From assembly GCF_000518865.1 (NCBI RefSeq), contig NZ_JAEK01000022.1:1-64000 (forward strand): a stretch of DNA of 64,000 bases, in the 5' to 3' direction. Every line of letters starts with the position of its first letter. Position 1 is the first letter of the stretch. The notes under the pieces are model-generated. The model was not told where the DNA came from. It made no database searches and saw only the letters and a program-made list of their open reading frames with translations. Positions 1 through 64,000 of the stretch are shown here, in pieces. The stretch is from Bacillus sp. J37. Its GTDB lineage: Bacteria > Bacillota > Bacilli > Bacillales > Bacillaceae. Position numbers and translations under genes: made by a program.

Positions 1-2
1 AC

Positions 3-158
3 TTTAAGGATGAAGTGGAATATAAAGGTTGTAAGAGTTTAGGAGAATTAAAGCACGTGGTGAATGCTTATATGAAGGAATATAATCATCACCGATATCA
101 ATGGGGATTAAACAAGATGACTCCAGATCAATACCGAAGTCATCTGTTGGCAGCATAA
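3..158 (+). CDS. IS3-family transposase, C-terminal end (cut by window)
   Basis: An open frame runs in from the left edge and stops with TAA at 156-158, giving about 51 residues. It contains the signature tail of IS3/IS150-type OrfB integrase-like transposases: YNHHRYQWGLNKMTPDQYRSH, where a Y-N-x-x-R-x-Q-x-x-L-x-x-M-T-P-x-x-Y stretch follows the last catalytic Glu in the DDE domain. The catalytic residues lie outside the window, so activity cannot be judged. Family assignment is by pattern recognition and is fairly firm; the exact IS group is not determined. Confidence 0.8.
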   Translation, partial: FKDEVEYKGCKSLGELKHVVNAYMKEYNHHRYQWGLNKMTPDQYRSHLLAA

Positions 159-197
159 GTCCCTTTATTAAACTGTCCATTTTATAGGTTATAGTTC

Positions 198-232
198 ACA
201 GGTTCCTCGTCCCATCGGGACGAGGAACCTGT
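198..232. repeat. Perfect 16-bp hairpin at the end of the IS3-type element
   Basis: ACAGGTTCCTCGTCCC is followed by a 3-nt ATC loop and its exact reverse complement. No long T run follows on the + strand. It sits 40 bp after the transposase stop, so it may be part of the right end of the insertion element or a terminator that insulates it. The exact IS boundary is not visible. Confidence 0.6.
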
Positions 233-303
233 CCCCGTGGTCCGTTACATGAAAATAACTCATATGGAGATACTAGTAGTAATGCAATGAGAGGAGGTTA
301 ACA

Positions 304-483
304 ATGGGACAACAACATCGTTTTCGTGTAGGACAAAAAGCCCCTAACAATGGTATTTATGTAGAAATAGGTGAAACTGGAGACAATGTGAAAAATCCTG
401 GTCAAATTAAATTGAAGGCCGGAGACCGTTTCCCGGAAACAGCTAACCATAACCGTCAATGGACATATAAACGTAAGCCTTAA
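304..483 (+). CDS. yjzC: YjzC-family small protein
   Basis: A 59-residue protein beginning MGQQHRFRVGQKAPNNG and ending WTYKRKP. It is preceded by a strong ribosome site, GAGAGGAGG, eight bases before the ATG. Length, basic composition and the GQKAPNNGIYVEIG opening match the YjzC family of Bacilli, whose function is not known. Position supports the call: yjzD and yjaU follow, as in B. subtilis. An intrinsic terminator follows the stop. Confidence 0.85.
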   Translation: MGQQHRFRVGQKAPNNGIYVEIGETGDNVKNPGQIKLKAGDRFPETANHNRQWTYKRKP

Positions 484-496
484 TAGATGAAGAAAC

Positions 497-530
497 AAAA
501 AAACCTACTGTTAAAAGTAGGTTTTTTTGT
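497..530 (+). terminator. Intrinsic terminator of yjzC
   Basis: AAACCTACT (501-509) pairs with AGTAGGTTT (516-524) and is followed by a T-rich run. The A-rich left flank lets it also work for the convergent yjzD. Confidence 0.8.
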
Positions 531-564
531 TTTTTAGTCGAATCATTTTTAGTACTTAGGTTTT

Positions 565-756
565 TTAATGATGATCATGCTTAGCTACAGGCTCGTTAGG
601 AATAACCTCAGCAATAATGAAAATGACAACGATTGCAATCACAGATAAAATTGTCGCAGTCATAAAATCATAATGACCACCTGTCATATTATTTACTACA
701 TATGACGCCATGTGAATTAATAAAAAGCCCCAAAAAAATGTCCAAAAGAAACGCAA
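565..756 (-). CDS. yjzD: YjzD-like membrane protein, DUF2929
   Basis: A small two-helix membrane protein. One hydrophobic segment lies near residues 3-20 and another near 35-52; the tail is histidine-rich (KHDHH). Matching size and membrane layout, and its place convergent to yjzC, identify it as YjzD (DUF2929), of unknown function. The start is chosen as TTG at 756, giving MRFFWTFFWGF, because GAGGTGA lies at good distance. An in-frame GTG at 765 would overlap that ribosome site and give three more residues. Confidence 0.75.
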   Translation of the reverse strand: MRFFWTFFWGFLLIHMASYVVNNMTGGHYDFMTATILSVIAIVVIFIIAEVIPNEPVAKHDHH

Positions 757-1055
757 ACCATTCACCTCTATTTCCAGACGAGTTCTTATTATATATTATC
801 ACAAAATATTTCAAGTTTAAAAGAACCTTTTTAAATTGTTCATAAACTCTCCATAACCTGCATGAAATAATAAAACTAAAGGAAATTCTCAAGGGTGAAA
901 TTCAATCGAAATGTTGGAAAAATCTGTTAGAGGTACTTTCACTTTGATGTGTCCATATTTGCAACAAACGTGATACAATCCCATTCTTTTTAAAAAGTTA
1001 GACATACATTATAGAGAAATAAAATGACATTGAAGAGAAAGGTGGTGGGCAAGTG

Positions 1056-1787
1056 ATGACGATAACGGAACGCTTTTTTCAGATTGAGACAGAATGGAAT
1101 GTAATACATTTACCATTTAAACCAAATGGGTTTGGAATATTAATCATTGGTGATCGTTCAGATTTTGTTGATGAAACCTCCAGTTTTTGGCACCAACATT
1201 ATGGGAGAAATCAATTAATCTCTGATTTAATGAAGCAGGGCTACACACTCTTTCATTCGAATCTTTATGGAAACCACTGGGGCAGCCCTCGTTCAGTCAC
1301 AATGGCGAAACAGTTATACCATTTAGTCATGAAAAAAGAGATCTTAAATCAACGAATCCATTTATTGATCGATGGAATGGGTGGGTTAACAGGGTTACAA
1401 TTAATGCAGGAAATACCTGAAAAGATTCGTTCTGTCGCCATGATGAATCCTTGCCTTGACCTCCAAGCCCATCTTGAAAATGAAAAAGAGCATAAATTTT
1501 TTTATAAACGATTAATTAAGGAAATTTCGGCAGCATATGGTGTTGATCCCAGAATCGTTTCATCTCTAAATCTTCCAACACTAAACACAATTTCTAATAT
1601 ACCTGTGAGAATTTGGCAAAAAACGAATAGTACGGTCTATTCTCCACAGGATCACATTAAAAAATATGAGGAAATGCGAAACAAAGCTGAATATCCTATT
1701 CAATTAATTTATCATCTTGGTGACAATTTATATCGTATAAATCAATCAATCATAAGGTTCTTTAAAGAAAATGAAAAAGTGTTATAA
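1056..1787 (+). CDS. yjaU: YjaU-like protein, possible alpha/beta hydrolase fold
   Basis: A 243-residue soluble protein. Segments such as GFGILIIGDRSDF near residue 27 and IHLLIDGMGGLTGLQLM near 100 resemble the strand and nucleophile-elbow regions of alpha/beta hydrolases. The expected G-x-S-x-G serine is replaced by DGMGG, so catalysis is doubtful. Gene order yjzC-yjzD-here-yjaV-med identifies it as YjaU, of unknown function. ATG at 1056 is preferred over GTG at 1053; AAAGGTGGTG lies just upstream and both are usable. Confidence 0.6.
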   Translation: MTITERFFQIETEWNVIHLPFKPNGFGILIIGDRSDFVDETSSFWHQHYGRNQLISDLMKQGYTLFHSNLYGNHWGSPRSVTMAKQLYHLVMKKEILNQRIHLLIDGMGGLTGLQLMQEIPEKIRSVAMMNPCLDLQAHLENEKEHKFFYKRLIKEISAAYGVDPRIVSSLNLPTLNTISNIPVRIWQKTNSTVYSPQDHIKKYEEMRNKAEYPIQLIYHLGDNLYRINQSIIRFFKENEKVL

Positions 1788-1794
1788 CGTTAGA

Positions 1795-1828
1795 AAAGCT
1801 TAGGTTTTCAAAAACTAAGCTTTTTTAT
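1795..1828 (+). terminator. Terminator after yjaU
   Basis: AAAAGCTTAG (1795-1804) pairs with CTAAGCTTTT (1815-1824), ending in a T run. It separates yjaU from yjaV. Confidence 0.8.
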
Positions 1829-1945
1829 TTGATATATGATCTCATGTTAAGAGGCGACGAGGCTCGGCATTCTGTCAAAGGGAATACTAAATGAAGGACC
1901 TTTTGCATATTGTAAAATATCGTCCTTAAGGAGGTAATTCAAGAT

Positions 1946-2695
1946 ATGCAAGTGATGGTGTTTGGGGCACAGTCACACATTGGGTTTGCGATTTGTGAAA
2001 AGTTTCTTGAGGAGGGAATTGAAGTATGTGGAATTTTTTTAGACTCTTCCTCAAAAATGAAAAAGCTTCTACTAGAAGAAAGAATGTTGTTGATTGGAAG
2101 AAATGCTTTATTTCATGAATTAACATTAGACCATGAATGGAGAAACAAAGAAGCTACCCATGTCATTTATTGTAAAGAAAAAAGTCATCATCAAGACCAG
2201 TTATGTTTTGAGAAATCTGTTGGGACAGCAGTTGATACAAGGAGCCATTACTTTTATGTAGTTCCTGATGCCAGACAGATTGAAGAAGACGATCAGTATG
2301 TTACGTCAACACTGGAATCTTATACGCTCTTTAAGTTAACGCGGCTTTATGGACCATTTCAACCACCGGAAGAAAAAATTCATCAACACTTAAAATCTTG
2401 TGTGTCAGGTCAGAAAAATACACTTATTATTAAAGAGCCAACTATATATATTACAGATGCTGCTGAAACAATTGTTGAGATCATAGAAAAAGGTGATTAT
2501 CAAAAAGTGTATAGGTTTTTATGTGAACAGAAGGACGAAACAATTGAATCAGTTTCAGTTGAGGTAAAAATAAATGCAAAAGAAACTGAATCAGGTGGAC
2601 ACCGTATCATAAACAAAACATCCATGGAAAAGGGATTATTGGAACAGGTTTCCTGTATTAAAATGTATAGAGAAATCTACGGTATTGATAGTTAG
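1946..2695 (+). CDS. yjaV: YjaV-like NAD(P)-binding fold protein
   Basis: A 249-residue protein whose start, MQVMVFGAQSHIGFAICEKFLE, is a degenerate Rossmann opening: G-A-x-S-x-I-G in place of GxxGxxG. A later TLFKLTRLYGPFQPPEEKIHQ segment recalls the RxxNVYGP region of extended short-chain dehydrogenase/epimerases. The YxxxK catalytic pair is not evident, so it may bind nucleotide without enzyme activity. AAGGAGG sits eleven bases before the ATG. Synteny (upstream of med) supports YjaV; function is unknown. Confidence 0.6.
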   Translation: MQVMVFGAQSHIGFAICEKFLEEGIEVCGIFLDSSSKMKKLLLEERMLLIGRNALFHELTLDHEWRNKEATHVIYCKEKSHHQDQLCFEKSVGTAVDTRSHYFYVVPDARQIEEDDQYVTSTLESYTLFKLTRLYGPFQPPEEKIHQHLKSCVSGQKNTLIIKEPTIYITDAAETIVEIIEKGDYQKVYRFLCEQKDETIESVSVEVKINAKETESGGHRIINKTSMEKGLLEQVSCIKMYREIYGIDS

Positions 2696-2766
2696 TGCTT
2701 GAACAAATAAATCATGAAAGGATAAAATAAAAGCGAAGGAAAAAGTATACAAGGAAGTGGTTGCCC

Positions 2767-3720
2767 ATGTACTTAAAGCTAGGTTCTGTTCTTATTATTC
2801 TTCTTTCGCTTTTGGGTTGTGGACAACCTGTAGCTTCGGGGGAACTCGAAAAGGTTGGTTTACTTGTTACAGAAACAATTGATGAAAAGGTTTGGGGAAC
2901 AAAAGGCTACAAAGGTTTGTTGAAGATTCAATCGGAATTAAATGTTGACGTATATTACAAAGAAGGCATGAATGATGAGGCAGATATACGTGAAGCAATC
3001 GAAGAATTTCATAACAATGGTGTAAATCTCATTTTTGGACATGGAAGTGAATTTACAAATTATTTCAACGAGATAAGTAGTGAATACCCGGACATTCACT
3101 TTGTTGTTTTTAACGGAGAAGCCAATGGTGAAAATGTAACAAGTTTGAATTTCGATTCAAATGCAATGGGTTTTTTTGGTGGGATGGTAGCAGGAGAAAT
3201 GACAAAGACGAACAAAGTTGCAGTTTTAGCAGCTTTTGAATGGCAGCCTGAAGTTGATGGCTTTTTCGAGGGTGCTTACTATCAAAATGAAAATGTGGAA
3301 GTAGATATCCAATATGTACAAGATTGGAACAATACGGATATTGCGTTAACTCTACTTGATCAAATGATCGAAGATGGAGTAGACATTGTTTATGTAGCTG
3401 GCGATGGATATAATATAGCTGTGATTGAAAAGTTAAAAGAAGAAGGGCTATATGCAATCGGCTTTGTTTCAGATCAATCTGACCTGGGAAAAGGTACAGT
3501 GTTAACAAGTACAGTTCAACATGTTGATAAATTGTACGAAGTTGTCGCAAAGGAATTTGATAATGGAAAACTGGAAAATGGGGAACTCTATTATGATTTT
3601 AAAGACGGAGTGATTTCATTAGGTACCTTTAGTCCTCTGGTCAACGACGAATTCAAATCAACTGTTATGGAATCAATCAAAGAGTATAAGGAAACAGGAC
3701 TCTTACCTAATCAACTATAA
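2767..3720 (+). CDS. med: Med, lipoprotein regulator of competence
   Basis: A 317-residue lipoprotein of the BMP/PBP1 basic-membrane-protein family. The signal peptide ends in a lipobox, LLGC, with the acylated Cys near residue 18. The body has KVGLLVTETIDEKVWGTKGYKGL, GHGSEF, WQPEVDGF and YVAGDGYN blocks. In B. subtilis Med positively affects ComK production and is co-transcribed with comZ, which follows here after 24 bp. The ATG at 2767 fits the AAGGAAGTGG ribosome site; a TTG at 2761 lies too close to it. Confidence 0.92.
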   Translation: MYLKLGSVLIILLSLLGCGQPVASGELEKVGLLVTETIDEKVWGTKGYKGLLKIQSELNVDVYYKEGMNDEADIREAIEEFHNNGVNLIFGHGSEFTNYFNEISSEYPDIHFVVFNGEANGENVTSLNFDSNAMGFFGGMVAGEMTKTNKVAVLAAFEWQPEVDGFFEGAYYQNENVEVDIQYVQDWNNTDIALTLLDQMIEDGVDIVYVAGDGYNIAVIEKLKEEGLYAIGFVSDQSDLGKGTVLTSTVQHVDKLYEVVAKEFDNGKLENGELYYDFKDGVISLGTFSPLVNDEFKSTVMESIKEYKETGLLPNQL

Positions 3721-3744
3721 TAATCAATAAAAGGAGTGAAGAAA

Positions 3745-3927
3745 ATGGAACAACATCCAAAAACAATGGAATTTATGCAAATTGCTATGAAGTACTTACC
3801 TGAAGCAAAGCAAAAGCTTGAAGGCTCAGGAATTGAATTATCAATGGAAACCATCCAACCAATGCTTGAACTATTTACAAAAGTTATGGGAGAAGCATAT
3901 GAGCTAGGGAAAAAGGATGCTGAGTAA
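3745..3927 (+). CDS. comZ: ComZ, competence regulatory protein
   Basis: A 60-residue helical acidic protein (MEQHPKTMEFMQIAMKYLPE ... YELGKKDAE). In B. subtilis ComZ represses late competence operon comG. AAGGAG is seven bases before this ATG; an in-frame GTG at 3736 overlaps the ribosome site and is rejected. It forms an operon with med. A repeat element of family A follows directly. Confidence 0.92.
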   Translation: MEQHPKTMEFMQIAMKYLPEAKQKLEGSGIELSMETIQPMLELFTKVMGEAYELGKKDAE

Positions 3928-3931
3928 ACAC

Positions 3932-4110
3932 AAAAGCGCAAGCGCCTTGAACAGCCTAGGGCAAATAAGACGATTTAGAATAGAAGGCGATCTTTGCCTT
4001 CAATTTAAATTGCTAGACCCTAGAGGCTAGGCCTGGCAATCTAAGAACGCGACGTCAATAACAAAAGACTGCACTTGAACGTCCTGTGCTTCGGAGCTGG
4101 ATGTCGCGCA
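3932..4110. repeat. Family-A dispersed repeat, copy 1
   Basis: Begins GCGCAAGCGCCTTGAACAGC and carries CCTAGGGCAAATAAG, a central GAAGGCGATCTTTGCCTTC hairpin and a CCCTAGAGGCTAGGC end, as in the copies near 25903, 51152 and 59249. This copy has an additional tail with CGGAGCTGGATGTCGCGC, as if broken or compound. It fills most of the gap between comZ and the next gene; no ORF is credible here. Confidence 0.75.
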
Positions 4111-4157
4111 CTTATCCAAAGTTAAGTAAAAAACAAAGGCTGCCAATCAGGTAGCCT

Positions 4158-4466
4158 TTATTTCATTTTCTTTTTTATATAATCAACAATTGGTCCAAAT
4201 TCTTTTAAAACCGGTTTAAGATTTTCTAATGAACCCATAATATCATCAATCTGCTCCATTAAGGTAAAGTAGTTCACCTCATTATTTTGTTCTTCTACTT
4301 GTTTTTCTTGAGAATTGTGTTGTTCTCTGTATTTATTGGGAACCCTATTTCCGAACATAAGTTGTGTAAATCGGTCGGATGGAGGAGTGGCTTCGGTTTC
4401 CTTTTCTATAGTTTCTGACAGTGAATCTGAGTCAATCCGTTCTTCATCTTTTTCGTCATAAGACAT
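4158..4466 (-). CDS. Hypothetical acidic protein (yjzB position)
   Basis: A 102-residue, charged protein with no membrane segment. It starts MSYDEKDEERIDSDSLSETI and has a predicted helical C-terminal third (YFTLMEQIDDIMGSLENLKP) with a basic end KKKMK. A strong ribosome site, AAAGGAGGTG, lies before the ATG. It occupies the place of yjzB between comZ and fabHA in B. subtilis, but sequence identity with YjzB was not established. Function unknown. Confidence 0.6.
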   Translation of the reverse strand: MSYDEKDEERIDSDSLSETIEKETEATPPSDRFTQLMFGNRVPNKYREQHNSQEKQVEEQNNEVNYFTLMEQIDDIMGSLENLKPVLKEFGPIVDYIKKKMK

Positions 4467-4565
4467 GTCTTACACCTCCTTTGTGTTTGGTCGCGATACA
4501 TATCTATTACTAGTTTATGAATGGGAATGTAGCAAGGTCTAGACATGTGTACTAAAACATTAATA

Positions 4566-4610
4566 TTGAAAAAAAAAAGTGAATAAGATAAAATTAGTAC
4601 CAAGTCATAA
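4566..4610 (+). promoter_or_regulatory. fabHA promoter with FapR operator
   Basis: A sigma-A promoter TTGAAA (4566-4571), 17-bp spacer, TAAAAT (4589-4594). The operator TTAGTACCAAGTCATAA (4594-4610) begins on the last base of the -10, so bound repressor would cover the start site. The sequence fits the FapR palindrome (TTAGTACC...TACTAA type), which is released by malonyl-CoA. The fabI promoter has the same geometry and a matching operator in opposite orientation. Confidence 0.85.
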
Positions 4611-4698
4611 TAATTGATATAAAAATGCAATTTCCAATAATAAAGATAAATGAAAAGACAATGTAGTGAAGAATTAATGGATAAAAGGGGCTGTACAA

Positions 4699-5631
4699 AT
4701 GAATGCAGGGATAATTGGTATCGGTCGATACACACCTGAAAAAGTTGTTACAAACGCAGATTTAGAAAAAGTTATGGATACATCTGATGAGTGGATTAGA
4801 ACAAGAACCGGCATAGAAGAACGCCGCATTGCAGATGATTCAATAGATACATCACATATGGCAACTTTTGCTTCGGAAAAAGCATTAAAGGATGCGGGGA
4901 TTTCAGCAGAGGATTTAGATCTGATTTTAGTTGCAACTGTAACTCCTGATCAGCCGTTTCCTACTGTTGCATGTATGCTACAAGAGAAATTAGGAGCAAA
5001 AAAGGCAGCTGCAATGGATATTAGTGCCGCTTGTGCAGGTTTTATGTATGGAATGGTTACAGCTAAACAATTCGTTGAGTCAGGTACTTATAAAAATGTA
5101 TTAGTAGTTGGAGTTGAAAAACTATCAAAAATTACCGACTGGGATGACCGTAATACGGCAGTTCTTTTTGGAGACGGTGCCGGTGCAGCAGTCATTGGCC
5201 CAGTAAGTGAAGGAAAAGGAATTCTATCCTTTGAATTAGGTGCGGACGGCACAGGCGGGAAGCATCTGTATCAAGATGAATACATCATTATGAATGGTCG
5301 TGAAGTATTTAAATTCGCTGTTAGACAAATGGGTGAATCCAGTGTGAACGTGCTGGAAAAAGCAGGTTTAACAAAAGAAGATGTAGACTTTTTAATCCCG
5401 CATCAGGCAAACATCCGAATCATGGAAGCGGCAAGAGAGCGTTTAGAGCTTCCAGTTGAAAAAATGTCTAAAACCGTGCATAAATATGGAAATACTTCAG
5501 CAGCATCCATTCCGATTTCTTTAGTAGAAGAAGTAGAAGCAGGAAAAATTAAAGATGGAGACTTAATTGTAATGGTCGGTTTCGGAGGAGGACTTACATG
5601 GGGAGCAATTGCTCTTCGTTGGGGTCGATGA
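4699..5631 (+). CDS. fabHA: 3-oxoacyl-ACP synthase III (FabHA)
   Basis: A 310-residue KAS III, which condenses acyl-CoA primers with malonyl-ACP to begin fatty-acid synthesis in the cytoplasm. The triad is visible: Cys112 in SAACAG, His in LIPHQANIR near residue 237, and Asn in KYGNTSAAS near 267. The C-terminal [10 protein letters not shown] loop is typical. Bacillus FabH enzymes prefer branched primers. First gene of an operon with fabF (25 bp gap), behind a FapR-type promoter. Confidence 0.97.
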
Positions 5632-5656
5632 GAAAAAAAGAATGAGGTGAATCATC

Positions 5657-6898
5657 ATGGAAAAAAAGCGAGTAGTAGTAACAGGATTGGGTGCAGTAAC
5701 TCCGATTGGCAATGATGTAGAAACAGCTTGGCAAAATGCAATTAACGGGGTTTCAGGTGTTGGACCAATCACTAGAATAGATTCAGAGCCATACGCAGCA
5801 AAAGTAGCAGCAGAGCTTAAAGACTTTGATGTAGAACAATTTATGGATAAAAAAGACGCAAGAAAAATGGACCGCTTTACTCAATATGCAGTAGCAGCAT
5901 CCTTCATGGCTGTAAAAGACGCAAATCTTGAAATCACAGATGATATCGCTCCGCGTGTTGGAGTTTGGATCGGTTCTGGTATCGGCGGAATGGAAACTTT
6001 CGAACAGCAACATAAAACACTTTTAGAAAAAGGTCCCAGACGAGTAAGTCCATTCTTCGTACCAATGCTTATCCCGGATATGGCAACCGGTCAAGTTTCA
6101 ATTGCTTTAGGAGCAAAAGGTTTTAACTCTTGTACAGTAACAGCTTGTGCAACAGGAACAAACTCAATTGGAGATGCTTTTCGAGTTATTGAACGAGGAG
6201 AAGCAGATGTGATGATTTCGGGTGGAGCAGAAGCACCTCTTACTGAAATGTCATTTGCAGGATTTACTGCTAATAAAGCATTGTCAACAAACCCGGATCC
6301 TAAAACAGCAAGCCGCCCATTTGACCAAGATCGCGATGGTTTTGTTATGGGTGAGGGAGCAGGAATTGTTGTTCTTGAGGAATTAGAGCATGCTTTAGCA
6401 CGAGGAGCAAAAATATATGCTGAAATTGTAGGATACGGAGCAACAGGTGATGCCTACCATATAACAGCACCTGCACCAGGTGGTGAGGGTGGATCAAGAG
6501 CGATGCGTATGGCAGTTGAAGGTAGCGGCCTATCAGTTAATGATATTGATTATATTAATGCTCATGGTACAAGTACCCCTTACAATGATAAGTTTGAAAC
6601 ACTAGCAATAAAAGAGGTATTTGGAGAACATGCTAAAAAATTAGCAATAAGTTCAACTAAATCAATGACAGGTCATCTTCTAGGTGCAGCAGGTGGAGTC
6701 GAGGCTATTTTTAGTGTTTTGGCGATTAAAGAAGGTATCATTCCGCCGACGATTAATTTACAAACTCCAGATCCTGAATGTGATCTAGATTATGTTCCGA
6801 ATAAAGCTCGTAAACAGGAAGTAAGAGCTGCTCTAAGTAACTCTTTAGGATTTGGCGGACATAACGCAACGATTATTTTTAAGAAATATAATGCTTAA
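5657..6898 (+). CDS. fabF: 3-oxoacyl-ACP synthase II (FabF)
   Basis: A 413-residue KAS II elongating acyl-ACP with malonyl-ACP. Catalytic Cys164 in TACATGTNS, and two His residues in [11 protein letters not shown] and [11 protein letters not shown], make the C-H-H triad. The glycine-rich end [11 protein letters not shown] is present. Full family length. Translated from a clear AGGTGAATCATC ribosome region and closed by a strong terminator, so fabHA-fabF is a two-gene operon. Confidence 0.97.
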
Positions 6899-6903
6899 TT
6901 TTT

Positions 6904-6935
6904 ATAACCCGACAGTTATGTCGGGTTTATTTTTT
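6904..6935 (+). terminator. Terminator of fabHA-fabF
   Basis: AACCCGACA pairs with TGTCGGGTT around a 4-nt loop, followed by TTATTTTTTG. Confidence 0.85.
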
Positions 6936-7046
6936 GTGAAAACAGTTTAATTAATAATGTAGTGGCAAATTAACAAATAGGTAACTTTCATCAAGAACAG
7001 TTCTTCCTTCAATTCATAGAATACATATGAAGGAGAGATGTTCATC

Positions 7047-7841
7047 ATGAGTTTCATTAATACGATTGATTGGCTAAAGAATACACCACAGCAACTAAAT
7101 ATTTGCGAAAAGTTAGTTCCATATTTTAATAATATGAATAAAAGAGAAATTGCTTCCTATCTACATTCATTTGGGATGTATAAGCACCCTGGAGACATTG
7201 AGCAATGGATTGAACAGATGAAAGAAAAGCAAATGGGCTTTTATGTTAAAAAGTTAGAAAAGAGATATAAGCTTGAATGGAACGGACCGGATGTACCGAT
7301 CTTTATGTTACCAATAGATCAAGCCAATCGGAAAATAGAGAAAGAATACCGGGGGAGATCTGGGTTAGCTTTTCATAACAAATTATTCTTATTTCTTTCA
7401 AAAGACGTACATAAAGACGATATTGAGTCTTTATTTTTACACGAGTATCACCATGTTTGCCGGCTGGCTTCTGTCACAAAAGCTGAAGATACGTTTACGA
7501 TAATAGATACAGTTATAATGGAAGGTTTAGCAGAAAATGCGGTTAGGGAACTGGCGGGCGAACAGGCTGTGTCGAATTGGACGAAATTATATGATTCAGA
7601 CCAATGTGAAAGATTTTATGAGCGAATGATTCTACCGCATAAAGAGATGACAAGGGAAAGTCCAAAATTTTCCCAGCTCATGTACGGAACTGGTTTTTAT
7701 CCAAATATGCTGGGGTATTCTGTAGGATATCATATTGTAAAAACATTGATGGATAAAACAGGACTGAAGACAAAGCAGATGTTAGGTATGCCGTCTGAAA
7801 AAATACTGGAAAAGTATTCGGATGTAAAGAAATCATCATAA
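7047..7841 (+). CDS. yjaZ: YjaZ-like DUF2268 putative zinc protease
   Basis: A soluble protein of about 264 residues with a metalloprotease zinc motif, HEYHH, in SLFLHEYHHVCRL near residue 133, followed by EGLAENAVREL, a likely third ligand region. This is the DUF2268 arrangement seen in YjaZ; substrate unknown. AAGGAGAG precedes two in-frame ATGs at 7038 and 7047; the second has workable spacing and is used, the first lies only two bases from the ribosome site. Monocistronic, after fabF as in B. subtilis. Confidence 0.8.
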   Translation: MSFINTIDWLKNTPQQLNICEKLVPYFNNMNKREIASYLHSFGMYKHPGDIEQWIEQMKEKQMGFYVKKLEKRYKLEWNGPDVPIFMLPIDQANRKIEKEYRGRSGLAFHNKLFLFLSKDVHKDDIESLFLHEYHHVCRLASVTKAEDTFTIIDTVIMEGLAENAVRELAGEQAVSNWTKLYDSDQCERFYERMILPHKEMTRESPKFSQLMYGTGFYPNMLGYSVGYHIVKTLMDKTGLKTKQMLGMPSEKILEKYSDVKKSS

Positions 7842-7982
7842 AAAGAAGCCTAATTTCATACAATGTGTTAGGACATGTTCAAACATCTGAAAAAACTATG
7901 CATAATCTTCATTGATTGGAATAAATTCTCTGAAATTTGCCTATACTGTTTGACAAATGGTACTGAAGTGAGGGGTTTTTAT

Positions 7983-8735
7983 ATGTTATTTCTTCATGAT
8001 GTTTGGGTAAATTGGTTTGAAGGTGAAGAGAATGGATACAATGTCTGTCATTTTCATGAATGGAGAAAAGATGACAGTGTTGAACTCCTTGATCAGGTTC
8101 CTCTATTAAAGGTAAATTCCATGCTATTCGACTACATAGAAAACAACTTATCGGAGTTACCACCTGGTCTATTAAAAGATATTTTTCAAAAGGCTTATAT
8201 TCGTAAAAATCATGAGCGAATCCAACTTGATTATTGTTTTGTTGTGACAGATGGAATAGGAATTTTAGCAGTTGATACAATTGGCTATACCATTCCAATT
8301 CGAAAAAGCAGAATTATCCCAAGACAAGAACAATTGGTATTTGAAATGGTGAAGGATATTGAGCCTGAATCATATTCAACAGAAATTATAAAAGAAGAAT
8401 CAAACAAGGAATATCATATTTTGTCTTTAGCACCACAATATATGAGAGGCTTGACAAGAAAAGAACGCCAATTAAAGCAATTGTTATTTATGGCGCTTGA
8501 TCAGCTGCTGGCGACGAAAAATGCTGCTGAAGTTAAGTACTGGTATACTGAATGGAACCCTACAAAATATGAGGATATTCAGCAAAGAGAATTTGATGAA
8601 GTATGGAATCAGCTCTATGAAGAAACATTAAACGGTTGGTCTCCAAAGCATATTCAGCTATGTGAACGCCTAATAAAAGGACAACCCTTTTTTGAAAAGC
8701 TTTGGGATATGGAGCATGAATCAAAGGTTAATTGA
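7983..8735 (+). CDS. yjbA: YjbA, DUF3603 protein
   Basis: A 250-residue soluble protein beginning [20 protein letters not shown], a highly conserved opening of the YjbA/DUF3603 family; function unknown. Conserved blocks [10 protein letters not shown]-like ([12 protein letters not shown]) and [14 protein letters not shown] are visible. The frame is open upstream to 7875, but the ATG at 7983 matches the family start and has GAGGGG upstream. Followed by a strong terminator. Confidence 0.88.
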
Positions 8736-8754
8736 TTTGGACAAGCTAAATAGT

Positions 8755-8788
8755 AAAAAACGATGTGATTGGCTCACATCGTTTTTTA
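8755..8788 (+). terminator. Terminator of yjbA
   Basis: AAAAAACGATGTGA pairs with TCACATCGTTTTTT around TTGGC. Confidence 0.88.
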
Positions 8789-8793
8789 GGTTT

Positions 8794-8920
8794 TGCAGGA
8801 CTTGCAAAAAAAACATGGAATTTGCAAGAATAAATAGGATACTGCAAAAATAAGCATGAATTTGCAACAAAGCGGACAATTTTGCAAAATTATATATAAA
8901 CTTGCAAAATTGAGTTTGAA
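8794..8920. repeat. Phased 20-nt TTGCAAAA repeat array, locus 1
   Basis: TGCA cores stand at 8803, 8823, 8843, 8863, 8883 and 8903, exactly 20 bases apart, with an extra one at 8794. Units read roughly yTTGCAAAAATAAnnnnTGAA: the TTGCAA(A/G/C)AA half is conserved and the rest varies. The array lies between the yjbA terminator and the trpS stop codon, two convergent genes. A second array of the same type is at 51671-51797. It has no ORF. Nature unknown. Confidence 0.8.
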
Positions 8921-8930
8921 AGTAACTTTT

Positions 8931-10192
<1,262 letters not shown>

Positions 10193-10206
10193 TTTTATAT
10201 CTTTAA

Positions 10207-10268
10207 AGTATAAGGAAATAATACATAGACCTCCGTTATTCTTGGCTGTAAGAAGTCGTGTTTTTCTA
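10207..10268. repeat. Family-D hairpin repeat, copy 1
   Basis: Opens AGTATAAGGAAATAA and closes GTCGTGTTTTTCTAA, with ATTCTTGGCTGTAAG inside. The same ends and interior occur at 44873-44930, and related ends at 45603 and 46129. It lies just upstream of the trpS T-box. Confidence 0.6.
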
Positions 10269-10309
10269 ATTATATGAAATCATGTATGCATTTGCAAATT
10301 TTATATGTT

Positions 10310-10672
10310 TTAAATGTAATAATAAAGAACTGTTCCGATCACTACAATGATCGTCATAACTAACCCACTAGTTAAAAAAGGTGAATGATCAAATGTTAAT
10401 AGCTCAGAAACTGGCGTCATTTCATTCACTTCTTGTTTTGAAAGCTCCTTCCCCTTAGAAACAAACATTCTTCTAAAGCCATATGTTATACCGTCAAAGA
10501 AACCACCTTTTACTGTGATTGTAAAGAAAGAAATAAATAAGAGTCCCATAGCGAAAAAGAAGGAAATATTTATAAAAGATAAAATAGTTATTTTTTGGTA
10601 AATGGTAAAAGACAGTAAGATTGTTAAACATAATGACACAATAATGAGTGTAACAGATCGATTAATGCGCAA
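10310..10672 (-). CDS. DUF3899-like membrane protein
   Basis: A 120-residue protein with three likely membrane helices: near residues 7-25, 32-53 and 98-119. A cytosolic-looking GGFFDGITYGFRRMF...KGKELSKQEVNEM loop lies between helices two and three. This resembles the DUF3899 family found beside trpS/opp in Bacilli; function unknown. Start is TTG at 10672 behind a weak GAGTGA site, so the N-terminus is uncertain. Confidence 0.65.
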   Translation of the reverse strand: MRINRSVTLIIVSLCLTILLSFTIYQKITILSFINISFFFAMGLLFISFFTITVKGGFFDGITYGFRRMFVSKGKELSKQEVNEMTPVSELLTFDHSPFLTSGLVMTIIVVIGTVLYYYI

Positions 10673-11075
10673 TTTCTTTCACTCTTTTCTTGTTAAAATA
10701 TTTTTGCATCTATTATATCAAATGAAAGGAGGAGGGAAAAAACAAGTGAAGTTATTGTAGAAATATTTATTAGATGCAAATGTATAAATTATATAAATTT
10801 ATTCGTCATATTTCTACATTTTCTACAAAAAATGTTTGTAAGATTTTGTAACCCTTTCCAATTCAACGCGTTAAAGCGTTGTGAAGAAATTGAGTGAAAA
10901 ATTAGGAAAATTCAAATGGTGAAATGTAGGTCTTTTTACCTATTTTTCATTCGAATTTCATTAATATTATTGCATTTGTGTAAATTTTATTAAAAAAATA
11001 AATGCACAATTTACTGAATACTTGTATAATAATCCGTGTAAAGAAACTTGTTCAAAATAAAGGGAGGTCAAATTT
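10673..11075. other. AT-rich intergenic region upstream of oppA
   Basis: About 400 bases without an ORF. It holds the oppA promoter candidate: TATAAT at 11025-11030 with a weak TGCACA 16 bases upstream. AAAATTAGGAAAATT at 10898-10912 has 11 of 15 matches to the CodY consensus; this is weak evidence. Nothing else recognised. Confidence 0.5.
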
Positions 11076-12764
11076 GTGAAAAAGTCGAAATATTTTCTAC
11101 TTTTAGCATTATCGCTTGTACTAAGTATGTTCTTAGCTGCATGTAATGGTGGCGGAGATACTGGTAAAGAGACAGATACAGGCGGAGATGAAGGTACAGC
11201 AGAGCAAAAAATTACTGCTCTAGAGTCACAGGCAATTCCATCAATGGATAGTGTAATGGCTCAAGATACAGTTAGTTTCACTACAATGAATAACGTAATG
11301 GAAGGTTTATACCGTTTAGATCCAAACCAGGAAGTTGTTGAAGGTATGGCTGAAGGTGAACCGGAAGTTAGTGAAGATGGTACAGTTTATACATTTAAAT
11401 TAAGAGATGCGAAATGGTCAAATGGCGACCCTGTTACAGCCAATGATTTCGTGTATGCATGGCAACGTGCGATTGATCCTGCAAACGCATCCCCTTATGG
11501 TCCATATATGATGGATGGCAAAATTAAAGGTGCAGCTGAAATTTCTGCAGCTGGTGCAGAGAAAAAAGAATACGATCTTAACACTCTAGGTGTTAAAGCA
11601 CTTGATGATAAAACACTTGAAGTAACATTAGAAAGACCAATTCCATATTTCCAATCTTTAATGGCGTTCCCAACGTTCTATCCACAAAATCAAAAATTTG
11701 TTGAAGAACAAGGTGACAATTACGCGAAAACTGCGGAAAACCTAGTTTATAACGGACCATTCGTTTTATCTGACTGGGGCGGAAGCACAGCATCTGAATG
11801 GACTTACACAAAAAATGAAGATTATTGGGATGCAGAAACAGTTAAATTAGAAACTGTTCAATGGAATGTATTAAAAGATTCTCAAGCATCTGCAAATGCT
11901 TTTGAAACTGGTGAAGCAGATGTAACTGGAAAACTTTCTTCTGACATCGTTCCTCAATATGAAGGCGATGACAGAATGGTAAAATGGTTAGAACCAACAA
12001 TCTTCTGGTTGAAATTTAACCAAAAAGAAAATGAAGCTCTAAAAAATCCGGATATTCGTAAAGCTCTTGCACAAGCAATTAACAAAGAAGACTTTGTTAA
12101 CAGTGTATTAAACAATGGTTCAATCATTGCAAACTATGCTGTTCCAAGTGAGTTTGTTAAAAACGAAGAAACTGGTAAAGACTTCCGTGAAATTAATGGA
12201 AACGAATTATTACCATATGATGTAGATGCTGCAAAAGCAGCATGGGAAAAAGGTTTAGCGGCCCTTGGTACGGATACAGTTGAAGTAAGATACTTAGGTG
12301 ATGATACTGAAAGTGCTAAGAAAGTGGCAGAATACGTTAAAAATCAATTAGAAACAAATCTTCCTGGTCTTACGATTAAAGTTGAAAGTGTTCCATTCAG
12401 CGTTCGTTTAGATCGTGAAAACTCTCAGGATTATGATATTCAAATGGCTGGTTGGGGTCCTGACTACCTGGATCCAATGACTTTCTCTGACCTATGGTTA
12501 ACAGGCGGAGGAAACAACAAAATGGATTACTCTAATGAAAAGTATGATCAGTTAGTTAAAGATGCTCAAACGACTTTAGCTCAAAAACCTGTAGAGCGTT
12601 ATGAAGCTCTTGCTGAGGCTGAAAGAATCTTACTTGAAGAAGATGCTGCGATTGCTCCTATGTATCAACGTTCTTCTAACGTGTTAGTAAATGAGAATGT
12701 TGAAGGATTTACTTACCACTTAGTAGGACCAGAATATAGCTACAAATGGGCATCTGTAAAATAA
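11076..12764 (+). CDS. oppA: Oligopeptide-binding lipoprotein OppA
   Basis: A 562-residue solute-binding lipoprotein, SBP family 5. It has a signal peptide with lipobox LAAC (Cys about residue 23) followed by a Gly/Asp-rich linker. Body motifs include TVYTFKLRDAKWSNGDPVTANDFVYAW and DYDIQMAGWGPDYLDPMTF, typical of OppA. It captures peptides outside the membrane for OppBCDF, including signalling peptides in Bacilli. GTG start behind AAGGGAGG. A stem-loop follows, as usual between abundant OppA and its permease. Confidence 0.95.
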   Translation: MKKSKYFLLLALSLVLSMFLAACNGGGDTGKETDTGGDEGTAEQKITALESQAIPSMDSVMAQDTVSFTTMNNVMEGLYRLDPNQEVVEGMAEGEPEVSEDGTVYTFKLRDAKWSNGDPVTANDFVYAWQRAIDPANASPYGPYMMDGKIKGAAEISAAGAEKKEYDLNTLGVKALDDKTLEVTLERPIPYFQSLMAFPTFYPQNQKFVEEQGDNYAKTAENLVYNGPFVLSDWGGSTASEWTYTKNEDYWDAETVKLETVQWNVLKDSQASANAFETGEADVTGKLSSDIVPQYEGDDRMVKWLEPTIFWLKFNQKENEALKNPDIRKALAQAINKEDFVNSVLNNGSIIANYAVPSEFVKNEETGKDFREINGNELLPYDVDAAKAAWEKGLAALGTDTVEVRYLGDDTESAKKVAEYVKNQLETNLPGLTIKVESVPFSVRLDRENSQDYDIQMAGWGPDYLDPMTFSDLWLTGGGNNKMDYSNEKYDQLVKDAQTTLAQKPVERYEALAEAERILLEEDAAIAPMYQRSSNVLVNENVEGFTYHLVGPEYSYKWASVK

Positions 12765-12810
12765 GTATTGATTTATTTAGTACTTTTTGATTATAGTGAT
12801 AATTGATGTA

Positions 12811-12847
12811 AAGAGAGAGTATATTGAATATCGATATACTCTCTTTT
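12811..12847 (+). terminator. Intercistronic hairpin between oppA and oppB
   Basis: AAGAGAGAGTATAT pairs with ATATACTCTCTTTT around nine bases. It is probably a partial terminator or mRNA stabiliser giving excess OppA over the membrane subunits. Confidence 0.75.
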
Positions 12848-12908
12848 CCCTTGTTGGGAAATTGTCGAACTTTGTAGAATATTTAATTTATTTAGGAGGT
12901 GCACTCAT

Positions 12909-13838
12909 ATGGCGAAATACTTAACTCAACGTGTTATTTATATGGTCATTACACTTTTATTAATTGCCACGTTTACTTTTTTCCTCATGAAAATTATTCC
13001 AGGTACACCTTTTACAAATGCTAGTAAATTGTCAGAGACACAGCTAACGATTATGAAAGATAAATATGGTCTAGATGAACCCGTACCGGTTCAATATATG
13101 AACTATATGGTGAATATGCTTAAAGGTGATTTAGGTGTTTCCTTTCAATTCAATAATGTAGGTGTCACTGAAATACTTGTGGATAGCATAGGTCCATCAG
13201 CGACACTCGGATTTCAGGCCATTCTTTTCGGAACCTTTTTTGGTATTATCTTAGGTGTCATTTCAGCATTAAGACAAAATACTTGGGTTGATTATAGTGC
13301 AACATTTTTAGCAGTACTTGGTAAATCAATCCCTTCATTTGTTTTTGCGGGACTATTGCAATATTATATTGCCGTAAAATTAGGTTGGTTTCCGGTTGCA
13401 TTTTGGAAAGGCCCGGAATACACGGTATTGCCTACAATTGCATTAGCTATGTTCCCGATTGCAACAGCAGCAAGGTTTGTGAGAACCGAAATGGTAGAGG
13501 TTTTAGAATCAGATTACATTACACTTGCTAAAGCTAAGGGTGCAAGCTGGTTTGAAATTGCATTTAAACATGCCTTAAGAAATGCGTTAATTCCAGTAGT
13601 AACTGTTTTAGGACCGTTGGTTGTTAGTTTAATGACCGGTTCTCTTGTTATTGAAAAAATATTTGGTATTCCGGGACTAGGTGAGCAATTCGTGAAGTCA
13701 ATTACAGTAAACGACTACCCGGTAATTATGGGTACAACAATCCTATTTGCGGTTCTGTTTGTTGTCGTTATCTTAATTGTAGATCTACTGTATGGAATCA
13801 TTGATCCGCGGATTCGTTTAGCGGGAGGTAAAAAATAA
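12909..13838 (+). CDS. oppB: Oligopeptide ABC permease OppB
   Basis: A 309-residue inner-membrane subunit with six predicted helices and the EAA loop DYITLAKAKGASWFEIAFKHALRNALIP near residues 200-227 that contacts the ATPases. Start ATG follows AGGAGGTGCACTCAT. Its stop overlaps the oppC start by one base, indicating coupling. Confidence 0.96.
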   Translation: MAKYLTQRVIYMVITLLLIATFTFFLMKIIPGTPFTNASKLSETQLTIMKDKYGLDEPVPVQYMNYMVNMLKGDLGVSFQFNNVGVTEILVDSIGPSATLGFQAILFGTFFGIILGVISALRQNTWVDYSATFLAVLGKSIPSFVFAGLLQYYIAVKLGWFPVAFWKGPEYTVLPTIALAMFPIATAARFVRTEMVEVLESDYITLAKAKGASWFEIAFKHALRNALIPVVTVLGPLVVSLMTGSLVIEKIFGIPGLGEQFVKSITVNDYPVIMGTTILFAVLFVVVILIVDLLYGIIDPRIRLAGGKK

Positions 13839-14860
13839 TGGCACATGAGAAAATTTCAAAAGATTTGTTTAAACCCGCTCATATCGATTCAGCGAAAAGT
13901 GAAGAAATTTCCAAGCCAAGTCTTAATTATTGGCAGGATGCATGGTTGCGAGTTAGAAAAAACAAAGGAGCAATTGTCAGCTTAATTGTTCTAGCACTAC
14001 TAACAATCATGGCTATTGTTGGACCACATATAAATGGTCATGGTTATGATGATCAAAATCTTAAACATTCGAACTTACCCCCAAGAATTCAGGGGCTTGA
14101 GAATATTAGCTGGTTACCATTTGATGGGGACTTAACTAGAAAAAACGGTGATGTTTATAATGCCTATGAACAAAAAAAGGTGGATGAATATTACTGGTTA
14201 GGGACAGACAGTCTTGGTCGTGATTTATTTACGCGTGTATGGAAAGGTACACAAGTATCATTATATATTGCGGTATTAGCTGCTGTTATTGATATGGTTA
14301 TTGGTGTTTTATATGGTGCCATTTCCGGATTTGTCGGCGGCCGCACTGATAATGTTATGCAACGGATTACAGAAATATTAGTAGGAATTCCAAACCTTGT
14401 TGTTGTTATCCTCATGATTATTGTGTTGGATCCAGGTATTTTATCGATTACAATCGCCTTAACCATTACAGGTTGGGTTGGAATGGCGAGGGTTGTCCGT
14501 GCCCAGGTCATGAAATTAAAACAACAGGAATATGTTTTAGCAGCTAGAACATTAGGTTTGTCAAATGGAAAGATTATTTGGAAGCATCTTTTACCAAACT
14601 TAGCTGGTGTAATTATCATCAACACAATGTTTACCATTCCAAGTGCCATTTTCTTCGAAGCCTTTTTAAGCTTCATTGGACTGGGATTACAGCCGCCGTT
14701 GGCTTCTTTAGGTACACTGATTGATGACGGGTTTAAAGTACTTCAGCTATACCCTTATCAAATGATCATACCGGCAATTATTATCAGTTTAATTATGATC
14801 TGCTTTAATATGATTGCAGATGGACTACGCGATGCTTTAGATCCGAAAATGCGTGACTAG
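13838..14860 (+). CDS. oppC: Oligopeptide ABC permease OppC
   Basis: A 340-residue membrane subunit. A cytosolic N-terminus is followed by a first helix near 45-62, a long external loop (roughly 65-130) carrying GLENISWLPFDGD, and then five helices. The EAA loop is AARTLGLSNGKIIWKHLLPN. It is about 35 residues longer than I recall for B. subtilis OppC, the extra lying in the external loop. Coupled to oppB. Confidence 0.95.
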   Translation: MAHEKISKDLFKPAHIDSAKSEEISKPSLNYWQDAWLRVRKNKGAIVSLIVLALLTIMAIVGPHINGHGYDDQNLKHSNLPPRIQGLENISWLPFDGDLTRKNGDVYNAYEQKKVDEYYWLGTDSLGRDLFTRVWKGTQVSLYIAVLAAVIDMVIGVLYGAISGFVGGRTDNVMQRITEILVGIPNLVVVILMIIVLDPGILSITIALTITGWVGMARVVRAQVMKLKQQEYVLAARTLGLSNGKIIWKHLLPNLAGVIIINTMFTIPSAIFFEAFLSFIGLGLQPPLASLGTLIDDGFKVLQLYPYQMIIPAIIISLIMICFNMIADGLRDALDPKMRD

Positions 14861-14881
14861 AAAAGGTAGGTGAACCCGAAA

Positions 14882-15925
14882 ATGGATAAAATCTTAGAAG
14901 TGAAAGACTTGCACATTTCATTCCACACGTTTGCTGGAGAAGTACAGGCAATTCGTGGAGTTAATTTTGATTTGTTTAAAGGGGAGACTTTAGCAATTGT
15001 AGGTGAATCCGGTTCAGGAAAATCAGTTACGACAAAAGCAATTATGCGTTTGCTTCCCGAAACAAATTCAGACATTAAACAAGGTAAGATACTTTTTGAA
15101 GGAAAAGATCTAGCAAAAGAATCAAATAAAAATATGCAAAAAATTCGTGGGAAAGATATCTCGATGATTTTCCAAGATCCAATGACGTCATTAAATCCAA
15201 CAATGAAAATTGGAAAGCAGATTATGGAACCGATTATTAAACATCAAAAACTAAGTAAATCAGCTGCGAAAGAACGTGCAATTGATATATTAAAGCTTGT
15301 AGGAATTCCTAAACCTGAAGAGCGTTTTAATCAATATCCACATCAATTTTCCGGTGGGATGAGACAAAGGGTTGTGATCGCGATTGCTCTTGCATGTAAC
15401 CCGAAGGTTCTGATTGCTGATGAACCGACTACTGCATTAGATGTGACAATCCAAGCTCAAATTCTTGAATTAATGAAGGAATTACAAAAGAAAATTAATA
15501 CATCCATTATATTCATCACCCATGATTTAGGTGTTGTAGCAAATGTAGCTGATCGTGTTGCCGTGATGTATGGTGGGAAAATTGTTGAAACCGGAACAGT
15601 TGATGAAGTTTTCTACAATCCTCAGCACCCATATACATGGGGATTAATAAGTTCAATGCCAAGCCTTGATACTAAGGAAGAGGAATTATACGCAATTCCA
15701 GGTACTCCGCCTGATCTATTACACCCGCCTAAGGGTGATGCGTTTGCACCTCGTAATGAATATGCAATGCAAATTGATCTTGAGGAGCAACCTCCTATGT
15801 TCAAAGTATCTGATACACATTATGCTGCAACATGGTTACTCCATCCGGATGCTCCTAAGGTTGAACCGCCACTAGCAGTAAAAAGGCGTCAGCGTCAATT
15901 CCCTGACAAAAAAGGGGGGAACTAA
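14882..15925 (+). CDS. oppD: Oligopeptide ABC ATPase OppD
   Basis: A 347-residue ATP-binding subunit. Walker A GESGSGKS near residue 40, signature FSGGMRQR, Walker [13 protein letters not shown] and switch His in FITHDLGVV are all present. The C-terminal oligopeptide-transporter domain with [16 protein letters not shown] follows; part of its usual cysteine cluster seems absent. ATG at 14882 is used because AGGTAGGTG is nine bases upstream; a GTG at 14870 overlaps it. Confidence 0.95.
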
Positions 15926-15926
15926 A

Positions 15927-16865
15927 ATGGAAACAACAGAAAAGTTATTAGAGATTAAAAATTTAAAGCAATACTTTAATATTGGTAAGCCTAATGAAGT
16001 AAAAGCGGTAGATAATGTTTCGTTTGATATTTTTAAAGGGGAAACATTAGGATTAGTTGGAGAGTCCGGGTGTGGAAAGTCTACTACTGGCCGAACAATT
16101 ATCAGATTATATGATGCTACTGACGGTGAGGTTCTATTCAACGGAGTAAATGTACATGGGAAAAAATCCCGTTCACAATTAAAAGAATTTAACCGAAAAA
16201 TGCAAATGATCTTTCAGGATCCCCAAGCGTCTTTAAACCCAAGAATGAAGGTTTCAGATATTATTGCCGAAGGTATTGACATTCACGGTCTTGCAAAAAC
16301 GAAAAAAGAACGAATGGACAGAGTCATTGAATTACTTGAAACAGTTGGTTTAAATAAAGAGCACGCAAACCGTTATCCTCATGAATTTAGTGGCGGGCAG
16401 CGTCAACGGATCGGAATCGCTCGTGCACTTGCAGTAGAGCCTGAATTCATTATTGCCGATGAACCAATTTCTGCACTTGATGTATCGATTCAAGCACAGG
16501 TTGTTAATTTAATGAAAAAACTTCAAAAAGAAAAAGGCTTAACATATTTATTTATTGCCCATGATTTATCAATGGTGAAATATATAAGTGATCGTATTGG
16601 TGTTATGTACTTTGGAAAGCTTGTGGAATTGGCCAGTGCAGAAGAACTCTACAACAATCCAATTCACCCTTACACACAATCTTTACTATCAGCAATTCCA
16701 CTTCCTGATCCGGACTATGAGCGCACCCGTGTTAGAAAGACATATTCTCCTAGTCAACATAATTATCAACCAGGTGATGAAGTTGAATTCAGAGAAGTAA
16801 AACCAGGACACTTTGTCATGTGTTCACAAGCGGAATTTGAAAAATATAAAAAAGAACATGCTTAA
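15927..16865 (+). CDS. oppF: Oligopeptide ABC ATPase OppF
   Basis: A 312-residue ATP-binding subunit partnering OppD. Walker A GESGCGKS near residue 50, signature FSGGQRQR, Walker B FIIADEPISALD and switch FIAHDLSMV are present. C-terminal SAIPLPDPDYERTR is typical of OppF. Only one base separates it from oppD; AAAAGGGGGGAAC is the ribosome site. Last gene of the operon. Confidence 0.95.
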   Translation: METTEKLLEIKNLKQYFNIGKPNEVKAVDNVSFDIFKGETLGLVGESGCGKSTTGRTIIRLYDATDGEVLFNGVNVHGKKSRSQLKEFNRKMQMIFQDPQASLNPRMKVSDIIAEGIDIHGLAKTKKERMDRVIELLETVGLNKEHANRYPHEFSGGQRQRIGIARALAVEPEFIIADEPISALDVSIQAQVVNLMKKLQKEKGLTYLFIAHDLSMVKYISDRIGVMYFGKLVELASAEELYNNPIHPYTQSLLSAIPLPDPDYERTRVRKTYSPSQHNYQPGDEVEFREVKPGHFVMCSQAEFEKYKKEHA

Positions 16866-16874
16866 TGATTTTGT

Positions 16875-16906
16875 AAAGAGATTACCTAAGGTAGTCTCTT
16901 TTTTAT
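16875..16906 (+). terminator. Terminator of the opp operon
   Basis: AAGAGATTACC (16876-16886) pairs with GGTAGTCTCTT (16890-16900), then a T run. Confidence 0.85.
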
Positions 16907-16947
16907 ATTCGTGAAAATTGTTGCTAAAGTATTAAGTGTTGTGCAGG

Positions 16948-17076
16948 GTTGATTGAAGCTCCAGGATGCTCGCTTTCCGTGGGGCGTGCGGTGAGCCTCC
17001 TCGCCGCTTTGCGTCTGCGGGGTCTCACCTGCCACGCATCTCCCACAGGAGTCTCACACCTTCCGCTTCAATCAAC
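16948..17076 (+). repeat. Family-B palindromic repeat, copy 1
   Basis: Starts GTTGATTGAAGCTCCAGGAT and ends TTCCGCTTCAATCAAC, its inverted complement. It contains CGCTTTCCGTGGGGCG, CGGTGAGCCTCCTCG, GGGGTCTCACCTG and CCCACAGGAGTCTC. Other copies are at 38207 (opposite orientation) and 46934. Confidence 0.85.
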
Positions 17077-17306
17077 TTAAATAGTTTTACTCAAAGATGA
17101 AGCTTAAAGCCAAGAAAAATTTAGAAAAAAGCCATAGAAAAATTCAGATTTTATAAATAGCTGTTCTCGCAAAGATTGTTGCTTTTATTCTTATAAATAG
17201 CTATATATTTAATAAAGTAACAAGACATAAATTGTATGGTATGTTAAAATTGCTTTAAGAAGAACGTACGTTCTTATAATAGTGTATTGAATTTTATTTT
17301 AAACCT

Positions 17307-17437
17307 CTATAGTGGAATGCAGCGGAAGCACTCGACTCCTGAGGGAAGTAGAGGAAAGGCTGAGACCCCGCAGGCGAAGCCGAGGAGGCTCAGCTTCCTC
17401 CCCGCGGAAAGCGAGTGCTGCAGCGCAATGGAACGAA
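17307..17437 (+). repeat. Family-C palindromic repeat, copy 1
   Basis: TCTATAGTGGAATGCAGCGG at the left, GCAGCGCAATGGAACGAAC at the right; the middle has GGCTGAGACCCCGCAGG and GAGGAGGCTCAGC. Copy 2 is at 47238-47371. Confidence 0.85.
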
Positions 17438-17561
17438 CTAAATTTCACCTATAACTTTATAAAAACAACAAAGTATATACAAACAAACAAATGTTTAATA
17501 ATCCGTAAAAAGGGTATACATAAGCATGGGAGAATTTATTAAATGTGATAGGAGTAGATGA

Positions 17562-18140
17562 ATGAACTGGTATGAGAAATTAAATCAGTATTTTCCCATT
17601 GAAGAAATGAAGTCAAAAAAACATATGGAAACATTGCTTCAAGAGAGGAAAGATATCTATCATAAGGATGAAGGAAAAAATCATGTCCTAATGTACGCTG
17701 AACTTCCTGACTTTCTTTTTATTGATTATCTCTTCGTATCAAAAGATGCTCGGGGAGAAGGATTAGGGAGTAAATTAATAAATAAGCTCAAAGATAAAAA
17801 GAAACCAATCATTCTTGAGGTTGAGCCCATTAATTATGAAGACTCTGATTCCGAAAAGCGTTTAAAATTTTATCAGAAACAAGGCTTTAAGCATGCTGAA
17901 TCAATTGGTTATGAAAGACGCTCACTTGCAACAAATGAAATAAATAAGCTTGAAATCTTATATTGGGCACCAAATGATGAATCTGAAGAAAAAATTTTTG
18001 AAGCGATGCAACAAACATACACCCTTATTCATACATTCAAAGACAAAGAAATTTACGGGGAATCCTATCAACCTGTTCATGAAGTTCTGTCAATGAATGA
18101 TAAAGGGAACAATCAAAATATTTTCGATGAGCTGACTTAA
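17562..18140 (+). CDS. yjbC: YjbC, GNAT-family acetyltransferase
   Basis: A 192-residue protein with a GNAT core. IDYLFVSKDARGEGLGSKLINKL near residues 57-79 contains the R-G-x-G-x-G acetyl-CoA pocket, and FYQKQGFKHAES is motif B. In B. subtilis yjbC is co-transcribed with spx and is stress-inducible; here it also directly precedes spx. Substrate unknown. ATG follows AGGAGTAGATGA. Confidence 0.85.
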   Translation: MNWYEKLNQYFPIEEMKSKKHMETLLQERKDIYHKDEGKNHVLMYAELPDFLFIDYLFVSKDARGEGLGSKLINKLKDKKKPIILEVEPINYEDSDSEKRLKFYQKQGFKHAESIGYERRSLATNEINKLEILYWAPNDESEEKIFEAMQQTYTLIHTFKDKEIYGESYQPVHEVLSMNDKGNNQNIFDELT

Positions 18141-18151
18141 TTGAGAATGCA

Positions 18152-18206
18152 GACAGTGACTTTTTTGGAAAAACAGGCTTTTTTAAAAGCCCAAATAAGT
18201 CACTGT
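18152..18206 (+). terminator. Hairpin after yjbC
   Basis: ACAGTGACTT (18153-18162) pairs with AAGTCACTGT (18197-18206). Inside is a nested GGCTTTTTTAAAAGCC. No downstream T run, so it may only attenuate read-through into spx. Confidence 0.55.
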
Positions 18207-18385
18207 TTACATACACTATCTAGACTTTTCAAGATTGTAATCGTTTTGTCATACTTTTAATACAATAGCTATATGCATACTTACTTTTTTATAGTATAAT
18301 CAAATTATTGATTCTTAATTAAATTAATTTTAATTTTAGAAAGATATAAATGTTACTCATTCTATATTTAGAGGAGTGAAAGTCA

Positions 18386-18781
18386 ATGGTTACATTGTAT
18401 ACATCACCAAGTTGTACTTCATGTCGTAAAGCAAAAGCATGGTTAGAGGAACATGAAATTGCGTACGTTGAAAGAAATATTTTTTCCGAACCTTTATCCA
18501 TTCGGGAGATTAAAGAAATCCTACGAATGACTGAAGATGGAACAGATGAAATTATTTCAACACGTTCTAAAATTTTCCAAAAGTTAAATATTAACTTAGA
18601 AACATTGCCATTGCAAGATCTGTATACTTTGATTCAAGAAAACCCTGGACTTCTTCGTCGTCCTATTATCATTGACGAAAAAAGACTGCAGGTAGGCTAT
18701 AATGAGGATGAAATCAGACGTTTCCTTCCTCGCCGTGTTCGAACTTATCAATTACAAGAAGCACAACGTTTAGTTAATTAA
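18386..18781 (+). CDS. spx: Spx, redox-sensing transcription regulator
   Basis: A 131-residue ArsC/Spx-fold protein. The redox switch Cys10-x-x-Cys13 (SCTSC) is intact. Spx binds the RNA polymerase alpha C-terminal domain to activate thiol-stress genes and block activator-dependent transcription. [21 protein letters not shown] is the conserved tail region. Degradation by ClpXP needs SpxH, encoded near 27 kb. The TATAAT at 18295-18300 is a candidate -10 for a gene-specific promoter; no good -35 was seen. Start ATG follows GAGGAGTGAAAGTCA. Confidence 0.97.
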
Positions 18782-18786
18782 ATATG

Positions 18787-18848
18787 AAAAAGAGGTTATT
18801 TCTACATTTTATTCAAAATCTTGAATAATGTAGAAATACCTCTTTGTT
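18787..18848. terminator. Bidirectional terminator between spx and yjbE
   Basis: AAAGAGGTTATTTCTACATT pairs with AATGTAGAAATACCTCTTT; both flanks are A/T-rich, serving the convergent genes. Confidence 0.8.
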
Positions 18849-18862
18849 TATTTTTGGATAGT

Positions 18863-19531
18863 CTATTCTTTACGCAAAGAAATTTGTTGATAAATAAGAC
18901 CTGCTAACAAAATAAAAGACACGGTTAAATAGGGGATGCTCTGCTCAATCATAGGGTAAGAGATAAATAGATTTTGCAAATTAGGCTCCTCAATAATCAT
19001 TTTTCCTGATGTAAGCGCAAGTAAGCCGCCGCCAATATAGATTAAAAATGGATATTTTGTCAGTAAGACAAGGATGATCTTACTTCCCCAAATGATAATA
19101 GGAATGGAAATAAATAGTCCTAGTGCTACTAATAGCATATGCCCCTGCGCTGCTCCAGCTACCGCAAGAACATTATCAAATCCCATTAATAAATCGGCAA
19201 CAACTATTGTCTTAATAGCTTTCCATAAAGATTGATGACTTCGTATCTTTGTCGTGTCTTCCTCTTTTCCTACAATAAGTTGGTACGCTATATAGAGGAG
19301 AAAAACACCACCGATAAGCTGCAGGAAAGGTATTTTCAGTAAATAAACAGCAATTAAAGTAATAAAAATCCGAATGACAATTGCAAGCATTGTTCCTAAT
19401 ACAATCGCTTTGTTACGCTGAACAGCGGGTAAGTTACGGCATGCCATAGCGATAACAACGGCGTTGTCTGCACCAAGGACTAAATCAATTCCTATGATCA
19501 TAAGAAGTGATAACAAGAAATCGTGTTCCAT
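18863..19531 (-). CDS. yjbE: TerC-family membrane protein YjbE
   Basis: A 222-residue protein with about seven membrane helices. The TerC signatures are visible: GIDLVLGADNAVVIAMA near residues 14-30 and ADLLMGFDNVLAVAGAA near 112-128, with acidic residues inside helices as expected for metal transport. TerC proteins export Mn2+ in Bacilli, partly to load secreted enzymes. No yybP-ykoY manganese riboswitch is seen upstream. Confidence 0.88.
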   Translation of the reverse strand: MEHDFLLSLLMIIGIDLVLGADNAVVIAMACRNLPAVQRNKAIVLGTMLAIVIRIFITLIAVYLLKIPFLQLIGGVFLLYIAYQLIVGKEEDTTKIRSHQSLWKAIKTIVVADLLMGFDNVLAVAGAAQGHMLLVALGLFISIPIIIWGSKIILVLLTKYPFLIYIGGGLLALTSGKMIIEEPNLQNLFISYPMIEQSIPYLTVSFILLAGLIYQQISLRKE

Positions 19532-19749
19532 TGAATAAACCCTCTTTTCAGCTTTTTGACTGCTCGTACAAATTATATGATCGTATTTTTAAGTTATGCT
19601 TTAAGATTCATATAGGTAAATAACTGTTTTTGTAAATTCAGAGTTTTTTTATTTCCTTTAAGTACTTTTTATCATAAAATAGGAGTACAAGATTCTTTCA
19701 ATATTGAAGGTTTTGAACATTAGTGTGAATCATTCTTTTAGGAGAATGC

Positions 19750-19860
19750 TGACACTTCCCTTTACCCGGGTTAAATAGTTGAATTTTTGGGTAAAGTGTA
19801 GTAAAGTACAACTACCCTGAGGGGGGTTGTCCCTTCAACATCTTATATAGAAGGGAAGGT
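19750..19860 (+). promoter_or_regulatory. Structured leader upstream of mecA
   Basis: CTTTACCC (19760-19767) pairs with GGGTAAAG (19789-19796). A second GTACAACTACCC / GGGGGGTTGT pairing lies at about 19806-19830. This 5' region has no ORF. Whether it regulates mecA is not known. Confidence 0.35.
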
Positions 19861-19866
19861 TGAGTA

Positions 19867-20538
19867 ATGGAAATTGAACGTATTAACGAGAATACCGTAA
19901 AGTTTTATATTTCGTATTTAGATATAGAAGAGCGTGGATTTGATCGTGATGAAATATGGTATAATCGTGATCGAAGTGAAGAACTTTTTTGGGAAATGAT
20001 GGATGAAGTCCATGAGGAAGAAGAATTTATGGTTGAAGGACCTCTTTGGATTCAAGTTCAGGCACTTGATAAAGGTTTAGAAGTTATTGTGACAAAGGCC
20101 CAGTTATCCAAAGACGGACAGAAGCTTGAACTTCCAATTTCTGATGAGAAGCTTAAAGAACTGCCAGTAGATGAAAATATTGAATCCTTATTGGATCAAC
20201 ATTTTAATAAATCCAGTGATTCACAAGATGATCACATGGAAGATATGGAACAACAGCTTCAATTTGTATTAAAATTTAATGATCTTGAACATATTATTTC
20301 CTTGTCTAAATATTCGCAATTGAATGGGATGACGAATCATTTATACACGCTCGACCAACAATACTATTTATTTATAGAGTTTGATGACGAGGTCAGTGAT
20401 GATGAAATCGAGAACACGTTAAGTATTCTCCTTGAATATGGACAAGAATCTCGGGTGACTATTCACCGACTTGAGGAATATGGATCTATCATTGCAAAAG
20501 ATCATGCACTTACTGTTATCAGAAAGCACTTTTCCTAA
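19867..20538 (+). CDS. mecA: MecA, ClpC adaptor protein
   Basis: A 223-residue acidic adaptor. The N-terminal target-binding part (MEIERINENTVKFYISYLDIEERGF) and the C-terminal ClpC-binding part (LDQQYYLFIEFDD ... HALTVIRKHF) are separated by a very acidic linker near residues 115-135. MecA delivers ComK and other proteins to ClpCP. Standard length. Ribosome site AAGGGAAGG. Monocistronic with a terminator. Confidence 0.96.
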   Translation: MEIERINENTVKFYISYLDIEERGFDRDEIWYNRDRSEELFWEMMDEVHEEEEFMVEGPLWIQVQALDKGLEVIVTKAQLSKDGQKLELPISDEKLKELPVDENIESLLDQHFNKSSDSQDDHMEDMEQQLQFVLKFNDLEHIISLSKYSQLNGMTNHLYTLDQQYYLFIEFDDEVSDDEIENTLSILLEYGQESRVTIHRLEEYGSIIAKDHALTVIRKHFS

Positions 20539-20554
20539 TAAATTCTAAGTAGCA

Positions 20555-20588
20555 GAAAAAACCGATTCTTCATGAATCGGTTTTTTCT
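20555..20588 (+). terminator. Terminator of mecA
   Basis: AAAAAACCGATTC / GAATCGGTTTTTT around TTCAT. Confidence 0.88.
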
Positions 20589-20639
20589 GTGTTTTTACCC
20601 ACCTTAAGGGGCCCACTTCAAAATTCTAGAGAAGCAAAG

Positions 20640-20745
20640 AGGATAAGCGGGTGATAACAAACTGCCCGTAAAGGTCCGATAAGCTAACCATCAGTGGGGA
20701 ATGAAAGAAACCCCCACTGAAGGAAGCCTCACTTTATTTTACTAT
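20640..20745 (+). other. Structured non-coding element of unknown class
   Basis: CGGG (20648-20651) can pair with CCCG (20665-20668), and CAGTGGGG (20692-20699) pairs exactly with CCCCACTG (20712-20719). GAAGGAAGCCTCACTTTAT follows. No ORF. The tail resembles the right ends of IS200/IS605-type (tnpB) elements, but that is a memory-based impression; no tnpA or tnpB is nearby. It could instead belong to the cls 5' region. Confidence 0.45.
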
Positions 20746-20878
20746 TATAGGGTTAAAAAGGATTCTTAAGTAATAAAATAGTGAGAACTATAAAGCCGCA
20801 AACTTTGAAAAATAACGAAAAGGTTTTGTTTTAATAAAAGAAGGGAAGTAAGAATAAAAATAAGACAGGTGAAAATCG

Positions 20879-22390
20879 ATGAAATTTACATTCCGATTAC
20901 TACTATTTATCACACTTATTGCTTCCATTATCCTAATTACCAAAAGCTTCTGGGGAGATTGGATTGTTGGATCTGTCAGTGTCCTTTTTACACTTTCCAT
21001 CATATTTATTTGCATTGTCATTTTCTTAGAAAATCGACATCCATCTCATACAATCACATGGCTCGTTGTATTGGGGGGATTTCCTCTTGTAGGTTTCTTT
21101 TTTTATTTATTCTTTGGAAGAAATATTAAAAAGAGGCGGTTGTTTGAAAAAAAAGCTCTTTTAGATGAAAAAGCATTTTTGGAAATAGAGGGAAATCAAA
21201 GGTCATATCAAGATAAAATCGAGCATATGGGGAATCATCAGCAATTATTGTTTAAGTTAGCTCACCGCTTAGGACATAGTCCTATTTCATTTAGCACCAA
21301 GACAAAAGTGTTAACAGATGGAATCGAGACATTTGAACATATCTTCCAGGAAATTAAGAAAGCAAAGCATCATATTCATCTTGAATATTACATTGTGAGA
21401 GATGATGAGGTTGGACAGGGGTTAAAGAACCTTCTGATTGAAAAAGCAAAAGAAGGCGTTGAGATCAGGTTTCTTTATGATGCTGTTGGGTGCTGGAAAT
21501 TATCTAAAGAATATATTAAAGAACTAAGTAAATCGGGTATTGAAATGGTTCCGTTTTTACCGGTCAAAATTCCCTTCTTTAACAATAAAATAAATTTTCG
21601 AAATCATAGAAAAATCGTCGTGATTGATGGAGAAGTTGGCTTTGTTGGGGGCTTGAATGTAGGAGATGAATATCTGGGGAAAGATTCCTATTTTGGTTAC
21701 TGGCGTGACACCCATCTACTAATTAAGGGTGAAGCTGTTCGAACATTACAAATGATTTTTTTACAAGACTGGTACTACATGACAGATAAAAAACTGTTAC
21801 CTCATTTGTATTTAGCACCAAACACAGAGTCATTAGAGGAAACGGGAGGGGTGCAGTTAATTGCAAGTGGTCCAGATAATAAATGGGATGTTATTAAGAA
21901 CTTATTTTTTTCAATGATTATTTCTGCAAAAGAGTCCATATGGATTGCTTCTCCTTATTTTGTACCTGATGAAGATATTCTCTCGGCACTAAAGGTTGCT
22001 GCATTAAGTGGAATTGACGTTAGACTTCTCGTACCAAAGCGTCCGGACAAAAAAATTGTTTATTATGCATCAAGATCATACTTTCCTGAACTATTAGAAG
22101 CAGGAGTAAAAGTATATGAATATGAAAAGGGATTTTTACATAGTAAAATTATTATTGTCGATTATGAACTAGCATCCATTGGGACAGCCAACATGGACAT
22201 GAGAAGCTTTCATTTAAATTTTGAAGTAAATGCCTTTCTATACCGGACGGGTAGTACACAAAAGCTAGTAGACGCATATATAAATGATATTAATCATTCC
22301 AGAGAGATTATTTTGGAACAGTTTTCTAAGCGCTCGCTTCCAGTAAAACTTTTTGAATCCGGAGCAAGGCTTATGTCGCCATTGCTTTAA
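20879..22390 (+). CDS. cls: Cardiolipin synthase
   Basis: A 503-residue phospholipase-D-family enzyme joining two phosphatidylglycerols into cardiolipin at the membrane. Two N-terminal membrane helices (about 5-22 and 30-75) precede the two HKD catalytic motifs: NHRKIVVIDGEVGFVGGLN near residue 240 and LHSKIIIVDYELASIGTANMD near 420. Length and order match ClsA. Ribosome site AGGTGAAAATCG. In B. subtilis cls is not in this place, so this is a local addition. Confidence 0.95.
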   Translation: MKFTFRLLLFITLIASIILITKSFWGDWIVGSVSVLFTLSIIFICIVIFLENRHPSHTITWLVVLGGFPLVGFFFYLFFGRNIKKRRLFEKKALLDEKAFLEIEGNQRSYQDKIEHMGNHQQLLFKLAHRLGHSPISFSTKTKVLTDGIETFEHIFQEIKKAKHHIHLEYYIVRDDEVGQGLKNLLIEKAKEGVEIRFLYDAVGCWKLSKEYIKELSKSGIEMVPFLPVKIPFFNNKINFRNHRKIVVIDGEVGFVGGLNVGDEYLGKDSYFGYWRDTHLLIKGEAVRTLQMIFLQDWYYMTDKKLLPHLYLAPNTESLEETGGVQLIASGPDNKWDVIKNLFFSMIISAKESIWIASPYFVPDEDILSALKVAALSGIDVRLLVPKRPDKKIVYYASRSYFPELLEAGVKVYEYEKGFLHSKIIIVDYELASIGTANMDMRSFHLNFEVNAFLYRTGSTQKLVDAYINDINHSREIILEQFSKRSLPVKLFESGARLMSPLL

Positions 22391-22403
22391 AACAAAAGAT
22401 CAA

Positions 22404-22433
22404 ACAACCAGTGGGAATTGGTTGTTTTTCTTT
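22404..22433 (+). terminator. Terminator of cls
   Basis: AACAACCA pairs with TGGTTGTT around GTGGGAAT, followed by TTTCTTT. Confidence 0.85.
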
Positions 22434-22507
22434 GCAAAAATTTATTTTTCGTGATTTGTCATATTCCCGTTCATATGGATAATGGATAGAAAAGGGAGGG
22501 GAAGCAG

Positions 22508-23692
22508 TTGTTTATCGCAATTGATCAGGAAGGATTAATGATTAATGTTGCTGAAACAAAGTGGTCAAGACAGAGATTAATGAAGCTCAGGGAAGAAAGG
22601 ACCTTTAACTGTCCAACATGTAAGCAAGAAGTAGATTTGAAAATTGGTGCTATTATCGCTGCACATTTTGCACACAAAAAATATGGGGAATGCCCCACCG
22701 TCAAAGGAAGTCATGAAAGTGACTATCATATGAGGGGAAAACATGATTTGTATCATTGGTTTACTAGTCAGAAAGGGGTTGAATCCGTACAACTCGAACC
22801 TTATCTACAAGAAACAAAGCAGCGCCCGGATCTATTTATTGAATATAATCAAAAAAAGATTGTTATTGAATTTCAATGTTCAACAATTGATACGAGAATT
22901 TTGAGAAAAAGGACACAACTCTATCAACAGGAAGGGATCTCCTATCTATGGATCTTAGGTGCCAAAACTCTAACAAGAGTAGCATCACAGTCCTATCGTC
23001 TATCTCCTTTTCAATGGAATTTTATCTTGAAAAAAGAAAACTCCGTGCCTTATCTATTTTCGTATTGCCCTAATCTAAGGGCAATGATTGTGTTATATCA
23101 TCTTCTTCCATTTTCCTCACGAACAGTTATTTCTGAACATAAACATTACCCATTACCATCAAGCTCCGTTCATGATGTTATGAAACTTCAACCTTATAAA
23201 AAAGAGAATGTGCATAAGGAGTGGATTCGTAAGGTTAGAAGTTTTCGTCTTAAAGCCCCGGGTTTTCAATCTAAACAATCGTCAAAACTCCATCAATATC
23301 TATATCAAAAATTTCATCTTCCACTTTCATACTTACCTTCCTATGCATTTCTTCCTTTGGACAACAATTATATTTTTGAATCTCCGGTCTATGTGTGGCA
23401 GGGATGGATCCTCTTGTTTATTCATGCTATCCCGTTAAATGGTTCATTTCGTACACATGATGTTTATCATTCCATCTCAATGAGAATGAACGATGGCTCC
23501 ATTACATCTCGTTCTTTAATAAAGAAAGTGTCCTTTATTTCAGCAATTGATACATATCTCATGAAGCTTGCAGACTTGGTAGTTGTTGTTTTCGAAGAAA
23601 AGGAACGATTGAAGAAGGTAAAAGAAATAAGGTGGACAAACCAAATGGAAGAGTTGCTTAAGGAAGATGTGAAAATAATAGGATCAATATAA
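22508..23692 (+). CDS. coiA: CoiA, competence protein
   Basis: A 394-residue protein needed for recombination of transforming DNA. The N-terminus holds a zinc-ribbon-like motif, CPTCKQEVDLKIG with AHFAHKK and ECP, near residues 34-64. A nuclease-like core (QRPDLFIEYNQKKIVIEFQCS near 98-118) has the D...E-x-Q pattern of PD-(D/E)xK enzymes. TTG start behind AAAGGGAGGGG. AAAAATTTATTTT at 22436-22448 fits one ComK AT-box. Confidence 0.9.
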   Translation: MFIAIDQEGLMINVAETKWSRQRLMKLREERTFNCPTCKQEVDLKIGAIIAAHFAHKKYGECPTVKGSHESDYHMRGKHDLYHWFTSQKGVESVQLEPYLQETKQRPDLFIEYNQKKIVIEFQCSTIDTRILRKRTQLYQQEGISYLWILGAKTLTRVASQSYRLSPFQWNFILKKENSVPYLFSYCPNLRAMIVLYHLLPFSSRTVISEHKHYPLPSSSVHDVMKLQPYKKENVHKEWIRKVRSFRLKAPGFQSKQSSKLHQYLYQKFHLPLSYLPSYAFLPLDNNYIFESPVYVWQGWILLFIHAIPLNGSFRTHDVYHSISMRMNDGSITSRSLIKKVSFISAIDTYLMKLADLVVVVFEEKERLKKVKEIRWTNQMEELLKEDVKIIGSI

Positions 23693-23763
23693 AAACGATC
23701 GTGAATAGTAATTTATTTTTTGAACAAATTAAAAGGGAGATATTAACATAAAGAGGTGAACAT

Positions 23764-23934
23764 ATGTTTAATATGAAGAGAAAAAGTAATCCTGCTTTAA
23801 TGGTGGCTTCGATGTTAGGTGTTGGGGCAGCTACTTACTATTTGACAAAAGAAGCAATGCGGGGTGAAGATAGAGATAGTAAGGAGTCATATCCAACCGA
23901 AAATCCTTTCGATTATATAAGGAATGATTTTTAA
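23764..23934 (+). CDS. Small single-helix membrane protein, unknown function
   Basis: A 56-residue ORF with a good AGAGGTGA ribosome site. A basic start (MFNMKRKSNP) precedes a membrane helix (LMVASMLGVGAATYYL), then a charged tail ending NPFDYIRNDF. Similar layout to the 94-residue protein at 58372. It lies between coiA and pepF. Not recognised further. Confidence 0.6.
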   Translation: MFNMKRKSNPALMVASMLGVGAATYYLTKEAMRGEDRDSKESYPTENPFDYIRNDF

Positions 23935-23972
23935 TTGGCTCATGCGGAGAATGATCTTCGGGAGGGTTGGGT

Positions 23973-25901
23973 ATGAACATTAGCAAACTGTTATCTCTTC
24001 TAACAGCTTTTACACTTATGGGTTCAATGAGCCCAAGCTCCGCATTAGCTGTAAACGTTAAAGGGGGAAATGATATGTCGGAACAAGCAGCAGTAAAAAA
24101 GTTACCATCTAGAAGTGACATCAAAGTAGAGGATACATGGAGATTAGAGGATATTTTTTCTACAGATGATGCCTGGGAGAAAGAATATAATGAAGTTCAA
24201 CAAGCACTCCCTAAATTAGCGGAGTTTAAAGGAAAACTAGGGGACAGTGCAGCATCTCTTCATGAAGCTCTTTCCTATCAAGACGAAGTCATGGAGCGCT
24301 TAGGAAAACTGTATACATATGCACATATGAGGTATGATCAGGATACAACAAACTCAAAATATCAGGCATTAAATGATCGCGCCAGAAACTTATACACACA
24401 GGCTTCAAGTATTAGCTCATATATTGTACCGGAAATTCTATCAATTGATGAAGCAAAAATTAAGCAATTTTTAGGAGAAAAAGAAGAACTGAAACTATAT
24501 GAGCATGCTTTAGACGAAATTAATCGCCAGCGTCCGCATGTTCTTTCGGCTGAAAAGGAAGAACTATTGGCTGAGGCTTCAGAAGTTTTGGATTCCTCAA
24601 GCAATACATTTGGTATGCTGAACAATGCTGACTTAACTTTCCCGACAATTAAGGATGAAAACGGGGAAGAGGTAGAAATCACACATGGCCGTTATATCCG
24701 CTTTTTAGAAAGTGAAGATCGCAGAGTACGTGAAGAGGCATTTAAAGCAGTATATGGAAAATATGATGAATTCAAAAACACCTTTGCAAGTACTTTAAGT
24801 GGGACAGTAAAAAAAGACAATTTTAGTGCAAAGGTAAGAAACTATGATTCAGCTAGGCAGGCAGCACTAAGCAGTGACAATATTCCTGAGGAAGTCTACG
24901 AAAATTTAGTGAATACGATTCATGATCATTTGGATTTGCTTCAACGTTATGTAAAGCTTCGTAAAGAAGTACTGAAGCTAGATGAAGTTCATATGTATGA
25001 TCTGTATACACCGCTCATCAAAGACGTGAAAATGGAAGTAACCTATGAGGAAGCAAAAGACTATATCTTAAAAGGTCTTGAGCCATTAGGAGAAGATTAC
25101 ATCTCAATACTTGAAGAAGGCTTTGAAAATCGTTGGGTTGATGTTCATGAAAATAAGGGAAAACGCAGTGGTGCCTATTCTTCAGGTACATATGGAACAA
25201 ATCCATATATTTTAATGAACTGGCAGGATAATGTAAACAATTTATTTACACTTGCTCATGAGTTTGGACATTCTGTACACAGCTATTACACACGCAAGTC
25301 TCAGCCATATCCTTATGGAAACTACTCTATTTTCGTTGCAGAAGTAGCCTCAACTTGTAATGAAGCACTGTTAAATCATTATCTGTTAAATACAATTGAT
25401 GACGAAAAGAAACGGCTATATTTACTGAATCATTTCCTTGAAGGATTTAGAGGAACTGTTTTCCGTCAAACAATGTTTGCTGAATTTGAACATATCATTC
25501 ATCAAAAAGCACAGGATGGAGAGCCGCTAACACCTGAATTATTAACAAAAACCTACTATGACTTAAACAAAAAATACTTTGGTGAAGATATTGTAGTTGA
25601 TGAAGAAATCGGATTGGAATGGTCAAGAATCCCTCATTTCTATTACAATTACTATGTTTATCAATATGCAACAGGATATAGTGCTGCAACAGCATTGAGC
25701 AACCAAATTCTTGAGGAGGGTCAGCCTGCTGTAGACCGTTATGTAGAATTTTTAAAAGCAGGAAGCTCTGATTATCCAATTGAAGTTCTTAAAAAAGCAG
25801 GTGTTGATATGACTTCATCTGCACCGATCGAAGAGGCTTGTAAAGTGTTTGAAGAAAAATTAAATGAAATGGAAGAGTTATTAGAGAAAGTGAATAGCTA
25901 G
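23973..25901 (+). CDS. pepF: Oligoendopeptidase F, possible signal-peptide form
   Basis: An M3-family zinc oligopeptidase. HEFGH in LAHEFGHSVHSYY near residue 429 supplies the zinc ligands, with a downstream EVASTCNEALL glutamate. From ATG 23973, with GGGAGGG upstream, the protein is 642 residues and opens with a Sec-type signal: LLSLLTAFTLMGS then SALA before VN. A second start at ATG 24075, with its own AAGGGGG, would give the usual cytosolic PepF (MSEQAAVKKLPSRSD). Overproduced PepF (YjbG) in B. subtilis is reported to cleave competence/sporulation peptides. Confidence 0.92.
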   Translation: MNISKLLSLLTAFTLMGSMSPSSALAVNVKGGNDMSEQAAVKKLPSRSDIKVEDTWRLEDIFSTDDAWEKEYNEVQQALPKLAEFKGKLGDSAASLHEALSYQDEVMERLGKLYTYAHMRYDQDTTNSKYQALNDRARNLYTQASSISSYIVPEILSIDEAKIKQFLGEKEELKLYEHALDEINRQRPHVLSAEKEELLAEASEVLDSSSNTFGMLNNADLTFPTIKDENGEEVEITHGRYIRFLESEDRRVREEAFKAVYGKYDEFKNTFASTLSGTVKKDNFSAKVRNYDSARQAALSSDNIPEEVYENLVNTIHDHLDLLQRYVKLRKEVLKLDEVHMYDLYTPLIKDVKMEVTYEEAKDYILKGLEPLGEDYISILEEGFENRWVDVHENKGKRSGAYSSGTYGTNPYILMNWQDNVNNLFTLAHEFGHSVHSYYTRKSQPYPYGNYSIFVAEVASTCNEALLNHYLLNTIDDEKKRLYLLNHFLEGFRGTVFRQTMFAEFEHIIHQKAQDGEPLTPELLTKTYYDLNKKYFGEDIVVDEEIGLEWSRIPHFYYNYYVYQYATGYSAATALSNQILEEGQPAVDRYVEFLKAGSSDYPIEVLKKAGVDMTSSAPIEEACKVFEEKLNEMEELLEKVNS

Positions 25902-25902
25902 T

Positions 25903-26022
25903 AGAAAAGCACAGGCGCCTTGACCAGCCTAGGGCAAATAAGGTGATAAGGAATAGAAGGCGTTCTTTGCCTTCAATTCCAAATTGACTAGATCCTAGAG
26001 GGGCTAGGCGCTGGAGCTTGAC
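25903..26022 (+). repeat. Family-A dispersed repeat, copy 2
   Basis: GCACAGGCGCCTTGACCAGC to GGGGCTAGGCGCTGGAGC, with a central GAAGGCGTTCTTTGCCTTC hairpin and CCTAGGGCAAATAAG. It follows pepF directly. Confidence 0.85.
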
Positions 26023-26069
26023 ACCTACACTAAGTACAAAATTTTATACTTTCTTACCTGTAACTATAA

Positions 26070-26098
26070 AAGGAATGTGCAGTCGCACATTCCTTTTT
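26070..26098 (+). terminator. Terminator after pepF
   Basis: GGAATGTGC / GCACATTCC around AGTC, then TTTTT. It abuts the convergent small gene's stop. Confidence 0.85.
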
Positions 26099-26270
26099 AA
26101 AATCCTTTAAACGTTTTTCGATGGTTAATAAAATAAAGAGTTGTAAAAATAGCAATAAATAGTAAAGGAGAGGTAATATATAGCGGGAAAATGTCCATAA
26201 ATGCTAATAAGTTAATAATGATTAAAACGATTGTTATTAAGGTTAGAAGCAGAATCCAACTACCTTTCAT
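26097..26270 (-). CDS. Small two-helix membrane protein, YizD position
   Basis: 57 residues, almost all hydrophobic: MKGSWILLLTLITIVLIIIN, then a second helix SPLLFIAIFTTLYFI and a basic end NHRKTFKGF. A G-rich ribosome site (AAGGGGGG) precedes the ATG. The place next to roxS and spxH is that of yizD in B. subtilis, but protein identity was not verified, so no symbol is given. Confidence 0.6.
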   Translation of the reverse strand: MKGSWILLLTLITIVLIIINLLAFMDIFPLYITSPLLFIAIFTTLYFINHRKTFKGF

Positions 26271-26419
26271 GAGTAATCCCCCCTTATAATTAATTCTTAG
26301 TATTTTATATGTAATCAGTGAACCAATTATCCATGAAAATTGAGACAGGTTAAGTCATCATATAAGTTCATGAAAACCTCATTTGAATGTGAATTTTTTG
26401 TGAAAAGGAGCTATCTTAC

Positions 26420-26470
26420 TTGTCAAATGTCGACACATTTTGATATATTATAGATGTGAAATTAATCACA
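26420..26470 (+). promoter_or_regulatory. roxS promoter with Rex-type palindrome
   Basis: TTGTCA (26420-26425), 18-bp spacer, and an extended -10 TGATATATT (26441-26449). The palindrome TGTGAAATTAATCACA (26455-26470) covers the expected start. This matches a Rex site; in B. subtilis Rex represses and ResD activates RoxS. Confidence 0.75.
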
Positions 26471-26578
26471 AACAAACATTTACCCCTTTGTTTGACCGTG
26501 AAAAATTTCTCCCATCCCCTTTGTTGTCGTTAAGACATATAAAAGAGACCCTTTACTTTGGTATAGGGTCTTTTTATT
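26456..26578 (+). ncRNA. roxS: RoxS/RsaE small regulatory RNA
   Basis: A transcript unit of about 120 nt with its own promoter and a terminator (AAAGAGACCC / GGGTCTTTTT, 26541-26578). It contains the two C-rich seed regions known from RsaE/RoxS: ACCCCTTTGTTTGACCG (26482 on) and CTCCCATCCCCTTTGTTG (26509 on). RoxS pairs with mRNAs of central metabolism and redox balance. Location between a yizD-type gene and spxH matches B. subtilis. Confidence 0.92.
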
Positions 26579-26580
26579 TT

Positions 26581-26626
26581 TGGTAGCGGAAGCGTCTTAA
26601 TCAGACACGACAGGGCTAGGCGTTGG
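26581..26626 (+). repeat. Family-A repeat fragment
   Basis: GTAGCGGAAGCGTCTTAATC and GGGCTAGGCGTTGGACC resemble the two ends of family A with the middle deleted. Confidence 0.5.
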
Positions 26627-26647
26627 ACCAACAACCCTTCTTTTATT

Positions 26648-26676
26648 TATAAAAAAGAGATTGACTATAGTCAATC
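26648..26676 (-). terminator. Terminator of yjbI-spxH
   Basis: On the minus strand GATTGACTATAGTCAATC is followed by TCTTTTTT. Confidence 0.85.
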
Positions 26677-26686
26677 CCCAATCCCT

Positions 26687-27571
26687 TTATTTGGTTTCTG
26701 TATATCTCCAAAATGTTCCATGTTTCGCTTGAACCTTTTCAACTTTTTGGGAAAGAACCAGCTTTTTAAGCTCTTTTTCTACTTCAGTTATGGTCATATT
26801 ATAAACGGTTGCAATCTCAACTGATGCAACAAATCGATAATGCTGTAAGAATATTTCCAATGGAGGTGTGTGTGAAGGTTTAATCACGTCACCAACCATT
26901 TCTTCTAAAAGCTGTACATACATATCATAAGAATAAATGCCGGTTATTTTTAATCCTTCCTGCTCAACTTCTTCGCTAAAAAAGGCGAGTGTGGGGATTT
27001 CCTGGATATCCATTTCTGATGTGATCTTAAGATCACATTGCAATGCTTTTGCAGCACTCTCAGAATGGAGGTCCTTCTGAAATTCAGTTACATCCAGTCC
27101 TACATTATTAGCAATATCTACTAAAATTTCTTCGTCTGATACATTTTGACTTTCAATAAATAATAGTTCCTGCAATTTTCGTAAATAGCGTAGTCCTGCT
27201 TTTCTTCCTTGCAATTCAGCGGATTTTATTGCAAGTGAAGCACGATACGGAGTTGATAATGGATTTTCCATCCATACTTTACCATCACATGACATGCCTG
27301 TACGACATGCGGTTTTTTCCCAAGCCTGAGCGAGCTTTTCAGGGCTTTTTCTTTTCGTAATATTCAATGTAGCGAGCCGTCCACTAATGATGTATTTAAG
27401 GGTAAAGAGCCGTCCATACTCGATTTGTAACTTCTTTATAATTGGTTCCAATGCCCAACATTCGGGGCATAGAGGATCAACAAACATATAAATTTCAATT
27501 GGTTTATCAGGATGCCCCTGACAATGGGAGAAGAAGAGGGATACGTTCTGTTTCTCATGATGTTCCTTCAT
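26687..27571 (-). CDS. spxH: SpxH (YjbH), ClpXP adaptor for Spx
   Basis: A 294-residue DsbA/thioredoxin-fold protein. The CPEC motif is in [13 protein letters not shown], Cys35 and Cys38, and may sense redox state. SpxH binds Spx and presents it to ClpXP; the target gene spx is 8 kb away. ATG 27571 has GAAGG at good spacing and overlaps the end of yjbI by 17 bases, indicating translational coupling. The frame is open 14 codons further upstream. Confidence 0.92.
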
Positions 27572-27986
27572 TGTTTGTGCCTTCTTTCTGATTGCTTTCT
27601 TCTTCCTGTTCACTTGTATTGACCATATGATGTGCTGTTAGCTGTAATCGATGAAGGAGAAAATCCCTTATTTCCCCTTCTAAGCCTGTTTCTTTCATAG
27701 CAGTTTGCATACAGCTTATCCAAGCATTTGCTCTGGAAGGTGTGATTTCAAAGGGCAGATGTCTTGCTCTTAACATCGGATGCCCATGTTCTTCTGTATA
27801 AAGTTGTGGTCCACCTAAGTACTGTGTCAGAAATTGCTTTTGCTTACGTGCTGTTTCCGTGAGATCATCTGGAAATATGGGTGCCAGTAACGGGTGTTTC
27901 TGAACATGAGAATAAAAGGTATCAACAAGCTGCGAAAGTGTTTCTTCTCCGATCGCTTCGTAAGGTGTTAAATGTTGATTCGTCAT
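27555..27986 (-). CDS. yjbI: Truncated hemoglobin YjbI
   Basis: A 143-residue group II truncated hemoglobin. Conserved [21 protein letters not shown] begins the fold and the proximal heme His is in ARHLPFEI near residue 75. It has an extra acidic, Gln/Glu-rich tail ([13 protein letters not shown]). In the YjbI-SpxH pair it may protect the adaptor or sense oxidants. ATG 27986 follows AAGGAGAAATCAAC. Confidence 0.92.
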
Positions 27987-28178
27987 GTTGATTTCTCCTT
28001 TTCGATGTGCTAATAACAAGGTTACGTTAAATTGAATCTTAGGTAGTTTTTTGTTTTTGATGTAAATTCATTTTAACAAGCGTTCTTCCATATCTCAAAC
28101 AAACCGCTCTCAAATGTTATATTTACCATTATTGTATGTGGAAGAGATGGTAGTATGTATAAGTTGTCTCATATGGAA

Positions 28179-28208
28179 AAAGACCATCATTGAAGATGGT
28201 CTTTAAAA
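28179..28208 (-). terminator. Terminator of yjbK-yjbJ
   Basis: AAAGACCATC / GATGGTCTTT, followed on the minus strand by TTCCAT; a T-rich run is short. Confidence 0.7.
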
Positions 28209-28216
28209 AGTTTACT

Positions 28217-28867
28217 TTACACCTGATAAGTTGACGTGATTTTTCTTACATAGTTTTGTGTTTCTTTAAATGGAGGTATACCGCCATATTTTTCTACGTT
28301 TCCAGGTCCCGCATTATATGCTGCTAAAGCGAGGGAAACATCTCCATTGTATCGTGATAGCATTTGTTTTAAATATTTTGTTCCTCCGTCAACATTTTGG
28401 GCGGCATCTAACGGATTATCAACTCCAAGAGATCTTGCAGTTGCAGGCATAAGCTGCATCAAACCCATTGCTCCGGCATGGCTTTTGGCAGACGGATTAA
28501 AACCGGATTCCTGTTTAATGACAGCACGAATCAACTTCTCATCTACACCATACTTTTCGGCTGCTTTAGTAATGATTTCATCAATTGAGTTTGCCTGTAA
28601 AGGAGCGACCGATTGACTAGTAGGTGTCAATTGATCTACAACAGGGGAACTCATTAATGAAGTTATTGGCAAAGATGATAGTGTTGGTGTAACATTCTGT
28701 TGGACTGTCTCATTATTACTGCTAGTACCGCCTGATAAGAAGGATTTTAGTAGTTCTTGAAAATTCGTTTCAAAAGTGGAATTGCTTGACTGACCAGCAG
28801 TTTGATTAAAGCTTTGAAGTGCTTGCAGTTCAAGCATGGTTTTGTAATATTTCATTTTAATATCCAA
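28217..28867 (-). CDS. yjbJ: Lytic transglycosylase YjbJ
   Basis: A 216-residue SLT-family murein hydrolase. After a Ser/Thr/Asn-rich N-terminal linker comes the catalytic domain, about residues 95-216. [27 protein letters not shown] has the catalytic Glu, and [17 protein letters not shown] is the other signature. No signal peptide is visible, as in phage- and forespore-type SLT proteins. TTG start at 28867 has GAGG eight bases upstream; the next ATG (28855) is too far. Confidence 0.88.
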
Positions 28868-28872
28868 AAATG

Positions 28873-29457
28873 TTACCTCATCTCACTATATTTTTGCTCA
28901 TAAAAACGTCGAATTTTATTTTTTGTTTCGCGAATTGGAATATTTAGTTCTTCTAAAAGATCATGAAAAACCTTTTCACCTTCTTGTTCATCTGTTACTT
29001 CATATTCAAGTTCAAAGTCCTCTATATTTAAATATCGGCTATGATCGATCACAAGTAAACCATTTTTATAATTTATTTCTGCCCGTAATGTTGATAAAGT
29101 ACCAAAATAGGTTATGTCCGCTTTATTAATTCCAAAGCTTGTTAATCTCTCAGTAATTTGCCCATCCTCTAGGATCCCTGTTTCTATCATCTGCTGGGCT
29201 GCTTCTTTTGTAACGATTTGATGAGTCTCCAGTATGCCAACTTGTGCAGGCTCTTTTAATGTCATGACAAATTGATTCTGTTTTTTTCGAATTCGAAGAG
29301 CAGATCCACGTTCTTTTAAAGTAAACTGCGGGGTATCAAAATAATGATTTTCCTGTAAAAAAAATTGTTCATCCTTCAACTGAAATACTTCTTTTATGTT
29401 CATAAACTCATTGCGAGTTAATATGTTTTTAAATTCAATTTCTATTTCCTGTGACAT
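28873..29457 (-). CDS. yjbK: YjbK, CYTH-domain protein
   Basis: A 194-residue protein opening with E-I-E-I-E-F-K, the CYTH ExExK signature that binds triphosphates and divalent metal. The conserved [16 protein letters not shown] and [12 protein letters not shown] blocks are present. The family includes inorganic triphosphatases and thiamine triphosphatases; the substrate is not known. Five bases from yjbJ and in the same operon. Divergent from the yjbL-relQ operon. Confidence 0.9.
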
Positions 29458-29611
29458 ATTGGTTTTACCTCACTAATCAAAGTATCAATGGGACCTCTGT
29501 AAAGTTAGGGTCCGCTTTTAATATTATCTCGAATTATTATAGTCTGCAATGTTATCATGTAACTTTTTAATATGGTAAAATAATCTTGGATTGTCATGGA
29601 AGGAGATTCGT

Positions 29612-29995
29612 ATGAATACTAGAATTGAATTAGTCGAAGCAAAAGTAGAAGATCATGTATTAATTTTGGAGCCGGCAGAAATTTCATCCGGATTAGAACA
29701 AAGTGATGTAAAGGCACAAGGACAGATGCTTGTTGATTCTGATCAATTGGCTTTTATTTATATATTGGAATCAGAGGATGAGTTTGTCTATGCAAGTCTT
29801 CCTCATCAAATATGGCCGCATTTAAAAGAAGCAATGGATAAAGAGTTTAAAGTTGCTATGAAATGGAATAACAAGCAGATTGAGCTTGAAAATTTAACAG
29901 AAGAATTACGTTATCTATTAGAAAACATTAAAGATAATGCAAATTACGGAGATGAAATGGAGAGCAAGGTAGTAGAACTTTTTTCTCTATCTTAA
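29612..29995 (+). CDS. yjbL: YjbL, conserved protein of unknown function
   Basis: A 127-residue acidic cytosolic protein: MNTRIELVEAKVEDHVLILEP ... DEMESKVVELFSLS. It starts at the ATG with GGAAGGAG upstream. Position before relQ is as in B. subtilis. Function unknown. Confidence 0.75.
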   Translation: MNTRIELVEAKVEDHVLILEPAEISSGLEQSDVKAQGQMLVDSDQLAFIYILESEDEFVYASLPHQIWPHLKEAMDKEFKVAMKWNNKQIELENLTEELRYLLENIKDNANYGDEMESKVVELFSLS

Positions 29996-30037
29996 AATGT
30001 AGTGGACAACAGGCGGTTGTGTTAGGGGGATACATAG

Positions 30038-30667
30038 ATGGAAGGTCAACAATGGAAAGCCTTTTTGGCTCCTTATAACCAGGCAGTGGAGGAATTAAAG
30101 GTTAAGTTAAGAGGCATTCGGTCACAATATGAGCTGGAACATTCGAATTCTCCGATCGAGTTTGTTACTGGCCGAGTGAAGCCTATTGCTAGTATTTTAG
30201 ATAAGGCTAAGCGGAAAAATATATCAATGGAAGATTTGGAAGAAGGCCTTCAAGATATCGCAGGGGTAAGGATGATGTGTCAGTTTGTTGATGATATTCG
30301 ATTTGTTGTAAATATGTTGAAAAATCGAAACGACCTGGAAATCATTGAGGAACGAGACTATATTACAAATCAAAAAGACAGTGGTTACAGATCATATCAC
30401 CTTGTTGCACGATACCCGGTACAAACCATTGCAGGTGAAAAAAAACTGTTGGTTGAAATTCAGATTCGGACGTTATCAATGAATTTTTGGGCAACGATTG
30501 AACACTCACTAAATTATAAATATAGTGGAAACATTCCGGACAATATCAAAGTCCGCTTAAAACGAGCTGCTGAAGCTGCTTATTCACTAGATGAAGAAAT
30601 GTCCCAGATAAGAGGAGAAATCCAAGAAGCCCAAGCTATTTTCTCAAGAAAGACCGATAAAAATTAA
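30038..30667 (+). CDS. relQ: RelQ, small alarmone synthetase (SAS1)
   Basis: A 209-residue GTP pyrophosphokinase with only the synthetase domain. It includes [48 protein letters not shown] and the [20 protein letters not shown] substrate block. It makes (p)ppGpp without a hydrolase domain; RelQ forms a tetramer. First of the relQ-nadK-rluD set, as in B. subtilis. Confidence 0.95.
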
Positions 30668-30716
30668 GCTGAACACTAGCCTTATTATGAAAATAAACAA
30701 TAAAGGGGTAGTATCT

Positions 30717-31520
30717 ATGAAATTTGCTATTTCATCAAAGGGTGATCCAATTTCAAACTCAATTATGCAAAAAATGAAAACCTATTTACTTGATTTTCAG
30801 TTGGAATATGATGAGGAATGTCCGGATATCGTGATTTCAGTTGGAGGGGATGGAACGCTATTGTATGCATTTCATCGCTACAAAAGTAGACTGGACAAAA
30901 CCGCCTTTATTGGAGTACATACCGGTCACTTAGGATTTTACGCTGATTGGGTACCTGAAGAAATTGAAAAGCTTGTGATTGCCATTGCAAAAACACCTTA
31001 CCAGGTTGTTGAATATCCAATCTTAGAGGTTATTGTCCGTCATAATGATGGTGGCAGGGAGGCAAGGTATTTGGCTCTCAATGAATGTACGGTGAAAAGT
31101 ATTGAAGGAACATTGGTTATGAACGTTGAGATTAAAGGCCAAATGTTTGAAACCTTTAGAGGTGACGGATTATGTATATCAACACCGTCAGGAAGTACCG
31201 CTTATAATAAAGCACTTGGTGGAGCGATTTTACATCCTTCTTTACGAGCGATTCAATTGGCTGAAATGGCATCTATAAATAACAGAGTCTTTCGAACAAT
31301 TGGATCCCCATTAATTTTACCTGAGCATCATACCTGTATGCTGAAGCCGGTAAATGATGTTGATTTTCAGGTTACGATTGACCACCTCACCTTGCTGCAT
31401 AAAGACGTAAAGTCCATTCAATGTAGAGTGGCCCATGAAAATGTCCGATTTGCACGATTTAAGCCGTTTCCATTTTGGAATCGTGTACGAGATTCATTTG
31501 TGGGAAATACAGAAAAATAA
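30717..31520 (+). CDS. nadK: NAD kinase (PpnKA/NadF)
   Basis: A 267-residue enzyme phosphorylating NAD to NADP. The GGDGT motif in [14 protein letters not shown] is near residue 45, NECTVKS near 122 and [21 protein letters not shown] near 148. Start ATG 30717 follows AAGGGGTAG. The stop TAA shares its last A with the rluD start. Confidence 0.95.
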
Positions 31521-32410
31521 TGGACAGAGCGTTTCACCTGAAGTGGACCATTCGCAAGGAAGAAGATGGTATGCTCATCTATGACTTTGTGAAAGCAAAG
31601 CAAATCTCTAAACGTGCTTTAACAGATATTAAATTTAATGGTGGCGACATATTAGTTAACTCTGAACATGTAACTGTTAGGCATAAGGTAAAAGAAGGAG
31701 ATGTCCTAACCATCATCTTCCCCAAGGAAGAAAGAGGTTCAGGCTTACAGGCAGACAAAGTACCATTTACCATTGTTTATGAAGATCAACATTGTTTAGT
31801 GATTAATAAACCGCCATATGTTCCGTCTATCCCGTCCCGGGAGCATACAAAAGGAACATTGGCGAATGGATTAATTGATTATTATGAAAAACATCACATA
31901 GCTTCGACCGTTCACATTGTGAATCGATTAGATAAAGATACATCAGGACTTATGCTTGTTGCAAAGCACCGATTTGCTCACTCTTTATTTTCTACTCAAC
32001 AAAAAACCAAGCAAATCCATCGCACGTACAAAGCGGTCGTGCATGGTGTATTGAATCTGGATCAGGGAACGATAACAGCTCCGATTGGCCGAAAAAAAGA
32101 TAGTATTATCGAGAGAGAAGTTTGTGAAGATGGACAAGTGGCAGTTACTCATTATGAGGTCATTCAACGACTCGAAGATAAAACACTTGTAAAGCTTATC
32201 CTTGAAACTGGCAGAACTCATCAAATCCGTGTGCACATGTCTTCACTAGGACACCCCTTATGTGGAGATCAATTATACGGTGGAAACGAAAATGAGATCA
32301 AAAGACAGGCCCTTCATAGTTCACAGCTGTCATTTTGGCATCCTTTGTTGGAAAAGCAATTAACATTTGAGGCGGAAATGCCTGAGGATATGAGTGAATT
32401 ACTTAGTTAG
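31520..32410 (+). CDS. rluD: RluA/RluD-type pseudouridine synthase YjbO
   Basis: A 296-residue RNA pseudouridine synthase. An N-terminal S4-like part (SKRALTDIKFNGGDILVNS) precedes the catalytic domain with the invariant Asp in NRLDKDTSGLMLVAKH. TGRTHQIRVHMSSLGHPLCGD is also conserved. The rRNA or tRNA site modified cannot be read from sequence. One-base overlap with nadK shows coupling. Confidence 0.9.
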   Translation: MDRAFHLKWTIRKEEDGMLIYDFVKAKQISKRALTDIKFNGGDILVNSEHVTVRHKVKEGDVLTIIFPKEERGSGLQADKVPFTIVYEDQHCLVINKPPYVPSIPSREHTKGTLANGLIDYYEKHHIASTVHIVNRLDKDTSGLMLVAKHRFAHSLFSTQQKTKQIHRTYKAVVHGVLNLDQGTITAPIGRKKDSIIEREVCEDGQVAVTHYEVIQRLEDKTLVKLILETGRTHQIRVHMSSLGHPLCGDQLYGGNENEIKRQALHSSQLSFWHPLLEKQLTFEAEMPEDMSELLS

Positions 32411-32437
32411 CCCTACTACATCATTAGTAGGGCCTTT
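32410..32437. terminator. Terminator between rluD and prpE
   Basis: GCCCTACT pairs with AGTAGGGC around ACATCATT; T run short. Confidence 0.7.
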
Positions 32438-32458
32438 GATAGTGAATTGACACATCCA

Positions 32459-33193
32459 TCATTTTTCCCTGAATCTTGTTTCATCATATGGCAGGCTGGA
32501 TGGGACTGAAATAAGTTCTTCCTCCGGGTAACGGAAGGCGGTGAGTTTATTACCAAAAACGGCTCCTGTATCGATATTAATTGTACGGTTTATCCGTCTG
32601 GGTTCTTTAATTGGTGTATGGCCATATACAATCATTGGTTTCCCTTGGTAATGCTGAGCCCAATCGCGCCGTACAGGCGTTCCATCCGGATTTTTCTTAC
32701 CGGTGATATCTCCATATAACACAAAGGTTTTGACAGCATTGGTGTTCTTTCCTATATAATCTTCACGAATGCCTGCGTGGGCAACAATCAATTTGCCATT
32801 ATCGAGAATCTGATATAAATGAGAAGATTCGTATAACCACATAAATTTTGCCTTCACATCAGCTTGCTCATTGGTTGCTAACTGTTCATATTCTGCAACA
32901 GTGGTTTCAAGTCCATGAGTGATTTGGACTTTATTACCTAAAAAGAAGCGATAAAGCTTATTACAATGATTACCAGGTGAGTAGTGGGCATGATTTTCTT
33001 TTACAAGCTTATATACAATATGAATAACCTCAATAGAATTTGGCCCGCGATCTGTTAAATCTCCCACAAAAGAAAGCTTTCGTCCTTCAGGATGAACAGG
33101 CATACCAGATTCCCAATCATATCCCAATTTCTTCGTTAACTCTTCAAACTCTGCATAACATCCGTGTATATCACCGATCACATCGATTTTCAT
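32459..33193 (-). CDS. prpE: PrpE, bis(5'-nucleosyl)-tetraphosphatase / protein phosphatase
   Basis: A 244-residue PPP-family metallophosphatase. Motifs [23 protein letters not shown] and AHAG, which carry the metal ligands, occur in order. In B. subtilis PrpE has Ap4A hydrolase and phosphatase activity and affects spore germination. ATG at 33193 is set by GAGGTGTCTACAT upstream; the longer frame is not supported. Confidence 0.92.
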
Positions 33194-33227
33194 ATGTAGA
33201 CACCTCACATCATTGTTTTGCTAGTAA

Positions 33228-33256
33228 TAAAAAGGGTACTCTAGAAATAGAGTACC
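33228..33256 (-). terminator. Terminator of the rodA-like gene
   Basis: On the minus strand GGTACTCTA / TAGAGTACCC followed by TTTTTATT. Confidence 0.75.
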
Positions 33257-33263
33257 ACTTGTC

Positions 33264-34439
33264 TTAATCAAACATGTATTTTCTTGTACGAGACCTGACA
33301 TTTAATACAATACCGATTGCGACCATATATGTTGCCAGTGAGCTACCGCCATAGCTAACAAATGGTAATGGTAAGCCGGTAATCGGAAGAAGTCCGATTG
33401 TCATGCCGATGTTTTGGAATACTTGAAATGTAATCATACCGATAACACCAGTACATAAATAGCTGCCAAATGGATCATTGCTTTCCAGAGAAATGTGAAT
33501 CATTCTGTAAATAAGTAAAAAGAACAACGATACAACGATACTGCCGCCAATAAATCCAAATTGCTCAGAAATAATCGCAAAGATAAAGTCAGTATGGGCC
33601 TCAGGTAAATAAACTTCTAAATTATTATATCCTTTTCCATGTAGTTCTCCCGACCCGATAGCGAGAAGTGATTTTACAAGCTGGAAACCTTGTTCACCTG
33701 AATATTCATAAGGATTTAACCAACCATAAAATCGGTCCAATTGATAAGATTGACCACCTAGAATGTATTTTAAAAGGATATCAGGGTATTTAAAAAATAG
33801 AATAAGAAATGTACCAACACCCACTACAAACGTAATAACAGCCGGCAGAATAATCCGCCACTTAATGCCTGAAATTAGCAGTAAAGATGCAATAATTACA
33901 CAAAATACCATTGTCATCCCCATATCCGGTTGTCTAATTAACAATAGAATAGGAGGGCCGGCAACAGCAGCTACTTTTCCTATTAGAAGAAAATCATCTG
34001 TTGTTGTATTTTGTGGATACTTCTCTCTGTGGTCAGCAACGACCTTACTTAAGACGATAATAATGATAATTTTCATTAATTCTGAGGGCTGAAAATTACC
34101 AAGTGGTCCAAGTTTATACCAGGCTGTTGCTCCTTTAATGGTTTGAACGATTCCTTCAGGTAATATTTCTAAACCAAGTAATAGTAAAAAGCCAAAACCA
34201 TATAAATACCAAGCAAGCTGTCTAAACCGATCATAGTCGATGAGCATTGTCACTGCAATGGCAACTGCACCAATAATGTACCACTGAATTTGTTTCATCG
34301 AAAAATTGATGCTTTGCAGGGTTGCGGGTAATGTTGATTCAGCACTATTAATTGCGACTGAACTAACAATCGCTAATAAAAATAATATAAAAATTAACGT
34401 ATAATCTATTTGTTGTTGAGGGGATTTATCATTTGTCAT
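33264..34439 (-). CDS. RodA/FtsW/SpoVE-family glycosyltransferase
   Basis: A 391-residue SEDS protein with about ten membrane helices. Family marks include GATAWYKLGPLGNFQPSELMK near residues 103-122, the large external loop with PEAHTDFIFAIISEQFGF, and GLPLPFVSYGGSSL near the end. SEDS proteins polymerise peptidoglycan. RodA is closer than FtsW by overall look, but which paralogue it is was not tested. Not present here in B. subtilis. Confidence 0.9.
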   Translation of the reverse strand: MTNDKSPQQQIDYTLIFILFLLAIVSSVAINSAESTLPATLQSINFSMKQIQWYIIGAVAIAVTMLIDYDRFRQLAWYLYGFGFLLLLGLEILPEGIVQTIKGATAWYKLGPLGNFQPSELMKIIIIIVLSKVVADHREKYPQNTTTDDFLLIGKVAAVAGPPILLLIRQPDMGMTMVFCVIIASLLLISGIKWRIILPAVITFVVGVGTFLILFFKYPDILLKYILGGQSYQLDRFYGWLNPYEYSGEQGFQLVKSLLAIGSGELHGKGYNNLEVYLPEAHTDFIFAIISEQFGFIGGSIVVSLFFLLIYRMIHISLESNDPFGSYLCTGVIGMITFQVFQNIGMTIGLLPITGLPLPFVSYGGSSLATYMVAIGIVLNVRSRTRKYMFD

Positions 34440-34780
34440 AGCCGATCCCTTTCTAAAATCATTAAACTTGAAAAACAGTCCATCTTCATTGTATCATGTA
34501 CAATCTTAAAGGATTGTGAAAGATTTGCAAAGAATCCTTTTTAAAAAGATGTGGAATGTACAATTTTTTGTTATGCTGCAGGTCAGTCCACTTTTCAGAA
34601 ATGTTTCATTTGTGTAAATAGTCGTCAACTTATTGATTCATCATTTGTATATAGAATATTATAGTTATTATGGACAGAAGCACAATATGTAGAAGGATAT
34701 AAGTTTTTGTCGAACGCATGAAATATTTTTCCATATAAATATAAACGATCCAATCGATCAAAAGAGAGGAGGAACAACTT
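34440..34780. other. Divergent intergenic region rodA-like / mgtE
   Basis: About 340 bases without an ORF. It contains a hairpin near 34507-34545 (AAAGGATT / AATCCTTTTT). No M-box magnesium riboswitch signature was found before mgtE. The mgtE ribosome site is GAGAGGAGGAAC. Confidence 0.5.
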
Positions 34781-36148
34781 ATGTCAGAAATAAAAGAACA
34801 GACAGAACATGAAGTGGAAGCACTTCTAACCAGTTTGTCAAATAAAAATATGGATGAATTCCGTTCCATTTTTTTAGAGCAACATCCATATGACCAAGCA
34901 AATATATTTATTAAACTTGATCTTGATCAACGAAATACAGTATATCAATATCTTTCTCCTGAAGAAATGGCTGCATTGTTTGAAAACATTGAGGATGAAG
35001 ACGGTCAATATGAAACCTATTTATCTGAAATGGATCCCACATTTGCGGCACAAATGCTTGCCCAGATGTATGCGGATGATGCAGTCGACGTATTGAATGA
35101 ATTAGATAAAGATCAGGTTGCAAGCTATTTAACGATTATGGATGATGATGCAGCTGAAGAAATTCGTGAGTTGCTTCATTATGAAGAATATACTGCAGGT
35201 AGTATTATGACGACTGAGTATATCTCCATTCATGCCCATCAAACCGTTCGCTCTGCCATGCAAATATTGAAGCAGGAAGCACCGAATGCAGAAACCATTT
35301 ATTATGTGTTTGTCATCGATGAAGATGAGAAGCTGGCAGGAGTTATATCGTTAAGAGATCTGATTATAAGCGATTCAGATACAATGATTTCAGAGATTAT
35401 GAGTGAGAGGGTATATTCTGTAAGTGTTGCTGAGGATCAAGAAGAAGTCGCAAGGAAAATGAAGGACTATAACTTTTTAGCTCTTCCAGTTGTTGATTTT
35501 CAAAATCATTTATTAGGAATCATCACCGTTGATGATATCGTTGATGTTATTGATGAAGAGGCTAGTGATGACTATTCAAAATTAGCCGCTGTTTCCGATG
35601 TTGGATCAACAGATCGAAACCCGTTTTCAGCAGCTAAAAAAAGGCTGCCATGGCTGATTATCTTATTATTCTTAGGGATGTTTACGGCAAGTTTAATTGG
35701 ACGCTTTGAAGAAACTCTAGACAAAGTTGCTATTTTAGCTGTTTTCATTCCATTAATTGCGGGAATGGCAGGCAACACGGGGACACAGGCTTTAGCGGTT
35801 GCTGTTAGAAGAATTTCATTAGGAGACACTGAAGATCAAAGTTTAAGCAAAATGGTACTCAAGGAAGCTGGAACCGGACTCATTACAGGAACAATATGTG
35901 GAATTGTTGTTGCTCTAACTGTCTTTATTTGGAAAGGGACACTTTTTCTAGGAATATTAGTAGGTATGTCTATTTTGGCTACATTAACAGTTGCGACTAT
36001 TTCAGGAGCATTCATTCCACTAATCATGCACAAACTAAAGGTTGACCCTGCTGTTGCATCAGGCCCTTTTATTACAACGATTAATGATATTATTAGTATT
36101 TTAATTTATTTTGGAATGGCTACATTGTTTATGCAATATTTGATTTAA
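34781..36148 (+). CDS. mgtE: Magnesium transporter MgtE
   Basis: A 455-residue Mg2+ channel. An acidic N-terminal helical domain (about 1-135) is followed by two CBS domains (about 140-265) and five membrane helices (from about 290). PLIAGMAGNTGTQALAVAVRR and the helix with GPFITTINDIISILIYFG hold the pore aspartates. Start follows a strong GAGAGGAGG. The cytosolic domains close the pore at high Mg2+. Confidence 0.95.
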   Translation: MSEIKEQTEHEVEALLTSLSNKNMDEFRSIFLEQHPYDQANIFIKLDLDQRNTVYQYLSPEEMAALFENIEDEDGQYETYLSEMDPTFAAQMLAQMYADDAVDVLNELDKDQVASYLTIMDDDAAEEIRELLHYEEYTAGSIMTTEYISIHAHQTVRSAMQILKQEAPNAETIYYVFVIDEDEKLAGVISLRDLIISDSDTMISEIMSERVYSVSVAEDQEEVARKMKDYNFLALPVVDFQNHLLGIITVDDIVDVIDEEASDDYSKLAAVSDVGSTDRNPFSAAKKRLPWLIILLFLGMFTASLIGRFEETLDKVAILAVFIPLIAGMAGNTGTQALAVAVRRISLGDTEDQSLSKMVLKEAGTGLITGTICGIVVALTVFIWKGTLFLGILVGMSILATLTVATISGAFIPLIMHKLKVDPAVASGPFITTINDIISILIYFGMATLFMQYLI

Positions 36149-36307
36149 AAACAAGCAAGCATATTAATACAATTGAAAATTAAATTTGTATATGATAGGT
36201 ACTAGAATTATCTTAAAGAAAAATGATGAGGTTGAATGCAAAAATACGAGTATCGTTATTTCTGCATTCAACATTTCAATAATAGAAAAAAAAGAAGGAG
36301 GGATAGG

Positions 36308-38155
36308 ATGCACGGAGCTTCTGTAACTTCATTAGTTATTGTTATTCTCGCAGCCTTTTTAACCCCAATTTTACTCCACCGTTTAAAGTTAAATTTTATG
36401 CCTGTTGTGGTAGCCGAGATTATCATCGGGTTATTTATTGGAAAAAGCGGCTTCAATATTGTTCACGAGGATATGTGGTTGGAGACACTATCAATGCTGG
36501 GCTTTATCTTCCTTATGTTTCTAAGTGGGCTTGAAATCGACTTTACAGCATTTGCGGGAGGGAAGAAGAAAGAAAAGCTTCCTTCAGGGAAAAATGCTCC
36601 AAATACATTCTTAGTTTCAACAATTATTTTTGTGGGGATATTTGCCTTATCATTATTACTTTCTTACATATTTGTATGGATCGGTTTAATGGACAATGCA
36701 TTCCTCATGACATTGATTATTTCAACCATTTCGCTGGGTGTAGTTGTTCCTACTTTAAAAGATGCCGGCATTATGAAATCCAACATTGGTCAAATTATTT
36801 TGCTGGTCGCTGTTATTGCAGATTTAGTGACAATGATTTTACTTGCTGTTTTTGCTTCTATATATGGAGGAGGAGAAAGCAATACATGGCTGCTACTCAT
36901 TCTGTTTGGAGCAGGTGTTGCGCTCTACTTCTTAGGGAAAACGTTTATGAATCGATCGTTCATTGAAACCATGTCAAAGGGAACCATTCAAATTGGGACT
37001 CGTGCTGTTTTCACTTTAATCATTTTATTAGTGGCAATCTCAGAGACTATAGGGGCAGAAAATATCCTTGGAGCCTTTTTAGCAGGGGTATTAGTATCAC
37101 TCCTATCTCCTAACAAAGAAATGGTTCAAAAACTTGATTCGTTTGGATATGGTTTCCTCATTCCGATTTTCTTTGTAATGGTTGGAGTCGATTTAGATAT
37201 ATGGGCATTATTCCAAGATCCTAAAATTTTCATTTTAATCCCATTATTGTTTATCGCTTTACTAATTTCTAAAATTGTACCCGTGTTGTATTTGAAAAAA
37301 TGGTATGACATGAAAACCACTTTAGCTTCTGGGTTCTTGTTAACATCAACATTATCCTTAGTTATTGCAGCAGCGACAATCGGGGAAAGGATGGAAATCA
37401 TTACATCTCAAATGTCAGGAGCCTTGATTTTAGTTGCTGTTATTACGAGTATTGTGACACCTATATTCTTTAAAAAGCTATTCCCTAAAACGGAAGCAGA
37501 GCCTACAAAAATTAAAGTGGCATTTATTGGTGCAAACCAAATGACATTACCTGTAACAAGGGAATTAAATCCAGATCTTTATGAAACAACGGTTTATCAT
37601 ATTCAACAAGACAAAATTGATAAGCAAATAGCTGAATCCTTATTCGAAATTAAAGAAATTAGTGAGTTTCAGGTTGATGCTTTAAAAGAACAGAATGCAT
37701 TTGATGTTGATATGATCGTTGTGGCAACTGGGGATGAACAGAAAAATGCTGCAATTGCCCTGTACGCCAAAGGAGAACAAGTTAATCGGGTCATAGCAAG
37801 CGTCGGTTCACCAGACTTAGCAAGTAAGTTAAAAGATGAAGAAATTGATATCTTCTCAACACTACTCTCTACGAATACAGTACTGCGTGCTTTAATTGAA
37901 GCGCCAAGTGTGATGAGAATATTAACAAACTCAGAAACAACTCTTTACCAAATCAATTTAAACAATCCTAAATACGATGATATTTTATTACGTAACTTTC
38001 CGTTTACAGGTGATATCATTTTCGTAAGAATTTTCAGAGGGAAAGATTCCATTGTCCCTCACGGCGATACAGACCTTAAACTAGGCGACCGCCTCATCGT
38101 CACAGGCTCAAGAGAATATGTGAATGAACTTAAACAGGAGCTTGAGTTAGTCTGA
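36308..38155 (+). CDS. yjbQ: KefB-type monovalent cation:proton antiporter (YjbQ)
   Basis: A 615-residue CPA2 antiporter. About 12 helices cover residues 1-395. The cytosolic RCK_N part follows (KVAFIGANQMTLPVTREL, FDVDMIVVATGDEQKN), then an RCK_C-like end (DTDLKLGDRLIVTGSREYV). It probably exchanges K+ or Na+ for H+. ATG 36308 is set by AAGGAGGGATAGG; a 24-codon longer frame is rejected. Confidence 0.9.
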   Translation: MHGASVTSLVIVILAAFLTPILLHRLKLNFMPVVVAEIIIGLFIGKSGFNIVHEDMWLETLSMLGFIFLMFLSGLEIDFTAFAGGKKKEKLPSGKNAPNTFLVSTIIFVGIFALSLLLSYIFVWIGLMDNAFLMTLIISTISLGVVVPTLKDAGIMKSNIGQIILLVAVIADLVTMILLAVFASIYGGGESNTWLLLILFGAGVALYFLGKTFMNRSFIETMSKGTIQIGTRAVFTLIILLVAISETIGAENILGAFLAGVLVSLLSPNKEMVQKLDSFGYGFLIPIFFVMVGVDLDIWALFQDPKIFILIPLLFIALLISKIVPVLYLKKWYDMKTTLASGFLLTSTLSLVIAAATIGERMEIITSQMSGALILVAVITSIVTPIFFKKLFPKTEAEPTKIKVAFIGANQMTLPVTRELNPDLYETTVYHIQQDKIDKQIAESLFEIKEISEFQVDALKEQNAFDVDMIVVATGDEQKNAAIALYAKGEQVNRVIASVGSPDLASKLKDEEIDIFSTLLSTNTVLRALIEAPSVMRILTNSETTLYQINLNNPKYDDILLRNFPFTGDIIFVRIFRGKDSIVPHGDTDLKLGDRLIVTGSREYVNELKQELELV

Positions 38156-38206
38156 TTCTTATATATAAAAAATTACTTATCATGATTCTATAACAAAACT
38201 AATTAG

Positions 38207-38334
38207 GTTGATTGAAGCGGAAGGTATGAGACTCCAGTGGGAATAGCGTGACAGGTGAGATCCCACAGGCTCGTGCGCCGAGGAAGCTCACCGCACGCCC
38301 CACGGAAAGCGATCATCCTGGAACTTCAATCAAT
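38207..38334 (-). repeat. Family-B palindromic repeat, copy 2
   Basis: Opposite orientation to the copies at 16948 and 46934: GTTGATTGAAGCGGAAGG on the left and CTGGAACTTCAATCAA on the right, with CACCGCACGCCCCACGG. It lies between yjbQ and the thiamine operon promoter. Confidence 0.85.
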
Positions 38335-38397
38335 CACACGATAATAAGTGAATAGCACAAAGTTTACCGAAAACAAGGATGATAAAAAAATAATTTC

Positions 38398-38425
38398 TTG
38401 AAAGTTCGCACACATTTGGTATGAT
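38398..38425 (+). promoter_or_regulatory. Promoter of the thiamine operon
   Basis: TTGAAA (38398-38403), 16-bp spacer, TATGAT (38420-38425), placed 30 bases before the TPP riboswitch. Confidence 0.65.
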
Positions 38426-38452
38426 AATAGTAATTAACAAATAAATATTGGC

Positions 38453-38556
38453 AATCAACCGCTAGGGGAGCCCTATACAATGGGCTGAGATTAAAGTGAT
38501 TCTTTAAGACCCTTATAACCTGATCTGGTTCATACCAGCGTAGGGAAGTGGATTAC
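38453..38556 (+). promoter_or_regulatory. TPP riboswitch (THI-box)
   Basis: Classic sequence blocks: GCTAGGGGAGCC, GGGCTGAGA, ACCCTTATAACCTGATCTGG and TACCAGCGTAGGGAAGTGG. The following terminator hairpin at 38577-38611 indicates transcription control: TPP binding should stop expression of tenI-thiOSGFD. Confidence 0.96.
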
Positions 38557-38576
38557 AGCATGATATATAAATGTAT

Positions 38577-38611
38577 GTAAAACCACTTTTCTATAGAAAA
38601 GTGGTTTTTTT
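38577..38611 (+). terminator. Riboswitch-linked terminator
   Basis: AAACCACTTTTC / GAAAAGTGGTTT around TATA, followed by T run; the expression platform of the TPP switch. Confidence 0.88.
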
Positions 38612-38638
38612 ATTTGCCATAAGAACTAGGTGATCGTA

Positions 38639-39256
38639 ATGGAATTCCATGTCATAACAGATGGTAAGCAAACCATAGATGAACTGATATCAAGATTGTC
38701 TATCATTCACACTGAAGTTGATTATATCCACATTCGAGAAAAAACGAAGTCAGCTTCAGATATGATGGAACTCCTATCTGTGTTAGTGGGCAAAGGTGTA
38801 CCAAAGGAAAAGCTCGTCATAAATGATCGAATGGATGTGGCTGTTTTACATAACATACCTAATCTCCATTTACCAAGCCATGGCTTTTCGATTCAGGAAG
38901 TAAAAAAATACAGGCCTTCATTTAGAATCGGCCGATCGATTCATTCATTAGAGGAAGCGATTCAATGTGAGAGTGAAGGCGCAGATTATTTATTATATGG
39001 ACATATTTTTGAAACAACGTGTAAAGCTGATCTTTTGCCTCGGGGTGTCGAGCAGTTGAAGGACATTTGTCAAAATGTCAAGATACCGGTTATCGCAATC
39101 GGAGGCATTACTCCCGAAACAATTGATCAACTAAACCAAACAAACGTACATGGTGTAGCGGTTATGTCTTATGTCATGGAGAGCAAAGACCCCAAGAGTG
39201 CATTGATGAAATTAAAAGAGGTAGTAGAGGAGAGATACAATGAGCAAGCACTATGA
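38639..39256 (+). CDS. tenI: TenI, thiazole tautomerase
   Basis: A 205-residue TIM-barrel protein of the ThiE/TenI family. In Bacilli TenI aromatises the thiazole phosphate made by ThiG. Visible blocks: VDYIHIREKTKS, LVINDRMDVA, GADYLLYGHIFETTCK and VIAIGGITPE. True ThiE is encoded separately at 43283, so TenI is the better call. ATG 38639 is preferred over GTG 38630 because AGGTG lies between. The expected tenA neighbour is absent. Overlaps thiO by 17 bases. Confidence 0.9.
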   Translation: MEFHVITDGKQTIDELISRLSIIHTEVDYIHIREKTKSASDMMELLSVLVGKGVPKEKLVINDRMDVAVLHNIPNLHLPSHGFSIQEVKKYRPSFRIGRSIHSLEEAIQCESEGADYLLYGHIFETTCKADLLPRGVEQLKDICQNVKIPVIAIGGITPETIDQLNQTNVHGVAVMSYVMESKDPKSALMKLKEVVEERYNEQAL

Positions 39257-40367
39257 CGTAGGAATTGTTGGTGGTGGAATCATTGGTCAATCGATTGCCT
39301 ACCAATTGGCAAAAGAAGGTGTCTCTGTCCTAGTGTTGGATCGTCATAACGGTGGATCTGGTGCGACAAGTGCTGCAGCAGGAATGCTTGGAGCTAATTC
39401 TGAACTCGAAAAGAATGATGCTTTTTTCCAGTTTGCGAAGGAAAGTCAACGACAATATCATCTATTACAAGACGAACTTTCTCATTTTTCACAGATTCAT
39501 ATTCAACTAGTTGATAAGGGAATGTATAAAGTAGCTTTATCTCAAGAAGAAGCCATAACTTTAAAAAATGCGGTACAACAGCATGAAGCACTTGAATGGC
39601 ACACAAGGGAAACGGTATTAAATCATGAACCTTCTGTATCAAGTGAAATTGAGGGAGCACTTCATATCCCGGAGGATGGCCATGTTTCACCAACACATGT
39701 GTGTGAGGCATTTACAAAATCAGCTAGTTTACTTGGTGCGACATTTATCGAGAATGCTCCTGTTCAGTCCATAAAAAAAACATCGGTCAATGACTATATG
39801 CTCAGTACACCACAAGGAGACTTTACTTGTAATAAAGTAGTTATAGCGAACGGCGTTTGGAGCGGTTACTTCTTTAAACAGTTAGGGTTACCAAATGGCA
39901 TGAAGCCTGTTAAAGGAGAATGTCTGGCAGTAAAAAGTAATACTTTGCATTTGGAAAAGACCATTTTTTATGATCATTGCTATATTGTTCCCAAAGGTGA
40001 TGGAAGATTTGTCGTTGGTGCCACGATGGTAGAGGATGATTGGAGCACGACACCATCTTTAGGAGGAATTCATGCGTTAATTGAAAAGGTCTCCCCGCTC
40101 GTGCCTGGGCTATCTTCTGCACAACTTATAAGTACCTGGGCAGGGTTAAGACCACAGTCAGAGGATGGAAAACCTTATATTGGCGTGCATCCTGAAGATG
40201 ATAATATTCTATTTGCAACAGGGCATTATCGAAACGGAATCCTGCTTGCTCCTAAAACAGGAATGATGATAAGGGATTTAATTTTAAAGAAAAAGATAGA
40301 TGAAAACTATGTGAGAGCATTCTCTGTAACGAGAAATTTAGCACAGTCTAATGAGGTGATCGTATGA
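39240..40367 (+). CDS. thiO: Glycine oxidase ThiO
   Basis: A 375-residue FAD enzyme oxidising glycine to the imine used by ThiG. The dinucleotide-binding motif GIVGGGIIGQSIAYQLA is at residues 8-24, followed by GATSAAAGMLG. C-terminal FATGHYRNGILLAPKTG is typical. Ribosome site AGAGGAGAGA within tenI. Four-base overlap with thiS. Confidence 0.94.
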   Translation: MSKHYDVGIVGGGIIGQSIAYQLAKEGVSVLVLDRHNGGSGATSAAAGMLGANSELEKNDAFFQFAKESQRQYHLLQDELSHFSQIHIQLVDKGMYKVALSQEEAITLKNAVQQHEALEWHTRETVLNHEPSVSSEIEGALHIPEDGHVSPTHVCEAFTKSASLLGATFIENAPVQSIKKTSVNDYMLSTPQGDFTCNKVVIANGVWSGYFFKQLGLPNGMKPVKGECLAVKSNTLHLEKTIFYDHCYIVPKGDGRFVVGATMVEDDWSTTPSLGGIHALIEKVSPLVPGLSSAQLISTWAGLRPQSEDGKPYIGVHPEDDNILFATGHYRNGILLAPKTGMMIRDLILKKKIDENYVRAFSVTRNLAQSNEVIV

Positions 40368-40567
40368 GCATAAAGCTTAATGGAGAGCTGGTGGATCTGA
40401 AGGAAGATGTTAAGACAGTTCAGCAGTTATTAGCTTTTTATCAGTTGGAAAACCGTCTGGTTATCGTAGAACATAATCGGGAAATTGTTGTAAAGGATCA
40501 ATATAATTCAACAACCATTCAACATGGGGATGAAATTGAATTAGTTCATTTTGTAGGAGGAGGATGA
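40364..40567 (+). CDS. thiS: Sulfur carrier ThiS
   Basis: A 67-residue ubiquitin-fold carrier ending in FVGGG. The terminal Gly-Gly is adenylated by ThiF and thiocarboxylated. Its stop overlaps the region of the thiG ribosome site. Confidence 0.93.
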
Positions 40568-40572
40568 TTGAC

Positions 40573-41340
40573 ATGTTAAAAATTGCTGATAAAGTATTTC
40601 AATCAAGATTATTATTGGGGACAGGAAAATATCCGTCATTCGAAATTCAAAAGGAAGCTGTAGCTCAGTCAGAAGCGGAAATTTTGACGTTTGCGGTTCG
40701 TCGAATGAATATTTTTGAAGAATCTCAGCCGAATTTCCTTGAACAGTTAGATGTATCAAGATATACACTGTTGCCAAATACCGCGGGTGCAAAAACGGCT
40801 GAAGAGGCAGTGAGAATTGCGAAGCTAGCAAAAGCATCAGGGTTATGTGACATGATTAAAGTAGAGGTGATCGGCTGTGACCGTTCATTGCTTCCAGATC
40901 CTGTGGAGACATTAAGAGCGAGCGAAATGCTGTTGGAAGAAGGATTTATTGTTTTACCGTATACATCAGATGATGTGGTTCTGGCAAGAAGATTAGAAGA
41001 ATTAGGTGTTCATGCAATTATGCCTGGTGCTTCACCTATTGGCTCAGGTCAAGGATTATTAAATCCTCTTAATCTATCATTTATTATTGAGCAATCAAAC
41101 GTGCCTGTTATCATTGATGCCGGAATCGGCTCTCCTGCAGATGCTGCATTGGCAATGGAGCTCGGTGCTGATGGAGTCCTTTTAAATACAGCTGTTTCCG
41201 CTGCAAAAGATCCTGTGAAAATGGCTGTAGCGATGAAGCTGGCTATTGAAGCTGGCAGATTAGGGTATGAAGCTGGTAGAATAGCTAAAAAAGACTATGC
41301 TATCGCAAGTAGTCCAACAGAAGGAATGATTACGACTTAA
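40573..41340 (+). CDS. thiG: Thiazole synthase ThiG
   Basis: A 255-residue TIM barrel joining deoxyxylulose 5-phosphate, glycine imine and ThiS sulfur. The start [22 protein letters not shown] is conserved, with [37 protein letters not shown] and [11 protein letters not shown] blocks. ATG 40573 matches the family and has GGAGGAGG nine bases before; ATG 40564 overlaps the thiS stop. One-base overlap with thiF. Confidence 0.95.
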
Positions 41341-42356
41341 TGGAACGCTATTCTAGACAAATACTATTCTCTCCAATCGGGGAAAAAGGTCAAGAGCAAA
41401 TACGAAAGAAACATATCCTGGTAGTTGGAGCTGGTGCATTGGGTACCGCAAATGCCGAGATGATTGCCCGCGCCGGGATAGGAAAACTTACAATCGTTGA
41501 CCGTGATTATGTAGAATGGAGCAATTTGCAGCGACAACAGCTTTACATAGAAGAAGATGCACAGAATCGCATCCCTAAAGCTGTTGCGGCAAAGCTTCGT
41601 CTGAAAAAAATAAATTCAGAAGTAGAAGTTCATTCATATGTTGAAGATGTAACATCGGTCAATATTGAAGAACTGGCTGAGCATGTGGACCTAATCATTG
41701 ATGCCACTGATAATTTTGAAACAAGATTATTGATTAATGACGTTGCATTAAAACATGAAATTCCATGGATATATGGTGGCGTTGTTGGAAGCTATGGTTT
41801 ATCTTTTACCATTATTCCACATGAAACACCTTGCCTGCACTGTTTATTAAAACATATTCCGTTTGATGGGATGACATGTGATACGGTCGGAGTTATCTCG
41901 CCTGCTGTCAACATGGTTGCTTCCCACCAAACAACAGAAGCGTTAAAGCTTCTTGTGGGAGATGAAGAAAATAGACGCGGTAAGCTTGTTTCCTTTGACT
42001 TATGGAAAAATCAATACTCGTCAATCAAGATGGATCGTTTAAAAAATAATGCGTGCCCGACATGTGGAACAAATCCGGTATATCCTTACTTAACAGCTGA
42101 AATGGAAACAAAGGCTGCCGTTCTATGTGGAAGAGATACTGTACAAATTAGACCAAGTGAGACAAAACAATTTTCATTTGCACAAGTGGCTGAACGAGTA
42201 AAGCCGCTCGCAGATGCATTTTTAGAAAATCCGTTTTTAATGTCATTTACATTTGGGGAGCATAGAATCGTCCTGTTTAAAGATGGGCGTGCCTTAATTC
42301 ACGGAACAAAGGATATATCGGAAGCGAAGAAGATTTATCACCGCTACGTTGGGTAG
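41340..42356 (+). CDS. thiF: ThiS adenylyltransferase ThiF
   Basis: A 338-residue E1-like enzyme. Nucleotide motif ILVVGAGALGTANAEMIARAG near residue 22, catalytic Asp in IDATDNFETR near 118 and zinc cysteines CLHC and CPTC. It activates the ThiS C-terminus with ATP. Start ATG shares a base with the thiG stop. Confidence 0.94.
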   Translation: MERYSRQILFSPIGEKGQEQIRKKHILVVGAGALGTANAEMIARAGIGKLTIVDRDYVEWSNLQRQQLYIEEDAQNRIPKAVAAKLRLKKINSEVEVHSYVEDVTSVNIEELAEHVDLIIDATDNFETRLLINDVALKHEIPWIYGGVVGSYGLSFTIIPHETPCLHCLLKHIPFDGMTCDTVGVISPAVNMVASHQTTEALKLLVGDEENRRGKLVSFDLWKNQYSSIKMDRLKNNACPTCGTNPVYPYLTAEMETKAAVLCGRDTVQIRPSETKQFSFAQVAERVKPLADAFLENPFLMSFTFGEHRIVLFKDGRALIHGTKDISEAKKIYHRYVG

Positions 42357-42373
42357 TAGGGAGAGGGAGAAAC

Positions 42374-43189
42374 ATGACAGTGTCTCGAGCGCTTACAATT
42401 GCCGGATCTGACTCTGGAGGAGGAGCTGGTATTCAAGCCGATCTAAAAACCTTTCAGGAGCTGGGTGTGTTTGGAATGTCAGCCATTACTGCTGTAACGG
42501 CCCAAAATACATTAGGGGTACAAGGGGTGTATCCGCTAAGTCTTGATGCATTAAAGAATCAAATCGATTCGGTTGCTACTGATTTGAAGCCGGCTGCAAT
42601 TAAAACAGGTATGCTTTTTAATGCTGAAATGATTCAGCTAGTTGCTGATCGCATTCAGTATTATGGGTGGGAGAATATAGTAGTTGATCCGGTTATGATC
42701 GCGAAAGGCGGACAGTCGCTTTTGCAAAAAGAAGCAGTCAGTGCCCTGCTGACAGAATTAGTACCTATGGCTAAAGTGATCACTCCAAATATCCCTGAAG
42801 CAGAGGTTTTAACAGGAATGGAAATACAAACGCTTGAGCATAAAAAAGAAGCAGCTAAAAAGTTATTCAATCTTGGTGCCAAGTTCGTCATGATCAAGGG
42901 AGGCCATGATTCAACAGGAGAAGTTGTAATCGACCTTTTATATGACGGAAACAGCTTTGAATCATTTGAGGGGATACGAAGAGAAACAAAGCATACTCAT
43001 GGAACTGGCTGTACATTTGCCGCAGCCATCACGGCAGAACTAAGCAAAGGAAAAACCGTGCATGAAGCCGTAGGTACAGCGAAAGAATTTATACAAGCAG
43101 CAATCGATGACCAATTAGGAATTGGCGAAGGACACGGCCCAACAAACCATTGGGCATACCGAAAAAAGAATCTTATATATAGTTCATAA
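42374..43189 (+). CDS. thiD: HMP/HMP-P kinase ThiD
   Basis: A 271-residue ribokinase-like enzyme phosphorylating hydroxymethylpyrimidine. GSDSGGGAGIQADLKTF at residues 11-27, VDPVMIAKGG near 104 and the catalytic GTGCTFAAAI near 212 are present. Corresponds to YjbV/ThiD. Ribosome site GAGAGGGAG. Confidence 0.94.
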   Translation: MTVSRALTIAGSDSGGGAGIQADLKTFQELGVFGMSAITAVTAQNTLGVQGVYPLSLDALKNQIDSVATDLKPAAIKTGMLFNAEMIQLVADRIQYYGWENIVVDPVMIAKGGQSLLQKEAVSALLTELVPMAKVITPNIPEAEVLTGMEIQTLEHKKEAAKKLFNLGAKFVMIKGGHDSTGEVVIDLLYDGNSFESFEGIRRETKHTHGTGCTFAAAITAELSKGKTVHEAVGTAKEFIQAAIDDQLGIGEGHGPTNHWAYRKKNLIYSS

Positions 43190-43198
43190 TAAAACAGG

Positions 43199-43265
43199 AC
43201 TGACTCTGATAAGGCAAGGCAAACTACAGATTAGTTGCCGTGTATTTGTGGAGTCAGTTTTTTTG
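43199..43265 (+). terminator. Branched hairpin/terminator between thiD and thiE
   Basis: ACTGACTC (43199-43206) pairs with GAGTCAGT (43251-43258), followed by a seven-T run. The 44-base loop contains a second hairpin, GGCAA(A)CT / AGTTGCC. It could end the thi operon or attenuate read-through into thiE. Confidence 0.7.
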
Positions 43266-43282
43266 CGAGGAGAGACATAATC

Positions 43283-43933
43283 ATGAATGTATCTGAAGCA
43301 TTAAAACTATATCTTGTCATGGGCTCAGTAAATTGTCGTGGTTTTGATCCAGAAAAAACTTTGGCTGAAGCAATTGAAGGTGGAATCACGTTATTTCAAT
43401 TTAGGGAAAAAGGGAATGAAGCTTTAAAAGAAAAAGACTGTTTATATCTGGGGCAAACATTAAGACAGCTTTGTAAGAAGAATAAGATTCCGTTTATTGT
43501 CAATGATGATATTGAGCTTGCTCTGGAACTTCAAGCTGATGGTGTGCATATTGGGCAAGATGATGGTGACCCATATAAGACAAGAAAACAAATTGGCGAG
43601 AACATGTGGATGGGAATCTCTACACATTCAGTTGCAGAAGCCCAACAGGCAGTAAAGGATGGAGCTGACTATATAGGGATAGGACCGATGTTTCCTACTA
43701 AAACAAAAGAGGATGCACATCAGGTGGTGGGACCCGACCTTATTAAAACCATAAGAAGATCAGGTTTGGAACAATTTCCGATTGTCGGGATAGGTGGAAT
43801 TACACTTGATCGGGCGAATCTTGTTTATGAGGCAGGAGCAGATGGGGTGGCAGTTATAAGTGCCATTAGTGGAGCTGAATCACCGAAACAGGCTGCTGCA
43901 GAATTTCTTTCCATTAAAGCAACCAAAATATGA
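43283..43933 (+). CDS. thiE: Thiamine-phosphate synthase ThiE
   Basis: A 216-residue TIM barrel that couples HMP-PP with thiazole phosphate. LYLVMGSVNCRG, FQFREKGNEALKEKD, FIVNDDIELALELQADGVHIGQDD, GISTHSVAEA and GIGPMFPTKTKEDA match ThiE closely. Ribosome site GCGAGGAGAGA fixes ATG 43283. In B. subtilis thiE is elsewhere, with thiM; here it completes the local pathway. Confidence 0.95.
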   Translation: MNVSEALKLYLVMGSVNCRGFDPEKTLAEAIEGGITLFQFREKGNEALKEKDCLYLGQTLRQLCKKNKIPFIVNDDIELALELQADGVHIGQDDGDPYKTRKQIGENMWMGISTHSVAEAQQAVKDGADYIGIGPMFPTKTKEDAHQVVGPDLIKTIRRSGLEQFPIVGIGGITLDRANLVYEAGADGVAVISAISGAESPKQAAAEFLSIKATKI

Positions 43934-43956
43934 AATAGCACTTTTTGAAAATCAGT

Positions 43957-43980
43957 GATATACTTATAACCAGGTACTAA
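43957..43980 (+). promoter_or_regulatory. fabI promoter with FapR operator
   Basis: Extended -10 TGATATACT (TATACT 43959-43964) and operator TTATAACCAGGTACTAA (43964-43980). The operator's reverse complement matches the fabHA site at 14 of 17 bases, and both begin on the last -10 base. No clear -35. Confidence 0.82.
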
Positions 43981-44009
43981 TAACATGTATTAATTTAAGG
44001 AGGATGTAC

Positions 44010-44783
44010 ATGAGTTTATCATTAAAAGGACGTAATATTGTCGTAATGGGGGTAGCGAATAAACGCAGTATTGCTTGGGGAATTGCACGTTCTTTACATA
44101 ATGCCGGAGCACGATTAATTTTTACATATGCTGGTGAACGTCTTGAGAAATCTGTTCGCGATTTAGCTGAATCATTAGAAAATAATGATTCACTTGTTCT
44201 GCCTTGTGATATTACAAATGATGAAGAAATTAAAACATGCTTTGCTACAATTAAGGAACAAGTTGGAGTGATTCATGGTATTGCCCATTGTATCGCGTTT
44301 GCTAATAAAGAAGAGTTACAAGGTGAATACTTAAACACAACACGTGAAGGTTTCCTGCTTTCACAAAACATTAGCTCATACTCTTTAACAGCTGTTGCTA
44401 AGGAAGCAAGAGGTCTATTATCTGAAGGCGGAAGCATTGTGACGCTAACATATCTTGGTGGCGAGCGTGTACTGCCTAACTACAATGTAATGGGTGTTGC
44501 AAAGGCTTCTTTAGAAGCTAGTGTAAGATACTTAGCAAGTGATCTTGGAAAAGACGGAATCCGTGTGAACTCAATTTCTGCGGGTCCGATTCGTACTCTT
44601 TCTGCAAAAGGTATTAGTGACTTTAATTCAATCTTAAAAGATATTGAAGAGCGTTCTCCGCTTCGCCGTACAACAACTCCGGAAGAAGTTGGAGATACTG
44701 CATTATTCTTATTCAGTGATCTATCTCGAGGAATGACTGGAGAAAACCTCCACGTTGACTCAGGCTACCATATCTTAGCATAA
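44010..44783 (+). CDS. fabI: Enoyl-ACP reductase FabI
   Basis: A 257-residue NADH-dependent reductase finishing each fatty-acid elongation cycle. NIVVMGVANKRSIAWGIARSL holds the cofactor motif. The catalytic Tyr-x6-Lys lies in YNVMGVAKAS near residues 156-163. C-terminal ENLHVDSGYHI is typical. AAGGAGGATGTAC sets ATG 44010. Confidence 0.96.
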   Translation: MSLSLKGRNIVVMGVANKRSIAWGIARSLHNAGARLIFTYAGERLEKSVRDLAESLENNDSLVLPCDITNDEEIKTCFATIKEQVGVIHGIAHCIAFANKEELQGEYLNTTREGFLLSQNISSYSLTAVAKEARGLLSEGGSIVTLTYLGGERVLPNYNVMGVAKASLEASVRYLASDLGKDGIRVNSISAGPIRTLSAKGISDFNSILKDIEERSPLRRTTTPEEVGDTALFLFSDLSRGMTGENLHVDSGYHILA

Positions 44784-44799
44784 TTTTTGGACATATGAG

Positions 44800-44838
44800 A
44801 AATCGACTTAGCCGTTTGGTTAAGTTGGTTTTTTTTTA
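44800..44838 (+). terminator. Terminator of fabI
   Basis: ATCGACTTA pairs (with G-U wobble) with TAAGTTGGT, followed by eight T. Confidence 0.75.
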
Positions 44839-44872
44839 TACTTTAAGAAAGTTTAATTATAGTAAAGGATTA

Positions 44873-44930
44873 AGTATAAGAAAAGACATCGACTTCCGCC
44901 ATTCTTGGCGGTAAGTCGTGTTTTTCTAAG
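44873..44930. repeat. Family-D hairpin repeat, copy 2
   Basis: GTATAAGAAAAGACATCGAC on the left and GGTAAGTCGTGTTTTTCTA on the right form a nearly complete stem around CCGCC-ATTCTT-GGCGG. Best-preserved copy. Confidence 0.8.
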
Positions 44931-45021
44931 AAAAAATCCTACAGCCTAGAAAATAGGCACATTACCCAGTACTCCCGCATAACATGTTGAGTGTGTAGAC
45001 TCTTGTTTAGGAGGGAAATGA

Positions 45022-45522
45022 ATGGCAAATAAGCAAAATTATAAAATGAAGCCCCTTATGTATATTGTTCAACCTGATTCTGATGGTGTTCATGTTAATA
45101 TGCAGTCATATGTTGTGAAAAAGGCAAAACAAAAAGTAGCGGAGAAGCCAAAACAATCAGAAGTTATTGTTAATAAAGTGGTAGAGGAAGAAGTTGAAAC
45201 TGAACTGCAAGGAACTGTTAGCACGGCTGTGGAGATTCAAGAGGAAGAACAGGTAGTAGAAGAAGCACCGACAGTAAAACAGTACCGAAAGCAAAGAAAA
45301 CCTATTACCCAGATGAACATTCAAGAAAAGATTGAGTTTTTTAAACATTTACCGAAAAATATGCCTAGGACACTTTGTCAGATTAGTACAGTTGAAGAAA
45401 CATACCGTGGAGTGATTATGACAGAGGAAAATGACATTGTTACAATTCGATCGTTAACCCATTCTAAACCGATTGATATACCGCTAAATCAGATCAAAGA
45501 AATTAATTTGTTAGGTTTCTAA
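45022..45522 (+). CDS. cotO: Spore coat protein CotO
   Basis: A 166-residue coat morphogenesis protein. A basic N-terminus (KQNYKMKPLMYIVQPD) is followed by a Glu/Val-rich middle near residues 35-85. The conserved C-terminal domain is KIEFFKHLPKNMPRTLCQIST ... IPLNQIKEINLLGF. CotO acts in outer coat and encasement late in sporulation. Place between fabI and cotZ is as in B. subtilis (yjbX). Confidence 0.9.
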   Translation: MANKQNYKMKPLMYIVQPDSDGVHVNMQSYVVKKAKQKVAEKPKQSEVIVNKVVEEEVETELQGTVSTAVEIQEEEQVVEEAPTVKQYRKQRKPITQMNIQEKIEFFKHLPKNMPRTLCQISTVEETYRGVIMTEENDIVTIRSLTHSKPIDIPLNQIKEINLLGF

Positions 45523-45534
45523 TGTACTTAAACT

Positions 45535-45568
45535 AAAAAAGTTAGGCACATTTGTGTCTAACTTTTTT
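45535..45568 (+). terminator. Terminator of cotO
   Basis: AAAAAAGTTAGGCACA / TGTGTCTAACTTTTTT around ATT. Confidence 0.88.
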
Positions 45569-45602
45569 GTACTATCAGAAAGATATATATTTTATGATTG
45601 AT

Positions 45603-45662
45603 AGTATAAGAAAAACGAAGGCTTTCCCCATTAGGACTTGGAGACAAGCCAAGTTTTTTCTA
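45603..45662. repeat. Family-D hairpin repeat, copy 3
   Basis: AGTATAAGAAAAACGAAGG ... CTTGGAGACAAGCCAAG ... TTTTTTCTAA: same ends as copies 1 and 2, with a diverged interior. Confidence 0.55.
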
Positions 45663-45672
45663 AACGAGATCT

Positions 45673-46086
45673 TTAATCAACTAATAACCGGGGTGATAAG
45701 CATTGAATTGCACAGAAACAGCTTAAGTCAACCTCTACACAATTTCTTGTTTTTACAAGCTCTTTTACATCACAAATTTTATGAGCAACATGTCCGTGAC
45801 AATCGATTGGGAGCAGGAGTCGCAGCGTTGCACAGCAATGATGAATCTTTTCGACTCTGAAAAAGTTTGTTTCAAAGCATTCCCCACCAACATGACCAAA
45901 CGCTTTAAATGGCTCGCCCTTTTCATTTAACAGAATAAAGGGTATTGTATCTCCCAGTGTTTTGACAGGGTTTAGAAGGTTTGAATAACAACTAGTTGGA
46001 CATTTTTCATGTTCGACAGCTTCCTGTTGATTCAGTATGTTTTCAACCGCATCACATACACAGTTAAAGGCATTGTTATGTCTCAT
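45673..46086 (-). CDS. cotZ: Spore coat protein CotZ/CotY paralogue (shorter)
   Basis: A 137-residue Cys-rich protein: [64 protein letters not shown] and [10 protein letters not shown]. CotY/CotZ build the spore crust by cysteine cross-linked assembly. It is shorter than its neighbour at 46243, lacking an internal segment and the basic tail. ATG 46086 follows GGGAGGG. Which of the two is orthologous to CotZ is not certain. Confidence 0.85.
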
Positions 46087-46128
46087 TTTTGATATCCCTC
46101 CCACCAATAGTTCTTATTAATAGTATAA

Positions 46129-46175
46129 GAATTGATTGGCCGATAGGTTCTAGGGAAAGAGCCTATTTTTCTTTA
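46129..46175. repeat. Family-D hairpin repeat, copy 4 (diverged)
   Basis: AGTATAAGAATTGATTGGCC and CCTATTTTTCTTTAA flank ATAGGTTC / GAGCCTAT. Weakest member. Confidence 0.4.
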
Positions 46176-46195
46176 AAATCTTGTTACATATTTGA

Positions 46196-46231
46196 AAAAG
46201 AAAAGACTGCCGATTGTTCAGCAGTCTTTGA
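46196..46231 (-). terminator. Terminator of cotY
   Basis: Minus strand AAAGACTGC / GCAGTCTTT followed by TCTTTTTC, separating cotY from the downstream cotZ-type gene. Confidence 0.75.
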
Positions 46232-46242
46232 TGTTCATCCAT

Positions 46243-46728
46243 TTATTTGTGGTGTTTTTTTCTTTCGTCTGCAACACGGTCTACTAACTCTGGTGATAAG
46301 CATTGGATAGCACAGAAGCAATCTAGGTCTACTTCGATGCAGAAGTCAGTTTTTTCTAGGCCGAAGAAATCTTCGTCACAAGGATTACATACGCTTAGCG
46401 TATTACCATCAACATCAACCGGACGTAATAATGATAATGTTGCACAGCAATCTTCAACAGCTTCAACACGGAAGAAGATTGTTTGGAAGCAAGCCATATC
46501 TCCTGTGAAACCACCAACATTACCGAATGCTTTAAAGAGTTCACCTTTTTTTCCGTAAAGGATGAAAGGAATTGTGTCTCTTTGCGGACCAGAGACAGGA
46601 CCTAATAAATTGCTGTAGCAGCTAGTTGGGCATGAGATTTCTTCAACTGCTTCTTGTTCCGCTAAAATTTGTTCAACGGCTTCACATACGCAATTATTGT
46701 CTCTATCTTTTTTATCTTTGCAACCCAT
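46243..46728 (-). CDS. cotY: Spore coat (crust) protein CotY
   Basis: A 161-residue Cys-rich protein: [81 protein letters not shown] and [13 protein letters not shown], with a basic end ERKKHHK. Cys residues allow disulfide lattices in the crust. AAGGAGATGACTATTCA is the ribosome region. Confidence 0.9.
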
Positions 46729-46933
46729 TGAATAGTCATCTCCTTAAATGATTTATTGACTTTAGTCCTTAACAGACTATGTGGGAAATGACTAGTTGGT
46801 GTGGGTTATCGTCTATATTGTATGTATTCATCCAGAAAGTTTTTAGGTGAATGTATCAAAAAAAGAGATGAAACTTGTCTTCTTAAAACAAGGCATCGGA
46901 TACTTTGCTGCTAAAGTAATTAGTGTTTTGCTG

Positions 46934-47061
46934 GTTGATTGAAGCTCCAGGATGCTCGCTTTCCGTGGGGTGGGCGGTGAGCCTCCTCAGCGCTAGCGCT
47001 TGCGGGGTCTCACCTATCCCACAACTCCCACAGGAGTCTCGCACCTTCCGCTTCAATCAAC
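46934..47061 (+). repeat. Family-B palindromic repeat, copy 3
   Basis: GTTGATTGAAGCTCCAGGAT to TTCCGCTTCAATCAAC. Close to copy 1, with the central CCTCAGCGCTAGCGC differing. Confidence 0.85.
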
Positions 47062-47237
47062 CTACAAAGTTATTGTTTACAGATGCTATTAAATATAGAC
47101 TAATATAAAGTTTAATAATAATAAAATTAGTTGGATACAACATATGATATGATATGATCTTTACTTAGTTGAGGATAAAAACATAAACTGAAAAGGCTGT
47201 TTCCGCAAAGATTGTGGCTTTTAAAACACTATTTTAA

Positions 47238-47371
47238 CTCTATAGTGGAATGGAGCGGAAGACACTCGACTCCTGCGGGAAGTGAGGAAAGGCTGAGACC
47301 CCGCAGGCGAAGCCGAGGAGGCTCAGCTTCCTCCCCCAGCGCATCGTGTGACTGGAGCGCAATGGAACGGA
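47238..47371 (+). repeat. Family-C palindromic repeat, copy 2
   Basis: CTCTATAGTGGAATGGAGCGG to GGAGCGCAATGGAACGG, sharing GGCTGAGACCCCGCAGG and GGAGGCTCAGCTTCC with copy 1. Confidence 0.85.
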
Positions 47372-47429
47372 CAAATTTTCACCTTCAACTAGTACATTTA
47401 ATAACAACAATACATCCGAAAACAGCTAA

Positions 47430-47462
47430 AAAAAGAAAAAAGCAGGACTATGCCTGCTTCTT
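47430..47462 (-). terminator. Terminator of cotX
   Basis: Minus strand AGCAGGCATAGTCCTGCT followed by TTTTTC. Confidence 0.85.
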
Positions 47463-47466
47463 GTCA

Positions 47467-47979
47467 TTAGAAAATGTCGATGTTGACAACTAATGCGATT
47501 AGGATTTGTAAAAGTACTTGAAGTGAGATTGCAACGTCTGTGTCAGTTGTTGTAACTTTTACATCTTTTGAATTTTCAATGACTAGTTTTTGTTTGTTAA
47601 CTTGTTTCATATCTGCTTCTTGAAGTAATTGTTGTGTTACTTGCTCTGCGCGAGCGCTGTCAGCAATTGTTAAGTTGATAACAAGTGCGATTGCCACTTG
47701 AAGTGCTACTTGTAGGGAAACAGCTACTTGAGTATCAGTTGACTTAATATCAATGTCACAAGAATCTCTTACAATGATTGTTTCTGAAGAAATTTGCTCT
47801 GTTTCGCTTACTTGATTCGCTCCTTGTGATACTTGAGCATCGTCGCCAAAGAAGTTGCCAACATTAGCTCCAGCCACCTCATTGTTGTTATTATTGTTGT
47901 TGTGATGATGACAATCACAGTGTGTTGGATGACAAGAATTACGGTCTAATGCAACCCACTCATATGGTTTTGCTTGCAT
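47467..47979 (-). CDS. cotX: Spore coat protein CotX
   Basis: A 170-residue CotX/CotV-family protein. It has a His/Asn/Cys N-terminus (CHPTHCDCHHHNNNNNNN) and two copies of the coat repeat: STDTQVAVSLQVALQVAIAL near residue 80 and TTDTDVAISLQVLLQILIAL near 145. CotX, CotV and CotW form the insoluble outer coat and crust. Length is close to the 172 residues I recall for B. subtilis CotX. AAAGGAGGAATT precedes the ATG. Confidence 0.9.
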   Translation of the reverse strand: MQAKPYEWVALDRNSCHPTHCDCHHHNNNNNNNEVAGANVGNFFGDDAQVSQGANQVSETEQISSETIIVRDSCDIDIKSTDTQVAVSLQVALQVAIALVINLTIADSARAEQVTQQLLQEADMKQVNKQKLVIENSKDVKVTTTDTDVAISLQVLLQILIALVVNIDIF

Positions 47980-48072
47980 GTTCTAATTCCTCCTTTCGAT
48001 GTACTATTATTAAATGTCAGGATTTTATTTTTGTATAAGACAAACATCTTGGTATTTTCACCCATTTTTAGT

Positions 48073-48354
48073 TTATTTGTCTTTCTTTTTATTTTTTAAC
48101 ATGTCACGTAGTGTCATGTTTTTTGGTGCTTCTTCAACTTTTTCAGGCTCTTCTTTCTTCGCTTGAGCTCCTTTTACAAATTCATTCACTTGTGCTTGAA
48201 GATCTGCTACTACCTTTTTTAATTGTTCTTTTTGGTCGTCTGTTAATTTCTTTTTATTTTCATCTGAGATGTTATTTTTGCTTAATACGTCTTGAACGAA
48301 TAGTTGCATCATTGTTTGTGAGATATCTTGAAGATTTAATTTATCATTAGACAA
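48073..48354 (-). CDS. cotW: Spore coat protein CotW-like
   Basis: A 93-residue, highly charged helical protein (KNNISDENKKKLTDDQKEQL ... RDMLKNKKKDK). It lies between cotX and cotV, where CotW is found in B. subtilis, and has its composition. TTG start with GGAGGTGA six bases upstream. Confidence 0.8.
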   Translation of the reverse strand: MSNDKLNLQDISQTMMQLFVQDVLSKNNISDENKKKLTDDQKEQLKKVVADLQAQVNEFVKGAQAKKEEPEKVEEAPKNMTLRDMLKNKKKDK

Positions 48355-48444
48355 TGTTGGTCACCTCCATAACATAAATGGATAGGGGAAATAGCGCATA
48401 GCGACCCCTTCCCCATAAAAATTTTTTATTTATCTCTGGTAGTT

Positions 48445-48867
48445 TTATAGGATATCAATTGATACTAACAATGCTAGTAAAATTTGAATTAGAACCTGGA
48501 GAGAAATGGCTACATCTGTATCAGTTGTTGTAATCGTAACGTCACGGGAATTCTCAATGATGACTTTTTGTTTATTTGCTTGCCTAATAACTGAGTTTTG
48601 TAATAAATCCTGAGTTACTTGCTCAGCACGGGCGCTGTCAGCAATTGTTAAGTTAATAACTAATGCAATTGCTACCTGAATTGCTGCTTGTAATGAAACA
48701 GCTACTTGTGTGTCTGTTGATTTAATATCAACGTTGCATGAATCTTTAATGTGGATAAACTCCTCTGAAACTTGAACTGTCTCATTTGTTTGTACCGCAT
48801 CTTGTGTTGTATTTGAGTTACTGTGCTTACATTTGCAATCATCTAAGGCAGACCATCTAGTTGACAT
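48445..48867 (-). CDS. cotV: Spore coat protein CotV/CotX family
   Basis: A 140-residue paralogue of CotX with a shorter N-terminus (DDCKCKHSNSN) and the same two repeats, DTQVAVSLQAAIQVAIALVI and DTDVAISLQVLIQILLALLV. By size and order it corresponds to CotV. GAAAGGAGTGAA precedes the ATG. First gene of the cotV-cotW pair. Confidence 0.85.
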   Translation of the reverse strand: MSTRWSALDDCKCKHSNSNTTQDAVQTNETVQVSEEFIHIKDSCNVDIKSTDTQVAVSLQAAIQVAIALVINLTIADSARAEQVTQDLLQNSVIRQANKQKVIIENSRDVTITTTDTDVAISLQVLIQILLALLVSIDIL

Positions 48868-49174
48868 CCAAATTCACTCCTTTCACGATAAGAGGTAAAA
48901 AGGGGACACAACGATTAACCGTTACGTTGGGACGTTTAGGGAGGATGGAAATCGTGAGGTATGCTGTGTTCCCTTTTAATTGTATATAATGCAGATTCAC
49001 TAGGTTTTGAATGAGGCAAACATACAGGTTTGCACCCATTTTTCTTATAAATGCTGATGGACAAATGACTGTTTAGGGATTTGGCCTATAGATAAAAAAA
49101 TTATCTTGTCCAAGTTCATAAAACAAAGAAGCCTTCATAATGTATAAAGATTATGATTAGAAAGGTGGGAGGGG

Positions 49175-49525
49175 ATGATCACATGGGTAGAATTTTTGAT
49201 CATTGCATTGGCATCTTTTCGGTTAACGAGATTAATGGTTTTCGATAAAATCACCTCCTTTATTCGCAGTCCATTCCATCGTGAAATGGAAGAGATAAAC
49301 GAAAACGGTGAAACCGAAATTTATATTGAGATCAAAGGAAAGGGAATACGGGCATGGATCGGTGAATTATTAAGTTGTTATTGGTGTACAGGGGTCTGGT
49401 GTACAGCCTTTTTATGCGGATTGTGGTGGTTTTGGCCAATAGGTGCCGAACCATTACTTGTGATTTTAGCCATTGCAGGGTTAGCCGGAATCATTGAATC
49501 TATCGTAGGGAAACTAATAGAATAG
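49175..49525 (+). CDS. yjcA: YjcA, DUF1360 sporulation membrane protein
   Basis: A 116-residue protein. A first helix (WVEFLIIALASFRLTRLM) is followed by a charged loop with RSPFHREMEEINENGE and a conserved GELLSCYWCTGVWCTAFLCG segment with CxxC, then a last helix. This is the DUF1360 pattern. YjcA in B. subtilis is a sigma-K-controlled sporulation protein. AAAGGTGGGAGGGG precedes the ATG. Confidence 0.88.
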   Translation: MITWVEFLIIALASFRLTRLMVFDKITSFIRSPFHREMEEINENGETEIYIEIKGKGIRAWIGELLSCYWCTGVWCTAFLCGLWWFWPIGAEPLLVILAIAGLAGIIESIVGKLIE

Positions 49526-49666
49526 GCAAAACACATAGAAACATAAAAGCAATTACACATAAGATGAGATATAGATGCTAAATGACTGCAGACGGTAAAC
49601 AGAACAACTGACTTCTTCAGCATAACGTCTAAAGCTATATTAAATCGATAGGAAGGTGGGATAATC

Positions 49667-49792
49667 ATGAAAAAGGCAAACTTGAATCCTTCCGGAAGAC
49701 CGACTAACTCGAATCAATCGATCTCTGTGTCAAAACCTAAAAAGGTAAAAAAGAGTGGCTGTGGCTGTGGAAAGAAAAATAAGCGTGTATAG
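49667..49792 (+). CDS. Small basic Cys-tail protein, unknown function
   Basis: A 41-residue ORF with GGAAGGTGG ribosome site: MKKANLNPSGRPTNSNQSIS then KPKKVKKSGCGCGKKNKRV. Lys-rich with a CGCG pair at the end. A terminator follows. It is too short for general gene finders but looks real from its ribosome site, terminator and setting among spore genes. A spore role is inferred only from position. Confidence 0.6.
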   Translation: MKKANLNPSGRPTNSNQSISVSKPKKVKKSGCGCGKKNKRV

Positions 49793-49810
49793 CTTTAAAT
49801 AGGTTTGTAT

Positions 49811-49848
49811 GGAGAGACTACTTTAGATAAATGGTAGTCTCTTTTTAT
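49811..49848 (+). terminator. Terminator after the Cys-tail gene
   Basis: AGAGACTAC / GTAGTCTCT followed by TTTTATTG. Confidence 0.85.
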
Positions 49849-49932
49849 TGGCAAAAAACGCACTACATATTTTTACATATATATCCACATACTAAATTCA
49901 GTTTTTATTCCAAAAGTTAGGGAGATAGTAAT

Positions 49933-50646
49933 ATGCCAGATTGGGTTGAAGTGGTCATTCGTTCTTTTTGCATCATTGGTGGTCTTTTTTTTATTACGAA
50001 ATTACTCGGGAAAAAGCAATTATCCAAATTATCTTTTTTTGAATATATTGTGGGCATTACAGTCGGAGATATTGCCGGAACCATCACGATGGATATTGAA
50101 TTAAATATCTTGAACGGAGTGGTTTCTATCTTAATATGGACGTTATTTCCACTTGTCATATCTCATATCTCACTTAAAAGTAAGAAGTTTCGAGATGTTG
50201 TAGAAGGAAAAGCAACTACGTTTATTCAGGATGGCAAAATTTTAGAAGAAAATCTAAAGTACGAAAAATATAGTACAGATGAATTACTTGAACAGCTGCG
50301 TAAGAAAAATATCTTTCAAGTTTCAGATGTTGAATATGCCATATTAGAGACGAATGGAGAGCTAAGTGTTTTATTAAAGAAAGAAAAGCAGCCGACAATA
50401 TGGGAAGATTTTTTCGGAGAGGGACCAAAACTGAAAACACCATTAACGGTTATTATGGATGGAAACTACTTAGAAAATGCTATTTATGAGGGGGGCTATA
50501 GTTTAGATTGGGTGAGGAGTAAGTTGCAGGAGAAAAAAAGAAATGTGAAGGATGTATTTCTTGCTCAACTCGACTCTGATGGGAATTTATATGCAGATTA
50601 CTATGATGATGAACTAAAAAAGCCAAAAACAGGAGAGGAAAAATGA
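49933..50646 (+). CDS. DUF421 (YetF-family) membrane protein
   Basis: A 237-residue protein with three N-terminal helices (residues 5-24, 37-54 and 61-82) and a cytosolic part. Family marks are GKKQLSKLSFFEYIVGITVG, the EGKATTFIQDGKI strand, and the helical ELLEQLRKKNIFQVSDVEYAILETNG repeat. Function unknown. Ribosome site AGGGAGATAGT. Its stop overlaps the next gene by four bases. A second DUF421 gene is at 54579. Confidence 0.85.
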   Translation: MPDWVEVVIRSFCIIGGLFFITKLLGKKQLSKLSFFEYIVGITVGDIAGTITMDIELNILNGVVSILIWTLFPLVISHISLKSKKFRDVVEGKATTFIQDGKILEENLKYEKYSTDELLEQLRKKNIFQVSDVEYAILETNGELSVLLKKEKQPTIWEDFFGEGPKLKTPLTVIMDGNYLENAIYEGGYSLDWVRSKLQEKKRNVKDVFLAQLDSDGNLYADYYDDELKKPKTGEEK

Positions 50647-50846
50647 ATATTTTAGAACTGTTTTTTGAAGGATGGCTGAATTCTACTATGAAAAAGCATG
50701 ATCGGATTCAGTCGGGTGAAGATGTGAAATTAGCTGAACTGAATGACCAATTAAGAACATTAGACCAAACAACAGAAGATTTTGAATATCGAATGGAGAG
50801 CGCAGCAGTAGAATATGAAAAATGGGTGAAGTCAAAATCAAAGTGA
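50643..50846 (+). CDS. Small acidic protein coupled to DUF421 gene
   Basis: 67 residues: MNILELFFEGWLNSTMKKHD, then a predicted coiled helix (ELNDQLRTLDQTTEDFEYRMESA). Four-base overlap with the DUF421 gene and GGAGAGGAA as ribosome site suggest co-translation. Not recognised. Confidence 0.6.
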   Translation: MNILELFFEGWLNSTMKKHDRIQSGEDVKLAELNDQLRTLDQTTEDFEYRMESAAVEYEKWVKSKSK

Positions 50847-50933
50847 AATTAAGGCAGAAACACTGTTATTCGTCCACACCGTTTCCTCAATACCTACATA
50901 GATTATAAAGAAGTTAGGGTAGAGGAGGTGCTT

Positions 50934-51065
50934 ATGCTCATGGGTTACGGCTACGGTGGTGGTAACTATGGTTATGGCGGTGGCGGATACTACGGAAGTA
51001 CTTTCGTATTAATCGTTGTATTGTTCATTCTATTAATCATTGTTGGTGCATCTTTTTATAACTAA
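50934..51065 (+). CDS. YjcZ-family sporulation peptide
   Basis: A 43-residue peptide. A Gly/Tyr-rich start ([19 protein letters not shown]) is followed by one hydrophobic helix ([20 protein letters not shown]). This is the YjcZ/tail-anchored spore peptide pattern. GAGGAGGTG sits five bases before the ATG. Often too short to be annotated. Confidence 0.8.
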
Positions 51066-51151
51066 TGTGTGAAGCTTTAATGACGAATCAAGTACGAGCA
51101 TGATAGGCTGCTCGTACTTTCGTCTTTTTAATAAAGTTTTTACTTAGTATA

Positions 51152-51268
51152 GGAGCTCCAGCGCCAAGCCCCTCTAGGGTCTAGTCAACTTGGAATTGAA
51201 GGAAAAAACGCCTTCTATTCCAAATCGCCTTATTTGCCCTAGGCTGATCAAGGCGCTTGCACTTTTCT
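51152..51268 (-). repeat. Family-A dispersed repeat, copy 3
   Basis: Inverse orientation: GGAGCTCCAGCGCCAAGCCC on the left, CTGATCAAGGCGCTTGCAC on the right, with CTTATTTGCCCTAGG. Confidence 0.85.
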
Positions 51269-51355
51269 AATTTGAATTTTATTAATAAGATGAATTTCCT
51301 ATCACATTTTAAATGGAATTCCATACGATATATCATGAATTAAGGAGGCGGGAAA

Positions 51356-51610
51356 ATGGATAGCAAATTCTTTAAGAATCTTGAAGGAAAAACTGGCGTT
51401 AACATGAATGATATTTTCTCATTAGCTAACTCATTACAAGGTGCAAACTTTAAAGATGAAAAAACAGTACGCAGCGTCATTCAACGAGTTTCAAAGATTG
51501 CCAATAAACCAGTTAACAAGCAAATGGAAGATAAAATCGTTAACTCTATTGTTAACGGAAACGAGAAATTGGATTTTAATACGATTTCTAAAATGATAAA
51601 TAAGAAGTAA
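51356..51610 (+). CDS. spoVIF: SpoVIF (YjcC), stage VI sporulation protein F
   Basis: An 84-residue protein: KFFKNLEGKTGVNMNDIFSL, ANFKDEKTVRSVIQRVSKIA, then KLDFNTISKMINKK. It has the family's length and motif of short helices. SpoVIF is needed for coat gene control through GerE stability late in sporulation in B. subtilis. AAGGAGGCGGGAAA precedes the ATG. Confidence 0.9.
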   Translation: MDSKFFKNLEGKTGVNMNDIFSLANSLQGANFKDEKTVRSVIQRVSKIANKPVNKQMEDKIVNSIVNGNEKLDFNTISKMINKK

Positions 51611-51618
51611 ACAGAAAA

Positions 51619-51648
51619 AGGGGTCTGACTTTTGGTCAGACCCTTTAT
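51619..51648 (+). terminator. Hairpin after spoVIF
   Basis: GGGTCTGAC (51621-51629) / GTCAGACCC (51635-51643) with AAAAAG before and TTTATAG after. Confidence 0.75.
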
Positions 51649-51670
51649 AGTAGGGTGGAAAATTAAGCTT

Positions 51671-51797
51671 TGCAAAAAAAAGGCTCTTTTCTGCAAAATA
51701 GATTAAGAATTTGCAAGAATAAAAGTCAAACTTACAAAAATAATTTAAAATCTGCAAAAAACTAGTGGAAGTCTGCAAAAATGAGCTGATTTTGTCA
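51671..51797. repeat. Phased 20-21-nt TTGCAAAA repeat array, locus 2
   Basis: TGCA cores at 51671, 51692, 51712, 51753 and 51774, plus a TACA at 51733: steps of 21, 20, 21, 20 and 21. Each core is followed by three or more A. It lies between a terminator-type hairpin after spoVIF and the convergent yjcD stop, the same setting as the array at 8794-8920 and in the same orientation. Confidence 0.8.
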
Positions 51798-51830
51798 ATG
51801 AAATCAGCATTAGAGCGGCTTCTTTCTAAC

Positions 51831-54110
51831 TTATTTCATCATTCCCCTTATAAACCGGGAAGGGACAGCCTTTCGACCTCTCCGATAAGAGGGAACAGAC
51901 AAATATAAATGTTCTTTTGCCCGCGTCATCGCTACATAAAGTAATCTTCTTTCTTCCTCAAGGTGTTCGAACTTTTCCTTTCGAGCCGACTCCAAAGCGA
52001 AATCATGTGGTAAAGAGCCGTCGACAACACCTAATACATAGACATATTTAAATTCAAGGCCCTTTGAACGGTGTATCGTCATAAGCTGGACTCCGGATTC
52101 CTGTGTTGATGTTTTTAATGATTGCTGTGTCACAATCATATGGTCAACATGCTGGAGAAAATCAGTAACAGTCATGAATTTCTTCGCAACTACCTTTAAA
52201 TCATTCAAGTCATCTGAGCCCTTTTCCATTGCATTTCCTTCATTACCTTGCTTCTTTAAGTAATCAACAAAGCCTAAATCTTTTTCAATGATCGTTAATG
52301 CAACAGCCGGTTTTTCATACTGAAGAGAGTTGATCCTTGGGATGATTTTCTTTAGCTTTGCTTTTTGAAATGCAGGCAGTCCATTTACATGCAGCAGAGC
52401 TTCAACAAGTGAGCAGTCATGCAGGATGGATAAAGCTTTGACATCATTGAGAACCGATTGTTTTAAAAATAAAGCGCGTATCAACTCCGTTATGGCGGAG
52501 CTGTCATCAGAGTTCATACTTAGGCGAAGATAGGATAAAATACCACGTACTATTTTTCTTTCATAAAAGGATGATTGTCCTTTTTCAATAGTAAAAGGGA
52601 TGCTTGATTGAACAAATCGTTCAAATATTGCTCGTCCACCTGTATGTGTACGATATAAAACGGCAAATTCTTCGGGTTTTGCTCCTGCTTCAATTTTTTC
52701 CTTCATATCTTGCAGAATTATTGTAGCTTCTTCCTCTTCATCATATGGAAAAAAAGCAACAGGTGAGTGTGGCGTTTCATATTGAGCGATCATTTGCTTG
52801 CTGAGTCTTTGCTTATTTTTTGATATAACATCATTTGCTGTTGAGACAATTTGATGATCAGAACGATAATTAGCAGAGAGTGTAATCACTTTTGCTGATG
52901 GGTATTCTTGTTTGAAATTCAATATAAATGACGGTTGACTGCCTCTAAAACTATAAATAGTTTGATCATCATCTCCGACACCGCATAGATTGTTAGTATG
53001 GCTTGATAATAGCTTAATAAGCTTATATTGCACAGGATTGATATCCTGGAATTCATCGATTAAAAAATACTGAAACCGTTGTTGATAAGAGGATAAAAGA
53101 TCAGGATTTTCATTTAGTAGCTCATAGCATTTTACAAGCATATCATCGAAGTCAAATTGACCGCGCTGTTGTTTTTGATCCTCGTATTCTCTATAAAGAG
53201 TGAGTGCGGTTTGCTCCCAATCATCAGCAGGCTTTATATCATGGGGCATATGCATTGTATTTTTCCAATAACCGATTTGTTGGATTGCTTGGTCAAATGG
53301 AAAGTCCTTTTCAACAATTCCTAATTCTCTGCAGGAGGCTTTTAGATAGCTTTCCTTTTGCCAATCCCATTTTAACAGGTGTCGGCTATTCCACTTCTCA
53401 CGATCGTGGTGGATAAGGATTTTATAAAAGATACTATGAAATGTTCCAATGACCAATTGATTAAGCTTTGCAGCCTGGACAGAAGAGTTTGCAATAAGCC
53501 GTTGCTGCATTTCTTTTGCGGCCTTTGCTGTAAAGGTGACAAGCATCATCGATGTAGGTGAAATCTTTTTTTCTTCAATCATGTATAAAGCTCTTGTTGT
53601 TAATACACGTGTTTTTCCACTACCGGCACCAGCTAAAATAAGCAAAGGTCCTTCAGTCGTTGTGACAGCTTCTTTTTGTTCCACATCCAGTGGAATGCCC
53701 AATAGGGACGCAGGAGCTTTTACTTTTACTGAAAAAGGAGTTCTCCCTTTTAGCGTTTTTGGTTCACGCCATTTTGTTGTTTCTTTTTTATCAGCTGTAG
53801 CAATACTTCTGAATTTTGGTAACCGAAACCCATTGTGCTCAGAGTCGTTCTCTGTTGTTGTTTCATGAGTAGGTGTTTCTTCTTGCTGCGGAAAATCGAT
53901 ATGAAATTGCTTCTGGCATGTTTCATTTAATTCTCTGTTTGAGTGATAAAAATAGGGAGGATGGTTAATGCCTAAATACAGCTTCACCGGTTTTCCGCAG
54001 CACCTGCAAACAACAGCTTCTTTTAAGGATTCTTCATGTATTCTTTGGATTTCCTGCTGAGGTAATTGTGTTAAGGAGATGATTGATTCGTTCATTTTTG
54101 CTGAATTCAT
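51831..54110 (-). CDS. yjcD: UvrD/PcrA-like DNA helicase YjcD
   Basis: A 759-residue SF1 helicase. An N-terminal extension has a CxxC...FYH...C zinc-like motif (CRCCGKPVKLYLG) near residues 35-70. The helicase core has Walker A GPLLILAGAGSGKTRVL near 157, DEFQDINPVQ (motif II), VGDDDQTIYSFRG (III), TLSANYRSD (IV) and MTIHRSKGLEFKYVYV (V). YjcD is a paralogue of PcrA with unknown role. GGAGGAGGACAACA precedes the ATG. Confidence 0.92.
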   Translation of the reverse strand: MNSAKMNESIISLTQLPQQEIQRIHEESLKEAVVCRCCGKPVKLYLGINHPPYFYHSNRELNETCQKQFHIDFPQQEETPTHETTTENDSEHNGFRLPKFRSIATADKKETTKWREPKTLKGRTPFSVKVKAPASLLGIPLDVEQKEAVTTTEGPLLILAGAGSGKTRVLTTRALYMIEEKKISPTSMMLVTFTAKAAKEMQQRLIANSSVQAAKLNQLVIGTFHSIFYKILIHHDREKWNSRHLLKWDWQKESYLKASCRELGIVEKDFPFDQAIQQIGYWKNTMHMPHDIKPADDWEQTALTLYREYEDQKQQRGQFDFDDMLVKCYELLNENPDLLSSYQQRFQYFLIDEFQDINPVQYKLIKLLSSHTNNLCGVGDDDQTIYSFRGSQPSFILNFKQEYPSAKVITLSANYRSDHQIVSTANDVISKNKQRLSKQMIAQYETPHSPVAFFPYDEEEEATIILQDMKEKIEAGAKPEEFAVLYRTHTGGRAIFERFVQSSIPFTIEKGQSSFYERKIVRGILSYLRLSMNSDDSSAITELIRALFLKQSVLNDVKALSILHDCSLVEALLHVNGLPAFQKAKLKKIIPRINSLQYEKPAVALTIIEKDLGFVDYLKKQGNEGNAMEKGSDDLNDLKVVAKKFMTVTDFLQHVDHMIVTQQSLKTSTQESGVQLMTIHRSKGLEFKYVYVLGVVDGSLPHDFALESARKEKFEHLEEERRLLYVAMTRAKEHLYLSVPSYRRGRKAVPSRFIRGMMK

Positions 54111-54285
54111 TGTTGTCCTCCTCCCTTAAAATAGGATATTTCATCGTATGTATATAGAAAGTTAGTATAAGCGAATAAATGAAGCGACAAAATCTATGAT
54201 AACAGAACGAGAACTGAACGAAAAGTGAAAGAAAATGGTTTAACCTTCCAAAGATATGGGAAATAAAGAATAAGGAGTGATAAAA

Positions 54286-54531
54286 ATGGGATATATCTTA
54301 CCGATACAACATGATACATACACTCAATACGCTAATCGATCTGTCTCAGTTCAACAACATTATGCACATGTTTTGCCAACATCCGCAATCACATTGAATA
54401 CTCGTCATCTCCGGGAAAGTCCACAGGCAGAACAACAAAAGTTTGCAGATATTTTAAAGGATAAAATGAAGCAGAATAAATACATAGCAACATATACAGG
54501 AAAAGGAAATCACTTGAATGAATATGTTTAG
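54286..54531 (+). CDS. Hypothetical 81-residue protein
   Basis: Starts MGYILPIQHDTYTQYANRSV, polar, with a helical basic second half (AEQQKFADILKDKMKQNKY) and NHLNEYV end. AAGGAGTGATAAAA is a good ribosome site; a GTG at 54277 overlaps it. A perfect terminator follows. Function not recognised. Confidence 0.7.
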   Translation: MGYILPIQHDTYTQYANRSVSVQQHYAHVLPTSAITLNTRHLRESPQAEQQKFADILKDKMKQNKYIATYTGKGNHLNEYV

Positions 54532-54536
54532 ATAGG

Positions 54537-54574
54537 AAAAAGGGATTGGTTCCATTTGGAACCAATCCCTTTTT
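54537..54574. terminator. Bidirectional terminator
   Basis: AAAAAGGGATTGGTTCC / GGAACCAATCCCTTTTT, a perfect 17-bp stem with an ATTT loop between convergent genes. Confidence 0.92.
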
Positions 54575-54578
54575 CAAT

Positions 54579-55253
54579 TTAGAAAGATTGTACATGTAAC
54601 CCTTTCCCTTCTAACCACTCTGCATAGAGAACTTCCTCTGTCCGAAAAATATTCTGTTGCTTTAATTGCTGCTCAAGCCAATTGTAATTAAAACCAGCTT
54701 CAATTAAGTTATCTTTTAAAACTTTTCCATCGCTAATAATTGTAATGGGGATGTGAACTTTTTCCTGATTCACCTGAAGATCTGACTTTGTTGGATTTTC
54801 GAATTCTGCTTTTTTAAGAATACTGACGGTACCATCTGTTTCAAGGACAGCATAATCCAGCTCCCTAATCGAGAATACACCCTTAGATCGAATTAAATGC
54901 TGCAATTGATTAATGTCAAGTTTACACTTTTTTAAGCTGTCTCTTAGTATTTTTCCCTCTCTAATAATAATGGTTGGCTTTCCTTCAAGAAATCCCCTAG
55001 TTTTACTCCACTTTTGCGTAATTATTTCTAAGATGAAAATGAGAAGTCCCCAAATGAAAACAGCATAAAATATTTCAGCAATACTAACTTGATCATCAAA
55101 AACGGCATTCCCGACCAATTCACCTAAAACAAGGGCAGAGATAAAGTCAAATGTTGTAATTTGTGTAATTTGTGTTTTTCCTAATATTCTTGTGATAACA
55201 AAGAGAGCAATAAATCCAAAGATAAGTTCAATTGTTATTTGTCCAAAATGCAT
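54579..55253 (-). CDS. DUF421 (YetF-family) membrane protein, second copy
   Basis: A 224-residue protein with three N-terminal helices and the DUF421 soluble half: RILGKTQITQITTFDFISALVLG, EGKPTIIIREGKI, IRSKGVFSIRELDYAVLETDG and YAEWLEGKGLH. A homologue of 49933-50646 but clearly diverged. ATG 55253 with GGAGG eight bases upstream is preferred to GTG 55271. Confidence 0.85.
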   Translation of the reverse strand: MHFGQITIELIFGFIALFVITRILGKTQITQITTFDFISALVLGELVGNAVFDDQVSIAEIFYAVFIWGLLIFILEIITQKWSKTRGFLEGKPTIIIREGKILRDSLKKCKLDINQLQHLIRSKGVFSIRELDYAVLETDGTVSILKKAEFENPTKSDLQVNQEKVHIPITIISDGKVLKDNLIEAGFNYNWLEQQLKQQNIFRTEEVLYAEWLEGKGLHVQSF

Positions 55254-55406
55254 ATTCAAAACCTCCGTCACACAAGTCCATATATAGTATCTTTAGCGTC
55301 ATAATTGTTTTTATACTAAAGAAATATGAGAGAAATGATTGAAATAAAAAAAGGAATGGAAGGAAAGAATATTAAAAAATTCTTAATTGTAGAAGGAGGG
55401 GTATAA

Positions 55407-56420
55407 GTGTCTGAGGATTATAACATACTTACCTCAACTGAAATTGCATCACTTTGGACGACCTATATGAACGAGAGCATGGTGAAGACGATGTTAACAC
55501 ATATGCTTAGAGATATAGAGGAGAGTGAAATAAAAACAGGGGTCCAGCAATCTTATGAACTGGCGAATCATAATTTGAATTTTTTAACAGAATTTTTCCG
55601 GAAACATAGGTATGCAAAACCAGTTGGATTTACAAATGAAGATCTATATACAAATACACCAAAATTATACTCCGACACATTTATCCTTATCTATGTTAAT
55701 CACATGTCAAAGGTTGCAATGCTTGGGTATTCAGCTTGTTTGGCCATGTGTGTAAGAGAAGATACAAGACGTTTCTTTACGGAATGTTTGCAAAAGGCGG
55801 CTGATTTATATAACTCCACCCTTCAAATTGCTGACAAAAAAGGCTTTTATGTCAAACCACCGTACATAGAAGTACCAGAGGACAGTGATTATGTGGAGAC
55901 GAAAAAATATCTTAGTGGTTTAAATCCTTTTTCAGAAAAACGGCCATTAAATGCGATTGAGATTTCACATTTATACATGAACATCCAAACCAATTCAGTC
56001 GGAAGTAAATTATGCTTAAGTTTTGGACAGACATCTCAAAATAAAGAAGTACAGGAATATATGATGAGAGGGAGCGAAATTTCAAAAAAACATGTTAAAA
56101 TCTTTACGAAGAATTTGGCAGAGAGTGATATACTAGCACCTGGTTCTCCGGATGTTTGTGTAAGTGATTCTACAACACAAACATACTCTGATAAATTAAT
56201 GATGTTTCAAATGTCGTTGCTTAGTGCAGCAGGTGCGGGTAATTACGCAACAGCTGCAGCAGCAAGCCAACGGGCGGATCTAGCGGTTAATTATGAAAGG
56301 CTTTCTGTAGAAATTGCAGAATTTGCAAAAACCGGAGCAGATATCATGATAAATAACAATTGGCTTGAGCAGCCGCCAGGTTTAAAGGATCGCAAAAAGC
56401 TTGTAAAGAAGGATATATAG
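55407..56420 (+). CDS. DUF3231 protein, two ferritin-like halves
   Basis: A 337-residue helical protein. The two halves resemble each other: LTSTEIASLWTTYMNESMVK near 10 and LNAIEISHLYMNIQTNSVGS near 185, each followed by helices with E...H patterns. This matches DUF3231, common in sporeformers; function unknown. GTG start with GAAGGAGGGG. Not in B. subtilis at this place. Confidence 0.85.
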   Translation: MSEDYNILTSTEIASLWTTYMNESMVKTMLTHMLRDIEESEIKTGVQQSYELANHNLNFLTEFFRKHRYAKPVGFTNEDLYTNTPKLYSDTFILIYVNHMSKVAMLGYSACLAMCVREDTRRFFTECLQKAADLYNSTLQIADKKGFYVKPPYIEVPEDSDYVETKKYLSGLNPFSEKRPLNAIEISHLYMNIQTNSVGSKLCLSFGQTSQNKEVQEYMMRGSEISKKHVKIFTKNLAESDILAPGSPDVCVSDSTTQTYSDKLMMFQMSLLSAAGAGNYATAAAASQRADLAVNYERLSVEIAEFAKTGADIMINNNWLEQPPGLKDRKKLVKKDI

Positions 56421-56453
56421 AAAAAAGCTAACATTCATGTTAGCTTTTTTCTA
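56420..56453. terminator. Bidirectional terminator
   Basis: AGAAAAAAGCTAACAT / ATGTTAGCTTTTTTCT, overlapping the stop region of yjcF. Confidence 0.88.
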
Positions 56454-56874
56454 TATCCTTGATCATAGTCACATGAGGTATCCCTGCGTCCATAAACTCA
56501 TCAGACACAACCTCATAACCTAACTTCTCATAAAAAGGAATCGCATGGGTTTGTGCGTTAAGCTTTAGCTTGCTTACACCTTGCTGAGTCGCAATTTCTT
56601 CTAATTTTTCAACAATCATTCGACCAGCGCCGTTTTTGCGGCTTGATGATAAAACACAGATTCTTTCAAGTTTGCCTATGCCGTCGACAACTCGCACCCG
56701 TCCTGCACCGGCAGGCTTTTGACTGTCATCATATAGCACGACATGTGTTGCTTCATTCTCAAGTTGATCAATTTCTTCTTCAACTGGAACTTGTTGTTCA
56801 TCTACAAAAACAGTGTATCGTACTGAAAATGCATCATCTAGTTGTTCTTTTGTTGTGACTTGTTGTATGTTCAA
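56440..56874 (-). CDS. yjcF: YjcF, GNAT-family acetyltransferase
   Basis: A 144-residue GNAT enzyme. RYTVFVDEQQVPVEEEID at the start, then GKLERICVLSSSRKNGAGRMIVEKL with the acyl-CoA loop near residues 72-96 and FYEKLGYEVVSDEFMDAGIPHVTM at the end, as in the ElaA/YjcF group. Substrate unknown. TTG start directly after the yjcG stop. Confidence 0.85.
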   Translation of the reverse strand: MNIQQVTTKEQLDDAFSVRYTVFVDEQQVPVEEEIDQLENEATHVVLYDDSQKPAGAGRVRVVDGIGKLERICVLSSSRKNGAGRMIVEKLEEIATQQGVSKLKLNAQTHAIPFYEKLGYEVVSDEFMDAGIPHVTMIKDIEKS

Positions 56875-57393
56875 TTATTCGCTTTCCTTTCCGAGTAAAA
56901 ATGTTTCGTGGACAGTCCAAGTACCGTTTTCTAATTGGTATAAAAGGTGAAAACGATCAATAACTTCTTCATGACGAATATCCAACATTTTAAGATTTCC
57001 TAAAACATCTGAATGTTCATCGTCTGATAGTTTTTGACCAATTGTTATATGTGGAACAAACGCATACTCCGGCTTGCTATTCAGTGATCCTGTATGCAGC
57101 TTTTCATGGAGAGCTTTAAGCTCATCTGTCGGGTCTACTTTTAAATAAATGACGTTATTCACAGGTGAAAAAGAGCTTACCTTCTTAATGGATATGTGCA
57201 AAGGTTTTGTTGCTTCAGCGATCTCACGTAACTCTTTTGCAATAGATTTAATTTCAGTATCTTCTGCATCAAATGCTGTTTTTAACGTTAAATGCGGTGG
57301 AACTAAAGCGTAATGTTTGTCATATCGTTTACGGTAAGAATTGGCAAGATCCTGCAGTTTTTTAGATGGAAAAAGGGCAATTCCGTATTTCAT
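56875..57393 (-). CDS. yjcG: YjcG, LigT-like 2H phosphoesterase
   Basis: A 172-residue 2H-superfamily protein. The two catalytic H-x-T motifs are HLTLKTAFD near residue 36 and HITIGQKL near 122. Length matches YjcG. It may process 2',3'-cyclic or 2'-5' linked RNA ends; the true substrate is unknown. ATG follows a GGAGGGAATG region. Coupled with yjcF. Confidence 0.9.
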
Positions 57394-57477
57394 GTCATTC
57401 CCTCCTAACGAGTCATTGTAATGTTAGTATATCAAATTTTTAAAAATAAACATATGTACGTATGATGTGCCTGAAAA

Positions 57478-58203
57478 TTACTCAAATATTTGCTTGAAAA
57501 TCGGAGTTAAAGAAGGCTGCCAATACTTCCATGTATGATCGCCGTCAAATTCTTCATAGGTGTATGAAAATCCCTTTTTTTCAATCGCTTCTGCAAGCTT
57601 GCGGTTTGGTGTCACAAAATCAAGGATCTCACCATGAGTGGTTTTTACAGCTGTTTCTTTCTTTCCAATTTGATGATAAACAATTGGACGGGTAGATGAA
57701 GTAAAGTTTTCAACTGCTTCCAATACACCATTATTTACAAATGGGGATTGCAAAATAAGTTTACCAAAAATATTTGGATACATTAAGCCTGTCAGCAAGG
57801 AAACTGATGCCCCTAAAGAATCCCCGATAAGAGCACGGCCGTAGCCAATTTGGTAGGTTGGAAATTCCTCATCCAAATATGGAACAAGCTCATGTGCAAG
57901 AAAGCGTATATACTGCTTAACCTTAACTCCATCAGGATGATATTTATCTCGGCGGTCATCGACATCTCTGTATGGAATTCCTACAACAATAACATTCTCA
58001 ATTTCTTCTTCTTTCATGAGTGCTTCGAGTTGTCTGCCAACCCGGCCCAGCTTGAAATAATCCTGACCATCCTGTGCAATTAACAAACTATACTTATATA
58101 AAGGAGAAAAATTTTCCGGAAGATAAATAAGCAATGTTACTTCTTCCTCTAAAGATGCTGAAAAAAAGGAACGCTCCTTTATAATACCTGTTTGTTTACT
58201 CAT
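57478..58203 (-). CDS. yjcH: YjcH, esterase-like alpha/beta hydrolase
   Basis: A 241-residue esterase D/enterochelin-esterase-like protein. GRALIGDSLGASVSLLTGLMYP has the nucleophile G-x-S-x-G at GDSLG near residue 123, and FDGDHTWKYWQP gives the His. Substrate unknown. Two adjacent ATGs; the second (58203) has the better spacing to AAGGAGG. Confidence 0.88.
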   Translation of the reverse strand: MSKQTGIIKERSFFSASLEEEVTLLIYLPENFSPLYKYSLLIAQDGQDYFKLGRVGRQLEALMKEEEIENVIVVGIPYRDVDDRRDKYHPDGVKVKQYIRFLAHELVPYLDEEFPTYQIGYGRALIGDSLGASVSLLTGLMYPNIFGKLILQSPFVNNGVLEAVENFTSSTRPIVYHQIGKKETAVKTTHGEILDFVTPNRKLAEAIEKKGFSYTYEEFDGDHTWKYWQPSLTPIFKQIFE

Positions 58204-58371
58204 CATTTCCCTCCTTATTATATATGTTTGAAACCCTTTTCTATTTTAACACGCCTGAGATGATTCATCCTTAAAAATGCAAATAGAAAGATAGAGAAAA
58301 ATGGTTTAAAAAAATGAGACAAGGGAATGTACATGGTAAACCTATTAAAAAAGAGTGAAAGGAGAATCACA

Positions 58372-58656
58372 ATGAAAAAACAAGCCTTATCAAAGAGGAC
58401 AGTGGTTTTATCCGGTGTTGCGCTATCAACAATAGGTGTTACTTCTTATTTATTAAAAGATGAGAAACGAAAAGATAAAATGAATTATGGGATTCAACGA
58501 ATAAAAAATAAAGCAAAAATCCTTTTATCTAGGAAAGAACCAGTTATGGAAAAAGCCGGACATCCTGATCCTTATGACATAGAAGACAATTCAATGGTTG
58601 CAGAAGGATCTATGTACTCTGTCAATTATTTTAATGAAAAATCGAAATCTAAGTAG
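58372..58656 (+). CDS. Small N-anchored membrane protein, unknown function
   Basis: A 94-residue protein. MKKQALSKRT is followed by a membrane helix (VVLSGVALSTIGVTSYLL), a basic stretch (KDEKRKDKMNYGIQRIKNKA) and a tail with HPDPYDIEDNSMV. Layout is like the 56-residue protein at 23764. AAGGAGAATCACA precedes the ATG. A terminator follows. Confidence 0.7.
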   Translation: MKKQALSKRTVVLSGVALSTIGVTSYLLKDEKRKDKMNYGIQRIKNKAKILLSRKEPVMEKAGHPDPYDIEDNSMVAEGSMYSVNYFNEKSKSK

Positions 58657-58682
58657 AAGCCGACAAAACGTCGGCTTTTTAC
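58656..58682 (+). terminator. Terminator after the small membrane protein
   Basis: AAGCCGAC / GTCGGCTT around AAAAC, then TTTTT. Confidence 0.88.
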
Positions 58683-58723
58683 GTGCAAATAATTATACAA
58701 ATCAAACTATTACAATAATTGTA

Positions 58724-58752
58724 TTGCATTCTAAACTCGAATCATGTAAAGT
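58724..58752 (+). promoter_or_regulatory. Promoter of metI-metC
   Basis: TTGCAT (58724-58729), 17-bp spacer, TAAAGT (58747-58752), 34 bases before the SAM riboswitch. Confidence 0.7.
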
Positions 58753-58785
58753 AGTAAAAAAAGTAAACCATAAAATTTCATATAT

Positions 58786-59148
58786 TTCTTATCAAGAGAG
58801 GCAGAGGGACTGGCCCTATGAAGCCTCAGCAACCGGTTCATAACGAGTGAAGATCTGGTGATTGATATTTATTTTCTTAGAAACTACCTATGTTGGTTTT
58901 TAAAAGCACCGACAGATGATGAAAAATGAAGCGGACAAAGCGATTTTGTTTGTTCGAAGCATTTTTCATCATCTGTCGCAGGCTTGCAGAGCAAGCACTT
59001 GCTTGCTCTTAAGAACCCCACTTAAACATTAAGTAGGTTCTAAGTTCATAAGTAAATATTAAGTTAACACATTTACGAAAGATCTTTCACGAGTGCCAAG
59101 GTGCTAAATCCAGCAAGCCACACCAGCTTTATGCTTGAGAGATAAGAA
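58786..59148 (+). promoter_or_regulatory. SAM-I riboswitch (S-box) with a very large insertion in P3
   Basis: The 5' core (CTTATCAAGAGAGGCAGAGG, GACTGGCCCTATGAAGCC, TCAGCAACCGG) is at 58788-58836. The 3' core (AAGGTGCTAAATCCAGCAAG, then GCTTGAGAGATAAG) is at 59097-59146, and P1 closes as TTCTTATC with GATAAGAA. Between them, where P3 normally takes a few tens of bases, are about 260 bases. GTGAAGATCT (58847 on) pairs with AGATCTTTCAC (59080-59090). Inside are further perfect hairpins at 58910-58978 and 58988-59009 and one near 59012-59041. Controls metI-metC. Confidence 0.92.
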
Positions 59149-59167
59149 GAAGCGCACTCAAAACAAC

Positions 59168-59203
59168 ACAGTCTTCTTCTTAACGGGGAAGACTTTTTAT
59201 TTT
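59168..59203 (+). terminator. SAM-riboswitch-linked terminator
   Basis: AGTCTTC (59170-59176) / GAAGACT (59188-59194), then TTTTATTTT. GATAAGAAGAAG just upstream can compete for its left arm. Confidence 0.85.
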
Positions 59204-59248
59204 GCCTTAGAAGATATTAAAAAATCTTGTACTTTGATAGGTGCTTAG

Positions 59249-59372
59249 ACATCCAGCTCCAGCGCCTAGCCCCTCGAGGTCATAAGCCACAAATGAATTG
59301 AAGACAAAGAACGTTCTTCTATTCATTTGCGTCTTATGCTTGTCGGGGCTGACCAAGGCGCTTGCGCTTTTG
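59249..59372 (-). repeat. Family-A dispersed repeat, copy 4
   Basis: CATCCAGCTCCAGCGCCTAG to GACCAAGGCGCTTGCGC, with a central GAACGTTC. It sits inside the metI leader, between the riboswitch terminator and the metI ribosome site. Confidence 0.82.
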
Positions 59373-59428
59373 TTTAACGCTTTCTCTCATGTCCATAATC
59401 ATTAATTCAAACTTTAGGAGTGACAAAC

Positions 59429-60553
59429 ATGAGCAAACGAATTGAAACGAAATTAGCCCAAATTGGTAACAGAAGTGAAAATGTAACAGGTACTGTAAAC
59501 CCTCCAGTTTATTTTTCTACAGCATATCGTCATGCAGGGATTGGAGAATCGACAGGTTTTGATTATATACGTACAGGAAATCCTACTAGGTTACTCGTAG
59601 AGCAGGCAATTGCTGATTTAGAGCATGGTGATCGCGGATTTGCTTTCAGCTCGGGTATGGCTGCAATCCAAACGATCATGGCTTTATTTCAAAGTGGAGA
59701 TGAATTAATCGTCTCGTCTGATTTATATGGCGGAACCTATCGTTTGTTTGAAAGAGAGTGGAGAAAGTACGGACTATCTTTTCAATACGATGATTTCACA
59801 AATCCAGCGGAAACAGAAAAGTTAATAAATGAGAAAACAAAAGCTTTATTTATTGAAACACCAACAAATCCATTAATGCAGGAAACAGATATAAAAGAAT
59901 TAGCAGCAATTGCAAAAAAACATGATATTTTAGTGATTGTTGATAATACCTTTTATACTCCTGTGCTTCAAACGCCAATTTTAGATGGTGCTGATATTGT
60001 CATTCATAGTGCAACAAAATATTTAGGTGGACATAATGACGTACTAGCAGGTTTAGTTGTAACAAAAGGCCAGGAACTGAGTGATGAGTTTTTTCAGCAT
60101 CAAAATGCGATCGGAGCAGTGTTATCTCCATTCGATTCATGGTTATTAATGAGAGGGATGAAAACATTATCTCTTCGTATGAGACAGCATCAGCAAAATG
60201 CTCAGCAGGTTGCACAATTTTTAGAAGAGCATCCTGACGTACTTGATGTTCTTTATCCGGGAAAAGGTGGAATGCTTTCTTTCCGTTTGCAGGATGAAAC
60301 ATGGGTAAATCCATTTTTGAAAAACTTAAAAACTATTTCATTTGCTGAAAGCTTAGGCGGAATTGAAAGCTTTATCACATATCCGGCTACCCAAACTCAT
60401 ATGGACATACCTGAAGAAATTCGCATTGCAAATGGTGTCTGTAACAAGTTATTGCGCTTTTCAGTAGGTGTGGAACATGCGGAAGATATTATAGAAGATC
60501 TTACACAAGCATTTAAAGCAATGAAGGGAGCGGTAGCAATTGAGCAATCATAA
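59429..60553 (+). CDS. metI: MetI, cystathionine gamma-synthase / O-acetylhomoserine thiolyase
   Basis: A 374-residue Cys/Met-metabolism PLP enzyme. FDYIRTGNPTR near residue 44, GFAFSSGMAAIQ near 73 and the PLP lysine in HSATKYLGGHNDVLAGL near 197 are visible. It joins an activated homoserine with cysteine or sulfide. ATG 59429 follows AGGAGTGACAAAC. Overlaps metC by 14 bases. Behind the SAM riboswitch. Confidence 0.94.
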   Translation: MSKRIETKLAQIGNRSENVTGTVNPPVYFSTAYRHAGIGESTGFDYIRTGNPTRLLVEQAIADLEHGDRGFAFSSGMAAIQTIMALFQSGDELIVSSDLYGGTYRLFEREWRKYGLSFQYDDFTNPAETEKLINEKTKALFIETPTNPLMQETDIKELAAIAKKHDILVIVDNTFYTPVLQTPILDGADIVIHSATKYLGGHNDVLAGLVVTKGQELSDEFFQHQNAIGAVLSPFDSWLLMRGMKTLSLRMRQHQQNAQQVAQFLEEHPDVLDVLYPGKGGMLSFRLQDETWVNPFLKNLKTISFAESLGGIESFITYPATQTHMDIPEEIRIANGVCNKLLRFSVGVEHAEDIIEDLTQAFKAMKGAVAIEQS

Positions 60554-61727
60554 TTGGTCATTTCAAACAAAACTACTTCATAATGAATCAAAGGTGGACC
60601 ACAGCACAGGATCGGTAAGTGTGCCTATTCACCATTCTTCCACTTTTCATCAATTTAATGTTGATGAGTTTGGAAAGTATGATTATGCCCGTTCAGGAAA
60701 TCCGACCCGTGAAGCTTTGGAACAAGCTATCGCAGAATTAGAGGGTGGATCAAGAGGATTGGCATTTTCTTCAGGGATGGCTGCTATTTCAACAGCATTC
60801 TTACTATTATCTCAAGGTGACCATGTATTAGTAACCGAGGATGTATATGGCGGGACATTTCGGATTATTACAGACGTATTAACTCGTTTTGGCATTGAGC
60901 ATACATTTGTTGATATGACAGATCTTCATCAGGTTGCATCAAAAATCAGACCAAATACGAAGGTGATCTATATGGAAACACCTTCAAATCCATTGTTAAA
61001 GGTAACCGACATTCAAGGTATTGTGAATTTAGCAAAAGCAAATAATTGTTTAACCTTTTTAGATAATACGTTTTTAACTCCGGAGCTTCAAAGACCTTTG
61101 GAGCTTGGTGTGGATGTTGTGCTTCATAGTGCAACGAAGTTTTTAGCAGGTCATAGTGATGTGCTTGCAGGACTTGCGGTTGTAAAAGACCCTGAGCTTG
61201 GGGATCGCTTATATAGACTACAAAATGCATTTGGGGCAGTGCTTGGTGTACAGGATGCATGGTTAGTACTTAGAGGGTTAAAAACATTACATGTACGATT
61301 ACAGCAATCACAAGCTTCAGCATTAAAGATCGCTGAGTTTTTAGCTGATCATCCAAAGGTGGTTGAAGTATACTACCCTGGCTTAAGCTTTCATCCGGGA
61401 CATGATACACAGCGATATCAAGCAGACGGACCAGGAGCGGTTTTATCATTTAAACTAGCGGATGGAGATGCGGTAAGAACGTTGGTGGAGAATGTTGAGC
61501 TTCCTGTTTTCGCTGTAAGCTTAGGGGCGGTTGAATCGATTCTTTCCTATCCGGCAAAAATGTCACACGCAGCAATGCCGCCAGCTGAACGTGAAAAACG
61601 TGGGATTTCTGATGGATTGCTTCGATTAAGTGTAGGGTTAGAGAAAGTGGAAGACTTGATTAAAGATTTTGATGCAGCATTGGAAAAGCTTCCGGTTGTA
61701 AAGAAAAGTGAAAATGTGAATGTATAA
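60540..61727 (+). CDS. metC: MetC, cystathionine beta-lyase
   Basis: A 395-residue PLP enzyme of the same family: FGKYDYARSGNPTREALEQA, LAFSSGMAAIST and PLP lysine in HSATKFLAGHSDVLAGL near residue 195. It cleaves cystathionine to homocysteine. TTG start within the end of metI with AAGGGAG upstream, so translation is coupled. The order metI-metC matches B. subtilis yjcI-yjcJ. Confidence 0.93.
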   Translation: MSNHNWSFQTKLLHNESKVDHSTGSVSVPIHHSSTFHQFNVDEFGKYDYARSGNPTREALEQAIAELEGGSRGLAFSSGMAAISTAFLLLSQGDHVLVTEDVYGGTFRIITDVLTRFGIEHTFVDMTDLHQVASKIRPNTKVIYMETPSNPLLKVTDIQGIVNLAKANNCLTFLDNTFLTPELQRPLELGVDVVLHSATKFLAGHSDVLAGLAVVKDPELGDRLYRLQNAFGAVLGVQDAWLVLRGLKTLHVRLQQSQASALKIAEFLADHPKVVEVYYPGLSFHPGHDTQRYQADGPGAVLSFKLADGDAVRTLVENVELPVFAVSLGAVESILSYPAKMSHAAMPPAEREKRGISDGLLRLSVGLEKVEDLIKDFDAALEKLPVVKKSENVNV

Positions 61728-61737
61728 AGAAATAATG

Positions 61738-61763
61738 CTGACTCTTATGGGTCAGTTTTTTTG
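61738..61763 (+). terminator. Terminator of metI-metC
   Basis: CTGACTC / GGGTCAG around TTAT, then seven T. Confidence 0.85.
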
Positions 61764-61869
61764 AATAGCGGTAACGATAGGTTCTTATTATACAAGATAT
61801 AAACGTACATAATTATCTTAATTTCTTCTAAAACTATCTATAATTCATTCAAGAAGAGGAGATATCTTT

Positions 61870-62865
61870 ATGAGGAAACGAATTGTTTGGATGCTAGCAA
61901 TATCTTGTTTATTGATACCCGTCATTGCCAGTGCACACGTAAAATGGTTTGCAACAGTCGAACCCGAAAAAGTCAGCATTGAACAAATCCTATCGCCATT
62001 TTTTATTACGATTTCTTTATTATGTGCAATTATTTTAGCCGTCTTATCCCAAGTAATGGGGAAATTAATGGATATTCCTCTTGCAGCAAAAATTGATATG
62101 AAACTGGACAGCTTTCGAAAGTATTCGAGGTATTTACTGAAGTATGGAACAGCTTTATCCTTTGTTCTTCAGGTTGTGAATGGGACGATGTTTGCACCTG
62201 AGTTTGCGATTCATCAAACATGGCAAACCCTCATCATGTGGATTATAATCATCTTCTTGCTTATTCCGCATCACTATGCGACGAAAATTGCAGCTCTTTT
62301 TATGTTAGGGTTATTTATCTTTGTATGGAGTGAAGCGGGTTGGTTCCATATGTTAGATTATGGGTTCTATATAGCGATTATCGGCGTATTATTAATTGGG
62401 AAAACAAAGCTGGAAAATGTGGGATTTCCATTTTTATACCTGGGGACCGGTTTAAGTTTATGTTGGGTAGCTGTTGAAAAGTGGGTTTACCCAATGATGA
62501 CGACAGAGATTATCCACCATCACAATGTTCCGACATTTGGCTTTGAACCTGGAATATTTGTTGTTCTGTCAGCTTTTATCGAGTTTGTAGTAGGGTATTT
62601 ATTAGTGGTTGGTATCCTGAATAGAGTTTTAGCTGTTGTCGTGACCATTTTATTTATCTTAACAACAACGATCTTTGGCTACACTGAGGTTGTCGGACAT
62701 GCAATGATTCACATTGTTTTGCTTATCTTTATTATTGAAGGGATTTCGTTTTATCACCCTCCAATTAAAATGCATAAATCAAAGTTAGATCAAATGATTT
62801 TTGTGTCACTAAACTTCCTGTTTGTTTTAAGTACATTTTTATTAATTTATTATCGATTTGCATAA
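61870..62865 (+). CDS. Multi-helix membrane protein with DoxX-like features
   Basis: A 331-residue protein. A cleavable signal-like start (IVWMLAISCLLIPVIASAHV) is followed by HVKWF and about eight helices. FEPGIFVVLSAFIEFVVGYLL and the later VVGHAMIHIVLLIFIIEG recall DoxX-type membrane proteins, but the assignment is weak. AAGAGGAGATATCTTT precedes the ATG. Confidence 0.65.
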   Translation: MRKRIVWMLAISCLLIPVIASAHVKWFATVEPEKVSIEQILSPFFITISLLCAIILAVLSQVMGKLMDIPLAAKIDMKLDSFRKYSRYLLKYGTALSFVLQVVNGTMFAPEFAIHQTWQTLIMWIIIIFLLIPHHYATKIAALFMLGLFIFVWSEAGWFHMLDYGFYIAIIGVLLIGKTKLENVGFPFLYLGTGLSLCWVAVEKWVYPMMTTEIIHHHNVPTFGFEPGIFVVLSAFIEFVVGYLLVVGILNRVLAVVVTILFILTTTIFGYTEVVGHAMIHIVLLIFIIEGISFYHPPIKMHKSKLDQMIFVSLNFLFVLSTFLLIYYRFA

Positions 62866-62867
62866 GA

Positions 62868-62902
62868 AAAAGAGCTAACTGATTTTAAAGTTAGCTCTTT
62901 AT
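62868..62902. terminator. Bidirectional terminator
   Basis: AAAGAGCTAACT / AGTTAGCTCTTT between convergent genes. Confidence 0.85.
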
Positions 62903-64000
62903 GTTTCATTTGCACTCAAAAATTTATGTGCTTTTTGTGCATGAAGAGGTTGACTAAAATAATATCCTTGAAAATCTGTACAACCCTTAGATAATAGGAA
63001 GTCCAGCTGTTCCTTTGTTTCAATACCTTCTGCAATAATTTGAATATTTAGCTCACGAGCAAGAGTAATAAGGGCTGAAATAATGGCTGCATCTTCCTGG
63101 TTATTTGGGAGACTTGAAATAAATGACCGGTCAATTTTAATTGCATCAATTCGAATTTGTCTTAAGTACGTAATAGAAGCATAACCTGTACCGAAATCAT
63201 CAATCGAAATTTTTACACCTAAATCCTGCAATCGTTTCACAGAATGTTGGATATGTTGATTATGTTGGTTTAGAACACTTTCAGTGATTTCAATTTCTAA
63301 ACAATTGGGTGGAAGGTTAAATTCAGATAATGTTTCTTCTACAAGTGCTGGAATGTCAGTAAGAATAAACTGATTGATTGAGACATTAACCGCTATAGGA
63401 ACAATTGGATACTGCTGTTTCTTCCATTCATGAAGTTGCCTGCATGCTTCCCAAATGACCCAACTACCTAATTCTTCGATAAAGCCACTTTCCTCTGCTG
63501 AAGGGATAAAATGAGCTGGACCGACTAATCCTTTTTCCGGATGATTCCAACGGATTAAGGCCTCAAATCCAATTACTTTCCCTATCTCTGCATTCATCTT
63601 TGGTTGATAATATAATTCAAATTGGTTCTTATTTAATGCATGGCGAAGCTCCTCGTTAAGCATGAATAACTCAATTCCTCGCTCTGTCATTGATTCATCA
63701 TACAATGCTACTGACTTACCGCCAGCTCCTTTTCTTTGATACATCGCTATATCGGCATTCTTAATGAGAAGATCTAAGGAGTTTCCATGTTCTGGATATA
63801 TACTAATCCCAATACTTGCAGTAACATTAAATTCTCGATTTTCTATAATAATAGGCTTTCTGATTTCATGAATTATTCTTTCTGCAATAGTAAATAGAAG
63901 TTTTTCATCAGAAACATCACGTAAAAGAAGGACAAATTCATCGCCGCCCATACGAGATACAATATCTCCATCACGCACATGATCGGTAATTCTTTTAGCA
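62899..64000 (-). CDS. GGDEF-EAL cyclic-di-GMP protein (N-terminus cut)
   Basis: The frame continues past the right edge; about 366 residues are visible. The end of a GGDEF domain (RMGGDEFVLLLRD ... ASIGISIYPEHG ... ADIAMYQRKGAGG) has an intact GGDEF. A complete EAL domain follows: FEALIRWNHPEKGL, NVSINQF, EIEITESVL, ISIDDFGTGYASITYL, KIDRSFI and AEGIETKEQL. Both active sites look intact, so it may make and degrade c-di-GMP. Sensory domains, if any, lie outside. Confidence 0.93.
   Translation of the reverse strand, partial: AKRITDHVRDGDIVSRMGGDEFVLLLRDVSDEKLLFTIAERIIHEIRKPIIIENREFNVTASIGISIYPEHGNSLDLLIKNADIAMYQRKGAGGKSVALYDESMTERGIELFMLNEELRHALNKNQFELYYQPKMNAEIGKVIGFEALIRWNHPEKGLVGPAHFIPSAEESGFIEELGSWVIWEACRQLHEWKKQQYPIVPIAVNVSINQFILTDIPALVEETLSEFNLPPNCLEIEITESVLNQHNQHIQHSVKRLQDLGVKISIDDFGTGYASITYLRQIRIDAIKIDRSFISSLPNNQEDAAIISALITLARELNIQIIAEGIETKEQLDFLLSKGCTDFQGYYFSQPLHAQKAHKFLSANET

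Follow-up and report, generated by a model that had tools for sequence, protein, structure and literature searches.

The DNA analysed here, called the window throughout, is a stretch of 64,000 nucleotides from Bacillus sp. J37 (genome G000), an organism whose genus we infer to be Metabacillus. Two open reading frames follow each other on its forward strand: a metI-type gene at 59429-60553, coding for a methionine biosynthesis PLP-dependent protein (NCBIfam NF006095, 692 bits, cut-off 585), and metC at 60540-61727, coding for a cystathionine beta-lyase (NCBIfam NF005976, 713.6 bits, cut-off 627). Upstream of this pair and on the same strand, positions 58786-59148 are a SAM-I (S-box) riboswitch. 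The 5' part of its aptamer (58786-58837), delimited by the alignment to Rfam family RF00162 and by the P1 arms, comprises the 5' strand of P1 (58786-58793), P2 with the K-turn region and the start of P3 (CAACCGG). The 3' part (59094-59148), recognized from sequence, P1 arm and fold, contains the end of P3, the GGTGCTAAATCC core, P4 and the 3' strand of P1 (59141-59148). The arms of the antiterminator (59143-59182, inverted repeat I8), TAAGAAGAAG at 59143-59152 and CTTCTTCTTA at 59173-59182, pair at 10 of 10 positions, and a terminator scan places an intrinsic terminator at 59170-59204, made of a stem-loop (59170-59194) with a T tail. Between this terminator and the start of metI sits a copy (59253-59379) of a repeat family (CCAGCTCCAGCGCCTAGCCCCTCGAGG...) also found at 25903-26020 in the window, in genome G005 and at some other loci.

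The features expected of the SAM-I family are thus easily listed. The conserved core round a four-helix junction is there, and P1 overlaps an antiterminator, followed by a terminator, before a methionine gene. What the leader does not give is a single full-length RF00162 match of the usual length. The Rfam model, which the first-pass annotation had proposed to run, matches 58786-58925 at 53.4 bits (cut-off 44.4) with a near-perfect 5' half; the sole full-length alignment pushes the 3' half of the model into an insert and leaves the true 3' half unplaced. Both aptamer halves being present, and in order, we take this misplacement as a limit of the model. That annotation had seen S-box core sequences at both ends and a closed P1, and these hold: the 5' half is the one recognized by RF00162, the 3' core GGTGCTAAATCC and the P1 strand are readable by eye at 59100-59148, where they are the same as in a short natural form described below, and the arms of P1 pair at eight of eight positions. 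The possibility that the model would assign the two halves to separate RNAs did not materialize, no separate RNA being called. Folded as a whole, the 363-nt leader reaches -126.3 kcal/mol, against a mean of -81.5 (sd 5.3) for 100 shuffled sequences (z -8.4).

Among known RNA families, RF00162 is the only one near or above its cut-off, matches to miRNA and rliD families falling far below theirs. Elsewhere in the window, Rfam recognizes an ordinary T-box (9986-10191, -), an RsaE/RoxS small RNA (26456-26575, +) and a TPP riboswitch (38454-38563, +). With core, antiterminator and terminator all present, the leader most likely still functions as an S-box. Reasoning from what the family does, binding of SAM would close P1, the antiterminator would be blocked and transcription would end before metI.

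The insert in P3

The size of the insert can be read from a relative, genome G010, whose metI leader is a short natural form: it matches positions 1-52 and 309-361 of the query, with 12 nt of P3 in between, and its aptamer is a full-length RF00162 match at 89.3 bits. Taking this leader as the reference, the insert occupies about 58838-59093, some 256 nt. A large insertion within P3 had been correctly noticed at first pass, with a size, about 230 nt, that was somewhat too small. The segment 58851-59089, folded alone, is far more stable than expected (z -9.4, none of 200 shuffled sequences as good).

Within the insert lies a module (58895-59017) made of an outer stem, a long hairpin A and a second hairpin. 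It scores 118.2 bits with R1, a covariance model of the module whose training set includes this very sequence. Folds and alignment place the 5' arm of the outer stem, GGTTTTTAAAAGCAC, at 58895-58909 and its 3' arm at about 59003-59017. Hairpin A (58910-58978, inverted repeat I1) has a 3x3 internal loop and a 9-nt apical loop; it is supported by the fold and by covariation of helix 2 in an alignment, A1, of the modules of relatives. The individual pairings listed at first pass, which were read by a model from sequence, are for the most part borne out: CGACAGATGATGAAAAATG has its exact complement at 58960-58978, within a 30-nt inverted repeat, while the extension of P3 by GTGAAGATCT / AGATCTTTCAC (58847-58856 / 59080-59090) and the pairing of CTTAGAA..CCTA with TAGGTTCTAAG are both seen in the predicted fold. 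The AGAGCAAGC hairpin is also present at 58988-59009 (inverted repeat I7), as a shortened form, since alignment A1 shows that relatives mostly have two hairpins, B and C, in its place. Because these are replaced by one hairpin, the junction of the window copy is three-way, against the four-way junction predicted for most relatives. In lower P3, the motif ACGAGTG is found on both strands (58843-58849 and 59089-59095) and sets two GA steps opposite each other, possibly as tandem G-A pairs; many metI and yitJ leaders across the genus retain it.

Long P3 arms in Metabacillus

The metI leader is not alone. Genome G000 has ten SAM-I matches (RF00162). Seven of them score 78-96 bits over 91-145 nt, and three are weak and split (metI 53, yitJ 48 and metK 35 bits) and precede metI, a gene for a YitJ-type bifunctional homocysteine methyltransferase/MTHF reductase, and metK. 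Across the genus, P3 was measured in 54 leaders (metI of G018 and metK of G010 left out), starting at the A of CAACC and running to AAGGTG. It is 28-294 nt long in the 19 metI leaders, 16 of them within 219-294 nt, 43-373 nt in the 15 yitJ leaders and 55-254 nt in the 20 metK leaders. In 11 genomes of other genera, the 137 SAM-I matches all reach at least 61 bits, with spans of 95-221 nt, so that no split match of the window kind is seen among them. Two of the long-armed leaders fall below the Rfam cut-off of 44.4 bits, the metK leader of G000 itself (L013/L076, 35.0 bits) and the yitJ leader of G017 (L067, 43.0 bits). Automatic annotation would miss both, and riboswitches of this type are probably under-annotated.

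In folds and alignments, the complete inserts share one architecture: an outer stem, rich in T and about 14 bp long, closes a four-way junction from which emerge hairpin A, with an internal loop between 19 bp and a further 8 bp or so, and the short hairpins B and C. Alignment A1 contains 20 modules from metI and yitJ, drawn from 14 long metI and 11 long yitJ leaders; those left out (metI of G006, yitJ of G006, G020, G018 and G008) are partial, nested or divergent, and yitJ of G003 is also outside it. In A1, 96.9% of the cells of the proposed helices are paired, against 40-50% in slid controls, and 17 of 50 pairs have changed on both sides (mean of shuffles 10.6; none of 500 as high). Alignment A2 contains six of the seven long metK modules, with G013 left out and G005, the hairpin A of which is shortened, under the length limit. 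There, 93.2% of cells are paired, and both partners have changed in six of 57 pairs, a count reached by 2 of 500 shuffles. Pair types are no more numerous in metK than in shuffles (170 of 500 as high), which makes the evidence from covariation thinner for this gene. A tRNA-like fold was also considered, and ARAGORN found none in seven loci.

How far does the module extend beyond these genes? R1 matched 19 of the 21 genomes of the genus, in 59 rows that all fall, by their coordinates, on metI (16), yitJ (12) and metK (6) leaders or are opposite-strand echoes of these (25); the metK copies were matched though they lie outside the training set. In G000 itself, its matches are confined to the three SAM-I leaders. 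In the wider family, none of 59 further genomes gave a match, and among 397 genomes of the order only the window genome and one other (1 of 396) did so, within searches that, for R1 and the reverse model R2 described below alike, score no more than a fraction of the first-look candidates (150 in each genome of the genus, 41 in those of the family and 8 in those of the order). These absences are to be read with some latitude, R1 having missed in its genome search the dispersed copies of G010 discussed below, which it scores at 43-53 bits when applied to them directly. The lone match outside the genus (L161, G157:C1:67577-67636), in another family, is weak (E 4.5e-4) and covers hairpin A only. 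A pattern scan of genome contigs returned Metabacillus and Bacillus sp. records, plus six records outside that look like chance.

The module changes slowly. Its distance is below that of four-fold sites in 21 of 24 species pairs of metI, yitJ and metK, pairs that share branches, are thus not independent, and involve module-keeping leaders only. For metI, the module differs at 0.02-0.17 of sites against 0.09-0.59 for the four-fold sites of the gene, and is lower in all ten pairs; relative to the module, the remainder of the metI P3 evolves more quickly in eight of these pairs and more slowly in the two closest ones. The module stays below four-fold sites in seven of eight yitJ pairs and four of six metK pairs. 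The three exceptions, in yitJ and metK, are close pairs where both rates are equal, and in more distant pairs the proportion of differing sites is 0.09-0.19 in the module against 0.32-0.66 for four-fold sites.

Such restraint invites the idea that the P3 module has been exapted as a second regulatory domain, with a protein, an RNase (RNase III acting on hairpin A, for example) or another ligand tuning the three leaders together. One architecture in three functionally linked leaders, its strong covariation, its slow change and the positions of the apical part of hairpin A that are invariant across metI and yitJ would all fit. However, the apical sequence differs in metK, and several species lack hairpin A or the whole module while keeping gene and switch: G013, G020, G019 and G010 for metI, G016 for metK, and G009, G013, G014 and G019 for yitJ. 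In the MetI tree, G010 sits on a long branch and many forks are weak, so that we draw no order of gains and losses. All in all, we find this explanation unlikely.

A dispersed element of the same fold

A search with the motif of hairpin C led to another type of locus. The GCAAGC/GCTTGC hairpin is not a genus-wide repeat, with 0-4 sites in each of 20 genomes and 12 in G010. In the latter it marks a dispersed element, the common part of which is about 144 nt long and sharp-edged. G010, which lacks the module in its own metI leader, carries 13 full and six partial dispersed copies, as counted with the reverse model R2. These copies (L172-L183, L232-L241) are mostly intergenic; in nine of them that were aligned the outer flanks differ and are unrelated, and in nine of ten loci no open frame of at least 90 amino acids runs across the copy.

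The element folds as the same four-way junction, with an outer stem, a long A, a short B and a short C in that order, from which the window copy differs in having B and C fused. Arm sizes are alike, at about 14 bp for the outer stem, about 25 for A, 6-9 for B and up to 11 for C, and the T-rich base of the outer stem and the GCAAGC/GCTTGC hairpin C are common to the P3 modules and the element. R1, trained on riboswitch modules only, gives full-length matches to nine of 12 G010 loci at 43-53 bits, the remaining three being truncated copies (10-21 bits). Conversely, R2 matches eight of the 38 leader loci, each time precisely at the module, and misses the other 30, all ten metK loci among them; in the other 20 genomes of the genus it finds no copies, so that dispersed copies are seen in one genome of 21. 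The element of G010 has no match in plasmids or phages, and the window insert none in plasmids.

Sequence likeness was judged against a null in which all helices and the composition of their strands are preserved, using four of 13 metI, three of seven yitJ, three of six metK and four of nine dispersed sequences. The metI and yitJ modules are homologous (z 11-13, none of 200 null scores as high). The metI modules resemble the dispersed copies at z 3.3-3.5 (0-1 of 200 as high), yitJ at 1.8-2.9 and metK at 1.4-2.2 (up to 17 of 200 as high in these last two), while metK against yitJ gives 1.1-2.0. The weakness of the likeness of metK and yitJ to the dispersed copies, and of metK to yitJ, leaves room for convergence to one architecture.

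Could the P3 module, then, have grown in place by inverted duplications, unconnected with any mobile element? Likeness of sequence beyond architecture is modest and clearest for metI alone, and no dispersed copy appears in G000 by sequence search, model search or structural scan. A DNA search with the insert returns only metI, yitJ and the palindrome of the insert itself; within the limited sensitivity of these searches, the insert does not recur identically at unrelated intergenic sites of its genome as a plain repeat, an outcome against which the first-pass annotation had warned. A scan for four-way junctions recovered none of six P3 control modules in its first version and 14 of 32 in its second, which missed the window copy. 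It gave two hits in 464 kb of G000 (none in one shuffle), which on sequence and fold we judge to be an ordinary terminator-like hairpin and noise, and in its second version none in a further 400 kb (864 kb in total). R1 on the same 864 kb returns the window module alone below E 0.001, the next-best match (L217, 23.9 bits, E 0.0015) covering part of hairpin A only. Against independent growth stand the same order and sizes of arms, the shared T-rich stem base and hairpin C, and the reciprocal matches of R1 and R2, and we hold it to be unlikely.

Proposed capture, constraint and known systems

Our preferred explanation, to which we give a probability of about 0.55, is that a dispersed four-way-junction repeat was captured by P3 and has been kept in SAM-I leaders under structural constraint. 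Inserts of the same type in up to three switches, together with the scattered look-alikes of G010, suggest that the P3 insert is probably a mobile RNA-folding element settled in a gene switch. P3 can demonstrably receive such visitors: in the yitJ leader of G006 (Metabacillus niabensis), about 89 extra nucleotides inside hairpin A are a copy of a different dispersed repeat, found in 13 of 21 genomes of the genus; G000, G005 and G006 each yield at least 40 matches to it. Copies of this repeat, which folds strongly and is about 90 nt long, lie in the window at 45586-45663 (-) and at positions 370-458 of locus L106.

We can imagine what followed capture. During transcription the insert would fold independently above P3 and at a distance from the SAM pocket. 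On this reading the metI and yitJ modules go back to a common source, which would have passed from leader to leader through copying or recombination; the metK module has the same architecture in a mostly different sequence. An insert in P3 would presumably be tolerated only if it folds fast and does not mispair with the switch, a limit that would place the helices under selection while letting arms be lost or nested. A random mobile element is not expected to persist in three SAM-I leaders only, so that targeting or selection would be needed.

The first-pass annotation had set two alternatives against each other, a mobile hairpin element tolerated in P3 or a second structured domain, and the evidence favours a mix of both. 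The former gains from the same-fold element dispersed in one relative and from the foreign repeat in M. niabensis yitJ. The latter gains from a module present in three leaders, covarying, and mostly slower than synonymous sites. What does not stand is mere tolerance, these same properties indicating more than a fresh, passively accepted insertion. To go one step further, the mobile element might have been domesticated as the second domain of three SAM switches, with a trans-acting factor, protein or RNase, reading the P3 module and coordinating metI, yitJ and metK; this we regard as rather improbable. Still less probable is neutral clutter, in which P3 is the most permissive site, hairpins come and go and covariation partly reflects repair of one arm from the other at the DNA level: P3 lengths of 28-373 nt among 54 leaders, repeated loss of arms, the nested repeat of G006 and the variable riboswitch insertions already published (PMC2258182) would suit it, but the slow change of the module at larger distances and the lack of a comparable split match among the 137 SAM-I matches of 11 other-genus genomes do not.

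Capture of a dispersed repeat under structural constraint, if correct, has a broader interest. From a P3 of 28 nt to one of 373 nt with a nested repeat, the leaders form a natural series of how a well-understood aptamer absorbs foreign structured RNA, and they let one ask whether such capture creates new regulation. There is also a practical gap, in that the Rfam SAM model misplaces long-armed leaders or misses them.

How does all this compare with known systems? With SAM-I / S-box riboswitches (RF00162), the window leader shares the core, P1, P2, the base of P3, P4, antiterminator and terminator, and the place before methionine genes. It differs in that P3 alone mostly measures 219-294 nt in the metI leaders of the genus, against 95-221 nt for whole aptamers in other genera, and in that the family model splits or misses the long-P3 members. 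In the portions of the open-access literature that our search covered, we came across no SAM-I leaders described as having a conserved multi-branch module in P3. 'Variable insertions' in riboswitches are described as nonconserved stem-loops at sites that spare the aptamer core (Barrick and Breaker, 2007, PMC2258182); here, by contrast, a conserved multi-branch module occupies three paralogous leaders of a genus and resembles a dispersed repeat in its fold. Another parallel is the BOX element that lies between two T-box riboswitches in the pneumococcal trp operon, the leader of which apparently still works (PMC3049150). This, too, is a dispersed structured repeat in a riboswitch leader, but its place is between aptamers, whereas the P3 element is found within an arm of the aptamer itself, in many species and in three leaders. 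Finally, the element of G010 resembles MITE/REP-like repeats in being short, non-coding, strongly folding, dispersed and mostly intergenic, and differs from them in being a four-way junction, not a single hairpin.
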